Assembly: GCA_021731285.1 (NCBI GenBank)
Contig: JAKFXR010000037.1
Coordinates: 20,755-84,754, forward strand
DNA: 64,000 nt
Direction of reading: 5' to 3'
Source: Polaromonas sp.
Lineage (GTDB): Bacteria; Pseudomonadota; Gammaproteobacteria; Burkholderiales; Burkholderiaceae_C
Below are positions 1 through 64,000 of the stretch, piece by piece (positions within the stretch are counted from its first letter, which is position 1; every line of letters begins with the position of its first letter). The position numbers and the translations under genes are program-made. Under the pieces are notes generated by a model. The model saw only the letters and a list, made by a program, of their open reading frames with translations. It searched no databases and was not told where the DNA came from.

Positions 1-117
1 CATCAGCGGCAGCAACACGCAAACAATCTTGATCAGGGTCCACAGCACCGGCCAGACGGTGCCCGGCCAGATGCCGCCCATCAAACCCTGGCCAAACATG
101 AAAATGGAGTCAATCAT
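1..117 (-). CDS. nuoH: NADH-quinone oxidoreductase subunit H, N-terminus only (runs off window)
   Basis: Minus-strand ATG at 117 overlapping the nuoG stop; MIDSIFMFGQGLMGGIWPGTVWPVLWTLIKIVCVLLPLM; position in nuo operon. Confidence 0.8.
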   Translation of the reverse strand, partial: MIDSIFMFGQGLMGGIWPGTVWPVLWTLIKIVCVLLPLM

Positions 118-2255
118 GCGGACACTCCCTCGGCTGCCGCGGCCTGCCGCGCGTCAGCGGTCAACTGCAGCGATGTTGCGCGCCGCACCAGACCGTCGAG
201 CTGGTAAATGCTCGCAACACATGGGGTTGCGCCGGCTGTCGACAACTCGATAGCCGCATCGGTCGCATTGCCCAGCCGGTCAGCGGGCACATGCGATGCG
301 TCTGCGCCGCGGACTTGCTTGAGCACATCCTGCGAAGACTCAAAGTCAAAGCCCGGCAAGTCCAGCAGATTGGCCAGCACCCGGAGCACTTTCCAGGCGG
401 GGCGGGTTTCGCCCAGCGGCTTGACCACCGCATGAAAGCTCTGCACACGGCCCTCGGCACTGACAAAGGTACCGGACGTTTCAGTGAAAGGTGCAATGGG
501 CAACAACACGTCGCTGAAAGCCATGTTGGATTTGAAGGGGCTCAGGGTCACGACCATTTGCGCGGCATTGAGACCAGCAGCAGCTGCAGCACCCGCAGCA
601 GAGTCAAACTCAGGCTCGTTGTTGAGCAGAATCACCGCCTTGAGCTTGCCTGCCAGCATCTGGCCGGCGTTCAGCCCCTTGTCGGCCGGCATCGCGCCTG
701 CCAGCTGGGCGCCGACCGTGTTGGCCGCTTCGCCCAGGTAGCCGACGCTGGCACCCGTCTGCTCACCAATCCAGTTGGCCAGGCCCAGGAGACTGCTGGC
801 ATGGACATGATGTGCAGCCGCGTTGCCGAGCAGGATGGCTTTGCGTTCGCCACCCATCAAGGACTTGGCGATGGCTTTGGCCACGTCGCCGGCCTGCCCT
901 GCAGCGGGTGCAGCAATACCTTTGTCTGCTGCAACAGCCGCAGCCACATCGGCCAGGGCCTGCGCCCAGGCGCCCGGCTCAGCCAGCACGCTGTTGGTGA
1001 CCGGCATGGCCCAGGCGTCAGGCGCGGACATTTCCGCTACTGAACTGATAGCATTCACCGCACATCCCTTGCGGGCAGACTGTCGAATCCGTTGTGCAAA
1101 CAGAGGGTGGTCCTTGCGCAGACTGGAGCCGACCACCAGCACGCGCTGGAGTTGCGACAGGGATGCGATGGAGGTGCCGAGCCAGCGAATCGAAGTTGAA
1201 GGTGAAAACTGCGCGTTGCGCAGGCGGTAGTCAATGTTGTCGCTGCCCAGACCGCGCATCAGTGAGGCAGCCAGGCTCAACTCTTCCAGTGTGCTGTGCG
1301 GGCTGGCGAGGGTGCCAATACTGGCCGCCCCGTGGTCAGCCTTGATTTGTTTCAGGCCATTGGCGACGTATTCAAGCGCGGTTTGCCAGTCAACGGCTTT
1401 CCACTCGCCGCCCTGCTTGAGCATGGGCGTCTGCAGGCGTTCGTCGGAGCCAAGGGCTTCGTAGGAGAAACGGTCGCGGTCTGCAATCCAGCATTCGTTG
1501 ACGTCTTCGTTTTCCAGCGGCACCACACGCATCACCTTGTTGGCCTTGACCTGGACAATCAGGTTGGTACCGGTCGAGTCGTGCGGGCTGACAGATTTGC
1601 GGCGTGACAGCTCCCAGGTACGGGCGCTGTAGCGGAAAGGCTTGCTGGTCAGCGCGCCCACCGGGCAGATGTCGATCATGTTGCCGGACAGCTCGGAGTC
1701 CACCGACATGCCGACAAAGGTTTCAATCTCGGCGTGCTCGCCGCGGTGCGACATGCCCAGCTCCATCACGCCGGCAACTTCCTGGCCAAAACGCACGCAG
1801 CGGGTGCAGTGGATGCAGCGGCTCATCTCTTCCATGGAGATCAGGGGGCCGACATCCTTGTGAAAAACAACGCGCTTTTCTTCTTCGTAGCGCGAACCGC
1901 TGCCGCCGTAGCCGACGGCCAGATCCTGCAACTGGCATTCACCGCCCTGGTCGCAGATGGGGCAATCCAAAGGGTGGTTGATCAGCAAAAACTCCATCAC
2001 GCCCTTCTGGGCCTTGATGGCTTTGTCGTTCTTGGTGTGAACAATCATGCCCTGCGTCACCGGCGTGGCGCAGGCCGGCATGGGCTTGGGCGCCTTTTCA
2101 ATGTCAACCAGACACATGCGGCAGTTGGCCGCGATACTGAGTTTCTTGTGATAACAAAAATGCGGAATGTAGGTGCCGGCTTTCTCCGCCGCATGCATCA
2201 CCGTGCTGCCTTCGAGCACTTCCACTTTTTGACCGTCGAGCTGGATTTCAACCAT
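114..2255 (-). CDS. nuoG: NADH-quinone oxidoreductase subunit G
   Basis: N-terminal 2Fe-2S/4Fe-4S motifs (CRMCLVD, CPICDQGGECQLQD); likely start MVEIQLDG inside the longer ORF. Confidence 0.95.
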   Translation of the reverse strand: MVEIQLDGQKVEVLEGSTVMHAAEKAGTYIPHFCYHKKLSIAANCRMCLVDIEKAPKPMPACATPVTQGMIVHTKNDKAIKAQKGVMEFLLINHPLDCPICDQGGECQLQDLAVGYGGSGSRYEEEKRVVFHKDVGPLISMEEMSRCIHCTRCVRFGQEVAGVMELGMSHRGEHAEIETFVGMSVDSELSGNMIDICPVGALTSKPFRYSARTWELSRRKSVSPHDSTGTNLIVQVKANKVMRVVPLENEDVNECWIADRDRFSYEALGSDERLQTPMLKQGGEWKAVDWQTALEYVANGLKQIKADHGAASIGTLASPHSTLEELSLAASLMRGLGSDNIDYRLRNAQFSPSTSIRWLGTSIASLSQLQRVLVVGSSLRKDHPLFAQRIRQSARKGCAVNAISSVAEMSAPDAWAMPVTNSVLAEPGAWAQALADVAAAVAADKGIAAPAAGQAGDVAKAIAKSLMGGERKAILLGNAAAHHVHASSLLGLANWIGEQTGASVGYLGEAANTVGAQLAGAMPADKGLNAGQMLAGKLKAVILLNNEPEFDSAAGAAAAAGLNAAQMVVTLSPFKSNMAFSDVLLPIAPFTETSGTFVSAEGRVQSFHAVVKPLGETRPAWKVLRVLANLLDLPGFDFESSQDVLKQVRGADASHVPADRLGNATDAAIELSTAGATPCVASIYQLDGLVRRATSLQLTADARQAAAAEGVSA

Positions 2256-2280
2256 GGTGAATTTGCTTTGATGGAGCGCG

Positions 2281-3633
2281 TTAAGCGTAAACCGGGACCT
2301 GGCAGGTCTTGTGGGTGATGTGGTGCTCGAACTCGGCACGGAAGTGCTTGATCATCGCGCGCACCGGCATTGCTGCAGCGTCGCCCAGGGCGCAAATGGT
2401 GCGGCCCTGGATGTTGTCGGAGACCGAGTTGAGCAGATCCAGATCGCTCTCGCGCCCCTGGCCATGCTCGATGCGGTCCACCATGCGCCAGAGCCAGCCT
2501 GTGCCCTCGCGGCACGGTGTGCACTGGCCGCAGCTTTCGTGCATGTAGAAGTAGGACAGGCGCAGCAGGCTTTTGACCATGCACCGCGTTTCATCCATGA
2601 CAATCACAGCGCCCGAGCCCAGCATGGAGCCAGCCTTGGCGATGGAGTCGTAGTCCATGTCGGTCGCCATCATGATGTCGGCCGGCAGGACCGGCATGGA
2701 TGACCCACCGGGAATCACCGCCTTGAGTTTGCGGCCGCCACGCATGCCGCCGGCCAACTCGAGCAGCTTGGCAAACGGGGTGCCCATGGGGATCTCGTAG
2801 TTGCCGGGGCGCTCCACGTCACCGCTGATCGTAAAAATCTTGGTGCCCCCATTGTTGGGCTTGCCGCATTCCAGGTAAGCCTGACCCCCATTGCGGATGA
2901 TCCAGGGCACGGCGGCGAAGGTTTCGGTGTTGTTGATGGTCGTGGGCTTGCCGTAGAGACCGAAACTTGCGGGGAAAGGCGGCTTGAAGCGGGGCTGGCC
3001 CTTTTTGCCTTCCAGCGATTCGAGCAAGGCGGTTTCTTCGCCGCAGATGTAGGCGCCAAAACCGTGAGCCGCATGCAACTGGAAGCTGTAGTTGCTGCCG
3101 AGGATCCTGTCGCCCAGCAGGCCGGCAGCGCGCGCTTCTTCGAGGGCTTCTTCAAAGCGACGGTAAGTCGTGAAAATCTCGCCGTGGATGTAGTTGTAGC
3201 CCACGCTGATGCCCATCGCATAGGCCGCAATCGCCATGCCTTCGATGACGATGTGCGGGTTGTACTGCATGATGTCGCGGTCTTTGGCCGTGCCCGGCTC
3301 ACCCTCATCGGAGTTGCAGACCAGGTACTTCTGGCCCGGGAACTGGCGCGGCATGAAGCTCCACTTCAGTCCTGTCGGAAAACCCGCGCCACCACGGCCA
3401 CGCAGGCTACCGGCCTTGACCTCGGCAATCACCTGGTCCTGGGTCATGGGCTCACCGCCGCCCGCGCCCAGAATCTTGCGCAGGGCCTGGTAGCCGCCGC
3501 GCGCTTCGTAATCCTTCAGGCGCCAGTTGCTGCCGTCAAGCCCGGCCATGATCTGCGGATTGATGTGACGGCCATGAAAGGACGTCTGGACACCGGTGGC
3601 CTCAAACTGGGAAAGAATGCTGGAAGCGGACAT
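2281..3633 (-). CDS. nuoF: NADH-quinone oxidoreductase subunit F
   Basis: [31 protein letters not shown] motifs. Confidence 0.97.
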
Positions 3634-3635
3634 GG

Positions 3636-4124
3636 TTACTTTGCCTCGGCAGATTTAAGGCCATCGATCAGCTGGTCGAGCTTGTCATTGCTCATGAAGC
3701 TGCACATGTGCAGGTCATTGACAAGCAGCACCGGCGAGTCGGCGCAGGCGCCCAGGCATTCGGACTGCTGCAGCGTGAACATGCCGTCGGCGGTGGTGCC
3801 ACCCATGGCCACACCGAGCTTTTGTTCCAGGTGGGCCAGCGCCTTGGTGCCGTCACGCAACTGGCACGGCAGGTTGGTGCAGACATTGATCTTGTACTTG
3901 CCCAGGGGTTTCTGGTTGTACATGTTGTAGAAGGTCGTGACCTCATGCACGGCGATGGGCGCCATGCCCAGGTAGTCGGCCACCAGCTTCTCGCTCTCGG
4001 CGCTGACAAAACCCTGCTCTTCCTGAACGATGGCCAGACAGGCCATCACGGCCGACTGCTTCTGGTCTGCGGGGTATTTGGCGACTTCGCGGTCGAACCG
4101 CTGTTTGGCTTGTTCAGAAATCAT
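3636..4124 (-). CDS. nuoE: NADH-quinone oxidoreductase subunit E
   Basis: Thioredoxin-like 2Fe-2[11 protein letters not shown] / [15 protein letters not shown]; operon position. Confidence 0.95.
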
Positions 4125-4132
4125 GGAGGTTT

Positions 4133-5386
4133 TTAGCGGTCAATTTCGCCGAACACGATGTCCATCGTGCCGATGACGGCGACGGCATCAGCAATCATGT
4201 GGCCACGCGACATTTCGTCCATGGCGGCCAGATGCGAGAAGCCCGGTGGACGGATCTTCAGGCGGTAGGGTTTGTTGGCGCCATCGCTGACGATGTAGAT
4301 ACCGAACTCGCCCTTGGGGTGTTCGACAGCTGCATAGGCCTCGCCCTCGGGCACATGGAAGCCCTCGGTGAACAGCTTGAAGTGGTGAATCAGCTCTTCC
4401 ATGTTGGACTTCATGGATTCGCGGTCGGGCGCAGCCACCTTGTGGTTGCTGGTGATCACCGGGCCGGGGTTGACGCGCAGCCACTTGATGCACTGCTGGA
4501 TGATGCGGTTGGACTGGCGCATCTCTTCAATGCGGACCAGGTAGCGGTCGTAACAGTCGCCGGTTTTGCCAACGGGAATGTCGAAGTCCATTTTTGCGTA
4601 GACGTCATAGGGCTGCTGCTTGCGCAGGTCCCACGCAAAACCCGAGCCCCTGAGCATGGGGCCGGTGAAACCGAGGTTCAAGGCGCGCTCAGGCGAGACC
4701 ACGCCGACACCAACCGTGCGTTGCTTCCAGATGCGGTTGTCGGTGAGCAGGGTTTCGTATTCGTCGACCAGCCGCGGGAACTGGGTGCAGAAGTCGTCAA
4801 TGAAGTCGAGCAGGGATCCCTGGCGGTTTTCGTTGAGTGCAGCAATGGCTTTGGCGTTTTTGACTTTGCTGACCTTGTACTGCGGCATGGTCTCGGGCAG
4901 ATCGCGGTAAACACCACCCGGGCGGAAGTAGGCGGCGTGCATGCGGGCACCGGAGACCGCCTCGTACATGTCAAACAGGGCCTCACGCTCGCGGAAGCAA
5001 TAAATCAGGATGTTCATCGCGCCGCAATCAAACCCGTGCGCGCCCAGCCACAGCAGGTGGTTGAGCAGGCGGGTGATCTCGGAGAACATCACGCGGATGT
5101 ATTGCGCGCGCTCCGGCACATCAACGCCAATCAGCTTTTCGATGGCCAGGCAGTAGGCGTGCTCGTTGGACATCATCGACACATAGTCGAGGCGGTCCAT
5201 GTAAGGCAGCGACTGGATGTAGGTCTTGCTCTCGGCCAGTTTTTCCGTGGCGCGGTGCAGCAGGCCGATGTGCGGGTCGGCGCGCTGGATCACTTCGCCG
5301 TCAAGCTCAAGCACCAGGCGCAGCACACCATGGGCTGCGGGGTGCTGCGGTCCGAAGTTCAGCGTGTAATTCTTGATCTCGGCCAT
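4133..5386 (-). CDS. nuoD: NADH-quinone oxidoreductase subunit D
   Basis: [15 protein letters not shown], 49-kDa subunit family. Confidence 0.97.
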
Positions 5387-6000
5387 TATTGGATTCCGCC
5401 GTAGTTGTCTTCACGGATCACGCGCGGTGTGATTTCGCGCGGTTCGATCGTCACCGGCTGGTAGATCACGCGCCGTTGCTCAGGGTCATAGCGCATTTCG
5501 ACATAACCCGTGGTCGGGAAGTCCTTGCGGAAGGGGTGGCCGATGAAACCATAGTCGGTCAGGATGCGGCGCAGGTCGTTGTGGCCGTCGAAGATGATGC
5601 CGAAGAGGTCAAACGCTTCACGCTCGAACCAGTTGGCCGAATTCCAGACCTCGTTGACCGAAGCCACCACCGGAAAATCATCGTCTTCACAAAAGACCTT
5701 GAGGCGTACACGCTGGTTCAGGCTGACCGACAACAAATGGGAAGCCACGCAATAACGGCGGCCGTCGTAGCGGCCGTCGGCATACTCCGAGTAATCGATG
5801 CCGCACAGGTCGATCAGTTGTTCGAACTGGCAGCCCGGCGAGTCACGCAGGATCAGCGCAGCAGCGAGGTAATTCTGGGCGGATACCACAACCGTCAGCT
5901 CACCCAACGCAACGGAGACCCGTTGGGCCTTGTCGCCCAGGGCAGCGGTAAGGGTAACTGCGAGCTGTTCTGCAGAAGCGGGATGCAAGGGACCCATCAA
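5386..6000 (-). CDS. nuoC: NADH-quinone oxidoreductase subunit C
   Basis: 30-kDa subunit family motif [37 protein letters not shown]. Confidence 0.96.
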
Positions 6001-6476
6001 GCCCTCGCTATGGTGTTGGTGCGGCGGATTTTCTGCTGCAACTGGATGATGCCGTACATCAGCGCTTCAGCAGTGGGCGGGCAACCGGGGACATAGACGT
6101 CGACCGGCACGATGCGGTCGCAGCCACGCACCACGGAATAGCTGTAGTGGTAGTAACCGCCGCCGTTGGCGCAGGATCCCATGGAGAGCACCCAGCGCGG
6201 CTCGGACATCTGGTCGTAGACCTTGCGCAGCGCAGGGCCCATCTTGTTGCACAGGGTGCCGGCCACAATCATCAGGTCGGACTGACGCGGGCTGGGGCGG
6301 AACAACATGCCGAAACGGTCCAGGTCGTAGCGCGCGGCCCCTGCATGCATCATTTCGACCGCGCAGCAGGCCAGACCAAAGGTCATGGGCCAGAGCGAAC
6401 CGGTCTTGGCCCAGTTGACCACCGAGTCGTAACTCGTGGTCATGAAGCCTTCGTTAAAAACACCTTCTAGTGACAT
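5997..6476 (-). CDS. nuoB: NADH-quinone oxidoreductase subunit B
   Basis: [18 protein letters not shown]...[11 protein letters not shown]. Confidence 0.97.
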
Positions 6477-6525
6477 ACCTGCACCTTTGTGGCGGCCGTT
6501 TGCTCAACCGCTGAATCACTTCAAG

Positions 6526-6885
6526 CTATTCCCAGTCCAGGGCGCCCTTTTTCCACTCGTAGGCAAAACCCACGACAAGAATGCCCAGAAAAATCATCAT
6601 GGACCAGAAGCCGACCGGTCCGATTTCCTTCAGGGCCACGGCCCAGGGAAACAGGAAGGCGATCTCGAGGTCAAACAAAATGAAGAGGATCGCGACGAGG
6701 TAGTAACGCACGTCGAATTTCATGCGGGCATCTTCGAAGGCTTCGAAGCCGCACTCGTAAGGGGAATTTTTTTCGCTGTCCGGCTTGTGCGGGCCCAGCA
6801 GGCGACCCAGGACCTGGGGCACGACGCCAACAGCCACACCCACCAGAATAAACAACAGAACAGGAAGGTATTGGTCGAGGTTCAT
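6526..6885 (-). CDS. nuoA: NADH-quinone oxidoreductase subunit A
   Basis: Hydrophobic; [43 protein letters not shown]. Confidence 0.97.
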
Positions 6886-6981
6886 CGTCGATTCAACTTC
6901 TGAAAGCTGCTTGGGCTTTGTACCGGTTGCTGTTCAAGGCCCCAGCCACTGCCTGCGCAACGCCGGGTGGACGCCTGTTGA

Positions 6982-7066
6982 TGGTGCGGACGGCGAGACT
7001 CGAACTCGCACAGCTTTCGCCACTACCCCCTCAAGATAGCGTGTCTACCAATTTCACCACGTCCGC
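6982..7066 (-). tRNA. tRNA-Leu(GAG)
   Basis: Reverse complement GCGGACGTGGTGAAATTGGTAGACACGCTATCTTGAGGGGGTAG...GTTCGAGTCTCGCCGTCCGCACCA: acceptor stem, T-loop GTTCGAGTC, variable arm, anticodon loop TTGAGGG, encoded CCA; 85 nt. Confidence 0.95.
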
Positions 7067-7182
7067 GGTTTTTTAAATGTCCGGATGGCATGAGGAAGCT
7101 TGCAGCTTTTGGCTTTCCGGACAGTCTCAGAGTTTACCCTGAAACTTTGCCGCTCCCTGTGGAAAGCGGGCTGCGCTACACG

Positions 7183-7599
7183 CTATTTCGTCGGAATTTG
7201 ACCTGCGTCACGATTTGACGACTGAGGCACAACAGGAGCCACAGGAACGCCGGATACCGGAGCTGTCGTGCCAGGGATTTGGGCCGCGCCCGATGCGGCG
7301 GTCGCCGGCACCGGTGCAGTGGCTGCACTGCCCTCAAGCACGCTGGTGCCCGTCTGCGGGCGCGCGTTGCCAAAATAGGCCAGCGCCAGGGTGCAGACAA
7401 AAAACACGGCGGCCAGCACAGCCGTCGTACGCGACAGGAAATTGGCACTGCCACTGGCGCCGAACAGGCTGCCCGAGCCACCACTGCCGAAAGCCGCGCC
7501 CATGTCGGCGCCCTTTCCGTGCTGCACCAGGATCAGCCCGATCATGCCAAGCGCGGACAGCATCTGGATCGCCAGGACGGTGGTCAACAAAACATTCAT
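7183..7599 (-). CDS. secG: Preprotein translocase subunit SecG
   Basis: LILVQHGKGADMGAAFGSGGSGSLFGASGSANFLSRTTAVLA. Confidence 0.95.
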   Translation of the reverse strand: MNVLLTTVLAIQMLSALGMIGLILVQHGKGADMGAAFGSGGSGSLFGASGSANFLSRTTAVLAAVFFVCTLALAYFGNARPQTGTSVLEGSAATAPVPATAASGAAQIPGTTAPVSGVPVAPVVPQSSNRDAGQIPTK

Positions 7600-7633
7600 G
7601 ATTTACTCCTAATTCAATAGCAGGCCCCGCCCG

Positions 7634-8392
7634 TCAGGCGTCGGCTGCTGCAACAATGGTTAAAAAATCCGGGGCCTTGAGCGAGGCGCCGCCAATCAGC
7701 CCCCCGTCGATGTCAGGCTGCGCAAGCAAGGATGCTGCGTTGGCGGCATTCATGCTGCCGCCGTACAAAATCTTCACGCGGTCCGCGTGATCGGTCGCGG
7801 CCTTGAGCTGGGCCCGCAGTACGGCATGCACGGCCTGCGCCTCTTCGGGCGTGGCCGTCTTGCCGGTACCTATGGCCCAGACAGGCTCATAAGCCACAAC
7901 GATCTCACTGATGCAATGCCCGTTGGTGTGGATGACAGCCGCCAGTTGCCGCTTGACCACTTCTTCGGTACGCCCGGCCTCACGCTCGGCCAGGGTCTCG
8001 CCAATACAGACAATCGGCGTGATGCCCGCAGCAAGGGCAATTTTTGCCTTGTCAGCCACCAGCGCATCGGTTTCACCGTGGTACTGGCGTCGCTCGGAAT
8101 GGCCAACAATCACATAGCGGCAACCAAACTCCTTGAGCATGGCCGCGCCGACCTCACCGGTGTAGGCACCGGACGCATGGGGCGACACATCCTGTGCTCC
8201 CAGGTCAATGGCCGACAACTCCGGGAGGGTCTGGGCCAAAGCCCGGAACTGCGCCAGGTAAGGCGCAGGGACACACACCACCACATCGGTGCGCCGCTGC
8301 GGCGGCAAACCGCCGGCCAGTTCCTGCAACAGGGCCTGGTTGGCAGCCAGGCTGCCGTTCATCTTCCAGTTGCCAGCGATCAGTTTTTTCAT
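7634..8392 (-). CDS. tpiA: Triosephosphate isomerase
   Basis: [43 protein letters not shown]. Confidence 0.97.
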
Positions 8393-8411
8393 GGGTGTCG
8401 GGGCCTCGTCT

Positions 8412-9398
8412 TCACCAGGTCAAAACGATTTTGCCAATGTGCTGATTCGATTCCATCAGGGTATGGGCTCCGGCAGCGTCGGCGGCAGCGAAGGTGCTGT
8501 GAATGACCGGCTTGATCACCCCGCTGCCAATCAGGGGCCAGACTTTTTCACGCAGCGCACTGGCAATGGCCGTTTTGAACTCCAGCGGCCGGGGCCGCAA
8601 GGTCGAACCCGTGATCGTCAGGCGTTTGCGCAACACCAGACCGGCATTGAACTCGGCCTTGGTGCCGCCCTGCACTGCAATGAACACCAGGCGGCCATCT
8701 TCGGCCAGGCAGCCAATCTCGCGCGCCACATAGCTGCCGGCCACCATGTCCAGAATCACATTGACGCCTTTGCCATCGGTCAGTTTTTTGACTTCCTCGG
8801 CAAAGTCGCTGCTCTTGTAGTTGATGGCGTGGTCCGCGCCCAAAGCCAGGCAGGCCGCGCATTTTTCATCGCTGCCGGCCGTGACCAGCACGGTCGCGCC
8901 CATGGCCTTTGCAAGCTGGATGGCGGTCACGCCAATGCCGCTGGAGCCGCCCTGGATCAACAGCGTCTCGCCCTTTTGCAGGCGCACGCGGTCGAAGACA
9001 TTGCTCCAGACGGTAAAAAAGGTTTCCGGCAAAGAGGCCGCTTCCACATCGCTGAGGCCCCCAGGCACAGGCAGGCATTGCCCGACCGGGGCAACACACA
9101 GCTCGGCATAACCGCCACCCGCCACCAGCGCGCACACCCGGTCACCCACCTTGAGGCCAGCCTGCCCCATCGCTGCTGCATCGCCGCTGACAATGACGCC
9201 CGCCACTTCGAGGCCAGGAATATCCGAGGCGCCGGGCGGCACCGGGTAGTTGCCGGTGCGCTGCAGGACATCCGGGCGGTTCACGCCCGAAGCCGCCACG
9301 CGGATCAGCAACTCGCCCGCGCCAGCGACCGGGTCGGGCCGCTCGGCCAGACGCAGGACGTCGGGAGCACCAAAGCTGGTGATTTCAACTGCTTTCAT
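8412..9398 (-). CDS. NAD(P)H-quinone oxidoreductase (zinc-independent MDR family, PIG3-like)
   Basis: Full-length [36 protein letters not shown]. Confidence 0.9.
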
Positions 9399-9469
9399 GA
9401 GATCTCTTGGTGTTTTGAGGCTGCAGCCACCGAACGACGGGAGCAGGCAGCTACAAAATCAATAGCAAA

Positions 9470-11587
9470 TCAGCCCTGGTCCTGACCCTGGGAAGGACGA
9501 TCCAGCAGCACTTTCATGGAGAGCTTGACGCGGCCTTTTTCGTCGGTCTCCAGAACCTTGACCTTGACGATCTGGCCTTCGGTCAGGTAGTCGGTCACGC
9601 GTTCGACACGCTCATGGGCGATCTGGCTGATGTGCAGCAGGCCATCCTTGCCGGGCATCAGGTTGACCAGTGCGCCGAAGTCCAGGATCTTGGTGATCGC
9701 GCCTTCGTAGACCTTGCCGATTTCGACTTCGGCGGTGATCTCGGCGATACGGCGCTTGGCTTCGTCGGCCTTGGCGCTGTCGTTGGACGCGATGGTGATG
9801 GTGCCGTCTTCCTCGATGTTGATCTGGGTGCCGGTCTCTTCGGTCAGCGCACGAATGACGGCGCCGCCCTTGCCGATCACATCACGGATTTTCTCGGGGT
9901 TGATCTTCATCACGTAGAGACGCGGCGCGAAGTCAGAGACTTCAGCCTTGGCTTCGCCCATGGCTTCCTGCATCTTGCCGAGGATGTGCATGCGGGCTTC
10001 CTTGGCCTGTGCCAGTGCGACCTGCATGATTTCCCTGGTGATGCCCTGGATCTTGATGTCCATCTGCAGCGCGGTGATACCGGCAGTGGTACCTGCCACC
10101 TTGAAGTCCATGTCGCCCAGATGATCTTCGTCACCGAGGATGTCGGTCAGCACGGCAAAGCGGTTGTCTTCCTTGATCAGGCCCATGGCGATACCGGCCA
10201 CGTGGGCTTTCATCGGCACGCCAGCGTCCATCAGCGACAGGCAGCCGCCGCAGACCGACGCCATCGACGAGGAACCGTTGGACTCGGTGATCTCGCTGAC
10301 CACACGCATGGTGTACGGGAATTCTTCCTTGGTCGGCAGCACGGCGATCAGCGCGCGCTTCGCAAGCCGCCCATGACCAATTTCGCGGCGTTTCGGGCTG
10401 CCGACACGGCCGGTTTCGCCGGTGGCGAACGGAGGCATGTTGTAGTGCAGCATGAAGCGGTCTTCATAGTCGCCCGACAGTGCGTCGATGCGCTGCGCGT
10501 CACGCTCGGTGCCCAGCGTGGTCACCACCAGCGCCTGGGTTTCGCCGCGTGTGAACAGGGCCGAACCGTGGGTACGGGGCAACACGCTGTTGCGGATTTC
10601 GATCGCGCGCACGGTGCGGGTATCGCGGCCGTCGATACGCGGCTCGCCGGACAGGATCTGGCTGCGAACGATTTTGGCTTCAATGTCAAACAACATGCCT
10701 TCGACAGCCACGCTGTCAAACGCGGCGCCGTCGGCCTTGAGCGCGGCCATGACTTCGGAGGTCACCACGCGGCAAGCCTGGGTACGGGCCTGCTTGGCGC
10801 GGATCTGGTAAGCGGCTTGCAGCTTGGCTGCAGCCAGCTCATTGACCTTGGCGATCAGCGGCTCGTCCTTGGCTGGCGCTTGCCAGGCCCAGACCGGTTT
10901 GCCAGCGTCACGAACCAGTTCGTGAATGGCGTTGATGGCGATGTTGCCCTGCTCATGGCCAAACACCACGGCGCCCAGCATGATTTCTTCGGACAGCTGT
11001 TTGGCTTCGGACTCGACCATCAGCACGGCAGCTTCGGTACCGGCCACCACCAGATCCATCTGCGAATCCTTGAGCTGGGTCTTGCCGGGGTTGAGCACGT
11101 ACTGGCCGTCGATGTAAGCCACACGTGCGGCGCCGATGGGGCCGTTGAACGGGATGCCGGAGATCGACAGGGCGGCACTGGAAGCGATCAGCGCCGGGAT
11201 GTCGCCTTCGACTTCGGGGTTGAGCGACAGCACGTGGATCACGACCTGCACTTCGTTGAAGAAGCCTTCAGGAAACAGCGGGCGGATGGGGCGGTCGATC
11301 AGGCGCGAGGTCAGGGTTTCGAATTCGCTGGGGCGGCCTTCACGCTTGAAAAAGCTGCCGGGAATGCGGCCGGCTGCATAGGTTTTCTCGAGGTAGTCGA
11401 CGGTCAGCGGGAAAAAGTCCTGGCCGGGCTTGGCATCGGCCTTGGCAACCACGGTGGCCAGCACCACGGTACCGTCCATGTCAACCAAAACAGCGCCGCC
11501 GGACTGGCGCGCAACTTCGCCGGTTTCCATGGTGACCTTGTGCTGGCCCCACTGGAAGGACTTGGTAACTTTATTGAAAATGCTCAT
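9470..11587 (-). CDS. pnp: Polyribonucleotide nucleotidyltransferase
   Basis: RNase PH repeats, KH ([20 protein letters not shown]) and S1 domains. Confidence 0.98.
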
Positions 11588-11661
11588 GTTTTATCTCCAC
11601 TAATTTCAAGCACTTGAGGCAGTGCAGGAGGCCCGGAGTGGTGGCTGGCAGAACACGATGC

Positions 11662-11706
11662 CATTCCACAAAATGCCTGTGATTGCAGGACTCTTTTTGT
11701 GGAATG
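11662..11706 (-). promoter_or_regulatory. pnp 5'-UTR long stem-loop (candidate RNase III/PNPase autoregulatory hairpin)
   Basis: Perfect 12-bp arms CATTCCACAAAA / TTTTGTGGAATG enclosing an inner CCTG-TGATTG-CAGG hairpin, between rpsO terminator and pnp start. Confidence 0.65.
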
Positions 11707-11744
11707 ACACAGCGCGTGATCGTTTTGCCTTGCTCCGAAGTAAA

Positions 11745-11779
11745 AAACGCCTGAGCTAGTTAACTAACTCAGGCGTTTT
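11745..11779 (-). terminator. Stem-loop terminator between rpsO and pnp
   Basis: AAAACGCCTGAG ... CTCAGGCGTTTT; on the minus strand it ends in a T-run, just past the rpsO stop. Confidence 0.75.
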
Positions 11780-11795
11780 GCAGTCGTATCAGCGA

Positions 11796-12062
11796 TTATT
11801 TACGCAGGCCAAGCTTGGCAATCAGCGCAACATAACGGGCCGCATCTTTGGACTTCAGGTAGTCCAGCAGCTTGCGGCGGCGGCTCACCATGCGCAGCAG
11901 GCCACGGCGACCGTGGTGATCCTTGGCATGGGTTTTGAAATGGGGCATCAGTTCATTGATGCGACCGGTCAGCAGGCCAACCTGGACTTCCGGGCTGCCG
12001 GTGTCGTTGGCAGCACGTTGATTGGCCAGAACGATGTCGGCCTTGATGGATTTCGCGATCAT
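11796..12062 (-). CDS. rpsO: 30S ribosomal protein S15
   Basis: [51 protein letters not shown]. Confidence 0.97.
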
Positions 12063-12187
12063 GTTTTTCCTTCGCACCTCGGTGCACTTGCGAGCGGCTC
12101 AGTGTTCCCGAAGTGGGAGTTGACCGGGGCCGTCGTGTTCTGCAGCAGCCTGTCATTGCCAGGCATGCTTTTGCGCAGAGCCTTGGA

Positions 12188-13384
12188 TTATAGCCCAGGC
12201 GCGCGGGCCCGTCCAAGCCAGTCGGTCAGACGATCCACCCCCTGGCGCAACCGCCCCAGGTCCTGACTGGCAAAACACCAGCGCAGCCAACCCTGCAGCT
12301 CGGGTGAAGGGTCCGAAGTGAAGGCATTGCCTGGGGCCAGCCCCAGCCCCGCCTCCACCACCAGCCGTTTGGCGGTCTCGAAAGAGTCGCCCTGCCCGGC
12401 CAAACGGAAAAAGGCGTACATGCCGCCCGGGGCAGGGGCGACCTGAACGCCGGGCACGCCCTGCAGCAGCGGCACCAGGGTGTCCCGGCAATTTTTCAGG
12501 TGCGCCACCACCTGCGGAGTCACCTCATCGGTGCGCGCCAGAGCAACCACGCCGGCGCGCTGGATAAATACCGGTGCGCACGAGGTGTTGAACTCCACCA
12601 GCTTCCCGAAGTGGATGGTGGCGGACGCCGGCAGCACCAGCCAGCCCAGGCGCCAGCCCGTCATCAGAAAGCTTTTGGAAAAGCTGTGGGCCACCATCAG
12701 CCGGTCCTCTGGCAAGGCGATGTCCAGGAAACTGGGCGCGCAGCCATTGGGGCTGCTTCCGTAATACAGGCGCTCGTAGACTTCGTCGGCCAGAATCCAG
12801 GTTCCGGTGCGACGGCAATGCACCAGCAGAGCCTCCTGCTCGGCACGGGTCAGCGTCCAGCCGGTCGGGTTGTTGGGCGAATTGACAATCAGCAGCCGGG
12901 TTGCGGGCGTGATGGCAGCAAGCAGTTCATCCATGTCAAGTCGCCACTGACCGCCCGCCGGCCTGAGGCTCACACATTGCACCCGCCCGCCCATGATGGC
13001 CGGCTGTGCGGTCAGGTTGGGCCAGACCGGCGTGACAGCCACCACATGGTCACCGGCGCTGACCAGCGCCTGCACCGCCAGCATCAGCGCGTTGACACCG
13101 CCCGAGGTGACAGCAATGCGGTCCGCGCCAACAGGCGGAGCGCCTTCGCAGCGCAGTGCAGTGCAATAACTGGCAATCGCCTCACGCAGCTCGGGCAGAC
13201 CGAGGTTGTGCGCATAAAAAGTTTCACCACGGGTCAGTGATTCTGCGGCCGCCTCGCGGATAAAGGCCGGCGTGACCTCGTCGCTTTCGCCAAACCAGAA
13301 CTTGAGCACATCACTGCGGCCCATGCCTGCATTGGCCACCTGACGGATCAGGGACTCTTCAAGGTCAAGAACAAGCTGGCGCAT
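12188..13384 (-). CDS. PLP-dependent aminotransferase class I/II
   Basis: NSPNNPTGWTLTR, ADEVYERLYY, SFSKSFLMTGWRLGW; start probably MRQLVLDLEES. Confidence 0.9.
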   Translation of the reverse strand: MRQLVLDLEESLIRQVANAGMGRSDVLKFWFGESDEVTPAFIREAAAESLTRGETFYAHNLGLPELREAIASYCTALRCEGAPPVGADRIAVTSGGVNALMLAVQALVSAGDHVVAVTPVWPNLTAQPAIMGGRVQCVSLRPAGGQWRLDMDELLAAITPATRLLIVNSPNNPTGWTLTRAEQEALLVHCRRTGTWILADEVYERLYYGSSPNGCAPSFLDIALPEDRLMVAHSFSKSFLMTGWRLGWLVLPASATIHFGKLVEFNTSCAPVFIQRAGVVALARTDEVTPQVVAHLKNCRDTLVPLLQGVPGVQVAPAPGGMYAFFRLAGQGDSFETAKRLVVEAGLGLAPGNAFTSDPSPELQGWLRWCFASQDLGRLRQGVDRLTDWLGRARAPGL

Positions 13385-13404
13385 GGCGACAGTGTGACAG
13401 GCCC

Positions 13405-14697
13405 TCAGGGCCGGATCATTTTGCAACTGTGCGGCTGCTCCGAGCGTGCTGCGTCGATGGTCTTGATCACCCGAAAACCGTAGCCTGAACCCTCGACATC
13501 GAACTTGACGCCGGGCGCTCCCTGTTTGTCCATCACTGCAACCAGCAAGGGCTGCTGAAACTGGTGGTCAGTGCTGCGCATCGCGCCCTTGTGCGAAGCA
13601 AACAGCACACTGGTTTTCTCCAGTTGCGCCGCCACGGCGCCTGACTCGGTCGCGCCGGCTTTCTCGATGCTTTGAGCCAGGGCTTCCACCATCAGTTGCA
13701 TGCGCATGTGCACATAGTCATCCTGCGGTTTGGGAAAGCGCTGACGGAAGGATTTGTAAAAAGCCTCGGACGGAGCACCGGCCGAATTGGGAAACCAGTC
13801 TGCCACCGCGATCACCTTGCCGACACCGGCGTCACCAATCGCCGCCGGAACCCCGAGCGCATTGCCGTAGAAGGTGTAAAAACTGCCTTCGTAACCCACT
13901 TCCCTGGCGGCCTTGACCAGCAAGGTCAGATCGTTGCCCCAGTTGCCAGTGAGCACCGCCTGCGCGCCACTGGCCTTGATCTTGGCGGCGTAGGGAATGA
14001 AGTCTTTCACACGGCCCAGCGGATGCAGTTCGTCACCCACAATCTGCACATCGGGGCGCTGCACGCCAAGCTGCCTGCGCGATTCGCGCAGCACGGCCTG
14101 GCCGAAGCTGTAGTCCTGCCCGATCAGGTAAATGCTTTTGAGTGCCTTGTCGTCCTTGAGCGCTTCCATCAACGCCGCCACGCGCATGTCGGCGTGGGCA
14201 TCAAAGCGGAAGTGCCAGTAGCTGCACTTCTCGTTGGTCAGCACCGGATCCACCGCCGAATAGTTCAGGAACAGCACGCGTTTGGACGGCTCGCGCTCAT
14301 TGTGTTTGTTGATGGCGTCGATCAGCACTGCGGCGGTCGATGAAGAGTTGCCCTGGGCCACCAGCGTGATGCCGTCGTCGATGGCCGAGCGCAGCGCCGA
14401 CAGGGCCTCTTCGTTCTGGCCCTTGCTGTCATAACGCTCAAAAACCAGGGGACGATTGCCGCCCGGCAGCTTGATGCCGCCACGTGCATTGACACGCTCT
14501 GCGGCCCACACAAGATTGCGGAACACGGCCTCTCCGGTGTTGGCAAAAGGCCCGGAGAGACTTTCAATCAAGGCCACGCGCACGGGCGCCTGGGCTGCGG
14601 CGGACTGCTGCGCAACCACGCCTGATACCAGAAGAAAAACTCCGGCAACTAGGGCCGGCACATCACGTTTCAAGAGTCGGAGACTAAAAAAATACAT
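13405..14697 (-). CDS. Branched-chain amino-acid-type ABC transporter substrate-binding protein
   Basis: Signal peptide; type I periplasmic-binding fold (VRVALIESLSGPFANTGEA...). Confidence 0.85.
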   Translation of the reverse strand: MYFFSLRLLKRDVPALVAGVFLLVSGVVAQQSAAAQAPVRVALIESLSGPFANTGEAVFRNLVWAAERVNARGGIKLPGGNRPLVFERYDSKGQNEEALSALRSAIDDGITLVAQGNSSSTAAVLIDAINKHNEREPSKRVLFLNYSAVDPVLTNEKCSYWHFRFDAHADMRVAALMEALKDDKALKSIYLIGQDYSFGQAVLRESRRQLGVQRPDVQIVGDELHPLGRVKDFIPYAAKIKASGAQAVLTGNWGNDLTLLVKAAREVGYEGSFYTFYGNALGVPAAIGDAGVGKVIAVADWFPNSAGAPSEAFYKSFRQRFPKPQDDYVHMRMQLMVEALAQSIEKAGATESGAVAAQLEKTSVLFASHKGAMRSTDHQFQQPLLVAVMDKQGAPGVKFDVEGSGYGFRVIKTIDAARSEQPHSCKMIRP

Positions 14698-14823
14698 TCA
14701 AAAATTTCCTTGAAATTGACCGTGACAGGCCTACCTGCTCTTCAGCGGCGATCACGGTTGAGAGCCGCGAAGTGTAAGGGAAAAGTTTCTTCACTAACCT
14801 GTTAACAACCTACTGGAGTCACC

Positions 14824-15225
14824 ATGTTTTATTCTCTTGCAACACGCCCTTCCCGCAGCATTCAGCGCCCCTCCTCTCCTCTGGTGAGCAATGGCGCGCT
14901 GGACAGCTTTCTCAATGACACCTTCAGCTCCCTGTCCGGCGTCCGGTCTGCCCATTCGGCAACCGTTGAAGACGGCGAGCAGGCTTACAGCCTGCAGCTG
15001 GACGTGCCCGGTCTGGCCAAAGAGCAACTGGACATCGGCATCGAAGGTGATGTGGTGCGCGTCGCGAGCAAGGCAGACGCTGCACGTTCGGTCAAGGCCG
15101 CCTGGCGTTTTCCACTTGAAATCGATGCGTCCGCAAGCGCAGCCAAACTGGAAAACGGCGTCCTGACATTGACGCTGGCCAAGAAGATTCCGGTCAGCAA
15201 CGTGACCCAGCTCGCGATCAGCTGA
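14824..15225 (+). CDS. Hsp20/alpha-crystallin family small heat-shock protein
   Basis: [26 protein letters not shown]... [13 protein letters not shown]. Confidence 0.92.
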
Positions 15226-16252
15226 TCTCGGCCAGGCTCCAGCGCGGCTTCACGTCAAAGGTGTAGCCGCGCTGCGGCGCTTCCAGCCCGGCCTGCAGGC
15301 GCATGCCAGCGGCAAGTGCAATCATGGCGCCGTTGTCGGTGCACAGGCTGAGCTCAGGGTAGTGCACCCGCATTCCTTTTTTGCCGCAGGCCGTGTTGAG
15401 CTCGCTGCGCAACAGCGCATTGGCGCCCACGCCACCGGCCACCACCAGCCGCTTCATGCCTGTTTGCTCAAGCGCCTTCACCGACTTTTTGACCAGCACT
15501 TCCACAATGGCCGCCTGGGTTGAAGCGGCCAGATCTGCGCGCGCCTGCGCGTCCATGGGCTCACCCAGCTTTTTGGCCTGGGTCAGCACCGCGGTCTTCA
15601 GCCCGGAAAATGAAAAATCCAGATCGCCGCTGTGCAGCAGCGGCCGCGGCAACTTGAATGCCTGGCCGTCACCCTGTTGTGCCAGACGGGCCAGGGCAGG
15701 CCCACCGGGATAAGGCAGACCCAGCAGCTTGGCGGACTTGTCAAACGCCTCGCCAGCCGCATCGTCAATCGTTTCGCCCAGCACTTCGTAGCTGCCGACC
15801 CCGTCGACGCGCATCAACTGGGTGTGACCGCCCGAGACCAGCAGCGCCACAAAGGGAAAAGCCGGTGCATCTGCACTTAAAAAGGGCGACAGCAAATGGC
15901 CTTCAAGATGGTGCACACCCATGGCCGGCTTGCCCAGCGCCGCAGCCAGCGAGCAGGCCACACCCGCGCCCACCAGCAAAGCGCCGGCCAGACCCGGGCC
16001 ACGTGTGTAGGCGATAACATCGACCTCGGCCAGTGAACGCTGGCCCTGCGCCATGACCTGGCTGATCAGCGGCAGCACCCGGCGGATGTGGTCACGGCTG
16101 GCCAGTTCAGGCACCACGCCGCCATAGGCCTGATGCATGTCAATCTGGCTGTGCAGCGCGTCCCCAAGCAGCACAGGCACGCCGCCCCCCGACGCGTCCA
16201 CCAGGGCCACGCCGGTTTCATCGCAACTCGATTCAATTCCCAGTACCAACAT
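15218..16252 (-). CDS. tsaD: tRNA N6-threonylcarbamoyladenosine biosynthesis protein TsaD
   Basis: [41 protein letters not shown]. Confidence 0.97.
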
Positions 16253-16301
16253 CGTTAGAGTTTAAAGCCCGCCGTTGCTCCAGCCCCTCTCCAATCAAGC
16301 C

Positions 16302-16388
16302 GGGGCTGCGGAACCGGCTTCGCCGGGCCGCAGGCGCAGCGGCCCCCTCGGGGGCAGGGAGCTACACGCAGTGAGCGACCGTGGGGGC
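16302..16388 (+). repeat. Dispersed GC-rich intergenic repeat, copy 1
   Basis: GGGGCTGCGGAACCGGCTTCGCCGGGCCGCAGGCGCAGCGGCCCCCTCGGGGGCAGGGAGCTACACGCAGTGAGCGACCGTGGGGGC; near-identical to 42233..42320 and 43197..43280. Confidence 0.85.
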
Positions 16389-16422
16389 CAGTCACTTGGC
16401 TCGAATCTTGCGTAAAACGGGT

Positions 16423-17055
16423 ATGACCCCGTCCCAGTCGCTGCGCCTCGTGATCATTGCTCCAGATCTGCTGGAAGATGTAGCAACGGACGAGCACGCC
16501 CGCAGTCAGGCGGAGCGTTCGCGCCAGTTGCGTATTGGCTTGCTGGAAGCCGGTTACAACATCGTCGCGGTTCTGCCGGCTGACACTTTCCTCGATGAGC
16601 GGCTGGCGCAGTTGCAGCCCGACATGATCATCGTGGACGCAGAAAGCGAGGCGCGTGATTCCCTCGAGCATGTGGTGATGGCCACACGCGACGCGCGGCG
16701 GCCGATTGTGCTGTTCACCAACGACAACGACACCACCCATGTGAAGGATGCGGTAGCCGCGGGTGTGTCCGCTTACATCGTGGCAGGCCTTTCGGCCGAC
16801 CGCATACGCCCCATCCTGGACGTGGCCATTGCGCGCTTCGAGCACGAACAAGGGCTCAGGCGTGAGCTGGCCGATGTCAGGACCGAGTTGCAGGACCGCA
16901 AGATCATCGACCGGGCCAAGGGCCTGCTGATGCAACGCCAGAAACTCGACGAAGCGGCTGCTTACGAAAAGCTGCGCAAGGCAGCCATGGACAAAGGCCT
17001 GCGCCTTGGCGAGGTGGCGCAGCGCATTCTGGACGCAGCCGATCTTTTGGGGTGA
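16423..17055 (+). CDS. Response regulator with ANTAR RNA-binding domain (NasT/AmiR-like)
   Basis: REC-like domain plus C-terminal DRKIIDRAKGLLMQRQKLDEAAAYEKLRKAAMDKGLRLGEVAQRILDAADLL. Confidence 0.9.
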   Translation: MTPSQSLRLVIIAPDLLEDVATDEHARSQAERSRQLRIGLLEAGYNIVAVLPADTFLDERLAQLQPDMIIVDAESEARDSLEHVVMATRDARRPIVLFTNDNDTTHVKDAVAAGVSAYIVAGLSADRIRPILDVAIARFEHEQGLRRELADVRTELQDRKIIDRAKGLLMQRQKLDEAAAYEKLRKAAMDKGLRLGEVAQRILDAADLLG

Positions 17056-17205
17056 TGCCGCCGGCATCGCCAGCAGATTTCGCCATCAATGATTTGCCCT
17101 TTCGAGGGGAGCACCGACGTTGCTTGCGGATGCCCTCCTACGTTCGCTTACCTTTTCCCGACTTACAACGGGAGGTACATCGAACCACAACACCAAGAGG
17201 GCCCC

Positions 17206-18534
17206 ATGAGAACAGTTCAACGCTTCCTGTCCTGCCTTGTCCCGTTGCTTGCCACCTGCTTCATCGCAGCGGCACCGCAACTGGCCAATGCACAGTCCAA
17301 AAAATATGCGCCTGCAGTCACCAGCTTCGAAGTCACTGCTTCTGATCAATTGACACCCGGCAGCGATCTCGACTTCAAGCTGGAAGGCACGCCGCGTGGC
17401 CAGGCCAGCGTCCGCCTGAGCGGCATCAACAAAAACATCGTGCTGCGTGAAACCGAAAGAGGCGTCTACGAAGGCTCCTATACCCTGAGCCGACGCGACA
17501 GGCTGGGGACCCGGCCAACGGCACGTGCAACGCTGCGCGTCAAAAATGTTTCGACCATCGTCACCCAGAATCTGGCCGGTGCAACGCCCCCTGTCGCCGG
17601 CACCCCGCCAGCGGCGCCCTCTTCCGGCGCTCTGGCCATTGAGCGATTTGTCGTTACACCCGTGGCCCGCATTGAGCCAGGCGCTGAACTGCGCTTCGCA
17701 ACCGTGGGCACCCCGGGTGGTCGCGCCAGTTTTTCCATCGACGGCGTGGTGCGTGATGTGCCCATGGCCGAGGTCAGGCCCGGCCGTTATGAAGGCGCTT
17801 ACACCATCCGCCGCAATGACAATTTCCCGCCCTCACTGAACATTGTCAGTTCGCTGGCAGCCAACGGTCAGACAGCCACTTCCAAACTGAACCAGGCCTT
17901 GCTGGTGGATGCACGTCCCCCTACGATCCGCAACCTTGCGCCGCAAAACAACGAAACAGTGCCGCTGGGTCCGGTGTCTGTCTCTGCCACCTTTGACGAC
18001 CGTGGCGGCGTGGGTGTGGACCCCAAGACGGTGAAGATTCTGATCAGCGGCCAGGACGTGACTCGCGCAGCCAGCATCACGCCCCAGTTCTTGACATGGC
18101 GCGGCGACCTGCGTCCCGGCACTCATCAAGTGGAAGTCACCGCGTCAGACATTGCCGGCAATGCCGTTCGCCAGAACTGGATTTTCAACATCGCCAGCGC
18201 GCAAACCCCGATCCCGGTCACTGTATTGCCGCTGGAAGTGACCAGCCATGCCAACAACGCACAAATCAGCAGCGGCGCCATCACGGTGCGCGGTCGTACC
18301 GCCCCGGACGCCAAAGTCGACATCCAGACCCAGGTCATCGCTTCGCTGGCCGGCTTCTTCGGCATCAACCAGCCCGTGGGCAATCAGTCTGTGCGTTCGG
18401 ATGCTGCGGGCAATTTCGCCTTCACCTTCAACGCGCAGGTTCCGGTTCCCGGCGCCCGGTATGAGTCCACCATCACCGCAACCAAGGGCGACCAGACCCG
18501 GGAATCCAAATTGGTGCTGTTCCTGCAGCGCTGA
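17206..18534 (+). CDS. Secreted protein with Ig-like repeat domains, function unknown
   Basis: Signal peptide MRTVQRFLSCLVPLLATCFIAAAPQLANAQ; beta-rich repeats (PPTIRNLAPQNNETVPLGPVSVSATFDDRGGVGVDPKTVKI). Confidence 0.75.
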   Translation: MRTVQRFLSCLVPLLATCFIAAAPQLANAQSKKYAPAVTSFEVTASDQLTPGSDLDFKLEGTPRGQASVRLSGINKNIVLRETERGVYEGSYTLSRRDRLGTRPTARATLRVKNVSTIVTQNLAGATPPVAGTPPAAPSSGALAIERFVVTPVARIEPGAELRFATVGTPGGRASFSIDGVVRDVPMAEVRPGRYEGAYTIRRNDNFPPSLNIVSSLAANGQTATSKLNQALLVDARPPTIRNLAPQNNETVPLGPVSVSATFDDRGGVGVDPKTVKILISGQDVTRAASITPQFLTWRGDLRPGTHQVEVTASDIAGNAVRQNWIFNIASAQTPIPVTVLPLEVTSHANNAQISSGAITVRGRTAPDAKVDIQTQVIASLAGFFGINQPVGNQSVRSDAAGNFAFTFNAQVPVPGARYESTITATKGDQTRESKLVLFLQR

Positions 18535-18579
18535 TCCACCAGTGACATTCCCTGCCTCAGGGAGGGGCAGAACACACGA

Positions 18580-18602
18580 GGGCAGCATGGCTGCCCTTTT
18601 TT
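18580..18602 (+). terminator. Intrinsic terminator
   Basis: GGGCAGC-ATG-GCTGCCC-TTTTTT after the 17206..18534 CDS. Confidence 0.85.
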
Positions 18603-18634
18603 CATGGCGGCACGCCAACGCCGAAATGGTGCGC

Positions 18635-18651
18635 CGCACAAATCCGGTGCA
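18635..18651. promoter_or_regulatory. Candidate NtrC binding site upstream of nrtA
   Basis: CGCACAAATCCGGTGCA fits GCAC-N6-GGTGC and lies about 130 bp before the sigma-54 promoter. Confidence 0.5.
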
Positions 18652-18777
18652 AAAATCATCCCAAGCCAGATCCGGTTTTCATTTGCTATATTTTTAATAG
18701 CATACTTTGCTTGCCCTTCAAGGGAAAACTGCCTGATTTACTTCCAACCCTGGTTGCTTCCCCTTCAAGACATACGC

Positions 18778-18793
18778 TGGCACGGCTATTGCT
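18778..18793 (+). promoter_or_regulatory. Sigma-54 (-24/-12) promoter for nrtABC
   Basis: TGGCAC-GGCTA-TTGCT; GG and GC starts exactly 12 nt apart. Confidence 0.75.
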
Positions 18794-18810
18794 CTAACTC
18801 CCTCGCAAGA

Positions 18811-18906
18811 ACTTGTACTTCAACGGCGAAGTGGCAAGCTCCCTGAACAAAGGCGTTCGAACCCTCGCATTCACATTGTGTTTGCACGGGTCGAGCGCCT
18901 TTTTTG
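18811..18906 (+). promoter_or_regulatory. ANTAR-type antitermination leader of nrtA: P1 and P2 hexaloop hairpins plus overlapping intrinsic terminator
   Basis: P1 ACTTC[AACGGC]GAAGT (18817-18832); P2 GAAC[AAAGGC]GTTC (18845-18858); both loops A1/G4. Terminator AGGCGTTCGAACCC...GGGTCGAGCGCCTTTTTT (18851-18905) shares P2 sequence. Confidence 0.8.
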
Positions 18907-18942
18907 TTTTCTGCTTTTGTTTTTTTAATTCTGGAGACCACC

Positions 18943-20187
18943 ATGACTGATCTGCTGCAATCTTCATTGAAACGCCGCACTGTGTTGCAAGCCGCCGCGG
19001 TAGGTGCCGCCGGTATCAGCCCCGCGTTGCGCGCTGTTGTGTATGCCCAGGGCTCCGACGCCCCCGAGAAAAAGGAGGTCAAGATTGGCTTCATTCCCCT
19101 GACCGACTGCGCATCCGTGGTCATGGCCTCGGTGCTGGGCATCGACAAGAAGTACGGCGTCACCATCATCCCGACCAAGGAAGCCAGCTGGGCAGGCGTG
19201 CGCGACAAACTGGTCAGTGGTGAGCTGGACATGGCGCATTCGCTGTACGGCCTGATCTATGGCGTGCACCTCGGCACATCCGGCCCGAAGAAGGACATGG
19301 CGGTATTGATGACGCTGAACCAGAACGGTCAAGCCATCACGCTGAGCAAGAAACTGGCTGACAAGGGTGCGGTGGACGCCGCGTCTCTGGCCAAAGTGAT
19401 GGCTGCTGAAAAACGCGAATACACCTACGCCCAGACTTTCCCGACCGGCACCCACGCCATGTGGCTGTACTACTGGCTGGCCAGTGTCGGTGTCAATCCA
19501 ATGAAGGACGTCAAAGTCATCACCGTGCCACCGCCGCAGATGGTGGCCAATATGCGGGTCGGCAACATGGACGGTTATTGCGTCGGCGAACCCTGGGGCC
19601 ACCGCGCCATCGCCGACGGTATCGGCATCACGGCCGTCACCACCCAGGACATCTGGAAAGACCACCCCGAAAAAGTGCTGGGCACCACCGCCGATTTCGT
19701 CAAAAAAAACCCGAATACCGCACGCGCAGTCACTGCCGCCATCATTGAAGCCGGCAAATGGATTGACGCCAGCCTGGGCAACAAGAACAAGATGGCCGAG
19801 ACTGTGGCCGACAAGTCCTACGTCAACACCAGCGTGGACGTGATCAACCAGCGCATCCTTGGCCGCTACCAGAACGGCATGGGGAAAACCTGGGACGACC
19901 CGAACCACATGAAGTTTTACAACGACGGTGCGGTGAGCTTCCCTTACCTGTCCGATGGCATGTGGTTCCTGACCCAGCACAAGCGCTGGGGTCTGCTCAA
20001 GGAGCATCCGGACTACCTGGCTGTGGCCAAACAGATCAACCAGATCGACATCTACAAGCAGGCTGCGACCGCCGCCAAAGCCAGCGTTCCCAAAGAACTC
20101 ATGCGCAGCAGCAAGATGATCGACGGGGTGGTCTGGGACGGCAAGGATCCCAAAAAGTACGCCGACAGCTTCAAAGTCCGCGCTTGA
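18943..20187 (+). CDS. nrtA: Nitrate ABC transporter substrate-binding protein (NrtA/CmpA family)
   Basis: Tat-like LKRRTVLQAAAVGAAG; KKEVKIGFIPLTDCASVVMASVLGIDKKYG... VPPPQMVANMRVGNMDGYCVGEPWG. Confidence 0.93.
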   Translation: MTDLLQSSLKRRTVLQAAAVGAAGISPALRAVVYAQGSDAPEKKEVKIGFIPLTDCASVVMASVLGIDKKYGVTIIPTKEASWAGVRDKLVSGELDMAHSLYGLIYGVHLGTSGPKKDMAVLMTLNQNGQAITLSKKLADKGAVDAASLAKVMAAEKREYTYAQTFPTGTHAMWLYYWLASVGVNPMKDVKVITVPPPQMVANMRVGNMDGYCVGEPWGHRAIADGIGITAVTTQDIWKDHPEKVLGTTADFVKKNPNTARAVTAAIIEAGKWIDASLGNKNKMAETVADKSYVNTSVDVINQRILGRYQNGMGKTWDDPNHMKFYNDGAVSFPYLSDGMWFLTQHKRWGLLKEHPDYLAVAKQINQIDIYKQAATAAKASVPKELMRSSKMIDGVVWDGKDPKKYADSFKVRA

Positions 20188-20217
20188 ACGCAAGCTTCAA
20201 CATCAAGAGGTGATGCC

Positions 20218-21189
20218 ATGGTCAGTGCCGTTTTTCATTCCCCGCTGGAGACCGCTCCAGCCCACGTTCCTATCCCGGCGCCTGCACGGAGTCAGGAGAA
20301 AACTGCTACCTATTCAGTAGCAGAAACTCCGCGTCCCGCAATGGCTGCGACGCCAATCGATGCCCGAGCCACTGCGCCGGATCCGGGGCCTTCCCGTGCA
20401 TCGCGTTTGATGTCCGGTTTCTGGCTGGCAGTGTTGCCACCTGTGCTGGGCATTGGCCTGCTGACCCTGATCTGGGAACTGGTGTCGGTAGGCACCGGCA
20501 GCAGCATCCCCTCGCCGCTGGAGACCTTCAAGCAGGCCGTGGTGCTGTTCAGCGATCCCTTCTACAGCAAGGGCCCCAACGACCAGGGCGTGGGCTGGAA
20601 CGTACTCAGTTCACTCCAGCGTGTGGCCATGGGTTTCGGCATGGCTGCCGTGGTCGGCATACCGGTGGGTTTCATGATAGGCCGCTTCAACTTTCTGAGC
20701 CGCATGTTCAACCCCCTGATCAGCCTGCTGCGGCCGGTGTCTCCCCTGGCCTGGTTGCCGATTGGCTTGCTGGTCTTCAAGGGCGCCAACCCGGCTGCGA
20801 TCTGGACCATCTTCATCTGCTCGATCTGGCCCATGATCATCAACACCGCTGTGGGTGTGCAGCGCGTGCCACAGGACTACATGAACGTGGCGCGGGTGCT
20901 CAACCTGAGCGAGTGGAAGATCGTCACCAAAATCCTGTTCCCCGCCGTGCTGCCTTACATGCTGACCGGCGTGCGCCTGGCAGTCGGCACCGCCTGGCTG
21001 GTGATTGTTGCCGCAGAAATGCTCACTGGCGGCGTCGGCATCGGCTTCTGGGTCTGGGACGAGTGGAACAACCTCAACGTCAAGAACATCATCATCGCGA
21101 TTTTTGTGATCGGCATCGTCGGCCTGGTGCTGGAGTTTGCACTGATCAAGCTGGCCACTGCATTCACGTTTGAAGACGTCAAAAACTAA
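20218..21189 (+). CDS. nrtB: Nitrate ABC transporter permease
   Basis: BPD permease; operon between nrtA-like and nrtC-like genes. Confidence 0.92.
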   Translation: MVSAVFHSPLETAPAHVPIPAPARSQEKTATYSVAETPRPAMAATPIDARATAPDPGPSRASRLMSGFWLAVLPPVLGIGLLTLIWELVSVGTGSSIPSPLETFKQAVVLFSDPFYSKGPNDQGVGWNVLSSLQRVAMGFGMAAVVGIPVGFMIGRFNFLSRMFNPLISLLRPVSPLAWLPIGLLVFKGANPAAIWTIFICSIWPMIINTAVGVQRVPQDYMNVARVLNLSEWKIVTKILFPAVLPYMLTGVRLAVGTAWLVIVAAEMLTGGVGIGFWVWDEWNNLNVKNIIIAIFVIGIVGLVLEFALIKLATAFTFEDVKN

Positions 21190-21198
21190 GGATTCATC

Positions 21199-22011
21199 AT
21201 GAGTGCATCTTTCACCACCAAGTACATCGAAATCCAGGGCGTCGAGCAAACCTTCAAGACCAAAAAAGGCCCGTTCTGCGCGCTGAAAAACATCAACCTG
21301 ACCGTCGCAAAGGGTGAGTTTGTCGCACTGATTGGCCACTCGGGCTGCGGCAAGTCCACGCTGCTCAACCTGCTGGCCGGCCTGACCATGCCGACCCAGG
21401 GCAGCCTGATCTGCGCCAACCGTGAAATCTCGGGGCCGGGTCCGGAGCGCGCGGTGGTTTTCCAGAATCACTCGCTGCTGCCCTGGCTCACCTGTCATGA
21501 AAACGTCTACCTCGCCGTCGAAAGGGTGTTCAGCGCTACCGAGACCCGCGCCCAGCTGAAAGAACGCACAGAGGCAGCGCTGGCCATGGTCGGCTTGACG
21601 CCAGCTGCGCAAAAGCGTCCCGGTGAAATTTCTGGCGGCATGAAGCAGCGCGTCGGCATTGCCCGCGCGCTGTGCATGGAGCCCAAGGTTCTGCTGCTCG
21701 ACGAGCCGTTTGGCGCACTGGACGCATTGACCCGGGCCAAGCTGCAGGACGAGTTGCTCCAGATTGTTGCCACCACGCAGAGCACGGTGGTGATGGTGAC
21801 GCACGACGTGGACGAGGCTGTGCTGCTGTCCGACCGCATCGTGATGATGACCAACGGTCCCGCCGCCACGATTGGGGAAGTCCTCGCCATTGACCTGCCG
21901 CGGCCGCGCAACCGGGTGGATCTTGCCGAGAGTACGCAGTACCTGCACTACCGCAAGGCAGTCATCGACTTTTTGTACACGCGCCAGGGCCACGTCGAAA
22001 AAGCTGCCTGA
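21199..22011 (+). CDS. Nitrate ABC transporter ATP-binding protein (NrtC/NrtD-like, no fused binding domain)
   Basis: Walker A GHSGCGKST, ISGGMKQRVGIARAL, LLLDEPFGALD. Confidence 0.92.
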   Translation: MSASFTTKYIEIQGVEQTFKTKKGPFCALKNINLTVAKGEFVALIGHSGCGKSTLLNLLAGLTMPTQGSLICANREISGPGPERAVVFQNHSLLPWLTCHENVYLAVERVFSATETRAQLKERTEAALAMVGLTPAAQKRPGEISGGMKQRVGIARALCMEPKVLLLDEPFGALDALTRAKLQDELLQIVATTQSTVVMVTHDVDEAVLLSDRIVMMTNGPAATIGEVLAIDLPRPRNRVDLAESTQYLHYRKAVIDFLYTRQGHVEKAA

Positions 22012-22067
22012 GGAACACATAGCAGCGACAAGGTCGCACCTGTATGCAAGCAAGGGAGGAGTTTTCA

Positions 22068-24209
22068 ATGTCCGCAGTCTTACCCGCCAACGGAGCCCTC
22101 CGGGCCGCACCAACCCAGGATACGCCCGCCCGACGTGAACGGCCCGCGCGCTCCCGTGGTTTTGCTTCACTGGGAAAATACCGCGAGCTGATCATTGCCG
22201 TCGGCTTTTTCCTGCTGTTCGACCTCGGGGTGCTGGTTCTCAATTTCTATACCTCGTTCCAGATCGCCGAAGACGCCGTGGGTATCAACCTGGCAGGACG
22301 CCAGCGCATGCTGTCGCAGCGCACAGCCAAAGCCCTGCTGTCGGTAGAAGCAGCCAGGATCAAAGGTGTGCCTGCCACCGATGAACTTGAGGAGCTGAAA
22401 AATGCTGTGAAGCTGTTTGACGCTTCGCTCAAAGGCTTCCAGAGCGGTGCCACGGTGCCAGGCGGGAATGGCAAGCCGGTCTTTCTGCCTGCCGCCCAGG
22501 GCGACAAAGCCGCAGACATCCTGAAAAAAGCACAGGATCTCTGGACGCCCTACCAGGTCAACCTCGCCCCAGTGCTGAGCGGAGCGGCAAGCGAAACCGA
22601 ACTGAAAGAGGCGGCCGACTACGCAAAAGCCAACAACCTGAAGCTGCTGGCCTTGATGAACGAACTGACCACGACGCTGGAGGCAGTGGCCTCAGACCGG
22701 GCCAGCGTCCTGCGCATGGTGCAGACCGGCGGCATTGTCCTGGCTTTGCTGAATTTCGCATTTATTCTCTTCAAGTTTCTGCGCCGGCTGAATACTTCCG
22801 ACGCTGCCATTGAGGCGGCTACCGAAGAAAACCGCGAGATCCTGACCAGCGTGCGCGAGGGACTGTTTCTGCTGACGCCCGAGCACCGGCTGGGCTCGCA
22901 GCTGTCGCGCTCGTCGCATGGGCTTTTCGGCAAGACCCTGGTGCCCGGCCAGAATTTCTTTGAGTTGCTTTCCCCCCTGGTGTCGGAAAAGGCCCTGACA
23001 GACGCGCGCAACTATGTGGGCCTGCTGTTTTCCCCTCACGTAAAAGAGCAATTGATCCAGGGCATCAACCCCCTCGCCGAGGTCGAGCTCACCGTGAAAA
23101 ACCGGCTGGGCCAGGACACCCCACGCTTCCTGTCGTTTCACTTCAACCGGGTGCAGGACGGAACGGCTGTGCGCCACCTGCTGGTGACCGTGCAGGACAT
23201 TTCGCAGAAGGTCGAACTCGAGGCCAAGCTGACCACCGAACGCCATCGCTCGCAAAAAGAGCTGTCCATGATGCTCAAGGCCTTCGAGACCGACCCGGCC
23301 ATGATGCGTGCCTTTGTCGAGCGGGCCGAGGCGTCCTTGCTGGAGGTGAACGACCTGCTTCGCAGCACTTCGTCGGCCGCATCTGAAACCCAGGTCCTCA
23401 AAGCGGTTGACGGGGCCTATCGCCGCATCCACGCCATCAAGGGAGATGCAGCCTCACTGGGTCTGGAAATTCTCGCCTCGCTGGCCCATCAGTTTGAAAA
23501 CGAGTTGCAGAAACTCAAGGACAGCGGCGTGGCCACCGGCGACGCCCTGCTGGCCCTGCCCTTGCCGCTGGAAGACCTGCTGAACAAGGTCGCAGCCTTC
23601 AAGGCGATGAGTCAGAAAAGAGGTAGCGGCTCGCAAGCCGAGCCGGCACCGACGCCCCAGCAGCTCAACGCAAGCTTGCAGCAACTGGCGGCCGATGTGG
23701 CCCATGATGTCGGCAAGCGCGTCAACGCCGACGTGCGCATGTCCAGTGTGCTGGACCTGCAGGCCGAGAAAATCGACCTGGTCCGTGAGATAGCCATCCA
23801 GCTGGTTCGCAACGCTGTGGTGCACGGAGTGGAAGTTCCGCCCGTCAGGCTGGCCGCCGGCAAGGCGGTTCAGGGCGAGGTCACCGTCAACCTCAGCCGG
23901 GACGCAAATGGTCAATACCTGCTCAGTGTGCGGGACGATGGCGCGGGCCTCAATGCTGCCAACGTGCGACTGCGCCTGATGGCCCTGGGTTGGTACACGG
24001 CAGAGCAGTTGCTCAGCTTCAGCGACAAACAGATCGTCGCGCACATTTTCAAGCCGGGCTTTTCCACCGCCCATGCGGCTTCCGCACACGCCGGCCGCGG
24101 TGTGGGTCTGGACCTGGTGCAGGCCAATGTGCAACGTCTGGGTGCGCGCTTGCTGCTATCCAGCATCCCTGGACAACACACCGAGTTCAAGGTGTCGTTC
24201 GCTGCTTGA
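22068..24209 (+). CDS. Membrane sensor kinase: PilJ-N-type P-box sensor, PAS-like region, Hpt and CheA-like HATPase
   Basis: Two TM segments, INLAGRQRMLSQRTAKALL, Hpt motif RRIHAIKGDAASLG, ATPase IQLVRNAVVHGVE ... DDGAGL ... GRGVGLDLV. Confidence 0.85.
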   Translation: MSAVLPANGALRAAPTQDTPARRERPARSRGFASLGKYRELIIAVGFFLLFDLGVLVLNFYTSFQIAEDAVGINLAGRQRMLSQRTAKALLSVEAARIKGVPATDELEELKNAVKLFDASLKGFQSGATVPGGNGKPVFLPAAQGDKAADILKKAQDLWTPYQVNLAPVLSGAASETELKEAADYAKANNLKLLALMNELTTTLEAVASDRASVLRMVQTGGIVLALLNFAFILFKFLRRLNTSDAAIEAATEENREILTSVREGLFLLTPEHRLGSQLSRSSHGLFGKTLVPGQNFFELLSPLVSEKALTDARNYVGLLFSPHVKEQLIQGINPLAEVELTVKNRLGQDTPRFLSFHFNRVQDGTAVRHLLVTVQDISQKVELEAKLTTERHRSQKELSMMLKAFETDPAMMRAFVERAEASLLEVNDLLRSTSSAASETQVLKAVDGAYRRIHAIKGDAASLGLEILASLAHQFENELQKLKDSGVATGDALLALPLPLEDLLNKVAAFKAMSQKRGSGSQAEPAPTPQQLNASLQQLAADVAHDVGKRVNADVRMSSVLDLQAEKIDLVREIAIQLVRNAVVHGVEVPPVRLAAGKAVQGEVTVNLSRDANGQYLLSVRDDGAGLNAANVRLRLMALGWYTAEQLLSFSDKQIVAHIFKPGFSTAHAASAHAGRGVGLDLVQANVQRLGARLLLSSIPGQHTEFKVSFAA

Positions 24210-24266
24210 TATGGCCCCCACCTTCGTCAGACCATCAAAAGAAACACTGCCACCGGGGAGAACACC

Positions 24267-24638
24267 ATGCGGCTGCTGATTGTTGACGACTCGAACATGA
24301 TCCGTACGCGCATCTCCCGCGTGGTGCAGAACGGCGGTCTCAAGGGTGTGGTGCTGGCGGGCCTGGCCAAAAACGGGCGCGAGGCGCTGCGTCTGGCGCG
24401 GGCCACCCGGCCGGAGGTCGTCACCATGGACCTGACCATGCCCGAGATGGACGGGATTGAATGCATTCAGGAAATGCTCAAATTCGACCCCAGCATCAAC
24501 ATCCTGGTGGTCAGCGCGCTCAGCGACAAATCGACCGCCATCGAGGCTCTCAAACTGGGAGCGCGCGGCTTCGTCGCCAAGCCGTTTTCGGATGAAGAAT
24601 TGCAGATCGCGCTGCTTGATGTTTCAGAAATGCGTTAG
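24267..24638 (+). CDS. CheY-like single-domain response regulator
   Basis: LLIVDDSNMIRTRI, MDLTMPEMDG, VAKPF. Confidence 0.93.
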   Translation: MRLLIVDDSNMIRTRISRVVQNGGLKGVVLAGLAKNGREALRLARATRPEVVTMDLTMPEMDGIECIQEMLKFDPSINILVVSALSDKSTAIEALKLGARGFVAKPFSDEELQIALLDVSEMR

Positions 24639-24727
24639 GGCCACTGCCATCGCCGCGCGCCGCAATCGCCCTGTTTTAATCATGTCCGCACTTACATATA
24701 GCCTGAACAGGCCCCAAGGAAAACACA

Positions 24728-25186
24728 GTGGCTACCCTGCAGGAAAATGATCTCAAGCTGTTTGTCGACTCGATCAGGAACTACCTGACCGTTACGACCC
24801 GCCAGGAGCCCAAGATCACCTCCGCCTTTTTGGGCATGGGCGATGTGACGGGATATGAATTCAACGGCATCGTCACCTTCTCGGGCAGCCACAACGGCCA
24901 CGTGGTCGTCTCCATGCCGGACAAGCTGGTGCGCGAAGTGCTGCTGCTGCAGCATGAAACCGACCTGAGTGACGGCAACCTGCTCGACGCCGTGGGAGAA
25001 ATTGCCAACACGCTGGCTGGCAACGCCCGCAAGGTGCTGGGCTCGGAGCTGCAGATTTCGGTACCCATCAAACTGCAGGGTGCCAACGGCATCAAGGCGC
25101 GTGTCCGCAAGCGCCCCTATGTCATCACCCTGCGCTGGAATCACTACGACGCCATGGTCTGCGTGGACATGGAGCGGCGCCACTAA
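24728..25186 (+). CDS. CheX-family chemotaxis phosphatase-like protein (GTG start)
   Basis: DLSDGNLLDAVGEIANTLAGNARKVLGSELQISVP. Confidence 0.85.
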   Translation: MATLQENDLKLFVDSIRNYLTVTTRQEPKITSAFLGMGDVTGYEFNGIVTFSGSHNGHVVVSMPDKLVREVLLLQHETDLSDGNLLDAVGEIANTLAGNARKVLGSELQISVPIKLQGANGIKARVRKRPYVITLRWNHYDAMVCVDMERRH

Positions 25187-25281
25187 GGCGGCGGTTGCGC
25201 ACGAAGTGCGTGCGCCGCACCATAAAAGCCCATCCCATTCCCTGCTTTGAAGCAGGGAGTGGTGATCGCGCATGCCCCAAG

Positions 25282-25298
25282 TTGGCACGCAATTTGCA
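25282..25298 (+). promoter_or_regulatory. Sigma-54 promoter for narK
   Basis: TTGGCAC-GCAAT-TTGCA, 12-nt GG to GC spacing, 43 nt before narK. Confidence 0.78.
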
Positions 25299-25303
25299 CA
25301 AGG

Positions 25304-25329
25304 TTTGTGAATTTCCTTCAATTCACAAA
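25304..25329 (+). promoter_or_regulatory. Perfect 10-bp inverted repeat at predicted narK start site/RBS
   Basis: TTTGTGAATT-TCCTTC-AATTCACAAA; 3' arm overlaps the AAAGGG Shine-Dalgarno. Confidence 0.6.
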
Positions 25330-25340
25330 GGGTCTGCACC

Positions 25341-26552
25341 ATGGCGGGATTCCGCACCTTTCTCAAGTCTGGCCACGCACCGACACTGTTCGCCGCTTTT
25401 CTGTACTTCGACTTCTGTTTCGCCGTCTGGGTTCTGAACGGGGCCATGGCGCCCTTCATCAGTGAGGCTTACCAACTGACAGCAGCCCAAAAGGGCTTCA
25501 TGATTTCGGTGCCCATCCTGGCGGGGGCGCTCATGCGTTTCCCGCTGGGCGTTCTGGCGCAATACATCGGCCGCAAGAACGCAGCGCTGGTTGAAATGGG
25601 CCTGATCGTGGTGGCTCTGGCTTTTGGCTATTTCTTCATCAGCTCCTACGATCATGTGCTGGCCATGGGGGTGTTGCTGGGCATCGCTGGTGCCAGTTTT
25701 GGCGTGGCGCTGTCGCTGGGTTCGGGCTGGTACCCGCCCAAATACAAAGGCCTGGCCATGGGCATCGCGGGCGCAGGCAACTCCGGCACCGTCCTGGCGG
25801 TTTTATTTGCGCCACCGCTGGCCATGGTGTACGGCTGGCAAGCCGTCTACGGCATCGCAGCCTTCTTCATGCTGATTCCCATGGTGGTGATGGTGGTGTT
25901 CGCCAAGGAGCCGCCCGACATTGAGCACCAGACCTTCCGCCAGCATATATCCTGCTTGTTTGAGAAAGACGGCTGGGCCTTCAGCCTGATTTACGTCATC
26001 ACCTTCGGCGGCTTTATCGGCCTGGCGAGTTTTCTGCCCACCTATTTCCACGACCAGTTCGGCGTGACCAAGGTCCAGGCGGGTCAACTGACCATGCTGG
26101 CGGCGCTGATGGGTTCGGCCATCCGGGTGGTGGGCGGCTACATCTCCGACCGCATAGGCGGCATCAACACCCTGAGTGGCGTCCTCGGGGTGGTGGCCGT
26201 CACCCTGGTTCTGTGCGGTCTGGCGGGCGCTTCGCTGACTGTCACCACACTGCTGTTCATGTTGTGCTTCGCCGCGCTGGGCGCGGGCAACGGCGCGCTG
26301 TTCCAGCTGGTGCCCCTGCGCTGGCCACTGGCAACCGCCGTCGCCGGCTCGATGATCGGCGAGATAGGCGCGCTGGGCGGCGGCTTCCTGCCCAACGCCA
26401 TGGGCATGTCCAAGCAATTCACCGGCACCTACCTGTGGGGCTTCGTGGCTTTCGCGGTGCTCGCGCTCGCGATGCTGGTCATGCTGCGGGTAATGCAACT
26501 GCGCTGGACCCGCACCTGGGCTGAAAAGGGTGGGCGGGCGCGCAGCGCCTAG
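25341..26552 (+). CDS. narK: NarK-family nitrate/nitrite transporter (MFS)
   Basis: 12-TM MFS; FPLGVLAQYIGRKNAA, GIAGAGNSGTVLAVLFAPPLA, GAGNGALFQLVP. Confidence 0.92.
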   Translation: MAGFRTFLKSGHAPTLFAAFLYFDFCFAVWVLNGAMAPFISEAYQLTAAQKGFMISVPILAGALMRFPLGVLAQYIGRKNAALVEMGLIVVALAFGYFFISSYDHVLAMGVLLGIAGASFGVALSLGSGWYPPKYKGLAMGIAGAGNSGTVLAVLFAPPLAMVYGWQAVYGIAAFFMLIPMVVMVVFAKEPPDIEHQTFRQHISCLFEKDGWAFSLIYVITFGGFIGLASFLPTYFHDQFGVTKVQAGQLTMLAALMGSAIRVVGGYISDRIGGINTLSGVLGVVAVTLVLCGLAGASLTVTTLLFMLCFAALGAGNGALFQLVPLRWPLATAVAGSMIGEIGALGGGFLPNAMGMSKQFTGTYLWGFVAFAVLALAMLVMLRVMQLRWTRTWAEKGGRARSA

Positions 26553-26740
26553 AGCGAAGCGAGAAAAGCGCCTTGCGCTTTTTTGCCCAGACTTTCTGCG
26601 AAGCTAAAAGGGGGACGCGCACGAAGTGCGTGATCGGCGCAGCCGATGGGACGCGTAGCGTCAGTCCGACTTTTCTGCAAAGCAAAAAGGGAGGGAGGGC
26701 GCGTAGCGCCCAGGAGCGAAGCAACAAAAGCGTTTGCGCC
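26530..26740. repeat. Cluster of short mini-palindromes with GNA triloops
   Basis: GGCGC-GCA-GCGCC, CGCAC-GAA-GTGCG, ATCGGC-GCA-GCCGAT, GACGC-GTA-GCGTC, GGGCGC-GTA-GCGCCC within about 175 bp. Confidence 0.8.
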
Positions 26741-26993
26741 TTGACCCTCTCTTTGACCTTCACAGATGCATCGAGCATTTTTTGCCTGGAGCCCTCAAAG
26801 CACGGACGCCTGCAGCTCCTGAATATGTAGCAAATTCGAGGATGTAAATATTTCACAACTGCACCGCAACCGCGCTGGTGGTCCCTAGCGAGCAATCCAA
26901 AGCGCCTCGACCAGTGCTGCGATATTCAAGCACTGGCGGTTCTGGCGCTGATAAGCTGCGACACTTGTTGCAGGCTCACGAAAACCAAACACA

Positions 26994-28109
26994 ATGGCTT
27001 TGATTCTGGCGATGGATGATGACGAGGCGATACGCATGTTGATCGTCGCCGCGCTGCGCGCTGACGGTCACACGGTACTGGAGGCCGCAAATGGACTGGC
27101 GGGTCTGGCGCTGGTGCGCGAGCACGCCCCTGACCTGGTGATCAGCGACATCAACATGCCGGAGATGGACGGCCTGTCCATGCTCAAAGCCTTGCGGGCC
27201 GACCCCGCGATTCAGGCCACGCCGGTTATTTTGCTCACTTCGCTGCAGGAGCGCGAGCATGTTCGTCAGGGCATGACACGCGGCGCCGATGACTACCTCA
27301 CCAAGCCCCTTGTCTTTGACGAGTTGCGCGAGGCTACCGCAGCCCAGCTGGACAAACACCTGATGCGCCAGTCTGCGCAGGACACTGCAGTGGACGAGGC
27401 GCTCGACGTCGCCCTGAAGGAACAGAAGCAGCGCCTGATACGGCTGTATGAAAAAAAGCTGCTCAGCGAGCTGGACCAAAAATGGCCAACCGCCGAGTCC
27501 CTCCAGGAAGACCGGCAATTCGCCAATGCCACGGTGCTGTTTGTCGATGTGGTCAGCTTCCCCGCGCTGGCGGAAAAACTCTCCCCCGCCGAGCTGAGCC
27601 AGGTGGTGCACGAGTTCTACAACAACGCCGGCAACACCGTTTACCTGTTCGGCGCATACCACATGCAGTTTGTCGGTGAGGGCCTGTTGGCGGTCTTTGT
27701 GGACAGCACCGACACGGACACCGTCAACAGCGGCCTGCGCGCGACCAAAAGCGCCCTGGGTCTGATCGACGCAGCGCACCGGGTGCAGGGGTTTCTCTCA
27801 AGCCGTTTCCCCGGACGCGCGCTGCCGCGGTTCGAAGTGTGTGTCAGCCTGAACAGCGGCGCGGTCACTCTGGCCAGGCTTCAGGAGCCGCTGTGGGGGT
27901 CCTCCCAGATCCTGCCTGTGGGTGACACGGTCAGCGCCTGCCTGCAACTGCAAAAGCAGGCAGCCGCGGCGGGCTGGAAAGTTGCCGCCAGTGCTTCGCT
28001 GTTACAGGGTGTGAGGGAGACCCTGAAAACAGGTAAGCGCAAGCGCTTTTCGATACCCGGACGCAGCTCCGCGCTGGAAGCCGTCGAGCTATTGGGTCTG
28101 GGGGCATAG
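26994..28109 (+). CDS. Response regulator fused to degenerate class III nucleotidyl-cyclase domain
   Basis: REC (LAMDDDEAIR, ISDINMPEMDG, LTKPL) plus cyclase fold VLFVDVVSFPALAEKLSP... GDTVSACLQLQ. Confidence 0.82.
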   Translation: MALILAMDDDEAIRMLIVAALRADGHTVLEAANGLAGLALVREHAPDLVISDINMPEMDGLSMLKALRADPAIQATPVILLTSLQEREHVRQGMTRGADDYLTKPLVFDELREATAAQLDKHLMRQSAQDTAVDEALDVALKEQKQRLIRLYEKKLLSELDQKWPTAESLQEDRQFANATVLFVDVVSFPALAEKLSPAELSQVVHEFYNNAGNTVYLFGAYHMQFVGEGLLAVFVDSTDTDTVNSGLRATKSALGLIDAAHRVQGFLSSRFPGRALPRFEVCVSLNSGAVTLARLQEPLWGSSQILPVGDTVSACLQLQKQAAAAGWKVAASASLLQGVRETLKTGKRKRFSIPGRSSALEAVELLGLGA

Positions 28110-28134
28110 GCTCGGAAGTGCCGGCGCTTCCTGC

Positions 28135-29904
28135 CTACTTGGGCAGGAAAAGCAGCCAGTACATCAGCAGCAGGTTGAACAACACCGACACGGCCAGGCC
28201 AATTTTCCACAAGGCCGTCGGGTCGCGTTGTATCAATGGCGTGGCCGGCTGAGCCGTCAACGGCCGTGAGGCCCCGCGCTCCAGGGCAAGCAGCATTTCT
28301 TCGGCCGTTTCAAAGCGCTTGCGCTTGTCGCGTGCCACCGCCTTGAGCACCACGTGGTCCAGCCAGATCGGCACCTCCGGGTTATGGCGGCTGGGCGCAG
28401 TCGGGTCGCGGTAATAGCGTCCCGACTGGTAAGGCAACACCTCACCATAAGGCAGGCGTCCGGTCAGCAACTGGTAGAGCGTTACGCCCAATGCAAACAA
28501 GTCACTCTGACTGTCGGGCAACTCCTCGGGCTCGTCTTTGCCCGAGTTGCCAGCCTTGGTGTTAAAGCCCCATTGCTCGGGATTGATGTAGCTGGGCGTG
28601 CCGGCATGCAGCTTGCGCATGGACTCGGGCTCACGGCCAGTGAGCGCCACACCAAGATCGAGCAGGCGCAGCACACCGTCTTCGCCCTGGTGCAGATTGG
28701 CGGGTTTGACATCGCGGTGAACCACGCTCTGGCGATGCAGCAAACCCAGCGCCCGGGCCGCCTGCGTGGCCACCGACAGCACCTGGGCCAGGCTGAAGCG
28801 GTGCTGGCGATCAAGCAGTTGCTGCAGTGTCTCGCCGGCATGCCAGTCATACAGCAAATAAAAGGCGGTGGGCGGTGGGAGACCCGCAAGCTGATCGTGA
28901 ATGGCAACCAGATTGCCTGCAGAGCGTGAGGACTGCATGCGTTTGGCCAGCCACGCCTCATGGGCCAGCATGGCCCGCTCCTGCGGATCGTGGGCCCGGG
29001 AAGGATGAAGCGTTTTGAGCGCGTAGAGGCGCTGGGTCGACGGGTCCCGCACCTGATAAAGCACATTGATGCCGTTGTCGGCGACTGGCGCCGTCAGGAT
29101 CAAGCCATCGAGGCTGTCCCCCACCTTCAGACGCAAGGGGATGGGCAGGGACAGAGCGCGGCGGTTTTCGTCCTGCAGGTTGGCCTCCAGCAGGCCCAGC
29201 ACACGCACCACCAGCGCTGTCACATTGTCCTGCGCCCCCGCCGCCAATGCGGCGTCCACCATTTGCCGGCTGATGTGCTGCGCATGACTTTCGCCGGGGG
29301 TGCCCGGCGCGCCCGCGAGCTGGCCGAGCTTTTTGTCCGGGAGCACGTTGTGCACCCCGTCGGACAGCAACACAAAGACATCACCAACCTGCAGATCGCC
29401 CTGGAAATAATCCACCACGAGCCGGTCTTCAGCGCCGACGCAGCGCAGCAACTGGTGCCGGAAATCGGGGTGATCCATCACGTGGTCGGTGCTGAGCTGG
29501 GTCAGGCGGCCCTCGCGCAGCAGGTAGGCCCGGGTATCGCCGATGTGCGCCACCGCATAGGACTGCCCGCGCAGCACCACCGCCGTGAGCGTGGTTAGCC
29601 CCAAGGCCGGGTGCCGGCGCCGGTTCAGACCCGCCAGCCAGGCGTTTTGGGCGCCAATGATGCGGTCCAGCGCAACCGTGGTGTCCCAGGTTTCGGGCGT
29701 GCCGTAATAGTCGCGAACCAGGCTGGTCACCGTGGTCTGTGCCGCCTCCTTGCCCATGCCGCCGGTGCTGACACCGTCAGCGATCGCCACGATGGAGCCC
29801 ATGGCCTCCTGACCGGGCTCGGGCAGCATGGCCGCGCAGAAGTCTTCGTTGATGTCCTTGCGGCCGGCCAGCGAGGCAAAGCCGATGTCTATTTCAAATG
29901 CCAT
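28135..29904 (-). CDS. Bifunctional PP2C phosphatase / Ser-Thr protein kinase, C-terminal TM anchor
   Basis: PP2C IADGVSTGGMGKEA, HIGDTRAYLL, LLSDGVHNV; kinase VVHRDVKPANL, LLDLGVAL, PSYINPEQW; C-terminal hydrophobic IGLAVSVLFNLLLMYWLLFL. Confidence 0.92.
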   Translation of the reverse strand: MAFEIDIGFASLAGRKDINEDFCAAMLPEPGQEAMGSIVAIADGVSTGGMGKEAAQTTVTSLVRDYYGTPETWDTTVALDRIIGAQNAWLAGLNRRRHPALGLTTLTAVVLRGQSYAVAHIGDTRAYLLREGRLTQLSTDHVMDHPDFRHQLLRCVGAEDRLVVDYFQGDLQVGDVFVLLSDGVHNVLPDKKLGQLAGAPGTPGESHAQHISRQMVDAALAAGAQDNVTALVVRVLGLLEANLQDENRRALSLPIPLRLKVGDSLDGLILTAPVADNGINVLYQVRDPSTQRLYALKTLHPSRAHDPQERAMLAHEAWLAKRMQSSRSAGNLVAIHDQLAGLPPPTAFYLLYDWHAGETLQQLLDRQHRFSLAQVLSVATQAARALGLLHRQSVVHRDVKPANLHQGEDGVLRLLDLGVALTGREPESMRKLHAGTPSYINPEQWGFNTKAGNSGKDEPEELPDSQSDLFALGVTLYQLLTGRLPYGEVLPYQSGRYYRDPTAPSRHNPEVPIWLDHVVLKAVARDKRKRFETAEEMLLALERGASRPLTAQPATPLIQRDPTALWKIGLAVSVLFNLLLMYWLLFLPK

Positions 29905-29958
29905 GCACCATCCATGCAATTGTCATGCCCGGATTTGGTGCATTGCAACAATTCAAAT

Positions 29959-31236
29959 CTAACCTACAAGCATCTGCATGCTGCGCTCATAGTGCAATGA
30001 AAGCCGCTCAAATGCATCAAGCAGGTCTTCGCTGGCCACAGCCAGACGCTCCAGACCTTCTTTCCTGTTGGTGGAGCCAATCCCTGCCAGCAGGCGCTCC
30101 CAGCAGGACCCGGCCGTCGCGAGCTCCTGCCGGATGTCCTTGCTGGTCAATGGAATCTCGCCCAGCTGACGCAGCGCTTCCTCGAAGGCCTGCCTGGCAG
30201 CAGCCATGCCGGCTTCGCTGCCCGGGATGGAAGACGGGCCGGCAACCACCTCGAGGAGGGCATATTTGGCAAACCGCTGGCTGAGCATGCGCTGACGCCC
30301 GGCCAGGTTGAGGACATGCAGGGGCGGCGTGGCACCGGCGCTTTCGAGGCTGCTGGTCAGGCGCTCTGCCGCCAGCAGCAGTTGCTCGGCCAGCGCATTG
30401 ATACGGTCAAGATCGCCAGCCACAGCCTGGCCCTGCAAAGCCTGCTTGAGTTCCCCCCAACTGCTGGCAATCTGGCGCAACAAGTCGCCAAAAGTGGGCT
30501 GGGAAAGGCTTTTGCCCAGCGCTGCGATATTGGCATCAATGCGCAAGCTCGACTCTTCAAAGCGTTCCTGCACCCGGGCTGCCGTGACTCCTGCCATTCG
30601 CAGCAAGGCCAGCTTGACCAGCCGCTGCGACAGCATCCGCAACTGCCCCGAGCGGTTGACATCTTCGGCAAACCGGGCCGAGTGGATGATGTGCCGCGAC
30701 ACCTGCCCCAACCGCTGGTTGCTCTGCATGGAAGCAGTACGCAGCATCTGGAAGGCGTCGTCGTCCGTCACCCCGCGGGCACGCATCAAAATGCCCTTGG
30801 CCCTGTCGACCATTTTTCGCTCTTCAAGGCGGCTGGTGACATCCAGCACCTGCGCCCGCAGCGCCTGCTCCCGGCCAAAGCGGGCCTGCGCCAGTTGAAC
30901 CAGGGACCGCAGGCGTTGCTGGCCATAAGCGTTGACAACATAAGCATGCACCCCCACCCCGGTGGCGCGCGTGATCCTGCCGGCGTCACCGTCCGTGGTG
31001 AAGACGATCACCGGACATGGCGCTGTTTCGTCAATGATCTGCAGGGCCTTGAAAAGCTCTTCGCCAGGCAATGGATCCCAGCAAATCAATACATCCGGTG
31101 CATGGGCCAGCACATCACGCACCAACCTGGAGCGGTCAGGGGTGCATGCCAGAACCTGCAGCCCCACGGCTTGCAGGTCTGCAGCCAGCGGAGGCGCGCC
31201 GGTTGCGTCACTCAAACTTACCAATGCGGAGGTCAT
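29959..31236 (-). CDS. NasR-like ANTAR antiterminator: pseudo-receiver + ANTAR + two PilJ-type P-box segments
   Basis: EERKMVDRAKGILMRARGVTDDDAFQMLRTASMQSNQRLGQVSRHI; NRSGQLRMLSQRLVKLALL and NLAGRQRMLSQRFAKYALL. Confidence 0.88.
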   Translation of the reverse strand: MTSALVSLSDATGAPPLAADLQAVGLQVLACTPDRSRLVRDVLAHAPDVLICWDPLPGEELFKALQIIDETAPCPVIVFTTDGDAGRITRATGVGVHAYVVNAYGQQRLRSLVQLAQARFGREQALRAQVLDVTSRLEERKMVDRAKGILMRARGVTDDDAFQMLRTASMQSNQRLGQVSRHIIHSARFAEDVNRSGQLRMLSQRLVKLALLRMAGVTAARVQERFEESSLRIDANIAALGKSLSQPTFGDLLRQIASSWGELKQALQGQAVAGDLDRINALAEQLLLAAERLTSSLESAGATPPLHVLNLAGRQRMLSQRFAKYALLEVVAGPSSIPGSEAGMAAARQAFEEALRQLGEIPLTSKDIRQELATAGSCWERLLAGIGSTNRKEGLERLAVASEDLLDAFERLSLHYERSMQMLVG

Positions 31237-31332
31237 AAAAATCAGAAGTTGAGGGGGAATCCGGAGCGATCGCGCGCAAATCGCACACCGCCCCAGTCAG
31301 CGATGTTAGCGCCAACGCAGCCACACAAGAGC

Positions 31333-31349
31333 TTGGCACAGCTTTTGCA
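31333..31349 (+). promoter_or_regulatory. Sigma-54 promoter for nirB operon
   Basis: TTGGCAC-AGCTT-TTGCA with canonical spacing. Confidence 0.78.
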
Positions 31350-31384
31350 TTGTCCTTTGCGGGCGTAACGACGCGTCCAGCCTT

Positions 31385-31465
31385 GCAAAAGCACTGCAGG
31401 TTTTGCGCACAACGACGTGCGTAGTGATGTGCCTCCTTCCGGCGTCAAGCCGGGCCCCTGTTTTT
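31385..31465 (+). promoter_or_regulatory. Candidate ANTAR-type leader of nirB: tandem hexaloop hairpins, then GC hairpin and T5 tract
   Basis: P1 GCAAAAGC[ACTGCA]GGTTTTGC (31385-31406, one G-G mismatch), P2 CGCAC[AACGAC]GTGCG (31406-31421); both loops A1/G4; CCGGC-GTCAA-GCCGG at 31439-31453, T5 at 31461-31465. Confidence 0.65.
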
Positions 31466-31480
31466 GCAGGAGAGGGCTTC

Positions 31481-31591
31481 ATGATTTCCCCGCTTCTTGA
31501 TCGACACCAGTTTTTGCCTGCCACGGTTTGCAGCGGGCATGCCATTTGCACTTGGTTCCACGCACCCCATCACTCTGGATTGAGCTCATGA
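31481..31591 (+). CDS. Candidate upstream small ORF (36 aa) overlapping nirB start
   Basis: AGGAG at 31468-31472, 8-nt spacing to ATG; MISPLLDRHQFLPATVCSGHAICTWFHAPHHSGLSS; its TGA overlaps the nirB ATG (ATGA). Confidence 0.5.
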   Translation: MISPLLDRHQFLPATVCSGHAICTWFHAPHHSGLSS

Positions 31592-34020
31592 AAAAATCAA
31601 AACTCGTCATGGTCGGCAATGGCATGGCCGGCGTGCGTACCATCGAGGAACTGCTCAAGGTAGCCCCTGAGCTGTACGATATTTCCGTGTTTGGCGCAGA
31701 GCCGCACCCCAACTACAACCGCATCCTGCTGTCGCCAGTGCTCGCTGGCGAGCAGACGCTTGACGAGATCGTGCTCAACAGCTGGGACTGGTACAAGGAC
31801 AACCACATCACGCTGCACGCCGGCAAAAAGGTGGTCGAGGTGGACCGCATCAAGCGGGTTGTGCGCGCCGACGACGGCACAGAGGAAAGTTATGACCGGC
31901 TGCTGATGTGCACCGGCTCCAACCCCTTCATCCTGCCCATTCCCGGCAAGGACCTTCAGGGCGTGATTGCCTACCGCGACATCGCCGACACCAACGCCAT
32001 GATTGAGGCATCCGCAAAATACAAGCGGGCGGTGGTCATAGGTGGCGGCCTTCTGGGACTGGAAGCGGCCAACGGCCTGATGCTGCGCGGTATGCAGGTG
32101 ACGGTGGTCCACGTGATGCCCTGGCTGATGGAGCGCCAGCTCGACGACGTCGCAGGACGGTTGCTGCAGAAATCACTGGAAGACCGCGGCCTGAAGTTCC
32201 TGATCGGCGCGCAGACGCAAGAACTCATTCCCGACAAGGATGGCCGTGTCATGGCCATCAAGTTCAAGGACGGCCTGGAGCTGCCGACCGACCTGGTCGT
32301 CATGGCTGTCGGCATCCGCCCCAACACCGAGCTGGCTGAGTCCATGCGCCTGCACTGCAACCGCGGGATTGTTGTCAACGACACCATGCAGACGGTCACC
32401 GATGCGCGCATTTATTCCGTTGGTGAGTGCGCTGCGCACCGCGGCATCGCCTACGGTCTGGTGGCGCCGCTGTTCGAGCAGGCCAAGGTCGCTGCCAACC
32501 ACCTGGCGCAATTTGGCATTGGACGCTACACCGGTTCGCTGACATCAACCAAGCTCAAGGTCACTGGCATCGACCTGTTTTCCGCCGGCGAGTTCATGGG
32601 GGGTGAAGGAACCGAACAAATCGTGATGTCCGACCCCTCCGGCGGCGTCTACAAAAAGCTGGTGATCAAGAACGACAAGCTGGTAGGTGCCTGCCTGTAC
32701 GGCGACACCGTCGATGGCAGCTGGTATTTCAAGCTGCTGCGTGATGGCCGCAGCGTCAAGGACATCCGCGACAAATTGCTCGTGGGCGAATCCAACATCG
32801 GCGACACCGGCCATGAAGGTCACAGCAGGGCCGCAACCATGCCGGATGATGCCGAGGTCTGCGGCTGCAACGGCGTCACCAAAGGCACGATCTGCAAGGC
32901 CATCAAGGAAAAGGGCCTGTTCACCTTGGACGAGGTGAAAAAACACACCAAAGCCAGCGCCTCCTGTGGTTCCTGTACCGGGCTGGTCGAGCAGATCCTC
33001 ATGTTCACGGCTGGCGGCGACTACTCGGCCACGCCCAAACTCAAGGCCATGTGCGCCTGCACCGACCACGGCCACCAGGCCGTGCGCGAGGCCATCACGG
33101 CCAACAAACTGCTCAAGATCGCAGACGTTTTCAAGTTCATGGACTGGAAGACACCCAACGGCTGCTCAAGCTGCCGCCCCGCTGTCAACTACTACCTGAT
33201 CTCCAGCTGGCCCAAAGAGGCCAAGGACGACCCGCAAAGCCGTTTCATCAACGAACGCAGCCACGCCAACATCCAGAAAGACGGTACCTACTCCGTCATT
33301 CCCCGCATGTGGGGCGGCGAAACGACAGCCAGCGAACTGCGCCGCATCGCCGACGCGGTGGACAAATACAAGATTCCCACAGTCAAGGTCACCGGCGGCC
33401 AGCGTATCGACTTGCTGGGCGTCAAAAAGGAAGATTTGCAAAACGTGTGGAAAGACATTGGCATGCCCAGTGGCCATGCTTACGCCAAGGCACTGCGCAC
33501 GGTGAAAACCTGTGTCGGCAGCGAGTGGTGCCGCATGGGCACGCAGGACAGCACGCAAATGGGCAAGGACCTGGAGCGCGCCATGTGGCGCATGTATGCG
33601 CCGCACAAAGTCAAGTTTGCGGTCTCCGGCTGCCCGCGCAATTGCGCCGAGGCCGGCATCAAGGACGTCGGCGTCATCGGCGTGGACTCGGGCTGGGAGA
33701 TGTACATCGCCGGCAACGGCGGCATCAAGACCGAAGTGGCCCACTTCTTCACCAAGGTGAAGACCTCCGAGGAAGTGCTGGAGTACACCGGCGCCTTCAT
33801 GCAGCTGTACCGCGAGGAAGGCTGGTACCTGGAGCGCACGGTGCACTACGTGGGCCGCGTGGGTCTGGACTACGTCAAGAAAAAAATTCTGGAAGACCAC
33901 GACTTGCGCCGCGCCCTGTGGGCCCGCCTGCAGGCCGCGCTGGAAGGCGAGCCGGATCCCTGGTTTGAATTCGACAAGGCCTCGGTGGACACACGCCAGT
34001 TCGAAGCCCTGACAGCCTGA
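31588..34020 (+). CDS. nirB: Nitrite reductase (NAD(P)H) large subunit
   Basis: FAD/NAD domains, BFD-like CGCNGVTKGTIC, siroheme CVGSEWCRMGTQDS / FAVSGCPRNCAEAG. Confidence 0.97.
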   Translation: MKKSKLVMVGNGMAGVRTIEELLKVAPELYDISVFGAEPHPNYNRILLSPVLAGEQTLDEIVLNSWDWYKDNHITLHAGKKVVEVDRIKRVVRADDGTEESYDRLLMCTGSNPFILPIPGKDLQGVIAYRDIADTNAMIEASAKYKRAVVIGGGLLGLEAANGLMLRGMQVTVVHVMPWLMERQLDDVAGRLLQKSLEDRGLKFLIGAQTQELIPDKDGRVMAIKFKDGLELPTDLVVMAVGIRPNTELAESMRLHCNRGIVVNDTMQTVTDARIYSVGECAAHRGIAYGLVAPLFEQAKVAANHLAQFGIGRYTGSLTSTKLKVTGIDLFSAGEFMGGEGTEQIVMSDPSGGVYKKLVIKNDKLVGACLYGDTVDGSWYFKLLRDGRSVKDIRDKLLVGESNIGDTGHEGHSRAATMPDDAEVCGCNGVTKGTICKAIKEKGLFTLDEVKKHTKASASCGSCTGLVEQILMFTAGGDYSATPKLKAMCACTDHGHQAVREAITANKLLKIADVFKFMDWKTPNGCSSCRPAVNYYLISSWPKEAKDDPQSRFINERSHANIQKDGTYSVIPRMWGGETTASELRRIADAVDKYKIPTVKVTGGQRIDLLGVKKEDLQNVWKDIGMPSGHAYAKALRTVKTCVGSEWCRMGTQDSTQMGKDLERAMWRMYAPHKVKFAVSGCPRNCAEAGIKDVGVIGVDSGWEMYIAGNGGIKTEVAHFFTKVKTSEEVLEYTGAFMQLYREEGWYLERTVHYVGRVGLDYVKKKILEDHDLRRALWARLQAALEGEPDPWFEFDKASVDTRQFEALTA

Positions 34021-34030
34021 GGAGAAAACA

Positions 34031-34417
34031 ATGAGCGAATGGAAAAAAATCTGCCTGGTCACCGACATCCCCGTGCTGGGCTCGCGCTGCGTCAGCCGCG
34101 CCAAAGGCGTGGATGTGGCGGTGTTTCGTAATGATGAAGACCAGGTCTTCGCCCTGCTGGACCGCTGCCCGCACAAGGGCGGCCCGCTGTCGCAGGGCAT
34201 TGTCTTTGGCACCAGCGTGGCCTGCCCCCTGCACAACTGGACCATAGGCCTGACGGACGGTTGCGCCCGCGCGCCCGACGAAGGATGTGCTCCGAAGTTC
34301 GCGGTGAAGGTCGAAGCCGGCGTGGTGCACCTGGACGCCGACGAACTGGCCAGCCACGCCATCGACCTGCCCCGACCGCTGGCAGGCCCGCTGCACAAAG
34401 AAACCGCCAGCGCCTGA
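34031..34417 (+). CDS. nirD: Nitrite reductase (NAD(P)H) small subunit
   Basis: Rieske-like CPHKGGPLSQGIVFGTSVACPLHNWTI. Confidence 0.96.
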   Translation: MSEWKKICLVTDIPVLGSRCVSRAKGVDVAVFRNDEDQVFALLDRCPHKGGPLSQGIVFGTSVACPLHNWTIGLTDGCARAPDEGCAPKFAVKVEAGVVHLDADELASHAIDLPRPLAGPLHKETASA

Positions 34418-34451
34418 GAAGAGCAAGAGCAACACAGGCAAGAGGCAACAC

Positions 34452-36698
34452 ATGATATTTGGCCGCACCCACCGCAAGCCCATCTCCATTCCTGCCAAGG
34501 AAGTCAAGGAGTGGAAGTACACGACCTGCAACTATTGCTCGACAGGCTGCGCCATCGAGATCGGTCTGAATGACAAGGGAAAAATTGTCACCAGCCGCGG
34601 CCATGCCGGTGCGGACGTCAATCGCGGCAAGTTATGCATCAAAGGCCTGCTGGAGCACGAGCTGTTTGACTCGCCCGGCCGCGGCACCATGCCACTGATG
34701 CGCGAGAAGGCCCACCTGCCCTTTCAGCCGGCCAGTTGGGATGCAGCGCTGGACAAGACAGCAGCAAAAATCAAGGAAATACAGGCCAAATACGGCCGCG
34801 ACTCATTTGCGGTGGTCTCCACTGGCCAGTTGCTGACCGAAGAGTTCTATACCCTCGGCAAGCTGGTGCGCGGTCAGATCGGTACCAACAACTACGATGG
34901 CAACACCACACTGTGCATGGCCTCCGCCGTGTCGGGCTACAAGCGCTCCTTCGGCTCCGACGGCCCGCCCGGCTGTTATGGTGATTTCGAGCATACCCAC
35001 TGCCTGATGGCCTTTGGCTCCAACCTCCCGGAGCAACATCCCATCATTTACTGGCGCCTCAAGGAAGCGCTGGAAAAGCGCAAGTTTCCGCTGATCGTGG
35101 TGGATCCGCGTGTCACCATGCTGGCGCAATTTGCCGACATTCACCTGGCCATCACGCCCGGCACCGACACCGTGCTGATCAACGCCATGATGCATGTCAT
35201 CTTCAAGGAGAACCTTCAGGACGACGATTACATCGCAAAACACACACAGGGCATTGACGAGTTGCGCGCCCTGCTGGCCGACTACGACCCCAAGACCGCC
35301 CAGCATGTATGCGGCATTGACGAAGACCGCATCCGTACGGTGGCCCGCATCTACGCCAAGGCGCCAACCGCCATGAGCATCTGGACCATGGGCATCAACC
35401 AGTCGACCCATGGTTCGGACGGCGTGGTCGATATCAACAACCTGAACCTCATCACCGGCAACATCGGGATCCCCGGCGGCACCAGCCTGTCGATCACCGG
35501 CCAGTGCAATGCCATGGGCACGCGGGAATGGTCGTCCTGCTCGGGCCTGCCGGGCTACCGGGCGCTGGAGAAGGAAAAAGACCGCAAGCTGGTCGCCGAT
35601 TTCTGGGGCATCGACGAAAGCTTTTTCCCGGAAAAACGCGGTCTGGCGCAGACTGACATTTTCCCGGCCATCGAGACCGGCGAGATCAAGGGCTTGTGGC
35701 TGATCGCCACCAACCCGATGACCTCGATGGCCAACCAGCCACGCATCATCAAAGCCATGGAAAACCTCGAGTTCCTGGTGGTGCAGGATGTCTACGAGGA
35801 TGTGGAAACCAACAAGTATTCGCATGTCTACTTCCCCGCTGCCGTCTGGGCCGAGAAGGAAGGCTGCCACACCAACACCGAGCGGCGGGTCAATCTCACG
35901 CGCAATGTGATGGCGCCGTATGCCGACTCCAGGCCGGACTTCTGGGTCTTCAACGAGATGTCCAAACGCTTTGAGGAGCGCAACAAGATCCACTTCCCTT
36001 CCACACCCGAAGGCGCGTTTGAGGAAATGAAAATACTGTCCAAGGGCGTAGGACGCACGCTGGACATCTCCGGCATGAGTTACGACCGCATTGAGGCGGC
36101 ACGCGGCATCCAGTGGCCCTACAGCGAAGCGCAGGCCCAGATGGATTCGCAAAAATTGGGGCGCTCCAGTGACTTTGACATGAAGCTGCGCCTGCCCTTC
36201 GATGGCAATGCCCGTCTGTACACAGATGGTGTGTTCCAGACGCCAAGTGGCAAGGCCAACCTGATCCCTGTGCGTTTTGTCAACAACAACGAGTGTCCTG
36301 ATGCCGAATATCCTTTCTGGCTCAACTCGGGCCGCGTGGTGGAGCATTTCCACACCCGCACCCGTACCGGGAAGATCGGCAACTGCAACAAGTTCAGCCC
36401 CACACCCTACATGGAGATGAACCCCGACACGGCCGAAGAACTGGGCATTGCCCACCAGAGTTATGTGCGGGTGGTCAGCCGGCGCGGCGACGCGGTGGTG
36501 ATGGTGCAACTGACGCAGCGCGTCGGACGCAACATGCTATTCATCCCCTTTCACTTCCATGACTGCGTCAACCGCCTGACGCTCGGTTTGCTCGATCCGC
36601 ACTCGCGCCAGCCCGCCTTCAAGCAAAACGCTGCCCGGGTCGAAAAAACCGACCAGCAGGAAGCTGCCCGTCTGAATCTTGAACGCCGTGCGTTCTGA
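34452..36698 (+). CDS. nasA: Molybdopterin-dependent nitrate reductase catalytic subunit
   Basis: CNYCSTGCAIEIG...GKLCIKG 4Fe-4S motif, molybdopterin oxidoreductase; downstream of nirBD. Confidence 0.93.
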   Translation: MIFGRTHRKPISIPAKEVKEWKYTTCNYCSTGCAIEIGLNDKGKIVTSRGHAGADVNRGKLCIKGLLEHELFDSPGRGTMPLMREKAHLPFQPASWDAALDKTAAKIKEIQAKYGRDSFAVVSTGQLLTEEFYTLGKLVRGQIGTNNYDGNTTLCMASAVSGYKRSFGSDGPPGCYGDFEHTHCLMAFGSNLPEQHPIIYWRLKEALEKRKFPLIVVDPRVTMLAQFADIHLAITPGTDTVLINAMMHVIFKENLQDDDYIAKHTQGIDELRALLADYDPKTAQHVCGIDEDRIRTVARIYAKAPTAMSIWTMGINQSTHGSDGVVDINNLNLITGNIGIPGGTSLSITGQCNAMGTREWSSCSGLPGYRALEKEKDRKLVADFWGIDESFFPEKRGLAQTDIFPAIETGEIKGLWLIATNPMTSMANQPRIIKAMENLEFLVVQDVYEDVETNKYSHVYFPAAVWAEKEGCHTNTERRVNLTRNVMAPYADSRPDFWVFNEMSKRFEERNKIHFPSTPEGAFEEMKILSKGVGRTLDISGMSYDRIEAARGIQWPYSEAQAQMDSQKLGRSSDFDMKLRLPFDGNARLYTDGVFQTPSGKANLIPVRFVNNNECPDAEYPFWLNSGRVVEHFHTRTRTGKIGNCNKFSPTPYMEMNPDTAEELGIAHQSYVRVVSRRGDAVVMVQLTQRVGRNMLFIPFHFHDCVNRLTLGLLDPHSRQPAFKQNAARVEKTDQQEAARLNLERRAF

Positions 36699-36708
36699 AT
36701 TCCCAAGG

Positions 36709-38751
36709 ATGAACGCCATGACCCAAATTGCCCTGCAACCCATCCCCCTGGCTGACAGCCTTCCACTGCAAGGCAAGCCTGAAGCAACCGGCGGCTGCGG
36801 CAAGCCAGAGTGCGGCACGACGGGCTGTGGTTCCAAAAACACCGCAGAGCGCAAGATCTGGGAGATCCGTACCGAAGAGCAGGTCTATGCCTTCCTGAAC
36901 GACAAAACGGTGTCCAAAACCAACCGCTATGGCCAGCAGATCGATCTGATAGCGCACACCGAGGGCAAGCTGCCGGTAGGCCGCTCCATGTTCATCAACG
37001 AAAATCCCGCGGTGGGCAGCAACCCCAATCGCAACAAGCAGCACGGTTTTTTCTTCACCGCCGACAACTGCATCGGCTGCCACGCCTGCGAAGCAGCCTG
37101 CAGCGAGAAAAACGACAACCCGGCGCACCTGGCCTTCCGCTCGGTCGGTTATGTCGAGGGTGGCAGCTTTCCCGACTACAAGCGCATGAACATCTCCATG
37201 GCCTGCAACCATTGCGATGACCCCGTGTGCCTGAAAGGCTGCCCCACCCGCGCCTACACCAAGCACGTGGAGTACGGCGCTGTACTGCAAGACCCGGAGA
37301 CCTGCTTTGGCTGCGGCTACTGCACCTGGGTCTGTCCGTACAACGCACCCCAGCTTGATCCGGTCAAGGGCCAGGTGTCCAAATGCAATATGTGCGTGGA
37401 CCGCCTGGAAGTGGGCCTCAAACCGGCCTGCGTATCGGCCTGCGTGGGCAACGCGCTGGACTTTGGTGTGATCGAAAACATCCCTGCAGGCCGTGAGCAG
37501 GCGCGTGTGGAAATTCCGGGTTTTCCGTCTCCCGAAATCACGCAGCCCAACATCCGCTTTCAGCAGATCAAGCAACTGCCCGATGAGATGAAGCGCACCG
37601 ACTCCATGCCGGTGAAATACCACAAGGACGACAAGGGCCGCTACCGCCCCGCAATTGACCAGAAGCAGGGCAAAACGCAGCACTGGAACCTGGCACGCCT
37701 GTCCTCGCGCGAGAACCCGCTGGTGCTGTTCACCCTGGCGGCGCAAACTGCAACCGGCGCTTTTGCGTTGAGCTTCCTCGGCGCCCAGGCAGGACTCGCC
37801 GGTTTCGCAGGTTTTGCCCAGTCCGCCATGTACGCGCCACTGGCCATTCTGTGTTTTCTGCTGATCGGGTTTGGCCTGTTCATGTCCACCATGCATTTGG
37901 GCAAACCCAAGCGCTTTTACCGCGGCTTCAACAACCTGCGCCACTCGCCGGTTTCGCGTGAGGGTCTGGGCATCGCCATCTTCATGGGTGCGCTGGGCAT
38001 GCATGTGCTGTTCAGCCTGCCCGGCAACAGCGTGTTCCAGTCGATTTTCTCGTCGGTCTTTTCGACAGAGATCACGGCGTTGATCGGTGCTGAACGTGCC
38101 GCAGGCATGGCGCGTGTCTTTGGTTTCCTGGCCCTGTTTGGAAGCGCAGGCGGGCTGTACTACATGTACCGCTGCTACCGCATCAAGGCCCGGCCTTTCT
38201 GGAACCACTGGCAAGTGGGCACCGCCTTTGTTGGCAACATGCTGTCGCTGGGCTCACTGGTCGCGGGGGTGGTCATCGTTTCGACGCTGCTCTTCTCCGG
38301 TGAAAACATTCTCAATGTGACCCTGGTTTGCGCGGCGCTGATCTGCGTGGGCATGCTGGCAGAAGGCATTGGCCACACGGCACATGCCAGAGACATGGGC
38401 CGCGCCGAGCACGAAGGGGGCGCGTCGTACTACATCCAGACCACGACCTTTGGCAAGACCTTCCAGTTGCGCAACACCTTGCTGGGCCTGAACCTGCTGC
38501 TGGCTGCTGCGCTGCTGGCCGGCATGCTGGTGTTCAACACCGTTGGCACCTTCACACTGCTGGGCATGGCCATCGTTGGCACCACCCTCGTCGCCACCAG
38601 CCTGATCGGTCGGGCACTGTTCTACGTGCTGGTGATTCCGACCACCATGCCCGGCGCCTTCTTCTGGAAAAACAAGGGTTTCGAAGACCATGCGCGCGAC
38701 ATTGGCCTTGCCAACATGCCGCAGGTTGGCGTGGCACCGCTCAGGCACTAA
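36709..38751 (+). CDS. DmsB-DmsC fusion: four-cluster ferredoxin plus DmsC-like membrane anchor
   Basis: CIGCHACEAACSEKN, CNHCDDPVCLKGCPTRA, CFGCGYCTWVCPYNAP, CNMCVDRLEVGLKPACVSACVGNAL, then multi-TM C-terminal half. Confidence 0.88.
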   Translation: MNAMTQIALQPIPLADSLPLQGKPEATGGCGKPECGTTGCGSKNTAERKIWEIRTEEQVYAFLNDKTVSKTNRYGQQIDLIAHTEGKLPVGRSMFINENPAVGSNPNRNKQHGFFFTADNCIGCHACEAACSEKNDNPAHLAFRSVGYVEGGSFPDYKRMNISMACNHCDDPVCLKGCPTRAYTKHVEYGAVLQDPETCFGCGYCTWVCPYNAPQLDPVKGQVSKCNMCVDRLEVGLKPACVSACVGNALDFGVIENIPAGREQARVEIPGFPSPEITQPNIRFQQIKQLPDEMKRTDSMPVKYHKDDKGRYRPAIDQKQGKTQHWNLARLSSRENPLVLFTLAAQTATGAFALSFLGAQAGLAGFAGFAQSAMYAPLAILCFLLIGFGLFMSTMHLGKPKRFYRGFNNLRHSPVSREGLGIAIFMGALGMHVLFSLPGNSVFQSIFSSVFSTEITALIGAERAAGMARVFGFLALFGSAGGLYYMYRCYRIKARPFWNHWQVGTAFVGNMLSLGSLVAGVVIVSTLLFSGENILNVTLVCAALICVGMLAEGIGHTAHARDMGRAEHEGGASYYIQTTTFGKTFQLRNTLLGLNLLLAAALLAGMLVFNTVGTFTLLGMAIVGTTLVATSLIGRALFYVLVIPTTMPGAFFWKNKGFEDHARDIGLANMPQVGVAPLRH

Positions 38752-38760
38752 GCTCTGCGG

Positions 38761-39144
38761 ATGAATCTCGAAGAACTCATAGCCAAAACCTGCGTCATCG
38801 GCGTCTCGTATTTCGACACCAACGGCGAGTTGATGAAGCAGACCCAGTTTGCGGGTCAGGTGCTCACGGTCGATGCGGAACTGGGCATCACAGTGCAACT
38901 CAGGCACACCGACGCCAGCGTGCAGCAAGCCGACTTCATCGTGCCGCCCAACCTCGACGCCTGGTTCAAGGCGCCTCCTGGCCACTACAAACATGCCCCC
39001 TCCGGCGTGGATATCGAGAACCCGGACTACCTGGTCACCTGGAACGTTCACCGCACCCAGGAAAACAAGCCCGAAGGCCAGCATGAATGGTGGGAGTGGG
39101 TGCCCAACACCGAGCGCCCGCAGGTCGGCCAGAGCGGCACTTGA
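38761..39144 (+). CDS. Conserved-type hypothetical protein in nas operon
   Basis: ORF of 127 aa abutting neighbours in operon; codes MNLEELIAKTCVIGVSYFDTNGELMKQ. Confidence 0.75.
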   Translation: MNLEELIAKTCVIGVSYFDTNGELMKQTQFAGQVLTVDAELGITVQLRHTDASVQQADFIVPPNLDAWFKAPPGHYKHAPSGVDIENPDYLVTWNVHRTQENKPEGQHEWWEWVPNTERPQVGQSGT

Positions 39145-39178
39145 AAAGCTGTCCGGCGTCTTCGCCGACAATCCATCC

Positions 39179-40084
39179 ATGAGCATTGCGCAGTACATCA
39201 AGGTCATCGGCCGTGGCAAACAGGGCGCGCGCGGGCTGGACCGTGCGCAGGCATCCGATCTGTTTGGCCAGGTGCTGGATGGCACGGTCAGCGATCTGGA
39301 AGTGGGCGCCTTTTGCCTGTCCATGCGCATCAAGGGTGAAGAACCCCAGGAGATGGCCGGCTTTCTTGACGCCACCCATGCGCGGCTGAACCTCATTCCA
39401 GCCGGTAACAAACCCGTCGTGGTGCTGCCCAGCTACAACGGCGCACGCAGGCTGCCTGTGCTCACGCCGCTGCTGGCAGCACTGGTGGCACGCCGCGGCT
39501 GGCCCGTCCTGATTCACGGCACCTCCACCGAGACCAGCCGGGTTTTTGTTGAAAATGTGCTTCTGGCCCTTGATACGCGGGCACAGTCCACTATCAAAAG
39601 CATAGCGGATGGGGAAGTGGCCTACGTTCCTACCGAGCTGCTTTGCCCCGGATTGAAGCGCCTGCTCGATGTGCGCCGCGTGGTCGGCCTGCGCAACTCT
39701 GCCCACAGCCTGGTCAAACTCATGAACCCCTGCGATGGAGCAGCGGTGATCGTGAGCAGCTACACCCACCCGGAGTACGCCATCTCCATGGCAGCTGTCT
39801 TTGAGTTGATGGGCTCCACCGCCCTTTTGCTGCGCGGAACCGAGGGCGAGGCGGTTGCCGATGCGCGCCGCATGCCGCAAATGGACGGCTTCCTCGCGGG
39901 CAAACGCATGACACTGCAGGAGGGTCAAAAGGGAACCCTGACCGATCTGCCCGATCTACCCAAAGAGGTCGACGCTGAAACAACCGCAGGCTATATTCGC
40001 GACGTGCTGGCCGGTGTCAGGCCAGTACCCGCCTCGATGGAACTGCAGGTGGAACACATCTTGCATCTCGCACAAGCATCATGA
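39179..40084 (+). CDS. ybiB: YbiB family protein (anthranilate phosphoribosyltransferase fold)
   Basis: MSIAQYIKVIGRGKQGARGLDRAQASDLFGQVLDG; glycosyl-transferase family 3-like. Confidence 0.8.
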   Translation: MSIAQYIKVIGRGKQGARGLDRAQASDLFGQVLDGTVSDLEVGAFCLSMRIKGEEPQEMAGFLDATHARLNLIPAGNKPVVVLPSYNGARRLPVLTPLLAALVARRGWPVLIHGTSTETSRVFVENVLLALDTRAQSTIKSIADGEVAYVPTELLCPGLKRLLDVRRVVGLRNSAHSLVKLMNPCDGAAVIVSSYTHPEYAISMAAVFELMGSTALLLRGTEGEAVADARRMPQMDGFLAGKRMTLQEGQKGTLTDLPDLPKEVDAETTAGYIRDVLAGVRPVPASMELQVEHILHLAQAS

Positions 40085-40851
40085 ACATTCAAGGAAAAGT
40101 CGCTCTCGTAGGCGCAGGTCCCGGTGATCCGGAACTGCTTACCGTCAAAGCCGTCAAGGCCATCCAGGCCGCCACGGTCTTGCTGGTGGACGACCTCGTC
40201 AGCGACGACATCGTGGCCCTGGCTGCCCCTGCCGCCCGCATTGTGTACGTCGGCAAGCGCGGCGGCTGCAAAAGCACGCCCCAGGCCTTCATCGAAAAGC
40301 TGATGGTGATGGCCGCCCGGGAAGGTGAAAACGTGGTGCGCCTCAAAGGTGGTGACCCCTTCATCTTCGGGCGCGGCGGCGAAGAGCTCGAGCACTTGCG
40401 TGAGTCCGGCATCGAGGTGCAGGTCATCAACGGCATCACCGCAGGGCTGGCAGCGGTCACCTCGCTCGGTGTGCCGTTGACGCATCGACAGCACGCCCAC
40501 GGGGTGGTGTTTGTGACAGGCCATGTCAGACCCGGGGCTGAAGGCACCGACTGGCGCGCACTGGCCGAAACCGCGCACAAGGCCAGGCTCACGCTGGTCA
40601 TCTACATGGGCGTCAGCGGCGCCGAGCGCATAGAAGGCGAACTGCTCACCGGTCTTCCAGCCAGCACGCCAGCCTGCGTGATCCAGAACGCCTCGCTGCC
40701 AACGCAGCGGCACCTGTCCACCACGCTGGGCAGCCTGGCGGCGTCCATCCGCGAGGCAGGCATGGGAAGCCCGTCCATCATCGTCGTGGGTGACGTGATG
40801 GCTGGCGTCGCGCTGGCAACAGCACACCCCGCCAGCGCGCGTGCTGCCTGA
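40081..40851 (+). CDS. cobA: Uroporphyrinogen-III C-methyltransferase
   Basis: VALVGAGPGDPELLTVKAVKAI, VRLKGGDPFIFGRGGEE. Confidence 0.95.
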   Translation: MNIQGKVALVGAGPGDPELLTVKAVKAIQAATVLLVDDLVSDDIVALAAPAARIVYVGKRGGCKSTPQAFIEKLMVMAAREGENVVRLKGGDPFIFGRGGEELEHLRESGIEVQVINGITAGLAAVTSLGVPLTHRQHAHGVVFVTGHVRPGAEGTDWRALAETAHKARLTLVIYMGVSGAERIEGELLTGLPASTPACVIQNASLPTQRHLSTTLGSLAASIREAGMGSPSIIVVGDVMAGVALATAHPASARAA

Positions 40852-40966
40852 GCCTGCCCAGCCAGCGCATCTGTACCTGCGGGTACACTTTTGCCTTGCC
40901 GTCGGCACCGAGACGCTATTATTTCAATAGCAAGGTAGCCCGGCCAATACAGGGCCAGAGGCTCAT

Positions 40967-42214
40967 TTGACTCATCAATTTGACGTTGTGGTGATAGGTG
41001 CGGGCGCTGCCGGCCTGTTTTGCGCCGGCATGGCAGGCCAGCGCGGCCTGAAGGTGCTGCTGGTGGACCACAGCGAGAAAGTGGCCGAGAAAATCCGCAT
41101 CTCGGGCGGCGGCCGCTGCAATTTCACCAACCGCGATGCGACACCTGCCAACTTCCTGAGCGAGAACCCGCACTTCTGCCGCTCAGCCCTGTCGCGTTAC
41201 ACCCCGCAGAATTTCATCGCGCTGCTGCAGAGTCACAACATCCCGTTTCACGAAAAACACAAAGGCCAGCTGTTCTGCGATCGCTCCGCCGAAGATGTGA
41301 TCAACATGCTGCTGGCTGAATGCGCCAGGGGGCAGGTCACCCGCTGGCAACCTTGCAGCATCAAAAGCATCACCAGCCCGGCAACAACGGGCGCCGGCAG
41401 CTATCAACTAGTGAGCGACCGCGGCCTGATTGAAGCGCAGCAAGTGGTCATTGCCACCGGCGGTCTGTCCATCCCGAAGATTGGTGCGACCGACTTCGGC
41501 TACCGCATCGCCGAACAGTTTGGTCTGCGCCTTGTCCAGCCGCGGCCAGGCCTGGTACCCATGACATTCGACGGCGAGGCCTGGGCGCCCTACGCAGAAC
41601 TGGCCGGGTTGGCGCTGCCGGTGTTGATCGAGGCCGGACCTCCCGATGCAACGCCGAAACAACGCAAAAAAGCCACGGTTTTCGCTGAAGACCTGCTGTT
41701 TACCCACCGCGGCCTCAGCGGACCCGCGGTATTGCAAATTTCCAGCTTCTGGCGGGAGGGCGAGGCCATTCGCATCAACCTGGCACCCGGCGTGGACCTG
41801 TCCACCCTGCTGCTGCGCGCCAAAACCAACTCAAAAAAACTGATCGCCAACGAACTGGCCACCCTGGTGCCAGCCCGCCTGGCCAATGCCTGGGCGAGCC
41901 GCGACGCCGCTTGGCAAAAAGCTGTCTGCGACGCCAGTGACAAAGCCCTGGAAGCCCTGGCCACGCAGTTGGCCGACTGGCAACTGCTGCCCACCGGCAC
42001 CGAAGGCTATAAAAAGGCCGAAGTCACCTTGGGCGGGGTGGACACCCGGGACCTGTCCTCCCAGACCATGGAATCAAAGCAAGCCGGCCTGTATTTCATT
42101 GGCGAGGTGGTAGACGTCACAGGCTGGCTCGGCGGTTACAACTTCCAGTGGGCCTGGGCCTCTGCCCACGCCTGTGCAGAGGCGTTGGCGGCAAAGTCCG
42201 CCAGCGGTGCCTGA
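40967..42214 (+). CDS. BaiN/HI0933-like NAD(P)/FAD-dependent oxidoreductase (TTG start)
   Basis: VVVIGAGAAGLFCAGMAGQRG, RISGGGRCNFTN, VDVTGWLGGYNFQWAWASA. Confidence 0.9.
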   Translation: MTHQFDVVVIGAGAAGLFCAGMAGQRGLKVLLVDHSEKVAEKIRISGGGRCNFTNRDATPANFLSENPHFCRSALSRYTPQNFIALLQSHNIPFHEKHKGQLFCDRSAEDVINMLLAECARGQVTRWQPCSIKSITSPATTGAGSYQLVSDRGLIEAQQVVIATGGLSIPKIGATDFGYRIAEQFGLRLVQPRPGLVPMTFDGEAWAPYAELAGLALPVLIEAGPPDATPKQRKKATVFAEDLLFTHRGLSGPAVLQISSFWREGEAIRINLAPGVDLSTLLLRAKTNSKKLIANELATLVPARLANAWASRDAAWQKAVCDASDKALEALATQLADWQLLPTGTEGYKKAEVTLGGVDTRDLSSQTMESKQAGLYFIGEVVDVTGWLGGYNFQWAWASAHACAEALAAKSASGA

Positions 42215-42232
42215 CCCCGATCCCAGACCAGC

Positions 42233-42320
42233 CGGGGCCGCGGGTCCGGCTCTGCCGGCCCGCAGGCGCAGCGGCCCCCTCTGGGGGCAGGAAGTTACAC
42301 GCAGTGAACGACCGTGGGGG
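42233..42320 (+). repeat. Dispersed GC-rich intergenic repeat, copy 2
   Basis: CGGGGCCGCGGGTCCGGCTCTGCCGGCCCGCAGGCGCAGCGGCCCCCTCTGGGGGCAGGAAGTTACACGCAGTGAACGACCGTGGGGG. Confidence 0.85.
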
Positions 42321-42329
42321 TGCTATAAT
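42321..42329 (+). promoter_or_regulatory. Extended -10 element (TGCTATAAT) for rpsU
   Basis: Perfect TATAAT with TGn extension, directly abutting repeat copy 2. Confidence 0.6.
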
Positions 42330-42413
42330 CTCAGGCTTTGCTAGCAAACCCGCGTTCCGGCCTGATCCTGATCAGATCACTAAGGACGCCCAATTTTTTG
42401 GATCACTTCATCA

Positions 42414-42626
42414 ATGACGACCATTCGTGTAAAAGACAACGAGCCCTTTGACGTGGCTCTGCGCCGTTTCAAGCGCACCATTGAAAAACTCGGTCTGCTG
42501 ACCGACCTGCGCGCCCGCGAGTTTTACGAAAAGCCAACGGCCGAGCGCAAGCGCAAGAAGGCCGCGGCCGTCAAGCGCAATTACAAGCGCATCCGCTCGA
42601 TGCAGTTGCCCAAAAAGCTGTACTAA
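42414..42626 (+). CDS. rpsU: 30S ribosomal protein S21
   Basis: [54 protein letters not shown]. Confidence 0.97.
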
Positions 42627-42649
42627 ACCTACAGGCCTCACGGCACGCC

Positions 42650-42682
42650 AAAAGCCCGCACGAGGACGCTCTGCGGGCTTTT
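42650..42682 (+). terminator. Intrinsic terminator after rpsU
   Basis: AAAAGCCCGCA...TGCGGGCTTTT. Confidence 0.85.
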
Positions 42683-42729
42683 GTGCTTTTGAACCCCCTG
42701 TTTGACCGCCACCACTTCTGGAGACCCCC

Positions 42730-43176
42730 ATGTCCCTCAAAGACCAGATCACCGAAGACATGAAAACCGCCATGCGCGCCAAGGACAGCGAGCGCCTGGG
42801 CACCATCCGCCTGCTCTTGGCCGCCTGCAAGCAAAAAGAGGTGGACGAGCGCATCGTGCTCGACGATGCCGCAGTGATTGCCATCGTCGACAAGCTGATC
42901 AAGCAGCGCAAGGACTCGCTGGAGGCCTTCCAGAAGGCCGAGCGCAAGGATCTGGCCGACAAGGAAGCTGCCGAGCTGGTGGTGCTGCAGGCCTACCTGC
43001 CCGCCCGCCTGAGCGCGGAAGAGGTCGCTGCCGCCGTCAAGGCCATCGTGACCGAACTGGGCGCCAGCGGCCCAGGCGACATGGGCAAGGTTATGGGTGC
43101 AGTCAAGGCCAAACTCGCGGGCAAGGCCGACATGGGTCAGGTGTCGGCCGCGGTGAAAACTGCCCTTGCAGGATAG
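42730..43176 (+). CDS. GatB/YqeY domain protein
   Basis: DQITEDMKTAMRAKDSERLGTIRLLLAACKQKEVDER; GPGDMGKVMGAVKAKLAGKADMGQVSAAVK. Confidence 0.92.
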   Translation: MSLKDQITEDMKTAMRAKDSERLGTIRLLLAACKQKEVDERIVLDDAAVIAIVDKLIKQRKDSLEAFQKAERKDLADKEAAELVVLQAYLPARLSAEEVAAAVKAIVTELGASGPGDMGKVMGAVKAKLAGKADMGQVSAAVKTALAG

Positions 43177-43196
43177 AACCCGCTTCAATTCAAGCA

Positions 43197-43280
43197 GGGG
43201 CCGCGGGTCCGGCTTTGCCGGCCCGCAGGTGCAGCGGCCCCCTCGGGGGGCAGGGAGCTACACGAAGCGACCGTGGGGGC
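43197..43280 (+). repeat. Dispersed GC-rich intergenic repeat, copy 3
   Basis: GGGGCCGCGGGTCCGGCTTTGCCGGCCCGCAGGTGCAGCGGCCCCCTCGGGGGGCAGGGAGCTACACGAAGCGACCGTGGGGGC. Confidence 0.85.
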
Positions 43281-43282
43281 TC

Positions 43283-44683
43283 TTATGATCCGGCGACCTT
43301 CATGCGATTGATGAGTATCGAGCCGACACTTTTGGCGCCGTAGTTGTAGACATCAGCGCCTACCGCCTGAATGCCCATCAGCATGTCCTTGAGGTTGCCG
43401 GCAATCGTGATTTCTTCCACCGGAAAGGCAATCTGCCCTTTCTCCACCCAGAAGCCGGACGCACCGCGTGAGTAGTCGCCGGTGACGTAGTTCACGCCCT
43501 GCCCCATCAGCTCGGTCACAAACAGGCCGGTGCCGAGCTTGCGCAACATGGCGTCCAGGTCATCGCCCGCTTTGGTCTGGCGGCTGCTCATCACCAGGTT
43601 GTGCGAACCGCCAGCGTTGCCGGTGGTACGCATGCCCAGCTTGCGTGCCGAGTAGGTGCTTAAAAAGTAACCCCGCACAATGCCCGCCTCGACTACATTG
43701 CGGGCCCGGGTTTTCACACCTTCTTCATCAAAAGGAGCGCTCCCCTTGCCTTTGCGCAGGTGCGGATCCTCGGTGATGTCAATATGGCCAGGAAACGCTG
43801 CCTTGCCCAGGCTGTTCAGCAAAAACGTGCTCTTGCGATACAGCGCCCCGCCACTGACCGCTTGTACAAATCCGCCCAACAATCCTGCGGCAAGCGGGGA
43901 CTCAAACAGCACCGGGCACTCCGTGGTCTTGATCTTGCGGCTCTTGAGCCGCGACAGCGCGCGTTCTGCCGCGTACCGGCCCACGGCCTCGGGACTGGCA
44001 AGCTCGGCGGCGTCGCGCATGGAGCTGTACCAGGCATCGCGCTGCATGTTGCTGCCTTTGCCTGCGATGGGAGCGACCGAAATGCTGTGGCGGGAGCTGG
44101 CGTAACCGCCGCGAAATCCACGGGTATGGGCACTGAAAAAGTGGCTCTGCTGGGCCGACACACCCGCACCCTCGCTGTTGGTGATCAGGCGGCTGGTTTC
44201 CAGCGCGGCGGTTTCACATTGCAATGCAAGTTGGGCCGCCTGCTGTGAGTTGATGTCCCAGGGATGAAACAGGTCCAGGTCAGGGTACACGCGGGCAATG
44301 TCGCGGTCCGCCGGCAAACCCGAGGTTTTGTCCTCCGCCGTGAAGCGGGCAATGTCATAGGCTGCCTGGACGGTCTGCTCGATGGCCGCGCGGGAAAAGT
44401 CGCTGGTGGCGGCGTTGCCGCGCTTTTGCCCGATGTAGACAGTGATGCCAAGAGACTTGTCCCGGTTGCGCTCGACGTTTTCAAGCTCGCCCTTGCGCAC
44501 ACTGACGCTCAGACCACAGCCCTCGGAGGCTTCGGCGGCGGCATCGGTGGCACCGATCCTCTTCGCATGAGCCAGTGCGGTATCCACCAGATCTTCGAAA
44601 AAGTCCCGGTGATAGCTGAAGCCGGAGGCAGGTTGGGATGTTGTTTGCGGTCGGGACGCGGTCACGGCAGTCTTTAAGGTCAT
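43283..44683 (-). CDS. pmbA: Metalloprotease PmbA/TldE
   Basis: GTNASGG-like ASGFWVEKGQIAFPVEEITIAGNLKDML; TldD/PmbA family. Confidence 0.93.
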   Translation of the reverse strand: MTLKTAVTASRPQTTSQPASGFSYHRDFFEDLVDTALAHAKRIGATDAAAEASEGCGLSVSVRKGELENVERNRDKSLGITVYIGQKRGNAATSDFSRAAIEQTVQAAYDIARFTAEDKTSGLPADRDIARVYPDLDLFHPWDINSQQAAQLALQCETAALETSRLITNSEGAGVSAQQSHFFSAHTRGFRGGYASSRHSISVAPIAGKGSNMQRDAWYSSMRDAAELASPEAVGRYAAERALSRLKSRKIKTTECPVLFESPLAAGLLGGFVQAVSGGALYRKSTFLLNSLGKAAFPGHIDITEDPHLRKGKGSAPFDEEGVKTRARNVVEAGIVRGYFLSTYSARKLGMRTTGNAGGSHNLVMSSRQTKAGDDLDAMLRKLGTGLFVTELMGQGVNYVTGDYSRGASGFWVEKGQIAFPVEEITIAGNLKDMLMGIQAVGADVYNYGAKSVGSILINRMKVAGS

Positions 44684-44708
44684 ATGGGTAGCTATGATAC
44701 TGACTGCT

Positions 44709-45284
44709 ATGAACAACAAGACGATTAAAGGCTATTGGTCCAACGGCCGCTTCGTAAAACCCGAAGAAATTGCCGCGGAAGAGCCCGGCCCTCCGAGCAA
44801 AACCCAGCTCAAGGCCGAAGCCGACGAAAAACAGGCTCTCGGCGAAGCGCTGCTGACCCTGCGCGCCGACCTGATGGGCCGCCTGGACCTGCCGGAAAAA
44901 CTGCTCGATGCCATCGCCCAGGCCAAAAAAATAAGCAATTTCGAAGGCAAACGCCGGCAGATGCAATTCATCGGCAAGCTGATGCGCCCGCTGGACCCCG
45001 AACCGATACGCGCCGCGATTGACGAGCAGAAAAACGGCTCGGCCCAGCTCACACTGCAATTGCACCTGGCCGAGCAATGGCGCGACAAACTGATTGCCTC
45101 CGACGATGCGCTGGGGGCCTGGCTCACAGACCACCCGGACACCGACTCCCAGCAACTGCGCGCGCTGATTCGCCAGGCCCGAAAAGACGCCAAGCCCGAA
45201 AAACCGGGCGAAGCGCCGCGCCACGCCAAGTCTTACCGGGAAATCTTCCAGCTGGTTCGTCAGGCCCTGAGTCCGGAGGAGTGA
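44709..45284 (+). CDS. yjgA: DUF615/YjgA family ribosome-associated protein
   Basis: KRRQMQFIGKLMR motif; family size and layout. Confidence 0.88.
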   Translation: MNNKTIKGYWSNGRFVKPEEIAAEEPGPPSKTQLKAEADEKQALGEALLTLRADLMGRLDLPEKLLDAIAQAKKISNFEGKRRQMQFIGKLMRPLDPEPIRAAIDEQKNGSAQLTLQLHLAEQWRDKLIASDDALGAWLTDHPDTDSQQLRALIRQARKDAKPEKPGEAPRHAKSYREIFQLVRQALSPEE

Positions 45285-45883
45285 TGGCCACCTCTCGCGA
45301 CGCGGTCAAAATCGGCATTGTCTCGGTCAGCGACCGGGCATCCACCGGGGTGTACCAGGACAAGGGGCTGCCCGCGCTGCGGGACTGGCTGAGCCGCGCG
45401 GTGCTCAACCCCATCGCCTTTGAAGAACGCCTGATTCCCGATGAGAAGGATCTCATCAGTGCGACGCTGATCGAGCTCGTCGATGCCGGCTGCTCGCTGG
45501 TGCTGACCACGGGTGGAACCGGCCCTGCGCTGCGCGACGTGACGCCGGAAGCCACGCTGGCCGTGGCCGACAGGGAGATGCCCGGCTTTGGCGAGCAGAT
45601 GCGCCAGATCAGCCTGAAATTTGTGCCCACGGCGATTCTTTCGCGTCAGTGCGCGGTGATTCGGGGCCAAAGCCTCATCCTGAACCTGCCCGGTCAGCCC
45701 AAATCGATCCAGGAAACACTGGAAGGCCTGAAAAACGCAGCCGGCGAATCCACGGTGTCAGGGATTTTTTCGGCCATTCCCTACTGCCTGGACCTGATAG
45801 GCGGGCCTTATCTCGAAGGCAATGACGAGGTGTGCAAGGTGTTCCGGCCCAAATCAGCGATTCGCCCTCCTCAAGCGGCCTGA
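45284..45883 (+). CDS. mog: Molybdopterin adenylyltransferase
   Basis: KIGIVSVSDRASTGVYQDKG, TTGGTGPALRDVTPEAT, NLPGQPKSIQE; start overlaps yjgA stop. Confidence 0.93.
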   Translation: MATSRDAVKIGIVSVSDRASTGVYQDKGLPALRDWLSRAVLNPIAFEERLIPDEKDLISATLIELVDAGCSLVLTTGGTGPALRDVTPEATLAVADREMPGFGEQMRQISLKFVPTAILSRQCAVIRGQSLILNLPGQPKSIQETLEGLKNAAGESTVSGIFSAIPYCLDLIGGPYLEGNDEVCKVFRPKSAIRPPQAA

Positions 45884-45940
45884 ACCCGCATTTGCAAAGT
45901 AGTGTGGACTGGCCCTAGTATCGGTTCACAGCTGCCCTTC

Positions 45941-48514
45941 ATGCAAAAAAAAGACTTCCCGGATTCCGCCTCGCTGTTCCATGCAGAGCGGTTAGAAAAG
46001 CCCCAGGTTCACGGGCTGCAAACCTTGCTGCTCCTCTTCCTGTTCGGCTTGCCCCTGGTTTTCGGGCTCTCGCTCTGGCAGGGCAGCGGCGGTGTCCAGC
46101 TTGGCATTGTGGCGATGGCCCTTGCGCTCGCGGCTACGGCCTACTGGTTGCTGATTCGGGGCCAACATCTCTGGTCCTGCTACCTGGTGGTTTTTCTGCT
46201 TCTGGCGTGTTCATCCGCCGGCATCGTCGCCTATGGGTCGGTGCGTAGCGCTCTGGTGCTCGGCTTTGCAGGGGCCATCGTCACCGCAGGCATGCGCGTA
46301 GGCAAACAAGCCCTGATCGTGACCGTGGCGGCCAGCGCACTCATGCTGGGCGGTCTGACATGGGCCGAGATGGCCAGCCACCTCACCGCACCGAATTTTG
46401 AAGTGGATCTGCGGTTCTGGCTGATCCAGGTGCTGCTCCTGACCGGCATTGCCGTCAGTGTGTACACCAGCCGTCAGGTGGTGATGCGGGCCCTGCACGA
46501 ACAGCGCTCAGAACTGGAGCGGCGCGAGAGGGCTGAGAAGGAACTGCGCAGGAGTGAAGACCGCTTCGGCCGCATCTTCCGCAGCAGTCCGGCAGCCATC
46601 GTGGTGTTGACACTGGACGACATGAAAGTGCTGGACGTGAACCCCGCCTTTGAGCGCATGTACGGCTACACCCGTGAGGAAATCACCGGTCAGACCGATG
46701 CCGTGCTGTGGAACGACCTGAGAGTGCGAAAAGCCTTCCGGCTCCAGATGGACGCTCTGGGCCGCATGATCAACTTTCCGCTGGAGGGCCGCACCAGCGA
46801 CGGCCGGGTCATCAATGTACTGCTGTCAACAGAAATGGAAGGTGTGGGTCCGGACCGCATTGTTGTCTCCACCATCACCGACGTGACTGCCGAAGCCCAG
46901 GCCAGGCAGGCCGCGCGACAGTCGGCAGAATTGTTTTCCAAGGCCTTTGACTTCAGCCCCATCAACATGACCATCACCCGGGTCTCGGACGGCAAATTTC
47001 TCGCTGTCAACGGCGCTGAGGACACGGTCCAGGGCTTCACGCCGTCAGAGTTGCTGGGCCGCAATTCAGTCGATGTTGGCGTCTGGCCTGACCATGAAAC
47101 CCGCCGGCAGTTTGTCGAGGAGTTGGGCAAACAGCGCCAGATCAGCCGCGAGACACAAATGCGGCACAAGAACGGCACCCTGGTGGACTGCCGCATGTGG
47201 GCCGTGATTGTCAATATTTCGGGCGAGCCCTGCGTGCTGAGCTCCACCATCAATATCACCGACCAAAAACGGCGTGAAGCCTTGCTGATTGACGTGGCCA
47301 AAGGCCTTTCAGCCGAAACCGGGGAAGCCTTTTTCCACTCGGTGATACAGCACATGGGTACCACCCTGGGCGCAGACCTGGTATTGATCGGAGAAATCGC
47401 CAGCGACCAGAAAAGCGTCACGTCACTGGCCATGATCGAGGATGGCCTTGTCCAGGCCAACATCAACTATGCGCTGGAGGGTACGCCTTGCGACGGTGTC
47501 ATCAGTGACAACGGCTTGTGCGTGTACACCGATGGAATACAGCAGCAGTTCCCCAAGGACACTTTTCTCGTTGCGGGCAACTACCGCGCCTACGCCGGCG
47601 TCGCGCTGCGTGACGCGGACGGTACACCCATCGGCATCGCCAACGCCTTCTGGCGACAGCCCCAGCCCGCATCGCCTGACCGTGATGCGTTGATGCAGAT
47701 CTTTGCAAGCCGCATCACGGCCGAACTGGTACGCGTGCGCCGGGACCGCGAGATCAGCCGCCTCAATGAAACGCTGGAGCAGCGGGTCGACGAGCGGACC
47801 GCACAGCTCAAGGCGAGCGATGCCGAACTCGAGTCACTCGGTTACTCGGTATCCCATGACCTGCAGTCACCGCTTCGCAGCATCGAAGGTTTCAGCGTAC
47901 TGCTCAGGCGACGGCTCAAGGGCCGTCTTGGCGAGGAAGAAGAGCGCCTGTTTGACCGCGTCACGGTCAACGTCCTGCGCATGCACGAGCTGATCAACGA
48001 CTTGCTGGCGCTGACCCGGGTCAGCAAGGGCAAGCTGGTGTTCGAGCAGGTCAACCTCAGCGCCATGGCGCACCAGGTGCTTGCCCAACTGCGGCAGCGC
48101 GAGCCTCACCGCCATGTGCAGGCCGTGATTCAGCCAGGCCTGAGTGCCCGGTGCGACAGCAAGTTCGCCCGCATCATTCTTGAAAACCTCATTGGCAATG
48201 CCTGGAAATACTCGCGCGAGCAGGCAGACGCCAAAATGGAATTTGGCAGCCTCCCCGCCCGGGAAGGCGGACGCAGAATGCTGTTCGTCCGCGACAACGG
48301 AGCGGGCTTCAACATGGCGTATTCAGCCAGTCTCTTCAAGCCGTTTCACCGGCTGCACCATGACAATGAATTTGAAGGAAGCGGCATAGGCCTGGCCACG
48401 GTGCACCGCATCCTTGAGCGGCACGGTGGTGTCATACGCGCCGAGTCTGCCGAAGGCAAAGGTGCGTGTTTTACCTTTTCGTTCGACCCGCAGTTCGGTC
48501 CGGTCAGCGGCTGA
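45941..48514 (+). CDS. PAS/GAF hybrid membrane sensor histidine kinase
   Basis: N-terminal TM region, PAS repeats, H-box YSVSHDLQSPLRSIEGFS, HATPase FVRDNGAGFNM ... GSGIGLATVHRI. Confidence 0.9.
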   Translation: MQKKDFPDSASLFHAERLEKPQVHGLQTLLLLFLFGLPLVFGLSLWQGSGGVQLGIVAMALALAATAYWLLIRGQHLWSCYLVVFLLLACSSAGIVAYGSVRSALVLGFAGAIVTAGMRVGKQALIVTVAASALMLGGLTWAEMASHLTAPNFEVDLRFWLIQVLLLTGIAVSVYTSRQVVMRALHEQRSELERRERAEKELRRSEDRFGRIFRSSPAAIVVLTLDDMKVLDVNPAFERMYGYTREEITGQTDAVLWNDLRVRKAFRLQMDALGRMINFPLEGRTSDGRVINVLLSTEMEGVGPDRIVVSTITDVTAEAQARQAARQSAELFSKAFDFSPINMTITRVSDGKFLAVNGAEDTVQGFTPSELLGRNSVDVGVWPDHETRRQFVEELGKQRQISRETQMRHKNGTLVDCRMWAVIVNISGEPCVLSSTINITDQKRREALLIDVAKGLSAETGEAFFHSVIQHMGTTLGADLVLIGEIASDQKSVTSLAMIEDGLVQANINYALEGTPCDGVISDNGLCVYTDGIQQQFPKDTFLVAGNYRAYAGVALRDADGTPIGIANAFWRQPQPASPDRDALMQIFASRITAELVRVRRDREISRLNETLEQRVDERTAQLKASDAELESLGYSVSHDLQSPLRSIEGFSVLLRRRLKGRLGEEEERLFDRVTVNVLRMHELINDLLALTRVSKGKLVFEQVNLSAMAHQVLAQLRQREPHRHVQAVIQPGLSARCDSKFARIILENLIGNAWKYSREQADAKMEFGSLPAREGGRRMLFVRDNGAGFNMAYSASLFKPFHRLHHDNEFEGSGIGLATVHRILERHGGVIRAESAEGKGACFTFSFDPQFGPVSG

Positions 48515-48601
48515 GGGGTCCGTGCGCGGCCCGCGCGGTCGTGCCACCCATCTGTCGGGCAAATCCTGCTCGCGCGTCTCCTGCAGCCAAGCCGGCAGCG
48601 G

Positions 48602-49141
48602 CTACGTACGGGGAGCAACCACGTCCTCGGCGGTCACGATCTGCTCCAACACCGCATGCGGGTCGGTGTTGTGAGCAAACTTCCTGACCTCCCGCTGATC
48701 GTCATCACTGATCTCCAGTCTGTCTGCAATTTTCCCGAGCAGGCGCAGCATGACCGTCATTTCCCGTTCATTTAGCAAATTGATTTGTAAATCCAGATGA
48801 TGGCGCCTTTCGTTCATCTGGCTGGAATTGTTTTGTACCACCATGATGAAAAAAGAAAGGAAGATGGCCTCCAGCGAGACAAGCAGCGTGAGAAACGTGA
48901 ACGGATAGGGATCAAATGCGAGCGCAGTGCTGTTCAACAAAATCCACGCAGCAAAAAATCCCGCATGTAACAAAAGTGTGGTGCCGCGGGAGCAAACACC
49001 GGCGATGGCGGACGCGATGCGGGCGGCCAGAGGCTGCTTGCCCTGGCGCTCCCGCTCCATGCGCAAGATGCTTTCTATATTTCTCCGGGTGAACTCTTCA
49101 ATCGCCCCAGGGCGTCTGTTGGTCAATTCGTCTTGCGGCAT
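48602..49141 (-). CDS. DUF1003 membrane protein
   Basis: TLLVSLEAIFLSFFIMVVQN motif. Confidence 0.85.
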   Translation of the reverse strand: MPQDELTNRRPGAIEEFTRRNIESILRMERERQGKQPLAARIASAIAGVCSRGTTLLLHAGFFAAWILLNSTALAFDPYPFTFLTLLVSLEAIFLSFFIMVVQNNSSQMNERRHHLDLQINLLNEREMTVMLRLLGKIADRLEISDDDQREVRKFAHNTDPHAVLEQIVTAEDVVAPRT

Positions 49142-49206
49142 AGGACTGTCTGGTTGGGTGTGCCCCAGCGCCGCCCGAGCAGCGCCGGGGATCGCTTACC
49201 GCTGGA

Positions 49207-49689
49207 TCAGGCAGAAGCCTCGTAGTTGGCCATCAATTCTTCCTTCAATGCCTTCAATTCCTCGACCATTGTCTTGAGGTCCATGTCGCTTTTGCGGGCT
49301 TTGGGAAACATTTCGTTGCGCTCTTCCTCGACGTGGTGGTCGATGTACTCACCCAGCACGATCACCTTGGCGTCAAACAGCTCTTCCTCGGGGCCCATTT
49401 CGGTGATCTGGGCAATCAGGTCTTTTGCGCTGGCGTGCTCAACCTCGGCCTCGTCCAGCAGGTCATCGTCATGGATGGCCTCGCGCGCGGCCGGATAAAA
49501 AATCTGTTCTTCTATTTCGGCATGAACCGTCAGCTCCATGCAGATCCTGTCAGCCAGCGCTTTTTTTTCTTCGCCGGGGGCATCCGATTCGCATAGCTTC
49601 TTGAACTCGGTAAACAGTTTTTTGACGGCCACGTGATCCGCGTCCAGCAGGTCAACAGCGTCATTTTTCTTGGGTGGGGCTTTGCTCAT
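49207..49689 (-). CDS. Hemerythrin HHE-domain protein
   Basis: DADHVAVKKLF, ELTVHAEIEEQIFYPAAR, EYIDHHVEEERNEMFPK. Confidence 0.9.
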   Translation of the reverse strand: MSKAPPKKNDAVDLLDADHVAVKKLFTEFKKLCESDAPGEEKKALADRICMELTVHAEIEEQIFYPAAREAIHDDDLLDEAEVEHASAKDLIAQITEMGPEEELFDAKVIVLGEYIDHHVEEERNEMFPKARKSDMDLKTMVEELKALKEELMANYEASA

Positions 49690-49985
49690 GATTTTTCCTT
49701 GGTTCGTGATGGGCGTGATCAGCGACACCGGCAACCGGCGCCGCGTGACTGGCGGGATGCCAGACAAAATCGACTCTAGGGAACCCGAATTCGGGGGCTT
49801 GTCGGACGCCGTTGAACTTCCTGTAGGACAGAAACCGTCAGGAAAAATATTGAAACTGTGGGTTCTACGCACTCCCACGCAAGGTGTCTACATCGGCTGA
49901 GGCGTTGGCTGGACTTGCCCGGGGTTGGGAGGTGGAGTCAGTGGCGCAAGGGGTTCGGGCGGCGGCACGTTAGGGTCGGTGGCCA

Positions 49986-50204
49986 TCATGTCGGGGGCCT
50001 GGGTTTTTCCAGCGGTGAATCTGTTTTGCCCATGTCCCTGATCGCCTTCTCGCCTACCGGGTCACCTCCATCCAAGGCAATATCGTCTTCGTAGCCGATC
50101 ACCGGCTCTTCAAGCGCCAGTTTTGTCTCAGAACATGAATTGCCCTGGCCCGGGGCTGCGGCAGTGGACTTGCCAGCCATTTTCACAAGCCCGAACTGAT
50201 CCAC
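49986..50204 (-). CDS. Small hypothetical protein
   Basis: ORF in otherwise unexplained gap; no recognised family. Confidence 0.3.
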   Translation of the reverse strand: MDQFGLVKMAGKSTAAAPGQGNSCSETKLALEEPVIGYEDDIALDGGDPVGEKAIRDMGKTDSPLEKPRPPT

Positions 50205-50341
50205 GGCGCTGTCTCGCTGACCACGGCGGCGGCAGCAGCCACACTGGCTCCCACCGCGGTCAGGTAGGCCATGAACGCACCCATCAGACGACGGGCGCTG
50301 CGGGAGAGGGAAGGTCGATCAGATGGCGTGGGGTGTTTCAT
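50183..50341 (-). CDS. Small single-TM hypothetical protein
   Basis: MKHPTPSDRPSLSRSARRLMGAFMAYLTAVGASVAAAAAVVSETAPWISSGL. Confidence 0.35.
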   Translation of the reverse strand: MKHPTPSDRPSLSRSARRLMGAFMAYLTAVGASVAAAAAVVSETAPWISSGL

Positions 50342-50468
50342 GGTGATGTCCTGAAGTGTTGAACACCATGGTCGCCTGAACACCAATACACGTTTATAGG
50401 CCGTCAAGCTTTTAGCGTGTCGGTGTCTTGCTGACACGCGCGACAGCCTGGACTACCTCTGAACCAGC

Positions 50469-51281
50469 TTACAGATGCGCAAGCGTGCTGACCGCAGTGA
50501 CCAGCCCGATGCCCACCGCCAGCCAGCCGATCTGGGCGGCGGTTTCACTGCCACTCAGTCGCTTTTGCAATTGCGGAATCAGGTCAGCCAGCGCCACGTA
50601 CATGAAGCTGCTCGAAGCGATGACCAGGAAATACGGCAGCCAGCCGTGCAACAGGTCGACCAGCGCATAGCCCACCAGGCCGCCCAGGGCAGTGACCGCG
50701 CCGGCGAGGGACACCTTGATCAGGGCTGCGCGCTGGTTGCTTGATGTCTGGCGCAACACAACCAGATCTCCCATGTGATGGGGAATTTCGTGCGCCAGCA
50801 CCGCCAGCGAAGTGATGACGCCCAGGCGCATGTCGGCGGTAAACGCCGAGGCGATCAGGATGCCATCGCCGAACGCATGCACACTGTCGCCCGTGAGAAC
50901 CGCCCAGCTGCCGGATCGAATGCCGTGCGCGTGGCCATCATGAGGGTGTCCGTGGTGGTGCCCGTGATGGTGTCCATGGGCAGGAGCGGCTTCATGCGCA
51001 TCGTGGTGCTCATGCCCATGGTGGTAGAGCTCGGCCTTGTCGAGCAGGAAGAAAAAGACCAGGCCGACCAGCAAGGTGGCAAACAGGGCGTGCGCGCCGG
51101 CCTGGCTTTCGAAGGCTTCGGGCAAGAGATGCATGAAGGCGGTAGCCAGCAGTGCCCCCGCCGCCAGGCTGAGCATGTGGGTGGTGTAGCGGGCCAGCAT
51201 GCCGAAGCTGAGCAATGCAGCCAGCCAGACGCTGCCAATGCCCGCAGCCAGGGTACCTGCCAAAATTGCTATCAAAGTCAT
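50469..51281 (-). CDS. ZIP family metal transporter
   Basis: His-rich loop HGHHHGHHHGHPHDGHAHG, VHAFGDGILIASAF, LAHEIPHHMGDL. Confidence 0.93.
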   Translation of the reverse strand: MTLIAILAGTLAAGIGSVWLAALLSFGMLARYTTHMLSLAAGALLATAFMHLLPEAFESQAGAHALFATLLVGLVFFFLLDKAELYHHGHEHHDAHEAAPAHGHHHGHHHGHPHDGHAHGIRSGSWAVLTGDSVHAFGDGILIASAFTADMRLGVITSLAVLAHEIPHHMGDLVVLRQTSSNQRAALIKVSLAGAVTALGGLVGYALVDLLHGWLPYFLVIASSSFMYVALADLIPQLQKRLSGSETAAQIGWLAVGIGLVTAVSTLAHL

Positions 51282-51410
51282 AGCTACCTAAGCCCGATCT
51301 ATAAGGGCAGAACCCAGAAAATACATACAAGAACTGCCGGCGGCGCCAACACCCAACAAAAAACCGCCGCACATTGCTGTGGGGCGGCCCGTGCCGTGGC
51401 GCGCCCAACT

Positions 51411-52310
51411 TCAGGCGACGCCGTTGGCCTTGAACCACACCAGCGCACGCTTCCAGCCATCGTCTGCGGTCTCCTTGCGGTAACTGGGACGGTAGTCGGC
51501 ATGAAAAGCGTGCGGGGCATCAGGGTACACCACAAACTGCGAGGCCCTGGCAGCGGCACTGCCGTTGGCCAGGGCAGCTTTCATCTTATCAACCGTGTCA
51601 AGGGGGATACCGCTGTCCTGCCCACCGTACAGGCCCAGCACCGGTGCGTTCAGGATGGGCGCAATCTCAAGCGGATGCTTCGGCGTGACGGCCGTGCTGT
51701 CGCCCACCAGACGGCCGTACCAGGCCACGCCGGCCTTCACACTGGGGCTGTGCGCGGCATACAGCCAGGTGATGCGGCCACCCCAGCAAAAGCCGGTGAT
51801 GCCCACCCTGGCGGCATCCCCGCCATTGGCGCCCGCCCACTTCACGGCACCGTCGAGGTCGGCCATGACTTGCGCGTCAGACACCCTGGAGACCACCTCG
51901 GTCATCAGCTTGGCCATCTCACCGTATTCGGAGGGATCTCCCTGGCGCGCAAAAAGCTCTGGCGCGATGGCCAGGTAACCGGCCCTGGCAAAACGCCGGG
52001 CGGTGTCGGCAATGTATTCGTGCACGCCCAATATTTCCTGGATCACCAGAATCACCGGCATGCCGGTTTTTCCGGCGGGCGCGGCGTAATAGGCCGGCAC
52101 CTTGAAGCCATTGACTTCAAACGACGTTTCGCCTGCATTCAAGCCGTCAGACGAGGTTTTGATGGCGGTCTGCGCCATGATGGGCAAAGCCGCAGCGGCG
52201 TAACCCAGACCCAGGGCGGCCTTCAGGGCGGTACGGCGGGTGGCGCCAGCTTCTGTGCTTTGGCCAGGAAGCAGAGCGTCAAATTCGGATTTCTGGTCGC
52301 TGTTGAGCAT
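51411..52310 (-). CDS. Dienelactone hydrolase family protein
   Basis: VGITGFCWGGRITWLYAA; alpha/beta hydrolase fold. Confidence 0.92.
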   Translation of the reverse strand: MLNSDQKSEFDALLPGQSTEAGATRRTALKAALGLGYAAAALPIMAQTAIKTSSDGLNAGETSFEVNGFKVPAYYAAPAGKTGMPVILVIQEILGVHEYIADTARRFARAGYLAIAPELFARQGDPSEYGEMAKLMTEVVSRVSDAQVMADLDGAVKWAGANGGDAARVGITGFCWGGRITWLYAAHSPSVKAGVAWYGRLVGDSTAVTPKHPLEIAPILNAPVLGLYGGQDSGIPLDTVDKMKAALANGSAAARASQFVVYPDAPHAFHADYRPSYRKETADDGWKRALVWFKANGVA

Positions 52311-52398
52311 GGTGATTTCCCGAAAGATGTGGACCGACCTTTGAGTTTATGCGGTCAAGGAAATTTCTGGCGGTGCCGGGACTGCTGCCGGGCCGCAG

Positions 52399-55224
52399 TC
52401 AGTGCGCTTTTTCCCAGTTGGCGCCCATGCCGATCTCGGCCAGCAGCGGCACCTTGAGCTCGGCCACACCGGCCATCAGGCGCGGAATTTCGGAGCGCAC
52501 CCATTCGACCTCGGCTTCGGGGACCTCAAACACCAGCTCGTCATGCACCTGCATGATCATTTTGGTGGCGCGTTTTTCGGCATCGAGCACCTCCTGCACC
52601 TTGACCATGCTGAGCTTGATCAGGTCGGCCGCAGTGCCCTGCATGGGCGCGTTGATGGCCTGGCGTTCTGCGGCTTTTTTGCGCGGCCCATTGCCACCGT
52701 TGATTTCAGCCAGGTACAGGCGGCGGCCAAAGACGGTCTCGACAAAGTGGTTCTTCTGGGCAAACACCACGGTCTGCTCCATGTAATTCTTCACGCCCGG
52801 ATACCGCTGGAAATACTTGTCGATATAGGCGGCGGCGGCCTTGGTTTCAATGCCCAGGTTGCGCGCCAGACCAAAACTGCTCATGCCGTAGATCAGGCCG
52901 AAATTGATGACCTTGGCATAACGCCGCTGCTCGCTGCTGACCTGATCCAGCGCCACGCCAAACACCTCGGCGGCGGTGGCACGGTGCACATCCAGGCCGT
53001 CGGTGAACGCCCGCAGCAGCGCTTCATCGCCGCTCAGATGGGCCATGATGCGCAACTCGATCTGCGAGTAGTCGGCACTGGCGATCAGGCTGCCGGCGGG
53101 CGCCACAAAGGCCTCGCGCACCCGCCGGCCCTCGGGCGTGCGCACCGGAATGTTCTGCAGGTTCGGGTCGTTGCTGGACAGCCGCCCCGTCACGGCCACG
53201 GCCTGGGCGTAGTGTGTGTGCACCCGGCCGGTCCTCGGATGCGCCAGTTGCGCCAGCTTGTCGGTGTAAGTGCCCTTGAGCTTGCTGAGCGAGCGGTGCT
53301 CCAGCAGCTTGGCCGGCAGAGGATAGTCTTCAGCCAGCTTTTCCAGCACCTCCTCGTCGGTGCTGCGCGCGCCGCTGGGCGTTTTCTTGATCACCGGCAT
53401 GCCGAGCTTGTCAAAGAAAATTTCCCCGAGCTGCTTGGGGCTTCCGAGGTTGAAGGGCTGGCCGGCAATCTCATAGGCCTGGGCCTCCAGCTGCAGGATG
53501 CGCTGGCCCAATTCGTGGCTTTGTGTCGCCAGCATGGGTGCGTCGATCAGCACGCCGTTGCGTTCGATCCGGTACAGCGCCTCGCTGCTCTGGATTTCGA
53601 GCTCGTAGATGAAACGCAGCCTGTCATTGGCCTGCAGCTGCGGCCAGAGCACGCGGTGCACGTCCAGCGTCTGGTCCGAGTCCTCACACGAATATTCGGC
53701 CGCCTTGGCGATATCGACCTGGTTGAACTTGATCTGGTGCACACCCTTGCCGCACAGGTCTTCGTAGTTGATGCCGCTGCGGCCCACATGCCGCTCGGCC
53801 AGGCTGGCCAGGCCATGCGGCTTGTGCACTTCGAGCACATAACTTTGCAGCATGGTGTCGTGGGCATAACCCTGGACCTCGATGCCGTGGTTGGCAAACA
53901 CATGGCGGTCGTATTTGACGTGTTGTCCGAGTTTGGCTTTGCCGGGGTTTTCCAGCCAGGGCTTGAGCCGCGCCAGCACCTCGTCACGCGGCAGTTGCGC
54001 CGGGGCATCGGGATAGTCGTGCGTCAGGGGAATGTAGGCCGCCTCGCCCGGTGTGACACTGAAACTCAGTCCCACAATTTCAGCCCGCATTTCGTCGAGC
54101 GAGGTGGTTTCGGTGTCCAGCGCGACCATCGCAGCGCCCTCTATTTTGGCGAGCCAGCGTTCAAACATGTCCCAGCTGAAAACCGTGTCGTAACGCAGGT
54201 TGCTGGCCCGCTCGGCCAGCGGTGTGGCCAAAAAGGCCGGCTCGTCAAACAGGCCCGGCTCGCCGGGCGCAGGCGCAGGCCGGGCGCGGTCGGAGCGGTG
54301 GCTGTCCGGTCCGGCGGGCAGCTCGGCCGGGGCGTCCTGGGCCTCCAGGCTTCTGACCAGGCCCTTGAAGCCATATTTTTCATAAAAGTCCTTCAGGGCC
54401 TCGGTCTGCTGTGCGCCCATGGTGATGGACTGCATGGCCGGCAGGCCATCGACGTAGGCCGTCAGGTCGCAGTCTTTCTTGATGGTCAGCAGCTCGCGCC
54501 CCCTGGGCAGCCAGTCCAGGGAACTGCGCAGATTCTCGCCCACCACCCCCTTGATCTCGCCGGCCCGCGCCACCAGGGCGTCGAGCGAGCCGTATTCGAG
54601 CAGCCACTTCACGGCCGTCTTGGGCCCGACCTTGGGCACGCCGGGCACGTTGTCCACCGCATCACCGACCAGGGTCTGGTAATCGACCATCAGGCGCGGC
54701 GGCACACCAAACTCGGCCTCGACACCGGCCAGGTCGCGGCGGCGGTCGTTCATGGTGTCGATGACCGTGATGTGTTCATCCACCAGCTGGCTCAGGTCCT
54801 TGTCGCCGCTGGAAATGATCACCTCAATGGCCTGGCTTGAAGCCATGCAGGCCAGTGTGCCGATCACGTCGTCGGCCTCGACCCCCGGCACGTCCAGCAC
54901 CTTCCAGCCCAGCAGGCGCACCACCTCATGAATCGGTTCGACCTGGCTGCGCAGGTCGTCCGGCATGGGGGAGCGCTGGGCCTTGTAGGCCGGGTACAGC
55001 GCATCGCGAAAAGTCGGGCCCTTGGCGTCAAACACGCAAACCGCGTAGTCGGCCCGCACGTCCTTGCGCAGCTTCTGCATCATGTTGACCATGCCGCGTA
55101 TCGCGCCTGTGGCCGGACTTTGCGGGTCACCCGGGTTGGCACGCAGATCCGGCATGGCATGAAAAGCGCGGTACAGGTAGCTGGAGCCGTCCACCAGCAA
55201 GAGTGTTTTTTTGTCTGTGCTCAT
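52399..55224 (-). CDS. polA: DNA polymerase I
   Basis: 5'-3' exo, 3'-5' exo and polymerase motifs (SADYSQIELRIMAHLSGD, VINFGLIYGMSSFGLARNLGI, MQVHDELVFEV). Confidence 0.98.
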   Translation of the reverse strand: MSTDKKTLLLVDGSSYLYRAFHAMPDLRANPGDPQSPATGAIRGMVNMMQKLRKDVRADYAVCVFDAKGPTFRDALYPAYKAQRSPMPDDLRSQVEPIHEVVRLLGWKVLDVPGVEADDVIGTLACMASSQAIEVIISSGDKDLSQLVDEHITVIDTMNDRRRDLAGVEAEFGVPPRLMVDYQTLVGDAVDNVPGVPKVGPKTAVKWLLEYGSLDALVARAGEIKGVVGENLRSSLDWLPRGRELLTIKKDCDLTAYVDGLPAMQSITMGAQQTEALKDFYEKYGFKGLVRSLEAQDAPAELPAGPDSHRSDRARPAPAPGEPGLFDEPAFLATPLAERASNLRYDTVFSWDMFERWLAKIEGAAMVALDTETTSLDEMRAEIVGLSFSVTPGEAAYIPLTHDYPDAPAQLPRDEVLARLKPWLENPGKAKLGQHVKYDRHVFANHGIEVQGYAHDTMLQSYVLEVHKPHGLASLAERHVGRSGINYEDLCGKGVHQIKFNQVDIAKAAEYSCEDSDQTLDVHRVLWPQLQANDRLRFIYELEIQSSEALYRIERNGVLIDAPMLATQSHELGQRILQLEAQAYEIAGQPFNLGSPKQLGEIFFDKLGMPVIKKTPSGARSTDEEVLEKLAEDYPLPAKLLEHRSLSKLKGTYTDKLAQLAHPRTGRVHTHYAQAVAVTGRLSSNDPNLQNIPVRTPEGRRVREAFVAPAGSLIASADYSQIELRIMAHLSGDEALLRAFTDGLDVHRATAAEVFGVALDQVSSEQRRYAKVINFGLIYGMSSFGLARNLGIETKAAAAYIDKYFQRYPGVKNYMEQTVVFAQKNHFVETVFGRRLYLAEINGGNGPRKKAAERQAINAPMQGTAADLIKLSMVKVQEVLDAEKRATKMIMQVHDELVFEVPEAEVEWVRSEIPRLMAGVAELKVPLLAEIGMGANWEKAH

Positions 55225-55248
55225 CGACCAATTGTCAGCTATATCCTG

Positions 55249-55293
55249 GGGATGCCATGCCTGACTCGCGCCGGTTGTCAGGCATGGCATCCC
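55249..55293. promoter_or_regulatory. Perfect 17-bp inverted repeat in the polA divergent region
   Basis: GGGATGCCATGCCTGAC-(11 nt)-GTCAGGCATGGCATCCC. Confidence 0.7.
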
Positions 55294-55319
55294 GGGCGCC
55301 AGCCCCCTACAATGCAGCC

Positions 55320-55679
55320 ATGCAACATCCTATTTGCTCCTTCCTGCTCGCCGGCGCCGCTTCGGTGCTGATGTGTGTTCCGGCCGTGGCACAGACCCCC
55401 GTGCCCCCTGCGAAAACGCCCCAGCTTGAGCCGGCCACCAACCCGACCCCTCGCCGCCCGGATCCGGCCATCCAACGCATCCAGGTCGAGGATGCCGGGT
55501 CCCGCATTGACGAAGCGCGGGTGGGTGGCGAGACGCAGAGCATCACGGTGCAGCCCAAGGTCAATGTACCTGCCTATGAAGTCCTGCCGTCAGATGCAGG
55601 CAAAGGCGGCGGCGGTGGACCCTCGCCGTCGGGTGCGGGTACCACCGGAAAACGCGTCTGGAACGTGCTGCGGTTCTAG
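55320..55679 (+). CDS. Secreted hypothetical protein
   Basis: Signal peptide MQHPICSFLLAGAASVLMCVPAVAQ; proline-rich remainder. Confidence 0.75.
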   Translation: MQHPICSFLLAGAASVLMCVPAVAQTPVPPAKTPQLEPATNPTPRRPDPAIQRIQVEDAGSRIDEARVGGETQSITVQPKVNVPAYEVLPSDAGKGGGGGPSPSGAGTTGKRVWNVLRF

Positions 55680-55697
55680 TTTTCCGTTTTTTCAGGC

Positions 55698-56684
55698 ATG
55701 GCCGTTTACACCGAAGTCTCGTTTGACGAGGCTGCCCCCCTGTTGCAGGCCCTCGGACTGGGTTCTCTGCAGACCATCACCGCCTGTTCAGGCGGGATAG
55801 AAAACACCAACTACTTTGTCGATACGGACCAGGGCCGCTATGTGCTGACCCTGTTCGAGCGGCTGACGTTCGACCAGTTGCCGTTTTATCTGCACCTGAT
55901 GAAGTACCTGGCGCAGCGAGGCATCCCCGTTCCCGAGCCGCAGGCCCTGGCCGAAGACGCTTACGGGCGCCCTGGCGACATCCTGCTGGAACTCAAGGGT
56001 AAACCGGCTGCTGTGGTTAACCGGCTGAGCGGGCGCAGCGAGTTGTCGCCCACCAGCGCTCACTGCGCTGCCGTCGGCGCCATGCTGGCCCGCATGCATC
56101 TTGCCGGCCAGGACTATCCCCGGCATCAAGCCAACCTGCGAGGTCTGGCCTGGTGGAACGAGACCGTGCCGGTTGTCCTTCCCTACCTGAGCCCCGACCA
56201 GAGCCAGCTGATCCTGTCCGAGCTGGCCTACCAGAACCATGTAGCCGCCGCAGCCGCCTACCGCGCCCTGCCGCGCGGGCCGGTGCACGCCGATCTCTTT
56301 CGTGACAACGTGATGTTCGACGCCGAGGGCGACTCCCTCGCGCTGACAGGTTTTTTTGATTTTTACTTTGCGGGTTGGGACACCTGGTTGTTTGATATCG
56401 GCGTCAGCCTGAACGACTGGTGCATCGACCTCGAGACCGGCGTGCAGGACGCCGAGCGGTCGCTGGCCTTCATGACGGCCTACCAGGCGGTTCGACCGCT
56501 ATGTGCGCAGGAACGCATGCTGTTGCCCGCCATGCAGCGCGCCGGCGCTCTGCGCTTCTGGATCTCCCGTTTGTGGGACTTTCATCTGCCGCGCGAAGCA
56601 GCGGTGTTGCAAGCCCACGACCCCGGCCATTTTGAGAGGGTCCTGCGTCAGCGGGCGCTGCGCCCTTATAGTTTGCAGTCCTGA
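55698..56684 (+). CDS. thrB: Homoserine kinase
   Basis: ThrB APH-fold form: MAVYTEVSFDEAAPLLQALGLG, GPVHADLFRDNVMFD. Confidence 0.94.
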   Translation: MAVYTEVSFDEAAPLLQALGLGSLQTITACSGGIENTNYFVDTDQGRYVLTLFERLTFDQLPFYLHLMKYLAQRGIPVPEPQALAEDAYGRPGDILLELKGKPAAVVNRLSGRSELSPTSAHCAAVGAMLARMHLAGQDYPRHQANLRGLAWWNETVPVVLPYLSPDQSQLILSELAYQNHVAAAAAYRALPRGPVHADLFRDNVMFDAEGDSLALTGFFDFYFAGWDTWLFDIGVSLNDWCIDLETGVQDAERSLAFMTAYQAVRPLCAQERMLLPAMQRAGALRFWISRLWDFHLPREAAVLQAHDPGHFERVLRQRALRPYSLQS

Positions 56685-56840
56685 CAACCCGGTGATCCAG
56701 GGCCCGCAAGAAAGTTGCCAGCCCGTCCCCTATTGAAGCAAACTGAACCCGACCGCGTTAAATTGTTCACTGTCTGTGCGTTTTTGCCTCGCATGGGTGA
56801 ACTTGGCGTCTCCTGAATCCCCCAACATGCAACTTTTTTA

Positions 56841-57611
56841 ATGAAATTAAACATCGTCCCCGCACGCACAGGCATCACATGGGTCAAGCTCGGTATCCAG
56901 GTCTTCTTCAAGCAACCACTGGCACTGACGGGCCTGTTCTTCCTTTACATGATGGCTGCGACGCTGGCCTCGCTGGTTCCCTACCTTGGCGTTGTCATCG
57001 CGCTGGCCCTGGTGCCGGCCGCCACCCTGGGACTGATGGTAGCCACCCAAATCGCCTCCGAAGGTCGCTTTCCCATGCCTGCCGTGCTGCTCAGCGCGTT
57101 CCGGACAGACAGGCAGCGGGGCCGTTCCATGCTGGTACTGGGTTTTCTCTACGCCGCGGCCTGCCTGCTGATCGTCTCGGTGGTGCCTCTGTTTTTCGAC
57201 GTGCCGGTCACCCGGGAAAGCGCGCTGACTCCCGAAATGCAGGGCGTCATGGTGGTGGTGCTGCTTCTGTATCTGCCAGTGTCGGTGCTGTTCTGGCATG
57301 CCCCTGCGCTGGTTCACTGGCATGGCATTCCCCCTGTCAAAAGCCTGTTCTTCAGCGCCGTTGTTTGCGTGCGCAACGCCGGTGCCTACACCTTGTTCGG
57401 CCTCACCTGGATGGTGGTGCTTGTGCTGATCGGCGTGGTTGTCACGGTCACAGTGGGCCTGCTGGCGAGCCCGGAGACTACCGCTGCCGTCATCATGCCG
57501 GTTGCGCTGCTCCTGGCAGCCATGTTTTCAAGCTCGATGTACTTCACCTTTCGCGACAGTTTTGAAGCGCCCCCTACCGACGACAGCCCCAGCCCAGGAG
57601 ATACGCCATGA
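56841..57611 (+). CDS. BPSS1780-type multi-TM membrane protein
   Basis: Multi-TM; MKLNIVPARTGITWVKLGIQVFFKQPLALTGLFFLYM. Confidence 0.75.
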   Translation: MKLNIVPARTGITWVKLGIQVFFKQPLALTGLFFLYMMAATLASLVPYLGVVIALALVPAATLGLMVATQIASEGRFPMPAVLLSAFRTDRQRGRSMLVLGFLYAAACLLIVSVVPLFFDVPVTRESALTPEMQGVMVVVLLLYLPVSVLFWHAPALVHWHGIPPVKSLFFSAVVCVRNAGAYTLFGLTWMVVLVLIGVVVTVTVGLLASPETTAAVIMPVALLLAAMFSSSMYFTFRDSFEAPPTDDSPSPGDTP

Positions 57612-58327
57612 CCCAACACCAGCTGCAAGGACGGCAGGAAAAAGAAGTTCTTTGGTTTCAACGGCGTGACACGCTCAAGGCCGCAGCCGCATGGATGGCC
57701 CTGGGGGGCTTGCCCGCCGCGCTGGCGCAGCAGCGCAGCAATATTGTGCAACTGACGGGCGATGCCACACTCAACGGCACCCGGCTGAGTCCACAACAGG
57801 CCATCCAGACCGGTGACGAGATTCAAACCGGGCCGGGCTCCGACCTGGTGTTCGTCATTGGCAACTCGTCATTTCAGGTCAGGCAGAACTCGCGCCTGTC
57901 AGTCGAGCGCGGCAACACGCTCAATGCGGTCAGCGTGCTGCGCCTGTTGACAGGGGCGGTGGCCAGCGTCTGGGGCAAAGGCGTGAACCGCAGCATTGTC
58001 ATGCCGACCCTGACCGCCGGCATACGCGGCACAGGGGTGTACTCGGAAATTTTTGCCGACCGCGACAACCGCAATTACTTCTGCAATTGCTACGGCACGG
58101 TGGATGTGGGCGCAGGGACCGACAAAACGGTGTCGCAGGCGCAGTACCACCAGGCCTTCTGGGCAGATGCCAATCCGCAAAACGGGCGCTTCCTGTCGCC
58201 AGCCGGTGCCATCAATCACACTGACGAGGAACTGGAGTTTCTGGCCGGCTTGATTGACCAGCGAACAGCCTGGCAGATTGCCGGAAGAAAAGGAATCAAG
58301 GATGGCAGTGGCAGGATGACCTACTGA
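57608..58327 (+). CDS. FecR-domain protein
   Basis: Export-like N-terminus; IQTGDEIQTGPGSDLVFVIGNSSFQVRQNSRLSVE, TAGIRGTGVYSE. Confidence 0.8.
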   Translation: MTQHQLQGRQEKEVLWFQRRDTLKAAAAWMALGGLPAALAQQRSNIVQLTGDATLNGTRLSPQQAIQTGDEIQTGPGSDLVFVIGNSSFQVRQNSRLSVERGNTLNAVSVLRLLTGAVASVWGKGVNRSIVMPTLTAGIRGTGVYSEIFADRDNRNYFCNCYGTVDVGAGTDKTVSQAQYHQAFWADANPQNGRFLSPAGAINHTDEELEFLAGLIDQRTAWQIAGRKGIKDGSGRMTY

Positions 58328-58349
58328 CAATTCCCCGCATGCCGTTCCT

Positions 58350-58724
58350 TTACTGGGAGCGGCGCACCTCGAGGATTTCGAAGTCAATGGCCTCGTTGTA
58401 GGTTTTGGCATCCTGAAGAGCCAGATGCAGCAGGATTTTTGCGGCATGGGCCTTCACCACGCGGTGCAGCAGGGCGCCCACAACCACCATCGGCAGCCCC
58501 GCCCAGAAGTAACCCCAGAAACTCAATGCCGTGCCTATGCCCAGAAGCGGCAAGGCGATGCCCACCACGAACAGGCGGTGTTTGACATATTTCTGGGCGC
58601 GCTCGGGATTGACAATCAGGCGAAAGCGACCGGCAGGCAACCCGGCGCAGAATTGCTCATGCGTTACGTACTGCGACGCATCGGTTTCAGCGGTGGGCTG
58701 GGGCTCGTTCATGGGTTCTCGCAA
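58350..58724 (-). CDS. Hypothetical two-TM protein
   Basis: ORF with plausible TM segments, convergent to the FecR-like gene. Confidence 0.65.
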   Translation of the reverse strand: MREPMNEPQPTAETDASQYVTHEQFCAGLPAGRFRLIVNPERAQKYVKHRLFVVGIALPLLGIGTALSFWGYFWAGLPMVVVGALLHRVVKAHAAKILLHLALQDAKTYNEAIDFEILEVRRSQ

Positions 58725-58769
58725 ACAGGGGATGCAGGGCGTGGTCTGCCCTGATTGTGCCCGACACGG

Positions 58770-61202
58770 CTAGACGACAGTCAGTTTGGCCACACTCAAG
58801 GCCAGCCATTTGACCCCGTGCCGGGTGAAATTGATCTGGGCTCGTGCATCGTCGCCACTGCCCTCCAGCATCAATACCTTTCCCTCGCCGAACTTGGCGT
58901 GAAACACCTCCACGCCGCTTTTGAGACCGTGCGCCGGCGCATTGCGCTGCACCGGTACGGGCGGGTTGGCAAACCGCTCGGTAGCCGACCCTCTTGAAGA
59001 AAAAGCGCTCTTTGCCCAGTCACCACGGGCTCCACCTGCTCCTGAATTAGTAGCACCCGCCCAACCGCCCGAGTGCCCGCCGTAGGCAGACGCAAAGCCC
59101 TGGTTTTTCGGCGTGATCCATTTCAATGCTGCCTCGGGCAATTCGTCGAAGAAGCGGCTCTTCAGGTGGTAGCGCGTCTGGCCGTGCAGCATGCGGGTCT
59201 GGGAGTGGCTCAGGTACAGGCGCTGGCGCGCACGCGTGATGGCCACATACATCAGCCGGCGCTCTTCCTCCAGCCCGTCATGGTCGTTCATCGAGTTTTC
59301 GTGCGGGAACAGGCCTTCTTCCATGCCGGTGATGAACACGCAGTCAAACTCCAGGCCTTTGGAGGAGTGAACCGTCATCAACTGCACGGCGTCCTGCCCC
59401 GCCTGCGCCTGGTTGTCGCCCGACTCAAGCGCGGCATGCGTCAGGAATGCGACCAGCGGCGACAGTGTCTCTCCCGTTTCTGAATCGGGGGCAAGCAGTT
59501 CGGCCAGCGGCTCACCGACCAGGGGTGCGGAGGGGTCCAGCCCCTGGCTGGCCGGGGACTGGCTCAGGCGCGCGCCCAGTTCGTCCACCGGCAATGCGAC
59601 CGCGTCGCGCCCGAACCCCTCCATGCTGACAAAGGACTCGGCGGCGTTGACCAGCTCACCAAGGTTTTCCAGTCTGTCCTGCCCTTCCTTTTCGAGCTTG
59701 TAGTGTTCTTCCAGTCCACTGTGCTGCAACACCAGCTCGATGATCTCGCGCAGGCTCAAGCCCGGAGTCTGCTCGCGCAACACATCGAGCCTGGCAACAA
59801 AACCTCCCAGATTGGCGCCGGCCTTGCCGGTGACCGCGCTGACGGCATCGTGCAATGAGCACCCGGAGGCCCGTGCGATGTCCTGCAGCTGTTCAATGCT
59901 GCGCGAGCCTATGCCACGCGGCGGGAAGTTGACGACGCGCATGAAGCTGGTGTCGTCGTGCGGGTTGTCCAGCAGACGCAGATAAGCCAGCGCATGCTTG
60001 ATCTCGGCACGCTCAAAGAAACGCAGGCCACCGTACACGCGGTAGGGGATGCCATTGTTGAACAATGCGGTCTCCATCACGCGGCTCTGCGCATTGCTGC
60101 GATAGAGCAGCGCGATCTCCTTGCGCTCGATGCCGTCACGCACCAGTTGGCGCACCTCGTCAACAAACCACTGGGCTTCGGCAAAATCAGAAGTGGCTTC
60201 AAACACACGTACCGGCTCGCCAGGGCCGGCTTCCGTGCGCAGGTTCTTCCCCAGCCGCTTGCTGTTGTGGCTGATGAGCTCGTTGGCCGAGTCCAGGATG
60301 TTGCCGAAGCTGCGGTAGTTGCGCTCCAGCTTGATCTGATGCTGCACACTGAACTCACGCACAAAGTCGGCCATGTTGCCGACCCGGGCTCCCCGGAAAG
60401 CATAAATGCTCTGATCGTCGTCGCCCACAGCGATCACCGAACCGCCTGGCATGTCGCCGGCAGCGGCATCGTCGCCCTGCCCGGCCAGCATCTTGATCCA
60501 GGCGTATTGCAGCTTGTTGGTGTCCTGAAATTCGTCGATCAGGATGTGGCGAAAGCGCCTCTGGTAGTGCTCCCGCACCGGCGCGTTGTCTCGCAACAGT
60601 TCATAGCTGCGCAGCATCAACTCGCCAAAATCGACCACGCCCTGGCGCTGGCACTGCTCTTCATACAGCGCGTAGATCTCGGCCTTTTTCCGGGTTTCCT
60701 CATCGCGGATCGCCACGTCTTTGGCGCGCTGGCCGTCCTCCTTGCACGCGGCGATAAACCACATCAACTGCTTGGGTGGGAAACGCTCGTCGTCAATATT
60801 GAACTGCTTGCACAGCCGTTTGATGGCCGAGAGCTGGTCCTGGGTGTCGAGGATCTGGAAGGTGGACGGCAGGTTGGCGAGCTTGTAGTGAGCGCGCAGG
60901 AACCGGTTGCACAGACCATGAAAGGTGCCAATCCACATGCCGCGCACATTCACCGGCAGCATGGCCGACAGGCGCGTCAGCATCTCCTTGGCCGCCTTGT
61001 TGGTAAAGGTCACTGCCAAAATGCCGCCGGGAGAAACGTAACCGTTCTGGAGCAGCCAGGCAATGCGGGTGGTCAGAACCCGCGTCTTGCCGGAACCGGC
61101 GCCGGCCAGGATCAGCGCATGCGTGTTGGGCAGGGTGACCGCTGCGAGTTGCTCCGGATTGAGGTTTTGCAGGAGAGGGGAGCTGGGGACTTCTGGAAGC
61201 AT
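58770..61202 (-). CDS. uvrD: UvrD/Rep-type DNA helicase
   Basis: LAGAGSGKTRVLTTRIAWLL, DEFQDTNKLQYAW, VGDDDQSIYAFRGA, TVHSSKGLEFD. Confidence 0.96.
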   Translation of the reverse strand: MLPEVPSSPLLQNLNPEQLAAVTLPNTHALILAGAGSGKTRVLTTRIAWLLQNGYVSPGGILAVTFTNKAAKEMLTRLSAMLPVNVRGMWIGTFHGLCNRFLRAHYKLANLPSTFQILDTQDQLSAIKRLCKQFNIDDERFPPKQLMWFIAACKEDGQRAKDVAIRDEETRKKAEIYALYEEQCQRQGVVDFGELMLRSYELLRDNAPVREHYQRRFRHILIDEFQDTNKLQYAWIKMLAGQGDDAAAGDMPGGSVIAVGDDDQSIYAFRGARVGNMADFVREFSVQHQIKLERNYRSFGNILDSANELISHNSKRLGKNLRTEAGPGEPVRVFEATSDFAEAQWFVDEVRQLVRDGIERKEIALLYRSNAQSRVMETALFNNGIPYRVYGGLRFFERAEIKHALAYLRLLDNPHDDTSFMRVVNFPPRGIGSRSIEQLQDIARASGCSLHDAVSAVTGKAGANLGGFVARLDVLREQTPGLSLREIIELVLQHSGLEEHYKLEKEGQDRLENLGELVNAAESFVSMEGFGRDAVALPVDELGARLSQSPASQGLDPSAPLVGEPLAELLAPDSETGETLSPLVAFLTHAALESGDNQAQAGQDAVQLMTVHSSKGLEFDCVFITGMEEGLFPHENSMNDHDGLEEERRLMYVAITRARQRLYLSHSQTRMLHGQTRYHLKSRFFDELPEAALKWITPKNQGFASAYGGHSGGWAGATNSGAGGARGDWAKSAFSSRGSATERFANPPVPVQRNAPAHGLKSGVEVFHAKFGEGKVLMLEGSGDDARAQINFTRHGVKWLALSVAKLTVV

Positions 61203-61358
61203 TCCCCATTGTAGGAAGAACACAAGCCCCGTCCCCCCACTGGTGTAAGCCCCGCAGTGCCCGGGTTGTTTCGTCACTCTTCATGATGGTCTCGCCCTGA
61301 GCCTACCCGGCAATGATCGACGTCATCCGGCGTTTAACAAAAAGGTAGCAGCATTTTT

Positions 61359-61392
61359 GTGCACATGCACCAGGCCATGCACTGCAAGTGCA
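61359..61392. promoter_or_regulatory. Tandem TGCAC palindromes upstream of the sigma-54-like promoter
   Basis: GTGCACATGCAC (61359-61370) and TGCACTGCAAGTGCA (61378-61392), about 100 bp before -24. Confidence 0.5.
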
Positions 61393-61476
61393 CAGGCTGC
61401 GATCCTTTGGGCCAGCCATAGACTGGTTTTTCGCACCTTTATAGATAACGGGAGGCCGTAGAGAGCCGATTTCGAC

Positions 61477-61492
61477 TGGCATGGCTTTTGCT
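61477..61492 (+). promoter_or_regulatory. Sigma-54-like promoter for the GntR/flavoprotein operon
   Basis: TGGCAT-GGCTT-TTGCT, exact 12-nt GG to GC spacing. Confidence 0.65.
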
Positions 61493-61498
61493 CAGCAT

Positions 61499-61516
61499 AA
61501 CTTGTCATAACAAGTT
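61499..61516. promoter_or_regulatory. Candidate GntR/HutC-type operator over the predicted +1
   Basis: Perfect inverted repeat AACTTGT-CATA-ACAAGTT, just before the regulator's ATG (61526). Confidence 0.65.
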
Positions 61517-61525
61517 GGTGCCCAC

Positions 61526-62338
61526 ATGAACCCCAGGCTTCGCAACACCCCCCTGCACGCGGTCCCGGAGAGCCCGCAGCCCGCGGCTGAGGCAGTCATG
61601 CAGCCCGAGTCGCCCACACCCTTGTATGCGCAGATCAAGGACATCCTGCGGGCGCGCATTCTCGACGGCAGTTACCAGCCGCATCAGCAGATGCCTTCGG
61701 AAAGCGAAATGATGACGCTGTTCAATGTGAGCCGCATCACGGTGCGCCAGGCGCTGAACGATCTGCAGAACGAAGGCCTGATCTTCCGGATGCACGGCAA
61801 GGGAACCTTCGTCTCCAAACCCAAAGCCTTCCAGGACCTGGGCCGGCTGCAGGGTTTTGGGGAGGCCATGCGCCAGATGGGCTACGAGACCTTCGCCCGC
61901 GTCGTTTCGATTCGAACGGTAACGCCCACGCCACAGGTACAGGAGCGACTCCAGCTGCCCAAAAGGGCGCGCGTCACAGAACTCCAGCGCCTGCGTTTCC
62001 TCAACCGCGAGCCGATTTCACTCGACGTCACCTACCTGCCGACCGCCCTGGGCAACCGGCTTGCCAGGGAAGACCTCGCTTCCCGCGACGTGTTTGTGAT
62101 TCTCGAAAACGACTATGGACTGTCGCTCGGCCACGCTGATCTGCAGATTGGCTCAACCCTGGCGGACGAGACCCTCGCCACACAGCTTCGCGTGGAAGAA
62201 GGTTCACCCGTCCTGGTCATTGAACGCACCACCCACACCAGCGACGGCACGCCTGTGGACTATGAGCACCTTTATTACCGCGGAGACGCCTTCCAGTACC
62301 GGGTTCGCGTCGATCGCGTTCCTGTCCAGCACATTTGA
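61526..62338 (+). CDS. GntR-family transcriptional regulator, HutC/UTRA subfamily
   Basis: PLYAQIKDILRARILDGSYQPHQQMPSESEMMTLFNVSRITVRQALNDLQNEGLIFRMHGKGTFV; UTRA domain. Confidence 0.94.
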   Translation: MNPRLRNTPLHAVPESPQPAAEAVMQPESPTPLYAQIKDILRARILDGSYQPHQQMPSESEMMTLFNVSRITVRQALNDLQNEGLIFRMHGKGTFVSKPKAFQDLGRLQGFGEAMRQMGYETFARVVSIRTVTPTPQVQERLQLPKRARVTELQRLRFLNREPISLDVTYLPTALGNRLAREDLASRDVFVILENDYGLSLGHADLQIGSTLADETLATQLRVEEGSPVLVIERTTHTSDGTPVDYEHLYYRGDAFQYRVRVDRVPVQHI

Positions 62339-62352
62339 ACCGAAAGGCACAC

Positions 62353-64000
62353 ATGAAGACGATTGAACTCGAGTACGACATCGTGGTAGTCGGTGGAGGC
62401 ACCGGCGGTCCGATGGCGGCGGTCAAGGCCAAGGAAAAGAACCCGAAGCTGCGCGTCCTGCTGGTGGACAAGGCCAACGTCAAGCGCAGCGGCGCCATCT
62501 CCATGGGCATGGACGGGCTGAACAACGCCGTCATTCCCGGCCATGCCACGCCCGAGCAATACACCAAGGAAATCACCGTCGCCAACGATGGGGTGGTGGA
62601 CCAGAAAGGTGTGTACGCCTACGCCGCCAACAGCTTCGCCATGATTGAAGAGCTCGACAAATGGGGCATCAAGTTCGAGAAAGACGAAACCGGCGACTAC
62701 GCAGTTCGCAAGGTGCACCACCTGGGCAGCTATGTGTTGCCCATGCCCGAAGGCCACCACATGAAACGCGTGTTGTACCGGCAGCTCAAGCGGGCACGCG
62801 TCGAGATCACCAACCGCGTGGTGGTCACCCGGCTGCTCACCGGCCCGTCCGGAGAAGTCGCCGGTGTCATGGGCTTCGATTGCCGCACAGCAGATTTTTA
62901 TGTGATCAAGGCCAAGTCGGTCGTGATCTGCACCGGCGCTGCTGGCCGCCTGGGCCTGCCCGCTTCAGGCTACCTGTTCGGCACCTATGAGAACCCCACC
63001 AACAGCGGCGAAGGCCATGTCATGGCTTATCACGCGGGCGCCGAGTTGACCAACCTGGAGTGTTTCCAGATCAACCCGCTGATCAAGGACTACAACGGCC
63101 CGGCCTGCGCCTACGTGACGGGGCCGTTTGGCGGTTACACCTCCAACAATGCCGGCGAGCGCTTTATCGAGTGCGACTACTGGAGCGGCCAGATGATGAT
63201 GGAGTTCTTCAATGAACTCGAAGGCGGCAAGGGCCCCGTGTTCCTCAAGCTTGATCACCTGGCCGAAGAAACCATCTCGGAGATCGAGCACATCCTGCAC
63301 ACCAACGAGCGGCCCAGCCGCGGGCGCTTTCATGAAGGGCGGGGCACGGACTACCGCAAGAGCATGATCGAGATGCATATCTCCGAGATAGGTTTTTGCA
63401 GCGGCCACAGCGCCTCGGGCATCTGGACCAACGAAAAGGGTGAGTGCTCGATCCCGGGGCTTTACGCAGCCGGCGACTGCGCCAGCATCCCTCACAACTA
63501 CATGCTGGGCGCTTTTGTGTACGGCAAGTTCTGTGGGGAAAACGCGGCGGATTATGTTTCGGGTGTTGAGCAACCCCGTTTCGAGCCGGACAGTGTTCAG
63601 GCCGAACGCGAGCGCGTGCTGGCGCCCCTGTCGCGCAGTGAAGGCCTCACGCCCTTCCAGGTGGAATACAAAACCCGCCGTATCGTCAACGACTACCTGC
63701 AGCCACCCAAGGTCACGCGCAAGATGGAAATCGGCCTGCAGCGCTTCGACGAGATCCGCGAAGACCTCGACTCCATGATCGCCGCCGACCCGCATGAACT
63801 GATGCGGGCCATGGAAGCCCACACCATCCGCGACTGCGCCGAGCTGGCGGCCCGCGCCTCCCTGTTCCGCACCGAAAGCCGCTGGGGGCTGTACCACCTG
63901 TGTGTGGACCATCCGGAAAAAGATGACGAGAACTGGTTTTGCCACACCAACGTCACCAGCGACGCGAAAGGCAATGCCATGTTCCGCAAGCGCGCCATCG
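62353..64000 (+). CDS. FAD-dependent fumarate reductase/AprA-family flavoprotein subunit (3' end outside window)
   Basis: YDIVVVGGGTGGPMAAVKAKE...VLLVDKANVKRSGAISMGMDGLNN; open to the window end, absent from the ORF track. Confidence 0.88.
   Translation, partial: MKTIELEYDIVVVGGGTGGPMAAVKAKEKNPKLRVLLVDKANVKRSGAISMGMDGLNNAVIPGHATPEQYTKEITVANDGVVDQKGVYAYAANSFAMIEELDKWGIKFEKDETGDYAVRKVHHLGSYVLPMPEGHHMKRVLYRQLKRARVEITNRVVVTRLLTGPSGEVAGVMGFDCRTADFYVIKAKSVVICTGAAGRLGLPASGYLFGTYENPTNSGEGHVMAYHAGAELTNLECFQINPLIKDYNGPACAYVTGPFGGYTSNNAGERFIECDYWSGQMMMEFFNELEGGKGPVFLKLDHLAEETISEIEHILHTNERPSRGRFHEGRGTDYRKSMIEMHISEIGFCSGHSASGIWTNEKGECSIPGLYAAGDCASIPHNYMLGAFVYGKFCGENAADYVSGVEQPRFEPDSVQAERERVLAPLSRSEGLTPFQVEYKTRRIVNDYLQPPKVTRKMEIGLQRFDEIREDLDSMIAADPHELMRAMEAHTIRDCAELAARASLFRTESRWGLYHLCVDHPEKDDENWFCHTNVTSDAKGNAMFRKRAI

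Follow-up and report, generated by a model that had tools for sequence, protein, structure and literature searches.

Positions 18636-18906 of the window, the whole 64,000-nucleotide stretch of Polaromonas sp. DNA analysed here, most likely form a leader that places the nitrate transporter operon nrtABC under activation by NtrC and sigma-54 RNA polymerase and under antitermination by the ANTAR protein NasT. An earlier note on this DNA had proposed that nitrogen status and ANTAR antitermination both govern the operon. Four lines of evidence support this: conserved sigma-54 boxes and NtrC-type dyads, covariation of the hairpins P1 and P2 and of the terminator, a gene for NasT or NasR immediately upstream in most relatives, and the blind recovery of the same leader in other families.

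Architecture of the nrtA leader

The nrtA leader proper (18778-18906) comprises a sigma-54 box, two hairpins with AnnGnn hexaloops (P1 and P2) and a strong terminator (Table 1). The promoter TGGCAC-N5-TTGC, P1, P2, the hexaloops with A at position 1 and G at position 4 and the terminator, all named in the earlier note, are present in the sequence, which confirms its observation on this leader. The P1 stem pairs ACTTC (18817-18821) with GAAGT (18828-18832) around the loop AACGGC (18822-18827), with CTTG (18812-18815) and CAAG (18835-18838) forming a lower stem. P2 pairs GAAC (18845-18848) with GTTC (18855-18858) around AAAGGC (18849-18854), and A1 and G4 are found in both loops. The terminator re-uses the loop and 3' arm of P2, the strand in common being 18851-18858, and folding gave it a free energy of -31.1 kcal/mol (z = -5.9) compared to -14.2 kcal/mol for P1 and P2. 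The leader has what is expected of an ANTAR-target dual hexaloop antiterminator: six-nucleotide loops with A1/G4, a P2 and a terminator that exclude each other, and an ANTAR gene close by.

Only two pairs of AnnGnn hexaloop hairpins spaced 18-50 nt apart and followed by a T-run were found on the plus strand of the window, those of the nrtA and nirB leaders, and both sit behind a sigma-54-like box. Sixty simulated windows of equal dinucleotide content held a mean of 0.05 such pairs, with none behind a box.

Table 1 Features of the nrtA and nirB regions in the window
Feature	Position	Strand	Basis or remark
nasT-like ANTAR regulator, likely leader partner	16423-17055	+	ANTAR E 4.3e-20; neighbour in most relatives
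NtrC-type enhancer dyad GCAC-N7-GTGC	18636-18650		142 bp upstream of sigma-54 box; conserved in relatives
Sigma-54 (-24/-12) promoter TGGCACGGCTATTGC	18778-18792	+	sequence; same box in relatives' leaders
Predicted transcript start	near 18804	+	inferred from usual sigma-54 spacing
P1 hairpin	18812-18838	+	sequence, folding, stem covariation; loop A1/A2/G4 invariant in 53 aligned leaders
P2 antiterminator hairpin GAAC[AAAGGC]GTTC	18845-18858	+	sequence; P2 stem paired in 53/53 leaders
Intrinsic terminator	18851-18905	+	arms 18851-18864 / 18888-18899, U-run 18900-18905; folding and compensatory changes
nrtA, nitrate ABC transporter binding protein, Tat-type signal	18943-20187	+	NMT1_2 E 2.2e-101
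nrtB, permease	20218-21189	+	TIGR01183 above cut-off
nrtC/D, ATP-binding protein	21199-22011	+	TIGR01184 above cut-off
ANTAR-PilJ protein (REC-like, ANTAR, two PilJ domains)	29959-31236	-	ANTAR domain; N-box
Second dual-hexaloop element, before nirB	31334-31424		sigma-54 box, hairpins at +33 and +77

Beyond the genes listed, Pfam and NCBIfam models name a PilJ-Hpt-HATPase kinase, a receiver, a CheX protein, a NarK-type transporter, nirB, a Rieske protein and an assimilatory nitrate reductase-like protein.

Probable sigma-54 and NtrC control

The NtrC-type dyad upstream of the promoter had been missed in the earlier note. GCAC-N7-GTGC is the core of NtrC sites. An exact dyad was present in 65 of the 76 relatives' 260-bp stretches upstream of the box, versus 1% of the control stretches taken from these loci. 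The genome encodes NtrC (above the family cut-off) and rpoN, and a search for a sigma-70 promoter near the nrtA leader found none. There are three strict boxes (TGGCAC-N5-TTGC) in the 64 kb, before nrtA, narK and nirB, compared to 0.47 expected; narK is preceded by both an NtrC-type dyad and a sigma-54 box (25199-25213 and 25283-25297) but by no hexaloop leader. As in nalA, an NtrC-type enhancer and a sigma-54 box precede the nrtA leader here, at the level of sequence. Very probably, nrtABC is switched on by nitrogen limitation through sigma-54 and NtrC and is freed from termination by the adjoining NasT.

Conservation and covariation among relatives

A search of named genomes with NrtA yielded 80 loci, nearly all from Comamonadaceae, and box and leader were kept in 78 of them. 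Under one reading rule, 76 of the 80, plus the window and contig C146 of the same assembly, were scored as a sigma-54 box with leader; two further loci have the box with a weaker or divergent leader. The box takes the form TGGCAC..TTGC in 70 of 78 leaders, TGGCAC..CTGC in five and TGGCAT..TTGC in three. A1, A2 and G4 of the P1 loop and G4 of the P2 loop were invariant across 53 aligned leaders; over the 78 leaders the P2 loop has G4 without exception (78/78) and A1 in 73. The earlier note had held that a lack of loop conservation in related genomes would speak against its reading, and the loops proved conserved. Position 1 of the P2 loop is G in five relatives (GAAGGC in L008, L034, L036 and L057; GACGGC in L059), which belong to Caenimonas, Ramlibacter, Rubrivivax and one other and offer natural tests of the A1 rule. 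A search for plasmid copies of the nrtA leader found none. Paracidovorax wautersii carries a second nrtA-type leader directly before narK (L070:19384-19505).

The hairpins are preserved as structures as well. On the 53 aligned leaders, 96.8% of cells in P1, P2 and a further hairpin, P0 (described below), were paired, with 43 two-sided changes compared to 10.3 in shuffles, and the P1 stem covaries. For the terminator on the same leaders, 97.5% of cells were paired, with two-sided changes at five pairs. The P2 5' arm, the P2 3' arm and the terminator 3' arm change jointly: they mostly read GGAC/GTCC/GGAC, and the window and its close relatives instead have GAAC/GTTC with GAAC or GAGC in the terminator 3' arm. 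Mutually exclusive structures predict such joint change, and this three-way covariation together with the shared strand upholds the exclusion of P2 and terminator described in the earlier note. A reading without ANTAR binding, in which these structures simply attenuate transcription or end a transcript from upstream, is hardly credible. There clearly is an intrinsic terminator, but the loops, which are dispensable for it, rank among the most conserved letters, and ANTAR genes adjoin the leader.

In most relatives, P0 (GACC-loop-GGTC) stands at the predicted 5' end of the leader, and P0-bearing leaders present three loops at ~28-30 nt spacing. Most nrtA leaders of Comamonadaceae have it, with carriers among L006-L083 (e.g. 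L014:9845-9969). The P0 stem covaries, and its loop has A1/G4 in about half of the leaders, otherwise often being GNRA- or UUCG-like. The window leader and a few relatives do not have P0, which has been lost in the window leader. A1/G4 loops in P0 were associated with NasT as against NasR (Fisher p 0.0007); we do not claim this association because, on the NrtA tree, regulator exchange provides only a single independent contrast and the P0 loop class requires at least 22 changes. Given how often the loop class changes on the tree, P0 may be a 5' stabiliser that at times provides an extra ANTAR site.

Relationship to known leaders

We built a covariance model, R1, from the family's nrtA leaders; the window is included in its alignment, and the window's own R1 score is no test. 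R1 recovered leaders outside its alignment at E 1e-13 or better (L004, L005, L007, L012, L019, L050 and L058), all from close relatives of the window. Among 369 genomes from the class Gammaproteobacteria, matches were obtained in 74 at E up to 0.01. Of the 29 R1 loci that were read, most precede nrtA, nirB or narK and have NasT or NasR on their opposite side; such leaders are thus present in other gammaproteobacterial families. In the window's own genome, only one further nrtA-type leader was found, on contig C146, and a match on C10 (E 0.007), which does not have such a layout, was rejected as another. The short contig C146 (locus L001) has the order tsaD, NasR, leader, nrtA. It is probably a contaminant contig of another, related species since it carries a second tsaD and a second nrtA, the latter 82% identical to the first.

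An Rfam search gave matches to two families only, P11 and narK RNA, both below the Rfam threshold: the window leader scored 26.9 bits (E 0.0016) against P11 (RF00625; gathering score 70) and 19.6 bits against narK RNA (RF03032; gathering score 43.2). L116, an R1-found leader before narK, reaches 55.1 bits and so exceeds the narK RNA threshold. Both Rfam models span the promoter-P1-P2 order seen in the window leader.

Pseudomonas has a nirBD leader, NalA, whose transcription is driven by a sigma-54/NtrC promoter and for which NasT acts as the antiterminator (review PMC12830290). The nalA/P11 leader shares with the window leader this promoter type, the hexaloop hairpins, a terminator sharing P2 and a putative NasT antiterminator, and the P11 consensus is the P2 of most relatives (GGACAAAGGCGTCC); here, in contrast, nrtABC instead of nirBD would be controlled, no NasS was found, and the window P2 reads GAAC..GTTC. 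The Klebsiella nasF leader with NasR is likewise a dual hexaloop antiterminator with A1/G4, and a NasR-type protein occupies the equivalent place in Variovorax, whereas the window's neighbour is NasT, an ANTAR protein without a NIT domain. The Enterococcus eut leaders with EutV have A1/G4 loops and a P2 overlapping the terminator (PMC3369931, PMC8934654) but differ in signal, genes and regulator activation, EutV being phosphorylated by EutW. It is well supported that the nrtA leader belongs to the nalA/P11/narK kind, sigma-54-driven and ANTAR-antiterminated, already known from Pseudomonas.

Probable regulator partner and possible nitrate sensing

Genome-wide, three ANTAR domains were found: in the NasT-like protein, in the ANTAR-PilJ-PilJ protein and in a NasR-like protein on contig C146. 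NasT or NasR is encoded directly upstream in most loci having enough flank, with NasR replacing NasT beside the leader in Variovorax, Xenophilus, one Hylemonella and contig C146. The earlier note had offered both regulators of the window as candidates; NasT is now favoured, and the ANTAR-PilJ protein stands opposite nirB and another RNA element. NasT is the likely partner of the nrtA leader because NasT or NasR is its constant neighbour and the ANTAR-PilJ gene, found in only some family genomes, is mostly divergent to nirB or narK.

We regard it as improbable that the ANTAR-PilJ protein, rather than NasT, acts on the nrtA leader and senses nitrate through its own N-box. The protein does have an ANTAR domain, its N-box matches the nitrate N-box of McpN exactly, and the window NasT is without NasS. 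However, a search at E 1e-70 found the protein in just 32 of 301 family genomes, its position in relatives is opposite nirB or narK and a hexaloop element of another kind, with a fixed geometry of its own, and the neighbour that stays constant beside the nrtA leader is NasT or NasR.

In known systems NasS holds NasT back, and nitrate releases it (PMC3795266, PMC5424462). A search for NasS in the genome (assembly 88% complete) found none, returning only NrtA, the second NrtA on C146 and distant exported proteins, and in none of the 80 loci is an NMT1_2 protein other than NrtA encoded within 10 kb of nrtA. In 60 family relatives, a NasS query returned no NasS and no more than one strong homologue per genome, of NrtA-like length. 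The NasS-NasT two-component arrangement, with NasS as a signal-less NrtA homologue, was therefore not found. With NasS, the usual nitrate sensor of NasT, found neither in this genome nor in the family, the nitrate step at the nrtA leader is a putative one.

With NasT always active, the leader would be a nitrogen-regulated attenuator at which nitrate has no role in nrtA expression. The missing NasS fits such a reading, as does a Paracoccus nasS mutant that expresses nas genes without nitrate (PMC5424462). We nevertheless consider it rather unlikely: Variovorax retains the leader with NasR in place of NasT, Klebsiella NasR uses a NIT domain of its own to sense nitrate (PMC5424462), and a permanently open switch would hardly keep its terminator under selection.

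For a NasT that does respond to nitrate, other sensors may be considered. NrtA has an RR (twin-arginine) signal in 79 of 79 loci, and in a quick tree with some long branches it shares one clade with signal-less NasS proteins adjoining NasT in other families. Tat-exported proteins fold in the cytoplasm first. On these grounds we speculate that the NrtA precursor might stand in for NasS. After nrtC, 22044-25186 encodes a CheA-like kinase that has an exact nitrate N-box, along with a single-domain receiver and a CheX phosphatase. Together they make up a chemotaxis-like module for nitrate signalling within the nrt operon, common to several relatives. Its N-box kinase (22044-24209) is another nitrate-sensing candidate and is absent from many relatives.

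A second hexaloop element before nirB

The second PilJ domain of the ANTAR-PilJ protein matches exactly the McpN nitrate N-box (LNLAGRQRMLSQ; pattern taken from PMC6381276). The protein is thus a candidate nitrate-sensing antiterminator with an architecture unlike those of NasR, NasT and EutV. The hairpins of the nirB element lie at 31361-31378 (+33) and 31403-31424 (+77), and the same geometry was found before nirB or narK in many relatives with a divergent ANTAR-PilJ gene. Copies of the nirB type were seen in L009, L044, L050, L185-L192, L195, L196, L203 and L205. In 17 aligned copies both hairpins covary. An Rfam search of the element gave no relevant match, and no family covers it. When a terminator was sought, hairpins and T-runs were found, none of which overlaps the second hexaloop hairpin. 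The ANTAR-PilJ protein probably serves this element and not the nrtA leader.

Discussion

From the arrangement of the elements, we infer that NtrC, NasT and nitrate would act as follows. Under nitrogen shortage, NtrC near 18636-18650 would activate sigma-54 RNA polymerase at 18778-18792, and the transcript would begin near 18804. By default, the terminator (18851-18905) would form, being far more stable than P2, and transcription would halt before nrtA. Active NasT (16423-17055) would bind the A1/G4 hexaloops of P1 and P2, and the closed P2, occupying the strand needed by the terminator, would let polymerase read into nrtABC. Four points count against this explanation: the missing NasS, the sub-threshold Rfam scores, the G at P2 loop position 1 in five relatives and the 88% completeness of the assembly.

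More tentatively, the nitrate genes of the family may be run on two separate ANTAR systems, an idea to which we give somewhat less than even weight. One would be NasT on the nrtA leader without NasS, the NrtA precursor perhaps substituting; the other would be a REC-ANTAR-PilJ-PilJ protein with a nitrate N-box, acting on an undescribed dual-hexaloop element that has no visible terminator and that lies, ahead of nirB or narK, at a constant distance from a sigma-54 promoter.

Newer to specialists would be the nirB element with its N-box ANTAR protein, and also the missing NasS; NasT without NasS on a conserved leader is a testable gap. With good comparative support, the NtrC-plus-NasT leader logic of Pseudomonas now extends to nrtABC across Comamonadaceae. 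In addition, P11 and narK RNA, two families that Rfam lists without a common clan, are tied to one antiterminator type. With NasR on the same leader in Variovorax, regulator exchange on a fixed RNA target is open to experiment.
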